This document shows, piece after piece, positions 1-10,207 of a stretch of DNA of 10,207 bases. The DNA comes from Pseudomonas sp. (GTDB lineage Bacteria; Pseudomonadota; Gammaproteobacteria; Pseudomonadales; Pseudomonadaceae), in contig JARDZH010000027.1 in the NCBI GenBank assembly GCA_029240955.1, positions 1 to 10,207 of the forward strand. Direction: 5' to 3'. Position numbers and translations under genes: made by a program. Numbering within the stretch: position 1 is the first letter of the stretch; the number at the start of each line of letters is the position of its first letter. Under the pieces are notes generated by a model. It had not been told where the DNA came from and did not search any database. It was given only the letters and a program-made list of their open reading frames with translations.

Positions 1-85
1 TACCTTGGCAGAGCTGGAAAATAACCTGTTCAATGCCACCCGTAGTATCCGGGTAATAGGTTTTGAAGAAGTGAAGAACGCGCAT
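1..85 (-). CDS. GT4-type glycosyltransferase, N-terminal fragment (divergent gene, runs off left edge)
   Basis: Read on the minus strand from the ATG at 85-83, the sequence encodes 28 residues beginning MRVLHFFKTYYPD and continuing TTGGIEQVIFQLCQG before the window ends. A short beta strand followed by a Gly-Gly-Ile-Glu turn is the classic start of GT-B fold, GT4-family glycosyltransferases. The wording resembles the WbpY/WbpZ-type rhamnosyltransferases of the Pseudomonas common polysaccharide antigen, but this is from memory and the specific assignment is uncertain. An in-frame ATG 13 codons upstream (124-122) is possible; 85 is preferred because MRVLHFF is the usual family start. The Shine-Dalgarno is weak (CGGG about 6 nt upstream). 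The gene is divergent from the secretion operon, and its acceptor and sugar cannot be judged from 28 residues. A plus-strand reading frame over the same bases (2-136) is taken to be its shadow. Confidence 0.75.
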   Translation of the reverse strand, partial: MRVLHFFKTYYPDTTGGIEQVIFQLCQG

Positions 86-368
86 GTCGTACCCGTGTGC
101 ACTGCTGGGGACTGCTTGATGCATGTCCACGAATGAAGCAAATCTGTTACTCGCCTGAGGCGCCAAATGCCAGTCGACAAACGGGCGATGGTAAGAACTC
201 TATAGGGAACTTTACCCGTGTGGTTGGGCATAGGCCATAGTCGATAAAGAAAATTTCAGGTAGGAAATCTTCGCCAGCTGCCGGATCTGAAGGCTTTTTC
301 ATTTATAGGGCGTTGGCCGGGTGTTACACTCGCGCGCTTTTCCATACCCCCGTGGCAGTCAGGAAATT
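86..368. promoter_or_regulatory. Divergent intergenic region between glycosyltransferase and secretion operon
   Basis: No gene is seen in these 283 bases, which must hold the start signals for both divergent transcripts. No convincing sigma-70 -35/-10 pair was found. Noticeable short elements are GGAACTTTA at 206-214, TAAAGAAAATTTC at 245-257 and GTAGGAAAT at 260-268. Near-identical elements recur around 9444-9498 and 9612-9627 beside the DUF4214 gene. GAACTT at 207-212 matches the -35 of AlgU-type promoters, but no matching -10 lies 16-17 nt downstream. A regulatory role is inferred from position and from the recurrence of the motifs. Confidence 0.5.
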
Positions 369-2108
369 ATGCACAAGGTTCACGACAACAGCTTGCAGGC
401 TGCCTTAAAGGCTTGTAAGGGAAGTTTTATATCGGTTGGTATCTTCAGTCTTTTTGTTAACGCCTTGATGCTGGTTCCGACCTTCTACATGCTGCAGGTG
501 TACGGGCGGGTGGTGACCAGCGGCAGTATCACGACCCTGGTTATGTTGACCATCATCATGACCATTCTGTTGGTGACGCTTGGATCGCTGGAGTGGATCC
601 GCTCGCGCATCATGGTTCGAGTGAGCACCAAGCTGGACGTCCTGCTGAGCCGGGACGTTTATCGGGCAAGCTTCAAGCGCGCGCTGCAAAGCGGTGGTAT
701 GGATGCATCGGCCCAGCCCATGAACGATCTGACCGGGCTGCGTCAGTTCTTGACGGGCAACGGGGTATTCGCGTTTTTCGATGCGCCCTGGCTTCCTATA
801 TATATAGCCGTGATGTTCATGTTCCATCCGTATTACGGATGGGTTGCTATCGGCAGTGCCATCGTACTTCTGATTCTTGCTTACTTTAACGAGAAAGGGA
901 CCAGCAAAGCATTGGGCGATGCCAATAAAGAGAACATCGCCGCTACCCTGCAAACCACCAAGAATCTGCGCAATGCCGAAGTCATTGAATCAATGGGCAT
1001 GCTCAATACGCTGATCCAGCGCTGGAGCAACCGTCAGCGCAAGGTCTTGATTCTGCAGTCCCAGGCGAGCGACAAGGGCGGCATCTTCAGTGCCATTTCC
1101 AAGACCTTCCGGATGTTGATTCAGTCGCTGATTCTGGGGCTGGGTGCCTACCTGGCGGTCAATCATGAAATCAGCCCGGGTCTGGTGATTGCAGGTTCTA
1201 TTCTGCTGGGCCGAGCACTGGCGCCGATCGACATGATCATTGGCAGCTGGAAAGGGTTCATCGCGGCGCGCTCACAGTACGAACGCTTGAACGGCATCAT
1301 GGAAAACCTCAATGCTGAACCTCAGCGCATGGCATTGCCGGCACCGGTAGGCCACGTGGTCGTCGATAACCTGATCGTCGGTGCGCCGGGAGGCAAGACG
1401 CCTATCCTGCGCGGTATCAGCTTCGGCGTTCCAGCGGGTTCCATTGTCGGGATCATTGGCCCAAGCGCCTCCGGCAAATCGACCCTCGCACGGGCATTGA
1501 TGGGCGTTTGGGCGCCACAGCACGGCACCGTGCGTCTCGACGGCGCGGACATCAGCAACTGGGACAAGGAAGAGCTGGGCCCTTACCTGGGTTATCTGCC
1601 GCAGGACATTGAGCTGTTCGAAGGCAGCATCAGCGAAAACATCGCCCGTTTTGCAGACGTCGATGCCGAGAAGGTAGTGCTGGCTGCAAAAACAGCCGGT
1701 GTGCATGAAATGATCCTGCACCTGCCTAGTGGCTATGACACCGTTATTGGCAGCGAGGGCGTGAACCTCTCCGGCGGTCAGCGGCAGCGCATCGGCCTTG
1801 CGCGTGCAATCTACGGCTCACCTCGCCTGATTCTGCTCGACGAACCGAACTCCAACCTCGATGAAGTCGGCGAGCGCGCTCTGGCCTCGGCCCTTCAGCA
1901 GCTCAAAGCCAACGGGTCCACCGTTTTCGTCATTACCCACCGCACCACCATTCTTGCGCACCTCGATCGCCTGCTGGTGATGAGTGAAGGCGGAGTCAGC
2001 ATGTATGGTCCGCGCGATCAGGTGATGGAAGAACTCAACAAGCAACAATTGGCCGCTCAACAACGAGCGGCTCAGGTTGGCACAGGCACGGCTCCGGCCG
2101 GTGCCTGA
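369..2108 (+). CDS. Type I secretion ABC transporter (permease/ATPase, PrtD/RsaD/HasD type)
   Basis: This is the inner-membrane energy component of a type I secretion system; it recognises an unfolded substrate, usually by its C-terminus, and drives its export by ATP hydrolysis. The 579-aa length fits the PrtD/RsaD branch, which lacks the N-terminal peptidase-like domain of HlyB. Membrane segments are visible near residues 20-43 and 54-78, plus two central hydrophobic regions. The nucleotide-binding domain has Walker A GPSASGKST (364-372, Lys370), signature LSGGQ (467-471), Walker B LILLDEP (487-493, Asp491/Glu492) and the switch His524, so it appears catalytically intact. The ATG at 369 is chosen because AGGA lies at 361-364 and the family start follows; an upstream in-frame GTG (321) would add 16 atypical residues. 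It is the first gene of a tight operon with its two export partners. The nearby DUF4214 protein is the likely substrate by position. Confidence 0.95.
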   Translation: MHKVHDNSLQAALKACKGSFISVGIFSLFVNALMLVPTFYMLQVYGRVVTSGSITTLVMLTIIMTILLVTLGSLEWIRSRIMVRVSTKLDVLLSRDVYRASFKRALQSGGMDASAQPMNDLTGLRQFLTGNGVFAFFDAPWLPIYIAVMFMFHPYYGWVAIGSAIVLLILAYFNEKGTSKALGDANKENIAATLQTTKNLRNAEVIESMGMLNTLIQRWSNRQRKVLILQSQASDKGGIFSAISKTFRMLIQSLILGLGAYLAVNHEISPGLVIAGSILLGRALAPIDMIIGSWKGFIAARSQYERLNGIMENLNAEPQRMALPAPVGHVVVDNLIVGAPGGKTPILRGISFGVPAGSIVGIIGPSASGKSTLARALMGVWAPQHGTVRLDGADISNWDKEELGPYLGYLPQDIELFEGSISENIARFADVDAEKVVLAAKTAGVHEMILHLPSGYDTVIGSEGVNLSGGQRQRIGLARAIYGSPRLILLDEPNSNLDEVGERALASALQQLKANGSTVFVITHRTTILAHLDRLLVMSEGGVSMYGPRDQVMEELNKQQLAAQQRAAQVGTGTAPAGA

Positions 2109-2121
2109 CGGGAAAGTATCA

Positions 2122-3444
2122 ATGAATCAGAGACTCATCAGCAGCACTGATAACTTCGCGGACCTTCCGATGTCCGATCACAAGACCCGTCGCCTCGGCT
2201 ACGGGATCCTGATCGTCGTCTTCGGCATCTTCGGCACCTGGGCTGCAGTGGCACCGCTGGACGGCGCCGTTCACGCGCCCGGCGTGGTCACGGTTCAGAC
2301 GTATCGCAAGACGGTTCAGCATCTCGAAGGCGGCATCGTCAAAGACGTTTTGGCGCACGATGGCGACATCGTCAAGAAAGGTGACCCGCTGATCGTGCTC
2401 GACGACGCCCAGCTGCGCGCCGAGTACGACATGACGCATAACCAGTTCATCGCTGCCAAGGCCATGGAGGCCCGCTTGCTGGCCGAGCGTGACGACCTCC
2501 CTCAAATCGACTTCGGCACCATGGTCGAGGCCGAGAGCCCACGCGGTATCGAAGCGCGTAACGGTGAAACCCAGGTCTTCAACGCCCGTCGCGGCGCTCG
2601 TCTGGGCCAGATTTCCGTGCTGCAGGAACGCATTGGTCAGCTCAATGCCCAGATCAAAGGCACGGACGCCATGATCGGTACCAAGAACAATCTGGAAAAG
2701 TCCTACACCAGCGAAATTACCGAGCTGACCGACCTGTTGTCCCAAGGCTTCATCGACAAGCAGCGGATGCTAGAGCAGGAACGCAAGCTGGACATGCTCA
2801 AGTCTGAAGTGGCCGATCATCGTTCGAACATCACCAAAACGCGCCTGCAGATCAATGAAACCCAGCTCCAGATCCTGCAGATCAACAAGGACTTCAACTC
2901 CGAAGTCGCCCGCGACCTGGCTGAAGTCCAGACCAAGGCCTACGACCTGCAAGAGCGTACCGCTGCCCTGGCCGATCGCTTGAACCGGATCATCATCCGT
3001 GCTCCGGACGACGGCATGGTCATCGGCATGACCGTGCACACCATCGGCGGCGTCGTGCGCCAGGCCACACCATTGCTGGACATCGTACCTTCGGTGTCCG
3101 ATCTGGTCGTCGAGGCTCAGGTCGCTCCGAACGATATCAACCGCGTTGCGATCGGCAAGTTCGCGGACATGCGTTTCACCGCCTTCAACAGCGCGACCAC
3201 GCCGGTGATCCAGGGCGTCGTCACGTCGATCTCGGCAGACCGGTTGACCAACGAAAAGACTGGCATGCCGTACTACCTGGTACGCGCTAACGTCACGCCG
3301 GAAGGCTTGAAGAAACTGGGTGATCGCAAGCTGTTGGCCGGTATGCCGGCAGAAGTGCTGATCAACTCGGGCGAGCGCACCATGCTGCAGTACCTGTTGC
3401 AGCCTGCACGTAATGCCATTTCTGAATCGATGATCGAGGAGTGA
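2122..3444 (+). CDS. Type I secretion membrane-fusion (periplasmic adaptor) protein, HlyD/PrtE family
   Basis: This protein bridges the inner-membrane ABC transporter and the outer-membrane channel across the periplasm. The 440-aa protein has a short cytoplasmic N-terminus, one transmembrane helix (about 25-44) and a lipoyl/barrel-sandwich half-motif around 55-95 (containing HLEGGIVKDVLAHDGD). A long coiled-coil region follows (about 100-285, repeated L/Q/E heptads such as VLQERIGQLNAQI). The second lipoyl half (RAPDDGMV, from Arg293) and a beta-barrel C-terminal part ending LQPARNAISESMIEE complete it. This is the standard PrtE/HlyD order and length. The ATG at 2122 is chosen over an in-frame TTG at 2077 because GGGA at 2110-2113 gives an 8-nt spacing and the TTG would start inside the preceding gene. 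It lies 13 nt after the transporter stop, so co-transcription is expected. Confidence 0.94.
   Translation: MNQRLISSTDNFADLPMSDHKTRRLGYGILIVVFGIFGTWAAVAPLDGAVHAPGVVTVQTYRKTVQHLEGGIVKDVLAHDGDIVKKGDPLIVLDDAQLRAEYDMTHNQFIAAKAMEARLLAERDDLPQIDFGTMVEAESPRGIEARNGETQVFNARRGARLGQISVLQERIGQLNAQIKGTDAMIGTKNNLEKSYTSEITELTDLLSQGFIDKQRMLEQERKLDMLKSEVADHRSNITKTRLQINETQLQILQINKDFNSEVARDLAEVQTKAYDLQERTAALADRLNRIIIRAPDDGMVIGMTVHTIGGVVRQATPLLDIVPSVSDLVVEAQVAPNDINRVAIGKFADMRFTAFNSATTPVIQGVVTSISADRLTNEKTGMPYYLVRANVTPEGLKKLGDRKLLAGMPAEVLINSGERTMLQYLLQPARNAISESMIEE
3436..3441 (+). promoter_or_regulatory. Shine-Dalgarno GAGGAG deciding the GTG start of the outer-membrane channel gene
   Basis: GAGGAG sits inside the last codons of the preceding gene and lies 5 nt before the GTG at 3447. 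An alternative in-frame GTG at 3441-3443 overlaps this site, so 3447 is the better start. Position inside the upstream gene fits translational coupling. Confidence 0.7.
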
Positions 3445-3446
3445 CC

Positions 3447-5896
<2,450 letters not shown>

Positions 5897-5903
5897 TATC
5901 TGT

Positions 5904-5929
5904 TAGCTAGATAGCTATATATCTAGCTA
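5904..5929. repeat. AT-rich, CTAG-rich inverted repeat after gmd
   Basis: Arms TAGCTAGATA (5904-5913) and TATCTAGCTA (5920-5929) are perfect 10-bp complements around a 6-nt loop. Three CTAG tetranucleotides fall within this short stretch and its next base; CTAG is generally rare in enterobacterial and pseudomonad genomes. It begins 7 nt after the gmd stop and ends just before the terminator. It may be an extra mRNA 3'-end hairpin or a protein-binding site; no function is shown. Confidence 0.7.
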
Positions 5930-5930
5930 G

Positions 5931-5962
5931 AAAAGGGTCGCGTGAAAACGCGGCCCTTTTTT
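5931..5962 (+). terminator. Rho-independent terminator of the secretion-gmd operon
   Basis: Stem GGGTCGCGT (5935-5943) pairs with ACGCGGCCC (5948-5956) through nine pairs including one G-U, closed by a GAAA tetraloop, and is followed by six T (5957-5962). Four A (5931-5934) lie before the stem, so it could also work weakly on the other strand. It separates the operon from the downstream glycosyltransferase gene. Confidence 0.92.
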
Positions 5963-6038
5963 ATAGGCGTAAAACTTCACACGGCAAGAGCGACCCCGAC
6001 CGCCGGCAACCTGCTTATGATGCTTGGCATCCGGACGG

Positions 6039-6061
6039 GTTCGCGAGCAAGCTCGCTCTTA
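6039..6061. repeat. REP-type palindrome of fluorescens-group Pseudomonas
   Basis: The core GCGAGC-AA-GCTCGC (6043-6056), in the context GTTCGCGAGC...TCTTA, matches the well-known short extragenic repeat of fluorescens-group genomes. Only one copy is seen, so no paired REPIN is present here. It lies just before the large glycosyltransferase and would be translated if the gene began at the in-frame TTG at 6024. That argues for the later ATG at 6090. Confidence 0.8.
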
Positions 6062-6089
6062 CCGAGACACACTTCAAATTGGTCTAGCC

Positions 6090-9000
6090 ATGCATAACGA
6101 AACACAGGTCACCATCCACCAGTTCGCCATCAGTGTCAGCCACGGCGACGGCATCAGTAACGGCATGATGCTGACCCGCAAGCTGCTGCGTCTGGCCGGC
6201 ATCAAGTCCGATATCTACTGCATCCGGCCTTCAGACCAGATGGCGGGTGACGTGTTGTGCATGGACGATTACCTGCCGGGCAGCGCCGATGCGCTGCTGG
6301 TGCATCACGGCATTGGCAACCCGGTCGAATCCTGGCTACGCGACCTGCCGGAACGCAAATTCATGGTGTTCCACAACATCACGCCGGGCGAACTTTTTCC
6401 GCCCGACCACGCGATCCAGCCGATGCTCGCCCACGGTTGGGAGCAGGTCGACAGCTGGCGCCACTGGCTGACCGGCAGCATTGCCGACTCCCAGCAAAAC
6501 CTGCAGGAACTGCTCAAGCGCGGTTACGACGAACACAACACCACCGAAATTCCACTGCTGGTGGACCTGGACCGCATCCAGCCCCACGCGGTCAAGCGGC
6601 ACGATACCCCGCGTCCGTTCACCCTGCTGTTCGTGGGCCGGATCATGCCGCACAAAAACCAGCTGATGCTGGTAGAAGCCTTCGCGCAGCTGCTGCGCAA
6701 CACCCAGGTGCCGTTGCAGCTCTACATCGTTGGCGGCTTCACCGTTGCCGAGTACAAGGACCAGATCGAGCAGCGCATTCGCGAGCTGGGCATCGAAGCC
6801 TTCGTCAACCTCACCGGCAAGGTCGACGACGACACGCTCAACGCCCTGTATTGCCGCAGCGACCTGTTCGTGTCCTTGAGCAAGCACGAAGGCTTCGGCA
6901 TGCCGCTGATCGAAGCGATGGCCCACGGTCTGCCGGTGCTGGCGTATGACGCGCCGCACAGCAACGTGGTCCACACCCTGGGCACGGCCGGTCTGCTGCT
7001 GGACAATGCCGAACCTGTCGAGGTTGCGGCGACCATCGCCCAGATCATGGAAAACCCCGCACTGCGCCGCAGCATGAAACAGCGCGGTGCCGAGCGTATG
7101 CACGAGTTTGCCTACCAGCACCTTTACGATCGCCTGAGTGCCTTTCTGGCCCGGTTCGACATCCAGCTGCCGCACTTCAGCTTTCCGGTCGAGGCACCGC
7201 GCGCGGCCGTGGACTTCCGGGTCGAAGGGCCGTTCGACAGCACCTACAGCCTGGCGTTGGTCAATCGCGAACTCGCCAGGGCGCTCGCCGAACACGGCCA
7301 CAAGACCGCGCTGCGTGCCACGGAAGGTCCGGGCCCGATCCCTGTCGATCAAGCGTTTCTGCTCGACAACCCGGACTGCGCCCAACTGTGCGCCCGGGCC
7401 GAACAGCCTGCGCGTAACGTGCTGCGCCTGATGTACCCGCCACGGGTCACCGACATGCAGGGCGATCTGAACGTCATGTCCTGCTACGGCTGGGAAGAGT
7501 CTTGCCTGCCGCAAGCCTACTGCCATGATTTCAACCACCAGACGCACCTGATCACCAGCATGTCGAGCTGGGTCACCACCACCCTGCAAGACAACGGTGT
7601 CACCGCGCCGCTGGCCACGGTGGGGCTTGGGGCAGACCACATCCTCAAGGCCGACATCGACTTCAACAGCCTGCCGCCCATGCCGCAGACCACCGACCAG
7701 CGCCTCAAGCTGCTGCACGTGTCGTCCTGCTTTCCGCGCAAAGGCGTCGACGTATTGCTCAAGGCTTATAGTCAGGCGTTCACGGCCCAACAGCCGGTTG
7801 TGCTGATCATCAAGACCTTCCCCAACCCGCACCACAACATCCAGCAGCAGCTGGCCGACTGGCGTGCCGAGTTCCCGGACGCACCAGCTGTGGAGCTGAT
7901 CGAACAGGACCTGCCGGACTCAGCCCTGCGTGCGCTCTACACCCTGGCCGATGCGCTGGTCGCGCCGTCCCGCGGCGAAGGCTTCGGTCTGCCGCTGGCC
8001 GAAGCGATGCTGCACCGCTTGCCGGTGATCGTCACCGGTGCCGGTGGCCAGAGCAACTTCTGCACACCCGACACCGCCTGGCTGATCGACTACCGCTACG
8101 AGCGCGCCCGCACGCACCTGCAGGCTGCTGCGTCGGTCTGGTTCGAGCCGGATGCCGATCATTTGACCCGTCTGCTTCAGGCGTTTCATCAGGCCTGGAG
8201 CACGGGCGGGCTTGAAGCCATGACGGCTCCGCGCGTTGCGGCCGCTGAGGCCTTGATCCGCAGCCGCTTCACCTGGTCGGAAGTGGCCAAGGCCAGCGCC
8301 GAAGCCATTGACTGGGCCGGGCGTCAGCCCTTGCTGAAAAAAGCCCCGCGCCTGGGTTCGGTGACGTCCTGGAACAGCGCCTGCGGCATCGCCACCTACA
8401 GCACCAAATTGCTGCTGCCGGCGTTTGGTCTGGATTGCCGGATCTTTGCCAACGACGACGCCGTGCTCACCGCCGGTGATCAACCCAACATCGAGCGCTG
8501 CTGGACAGCGGGGGACCACGACTCGCTGGATCGCCTCAAGGCGGCCATCGAAGCGTCCGGCGTCGACACGCTGCTGCTGCAGTTCAACTTCTCGTTCTTC
8601 AACCTCAAGGCTTTTGCCGGGTTGCTGGACTGGGCTCATGGCCGGGGCATTCGCACGCTGGTGGTGTTCCACTCCACGGCCGACGTGAAGCACGGCGAAA
8701 CCCTCAAGTCGCTGCGCGACCTGCGCGAATCGCTGGCCCAGTCAGCGCGCCTGATGGTGCACAGCGTGGGCGACATGAACCGCCTCAAGGACTTCGGCCT
8801 GCGCGACAACCTGCTGATGTTCCCCCACGGCGTGATCGACACACCGCCGCCGGCACCTGGTCCGCTCCAGTTGGCCGCCAACCTCAAGGGCAAGACCATC
8901 ATTGCCAGCTATGGCTTTTTGCTCCCGCACAAGGGCATGCCGGAGCTGATCGAGGCTTTCGCGTTGCTAGCCCGCAAGGACCCGACGCTGCACCTGCTGC

Positions 9001-9470
9001 TGGTCAACGCGCAATACCCGGTCGCGGCATCGGCCGAGCTGGCCGAAACCTGCCGCGGGCGTATTCAGCAGGACGATCTCAAAGGGCGGGTGACGCTGAT
9101 TACCGACTACCTGACCGACGAGCAATCGCTGGCCTGGCTGGGCATGGCTGACGCCATTGTGTTCCCGTACCAGCACACGCAAGAGTCTTCGAGTGCCGCA
9201 GTGCGTTGGGGTTTGAGCACCGGTCGTCCGGTTTTCTGCACCCCGCTGGCCATCTTTGAAGACGTGGCGGATGCGGTCACCTTCCTGCCCGGCACTGATA
9301 GCGAAACAATGGCCTATGGTTTGCGTCAGAATCTGGACGCAGGCCCGAAATCATTGCAGGAAACCTGGCTCCGCAATCACGGGTGGACAACCGTTTCAGC
9401 GCGTTTGAGGAACATCCTCACGTCGCTCTCGGCAGAAATTCACGGAACTTTAGCCGACAAAAAAAAGTGA
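6090..9470 (+). CDS. Large multidomain glycosyltransferase with three tandem GT-B/GT4-like units
   Basis: This 1126-aa protein has no signal peptide or membrane helix and probably acts in the cytoplasm. Unit 1 (about 1-375) has VGRIMPHK (Arg184, Lys189) and EGFGMPLIE (Glu267/Glu275), the donor-binding pocket and E-X7-E motif of GT4 retaining enzymes. Unit 2 (about 380-735) has SSCFPRKG (Lys551) and EGFGLPLAE (Glu630/Glu638). Unit 3 (about 750-1126) opens with CGIATYS (765-771) and has YGFLLPHKG (941-949), but reads QESSSAAVRW, where the second Glu is replaced by Trp1040. Three-unit enzymes such as E. coli WbdA and S-layer glycan synthases build repeating polymers, so successive linkages by one protein are plausible; sugar and acceptor are unknown. 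The ATG at 6090 is chosen over an upstream TTG (6024), although no good Shine-Dalgarno precedes it. It lies downstream of a terminator, so it needs its own promoter or read-through. Confidence 0.9.
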   Translation: MHNETQVTIHQFAISVSHGDGISNGMMLTRKLLRLAGIKSDIYCIRPSDQMAGDVLCMDDYLPGSADALLVHHGIGNPVESWLRDLPERKFMVFHNITPGELFPPDHAIQPMLAHGWEQVDSWRHWLTGSIADSQQNLQELLKRGYDEHNTTEIPLLVDLDRIQPHAVKRHDTPRPFTLLFVGRIMPHKNQLMLVEAFAQLLRNTQVPLQLYIVGGFTVAEYKDQIEQRIRELGIEAFVNLTGKVDDDTLNALYCRSDLFVSLSKHEGFGMPLIEAMAHGLPVLAYDAPHSNVVHTLGTAGLLLDNAEPVEVAATIAQIMENPALRRSMKQRGAERMHEFAYQHLYDRLSAFLARFDIQLPHFSFPVEAPRAAVDFRVEGPFDSTYSLALVNRELARALAEHGHKTALRATEGPGPIPVDQAFLLDNPDCAQLCARAEQPARNVLRLMYPPRVTDMQGDLNVMSCYGWEESCLPQAYCHDFNHQTHLITSMSSWVTTTLQDNGVTAPLATVGLGADHILKADIDFNSLPPMPQTTDQRLKLLHVSSCFPRKGVDVLLKAYSQAFTAQQPVVLIIKTFPNPHHNIQQQLADWRAEFPDAPAVELIEQDLPDSALRALYTLADALVAPSRGEGFGLPLAEAMLHRLPVIVTGAGGQSNFCTPDTAWLIDYRYERARTHLQAAASVWFEPDADHLTRLLQAFHQAWSTGGLEAMTAPRVAAAEALIRSRFTWSEVAKASAEAIDWAGRQPLLKKAPRLGSVTSWNSACGIATYSTKLLLPAFGLDCRIFANDDAVLTAGDQPNIERCWTAGDHDSLDRLKAAIEASGVDTLLLQFNFSFFNLKAFAGLLDWAHGRGIRTLVVFHSTADVKHGETLKSLRDLRESLAQSARLMVHSVGDMNRLKDFGLRDNLLMFPHGVIDTPPPAPGPLQLAANLKGKTIIASYGFLLPHKGMPELIEAFALLARKDPTLHLLLVNAQYPVAASAELAETCRGRIQQDDLKGRVTLITDYLTDEQSLAWLGMADAIVFPYQHTQESSSAAVRWGLSTGRPVFCTPLAIFEDVADAVTFLPGTDSETMAYGLRQNLDAGPKSLQETWLRNHGWTTVSARLRNILTSLSAEIHGTLADKKK

Positions 9471-9482
9471 AATTTCCTACGG
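9469..9482. repeat. Copy 1 of a 14-bp direct repeat GAAATTTCCTACGG
   Basis: The 14 bases recur exactly at 9614-9627, 145 bp further on. This copy overlaps the stop codon of the large glycosyltransferase. The shorter inverted form GTAGGAAAT occurs at 260-268 upstream of the secretion operon. A regulator-binding site is possible, not shown. Confidence 0.6.
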
Positions 9483-9533
9483 GCTTATAGAAAATTTCTC
9501 ATGGACAATCACGAAATAGTTAGGCGACGGCTA

Positions 9534-9563
9534 TTGTTACGCCACTCTTTTGACATGTATGAT
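9534..9563 (+). promoter_or_regulatory. Candidate sigma-70 promoter for the DUF4214 leader
   Basis: TTGTTA (9534-9539) and TATGAT (9558-9563) are 18 nt apart and match the -35 and -10 consensus at 4/6 and 5/6. A perfect TTGACA at 9550-9555 also exists, but its best -10, TAGGAT (9576-9581), is 20 nt away. Either would give a 5' leader of roughly 175-195 nt containing the terminator-like hairpin. Confidence 0.4.
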
Positions 9564-9611
9564 CGGTGCGGTCTGTAGGATACGTCCCTGATACCTTTGA
9601 GAAAAAGTCTC

Positions 9612-9627
9612 AGGAAATTTCCTACGG
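9612..9627. repeat. Palindrome AGGAAATTTCCT with copy 2 of the 14-bp repeat
   Basis: AGGAAATTTCCT (9612-9623) is a perfect 12-bp palindrome. It overlaps the second copy of GAAATTTCCTACGG (9614-9627). It has the form of an operator for a dimeric regulator and lies about 50 nt downstream of the candidate promoter, but no regulator is identified. Confidence 0.6.
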
Positions 9628-9711
9628 CAGTCGGAATTATTTCCGACGCCCATAACGGGTGCCACGGCTATGACGGCCGTGGCGACAGGCTGAGCCGACG
9701 GGCTCTTTTTT
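9626..9711 (+). other. Structured RNA leader or small RNA ending in a terminator-like hairpin
   Basis: Three consecutive stem-loops are visible. The first (9626-9650) pairs GGC and GTCGGAA with TTCCGAC and GCC, with one bulged A and a TTAT loop. The second (9661-9683) pairs GCCACGGC with GCCGTGGC around 7 nt. The third (9692-9705) is followed by six T. The set lies just upstream of a gene with highly-expressed codon use. It could be an attenuating leader or an independent small RNA; I do not recognise a known riboswitch class. Confidence 0.5.
9692..9711 (+). terminator. Terminator-like hairpin upstream of the DUF4214 gene
   Basis: GAGCC (9692-9696) pairs with GGCTC (9701-9705) over a GACG loop and is followed by six T (9706-9711). 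The stem is short but G+C-rich. It lies 221 nt after the glycosyltransferase stop and 52 nt before the next ATG, with no promoter seen in between. It may end read-through from the glycosyltransferase gene, end a small RNA, or attenuate the DUF4214 transcript. Confidence 0.65.
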
Positions 9712-9729
9712 CCGAACGGAAGCCTGGGT

Positions 9730-9741
9730 GTCGATATCGAC
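9730..9741. repeat. Perfect 12-bp palindrome GTCGATATCGAC before the ribosome-binding site
   Basis: GTCGATATCGAC is self-complementary and ends 7 nt before the GGAG ribosome-binding site of the DUF4214 gene. It could be an operator or a site for homodimeric RNA or protein contacts; it may also be chance. Confidence 0.5.
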
Positions 9742-9763
9742 TCATATTGGAGATGAAAACGTA

Positions 9764-10207
9764 ATGGCTACTACTTCCGCACAAGTTCAACAACTGTATG
9801 TTGCTTACCTGGGCCGCGCTGCCGACAAGGCTGGTCTGGACTACTGGTTGAACGAACTGAACGGTTCCACTACTGCCCCTGCTTCCCTGACTCTGGAAAA
9901 CCTGCGCGCTAACTTCGTTAACGAGCAGGCAGAGTACCAAGACGCTTACGCTGGTCTGACTCGCAGCGAAACCGTTTCCAAGATCTACCTGCAACTGTTC
10001 GGCCGTCCAGCCGACGCTGCTGGCCTGGAATACTGGACCAATGGTGCTGGTGCTTCCGTCAATGCTGACCAGCTGCTGGTTGCTTTCGTAAACGGCGCTT
10101 CGGCGGCCGATGCTCAAGTCATCACTAACAAGGTTCTGGTTGCTGAGGTTTACACTTCGACTGCTGGTGCTAACTACGTTGCTGCTGACGCTAAATCTGT
10201 TATCGCC
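9764..10207 (+). CDS. DUF4214-domain protein, probable secreted surface protein (partial, runs off right edge)
   Basis: 148 codons are open to the window end with no stop. Two DUF4214 repeats about 63 residues apart are visible: QQLYVAYLGRAADKAGLDYW (9-28) and SKIYLQLFGRPADAAGLEYW (72-91). DUF4214 occurs in bacterial S-layer and other secreted, often type I-exported, proteins. There is no N-terminal signal peptide, which fits export by a C-terminal signal, though that end is outside the window. Ala, Val, Thr and Gly are mostly written GCT, GTT, ACT and GGT, unlike the GCC/GCG-rich neighbours; in Pseudomonas this is the pattern of abundant proteins. The ATG follows GGAG (9749-9752) by 11 nt and overlaps a three-codon ORF as TAATG. 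It is the best candidate substrate of the type I system at 369-4853, by position and lack of signal peptide. No RTX repeats are in the visible part. Confidence 0.88.
   Translation, partial: MATTSAQVQQLYVAYLGRAADKAGLDYWLNELNGSTTAPASLTLENLRANFVNEQAEYQDAYAGLTRSETVSKIYLQLFGRPADAAGLEYWTNGAGASVNADQLLVAFVNGASAADAQVITNKVLVAEVYTSTAGANYVAADAKSVIA

Follow-up and report, generated by a model that had tools for sequence, protein, structure and literature searches.

In Caulobacter, gmd1 shares its operon with perA, perB, rsaFa and two glycosyltransferase genes, and the RsaA S-layer is shed when gmd is doubly deleted (PMC5749776). SlaA of Serratia marcescens is also partly RsaA-like, type I exported and strain-variable (PMC3034196), but it is an RTX protein of 1002 amino acids and varies in its N-terminal region, which is conserved in the Pseudomonas protein considered here. 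NpdA and Slr4 of Beta- and Gammaproteobacteria are comparable in that they, too, form Gram-negative S-layers and have a linked secretion cluster. However, their cluster is of type II (PMC10765051), and kinship with NpdA was set aside by cluster type. Halo4214 of Halomonas likewise belongs to the DUF4214 proteins. A stretch of 88 residues (16-104) was aligned to the S-layer protein of Caulobacter and is proposed to act as an anchor, but Halo4214 has 1038 amino acids and a predicted lipase part (PMC11970703).

Older reports of Pseudomonas S-layers concern species since transferred to other genera (PMC10765051), and no report of an RsaA-type S-layer in present-day Pseudomonas was found among the literature matches listed. 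The type I exporter genes in P. syringae LPS loci are described as unexplained and associated with tailocin sensitivity, what PrsD/PrsE do in class A P. syringae strains is stated to be unknown, and the plasmid-borne locus of P. asturiensis CC1417/CC1524 is treated as LPS modification, with no coat protein described (PMC12608077). Neither 'S-layer' nor 'surface layer' occurs in the main text of that paper. The locus described below suggests a candidate kind of substrate for these exporters. We consider it probable that this locus is a surface-coat module, in which a DUF4214 protein with a variable middle part is exported and held to O-antigen made by the products of neighbouring genes.

Gene content and conservation of the locus

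The window, which is the whole stretch of 10,207 nucleotides that was analysed, carries the following features. Cut-offs are the curated family cut-offs.

1..85, minus strand: start of a divergently oriented glycosyltransferase gene of the GT4 family, of which the window contains the 5' end (tblastn, residues 1-28 of a plasmid homologue, 93% identical)
369..2108, plus strand: PrtD-type type I secretion ABC transporter (TIGR01842, 757.5 bits, cut-off 510.2)
2119..3444, plus strand: HlyD-type periplasmic adaptor (TIGR01843, 360.3 bits, cut-off 208.7)
3456..4853, plus strand: TolC-type outer-membrane channel (TIGR01844, 248.8 bits, cut-off 225.2)
4850..5896, plus strand: gmd, GDP-mannose 4,6-dehydratase (TIGR01472, 473.2 bits, cut-off 415)
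5935..5962, plus strand: likely intrinsic terminator 3' of gmd, a hairpin and T run read from the sequence
6090..9470, plus strand: glycosyltransferase with three GT-B units, 1126 amino acids (three Glycos_transf_1 stretches, 194 bits)
9534..9563, plus strand: promoter-like TTGTTA-18-TATGAT, conserved in alignments of the loci and also upstream of unlinked copies
9630..9763, plus strand: structured mRNA leader with a conserved ribosome-site end (fold and alignment)
9764..10207, plus strand: tandem-DUF4214 N-terminus of a putatively exported surface protein, cut by the window end (PF13946, 54.9 bits against 23.2, two stretches)

The preliminary description had recognised a complete three-part type I exporter within a set of six genes running in the same direction. 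Both observations hold, since the PrtD, HlyD and TolC components and the other family scores exceed the curated cut-offs and all six genes lie on the plus strand. The DUF4214 gene is present and leaderless as described, but it is incomplete in the window, where 148 codons compare with 586-634 in its relatives. A correction to the first reading concerns the first 85 bases, which are a piece of the divergent minus-strand gene. There is an overlap of 4 nucleotides between the end of tolC and the start of gmd, and a terminator scan at 5935..5962 returned an opposite-strand stem only.

The same gene order is kept in other loci, and thus the set is not a chance assembly. There are 14 loci with the triple glycosyltransferase, and the exporter genes are found 5' of gmd in 12 of the 12 that cover that side (L005 is covered in part, and L007 and L009 are left out). 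The DUF4214 gene is located directly 3' of the triple glycosyltransferase in 12 of 13 loci covering that side (L012 is left out), and in the exception, L004, only the leader and gene start remain. There are full-length DUF4214 proteins of this family in 7 of the 398 genomes of the genus, with linkage to the exporter and gmd in all seven, and the triple glycosyltransferase is present in six (the best three and best two first-look candidates, respectively, were scored per genome). In one genome, G335, the triple glycosyltransferase is absent at the threshold used, and exporter, gmd and DUF4214 gene are still linked. As in the RsaA system, exporter genes therefore lie beside the protein gene, in all 12 covered loci and in G335. 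Full-length relatives were drawn from the best 120 of 370 homologues. The earlier question of whether the DUF4214 gene is widespread without this exporter is answered in favour of the first reading for the full-length family, which is rare and linked in each of the seven genomes with it, but the bare domain is common, with between 9 and 20 matches per genome in seven genomes.

The triple glycosyltransferase is 79-82% identical to three plasmid homologues, and one locus, L003, is the CC1524 plasmid with its gmd, type I exporter and glycosyltransferase genes. A protein search of plasmids matched 61 records, five of them from Pseudomonas, and the non-Pseudomonas matches among the 30 listed cover 20-28% of the query. 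The whole gene set is rare and partly plasmid-borne.

A probable S-layer-like protein with its own promoter-like site

The promoter scan gives three sites in the window, including 9534..9563, where 3.3 are expected by chance. Since this count is no better than chance, the argument for the promoter-like site is its conservation. The leader, folded to position 9775, has a z-score of -4.81 (0 of 200 shuffles), and the consensus of ten sequences reaches -40.9 kcal/mol, with changes on both sides in 4 of 34 pairs. A search of Rfam returned no family at the gathering score and one unrelated match (E 0.13). A conserved promoter-like site and a leader thus precede the DUF4214 gene itself, which is therefore more than the last gene of one operon.

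The ten locus proteins compared lack Cys entirely and have a pI of 4.1-4.6, and all ten reading frames are closed. There is no leader peptide, as judged by eye from the N-termini, and codon adaptation of the gene exceeds that of its neighbours in 8 of 8 loci. The protein thus shares with RsaA a leaderless, acidic and Cys-free character, and structure models suggest a resemblance in fold at the N-terminus and C-terminus. The middle part is modelled as a helical bundle without a match to RsaA. The window fragment alone gives a poor model (pLDDT 67.8), whose best Foldseek match is RsaA at a weak E of 0.42, tied with phycobilisome linkers, and searches of the PDB, with single sequences and with profiles, found no RsaA. 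The Pseudomonas protein also differs in its length of about 600 amino acids (1026 for RsaA) and in its lack of RTX repeats. The motif GGxGxD is found once, in 1 of 14 sequences, and therefore the protein is not classed with the RsaA family. Strongly variable alleles and carriage by plasmids and prophages further separate the locus from that of Caulobacter. On the best reading, this is an acidic, Cys-free protein that appears to resemble RsaA at both ends and is presumably type I exported and abundant. The genes and models through which it is known here support calling it S-layer-like.

The O-antigen context and the proposed mechanism

In relatives, the locus continues beyond the position of the window end into Wzm/Wzt genes (Wzt_C at 107.3 bits in L003, ABC2_membrane at 52 bits in L010), as in O-antigen clusters that depend on an ABC transporter, where Wzt carries a Wzt_C domain. 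That gmd and O-antigen genes accompany a type I exporter is a further likeness to Caulobacter. Relatives also encode a second GDP_Man_Dehyd-like protein, with no equivalog (such as rmd, which makes GDP-D-rhamnose) above cut-off among the 25 families listed. The proposal that an S-layer-like exported coat is tied to a gmd-dependent glycan is strengthened by the linkage of the full-length family to exporter and gmd in 7 of 7 genomes and by the Caulobacter precedent, in which gmd1 shares an operon with rsaFa and gmd is needed to hold the S-layer (PMC5749776). The protein had been suggested either to carry or to bind this glycan. Because the glycosyltransferase gene clusters with Wzm/Wzt O-antigen genes, binding is likelier than carrying, and glycosylation of the surface protein is not supported. 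The best reading is that the protein would be held to O-antigen made by its neighbours.

From the gene content, gmd would make a 6-deoxyhexose precursor of the O-antigen, which the triple glycosyltransferase and the downstream Wzm/Wzt proteins would build and export. The type I exporter would secrete the leaderless protein of about 600 amino acids via a C-terminal signal, and the N-terminal tandem DUF4214 region, which appears to resemble the O-antigen-binding N-terminal domain of RsaA, may hold it to the O-antigen. The separate promoter, structured leader and optimised codons would favour an abundant product.

Two alternatives would assign the exporter or the glycosyltransferase a different target. 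Plasmid pCC1524 also encodes a DUF4214 protein of 2640 amino acids and a second type I exporter. Perhaps the exporter serves other substrates such as this giant protein, and the 600 amino acid gene rides on an LPS island. We regard this as improbable, since G003 and G132 have just one PrtD-type exporter above cut-off, and the full-length family is found only in genomes with exporter and gmd. The adjoining of the glycosyltransferase and DUF4214 genes in 12 of 13 loci could mean that the triple enzyme glycosylates the exported protein. However, G335 retains the linked exporter, gmd and DUF4214 gene without that enzyme at threshold, and the cluster includes O-antigen export genes, which makes this explanation very unlikely.

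Variable alleles, unlinked copies and prophages

The variability of the coat gene was compared in six pairs of near-identical loci. Their flanking proteins are 98-100% identical, and the DUF4214 proteins are 42-57% identical in five pairs and 80% in the sixth. Among 13 proteins (78 pairs), mean identity is 71% for the N-terminal part, 35% for the middle and 47% for the C-terminal part. We propose that the middle, which is mostly helical, is both exposed and variable, and we infer allele exchange at the locus. Recombination probably swaps the gene from within its N-terminal part to the stop, with exporter, gmd and glycosyltransferase remaining near identical. Tandem repeats between gmd and the glycosyltransferase gene in relatives were dropped as recombination sites because they look like what we take to be ordinary Pseudomonas REP elements.

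Only six pairs were compared and the name DUF4214 spans many proteins, so that the variability might reflect sampling, or different genes instead of alleles. There is little to recommend this idea, given the same position, leader and flanks, N-termini of 58-99% pairwise identity and closed reading frames in 10 of 10. The coat protein may also be exported and surface-bound without forming a lattice, as an abundant adhesin or biofilm-matrix protein instead of an S-layer. This version of the coat explanation has somewhat less than an even chance in our view. The helical middle unmatched to RsaA, the absence of RTX repeats and the concentration of allelic differences in the middle speak for it. 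Against it are the size of about 600 amino acids, the Cys-free, acidic and codon-optimised character and the apparently RsaA-like ends, and known S-layer proteins also vary, as in C. fetus.

In Campylobacter fetus, sap homologues are expressed only once they have been moved behind a single promoter. The coat proteins described here are similar to Sap in their conserved N-terminus, divergent remainder and several homologues per genome, and in their proposed type I export. Unlike these silent cassettes, the unlinked Pseudomonas copies have a promoter-like site of their own. There are seven full-length copies away from any exporter found, and six are in or beside prophages, with tape-measure and phrog_6278 genes near L034 and L076-L079 and an integrase near L033 and L077. 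A promoter-like site and leader end precede 4 of 4 copies with upstream DNA (L076, L078 and L079 are left out of this check), including the prophage-associated L033, L034 and L077. The position beside integrase or tail genes and the separate promoter-like site are also characteristic of prophage conversion genes (morons).

Such copies may act as donors, or may switch the coat when a prophage is acquired by lysogeny. In general no donor of locus alleles was found, because the middle part reaches 92% identity to an unlinked copy once, between L008 and a copy in its own genome (labelled a MAG), and 36-54% to the best copy for the other nine loci. It is a tentative and rather doubtful suggestion that alleles of a single S-layer-like coat protein are traded among plasmids and temperate phages by lysogeny and then recombination. 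Perhaps lysogeny imports a further coat gene that carries a promoter, its product is displayed by means of the exporter and O-antigen already present in the cell, and recombination via the conserved leader and N-terminus carries the allele into the locus. If true, the coat would be a barrier that phages deliver and that can be switched, directed against other phages, tailocins or predators. Since near-identical loci differ in their alleles and coat genes lie in prophages, coat switching under phage pressure can be tested directly. Viral contigs scanned with the triple glycosyltransferase gave nothing, and phage isolates gave one DUF4214 match (31% over the N-terminus). Second full-length DUF4214 copies are present in G003, G005 and G006.

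Gene order at the locus and in its relatives

The preliminary description named six genes lying in a single direction, and these were borne out by the gene calls for the window and by family searches. The features of this region are as follows.

First 85 bases, divergent: GT4 gene, start only
Upstream of gmd: exporter gene set of the PrtD kind
4850: start of gmd, located inside the end of tolC (4853)
Directly 3' of gmd: hairpin with a T run, read in the sequence
Near 6040: one short piece that we take to be REP-like
From 9764: DUF4214 gene, incomplete at the window end

Because the gmd start precedes the tolC end, the exporter genes and gmd probably form a single operon. The 1126-aa glycosyltransferase (the triple GT) carries three Glycos_transf_1 stretches according to a family search. 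For the last 708 bases of the window, the nearest plasmid match is 77.5% identical.

There are 14 representatives of the triple-GT locus, found on five Pseudomonas plasmids (L001-L005), at seven loci of the GTDB species set (L006-L012) and in two further genomes (G132 and G153). Where the available DNA covers the relevant side, exporter genes are located upstream of gmd in 12 of 12 loci (L005 only partially), a DUF4214 gene lies directly 3' of the triple GT in 12 of 13, and a Wzm-like ABC-2 permease gene follows in 12 of 12 (L009 and L012 excluded). Loci that extend farther 3' include genes for an MBOAT protein, glycosyltransferases, a methyltransferase, a Wzt with a C-terminal domain and a second GDP-mannose-dehydratase-like protein. 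Given these downstream genes, the locus of the preliminary description is the front portion of an O-antigen cluster.

The P. putida plasmid L004 retains the exporter, gmd, glycosyltransferase and permease genes, but has lost the DUF4214 gene (at 13942-14514), of which no more than the leader and roughly 22 initial codons are left. On plasmid pCC1524 (L003), large tandem repeat arrays, whose units we presume to be REP-like, occupy the gaps around the glycosyltransferase and coat protein genes (9428-10338 and 16861-18099). A methyltransferase in the O-antigen cluster of this plasmid (24525-26078) matches DUF4214 below threshold, at 19.9 bits versus a cut-off of 23.2. The same plasmid also encodes another DUF4214 protein, of 2640 aa, and an additional type I exporter (L053:1728-9650 and L053:22248-26633).

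Occurrence across genomes and in the literature

We sampled 398 genomes from the genus of G005, the genome titled P. asturiensis that carries L010. The triple GT is present in six of these (E 1e-150), and the full-length DUF4214 family in seven (E 1e-60), namely the six triple-GT genomes and G335; with three first-look candidates scored per genome, the family was found at this threshold in none of the other 391. The preliminary description had proposed that occurrence of the DUF4214 gene in many genomes without this exporter would speak against it. The full-length family is instead linked to the exporter and gmd in 7 of 7 carriers, a count that is not a probability because the genomes are related. 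Three other carriers (G002, G004 and G007) are absent from the matches of either scan, and therefore were presumably outside the draw. Scoring eight candidates per genome in a sample of 149 agreed with this result: full-length DUF4214 proteins were found in five genomes, each of which also has the triple GT, and the matches in two others were confined to the N-terminus. The DUF4214 domain alone is common, with 9-20 matches in each of seven genomes. The L006 protein has 370 homologues among predicted proteins; for the 120 listed, the source names shown are mostly Pseudomonas, with one Paucimonas lemoignei.

In G335, the exporter and gmd are 75-89% identical to those of the window. Downstream of them, on the same strand, come a different Wzm (33%) and Wzt (38%), a 1305-aa protein and an acyltransferase. 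Beyond the acyltransferase, also on the same strand, is a DUF4214 protein of 585 aa (38%). This region (L087:4070-19901) shares its exporter and gmd with the other loci, and differs from them in its O-antigen cassette and in its divergent coat protein.

A DUF4214 protein of Halomonas has been aligned to RsaA (PMC11970703). The CC1524 plasmid is described as LPS-modifying, with type I secretion genes, in PMC12608077, whose main text lacks the words S-layer or surface layer. Among the matches listed for S-layer literature (type I export, O-antigen, plasmids, prophages), no title concerned such a coat in Pseudomonas. The kind of machine is therefore already known, and the Pseudomonas locus a new version of it.

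Upstream region and codon use of the DUF4214 gene

Upstream stretches of 293-334 nt from 11 loci share a conserved promoter-like sequence, TTGTTA-18-TATGAT with some variation, 5' of the DUF4214 gene; window-wide, such sites are not above chance (3 found versus 3.3 expected). The conserved stretch also includes a structured leader (fold z -4.81, 0 of 200 shuffles), and its consensus from 10 sequences has changes on both sides in 4 of 34 pairs. No Rfam family was found for this leader (window 9630-9763). In 8 of 8 loci, codon adaptation of the DUF4214 gene exceeds what its neighbours' codon use would give for an identical amino-acid sequence (z 6.3-11.5; 0 of 500 simulations at each). The gene is partial in two of these (the window and G132), and the reference consists of long ORFs of the rpsL region rather than curated genes. 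In L006 and L008, codon adaptation of gmd equals or slightly exceeds that of DUF4214.

Variable alleles and prophage copies

The compared flanking proteins of plasmids L001, L002 and L005 are 98.5-100% identical (PrtD only for one pair), and their DUF4214 proteins are 42-48% identical overall, with 60-72% over the N-terminal 160 residues, 33-37% over the middle part and 38-43% over the C-terminal 130. DUF4214 identities are 57% for L003 versus L010 (flanks 98.2-100%), 55% for L003 versus L006 (flanks 99.5-100%) and 80% for L006 versus L010 (flanks 97.7-100%). The blastn match of L002 to L001 stops about 200 codons into the DUF4214 gene and restarts 33 nt past its stop codon. Across the 78 pairs formed by 13 complete proteins, identity averages 71% in the N-terminal, 35% in the middle and 47% in the C-terminal region. 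The simplest reading of these alignments is that DUF4214 alleles may be replaced by recombination.

In G003 (L033), G006 (L034) and G005 (L035), a full-length copy is found with no exporter genes in the available DNA, and there are four more on IMG/VR contigs (L076-L079), in whose available pieces the reference exporter genes were not found. A tape-measure gene and an adjoining gene of phrog_6278, a family of unknown function, are located near the copy in L034 and L076-L079 (5 of 5). In addition, a tail-fibre match occurs in L034, and in L077 an integrase gene flanks the copy on its other side. L033 adjoins an integrase (phrog_1, 129.5 bits), and the five proteins scanned around L035 included no clear phage neighbour and one weak terminase match. 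Thus, six of the seven unlinked copies lie in or beside prophages, whose borders on the IMG/VR contigs are that collection's predictions. No phage isolate of the collection searched carries the full-length gene.

All four unlinked copies that have upstream DNA (L033, L034, L035 and L077) are preceded by the promoter-like site and by the final ~60 nt of the leader, whose middle is not kept. The two alleles of G003, one at the locus and one unlinked, are 99, 92 and 92% identical (N-terminal, middle and C-terminal regions), and strain mixing is possible because this genome is titled a MAG. For locus alleles outside G003, the middle region is 36-54% identical to that of the best-matching unlinked copy. 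Directly 3' of the full-length coat gene of L076 is a gene for a second, more distant DUF4214 protein of 600 aa (2330-4132), which lacks the shared leader.
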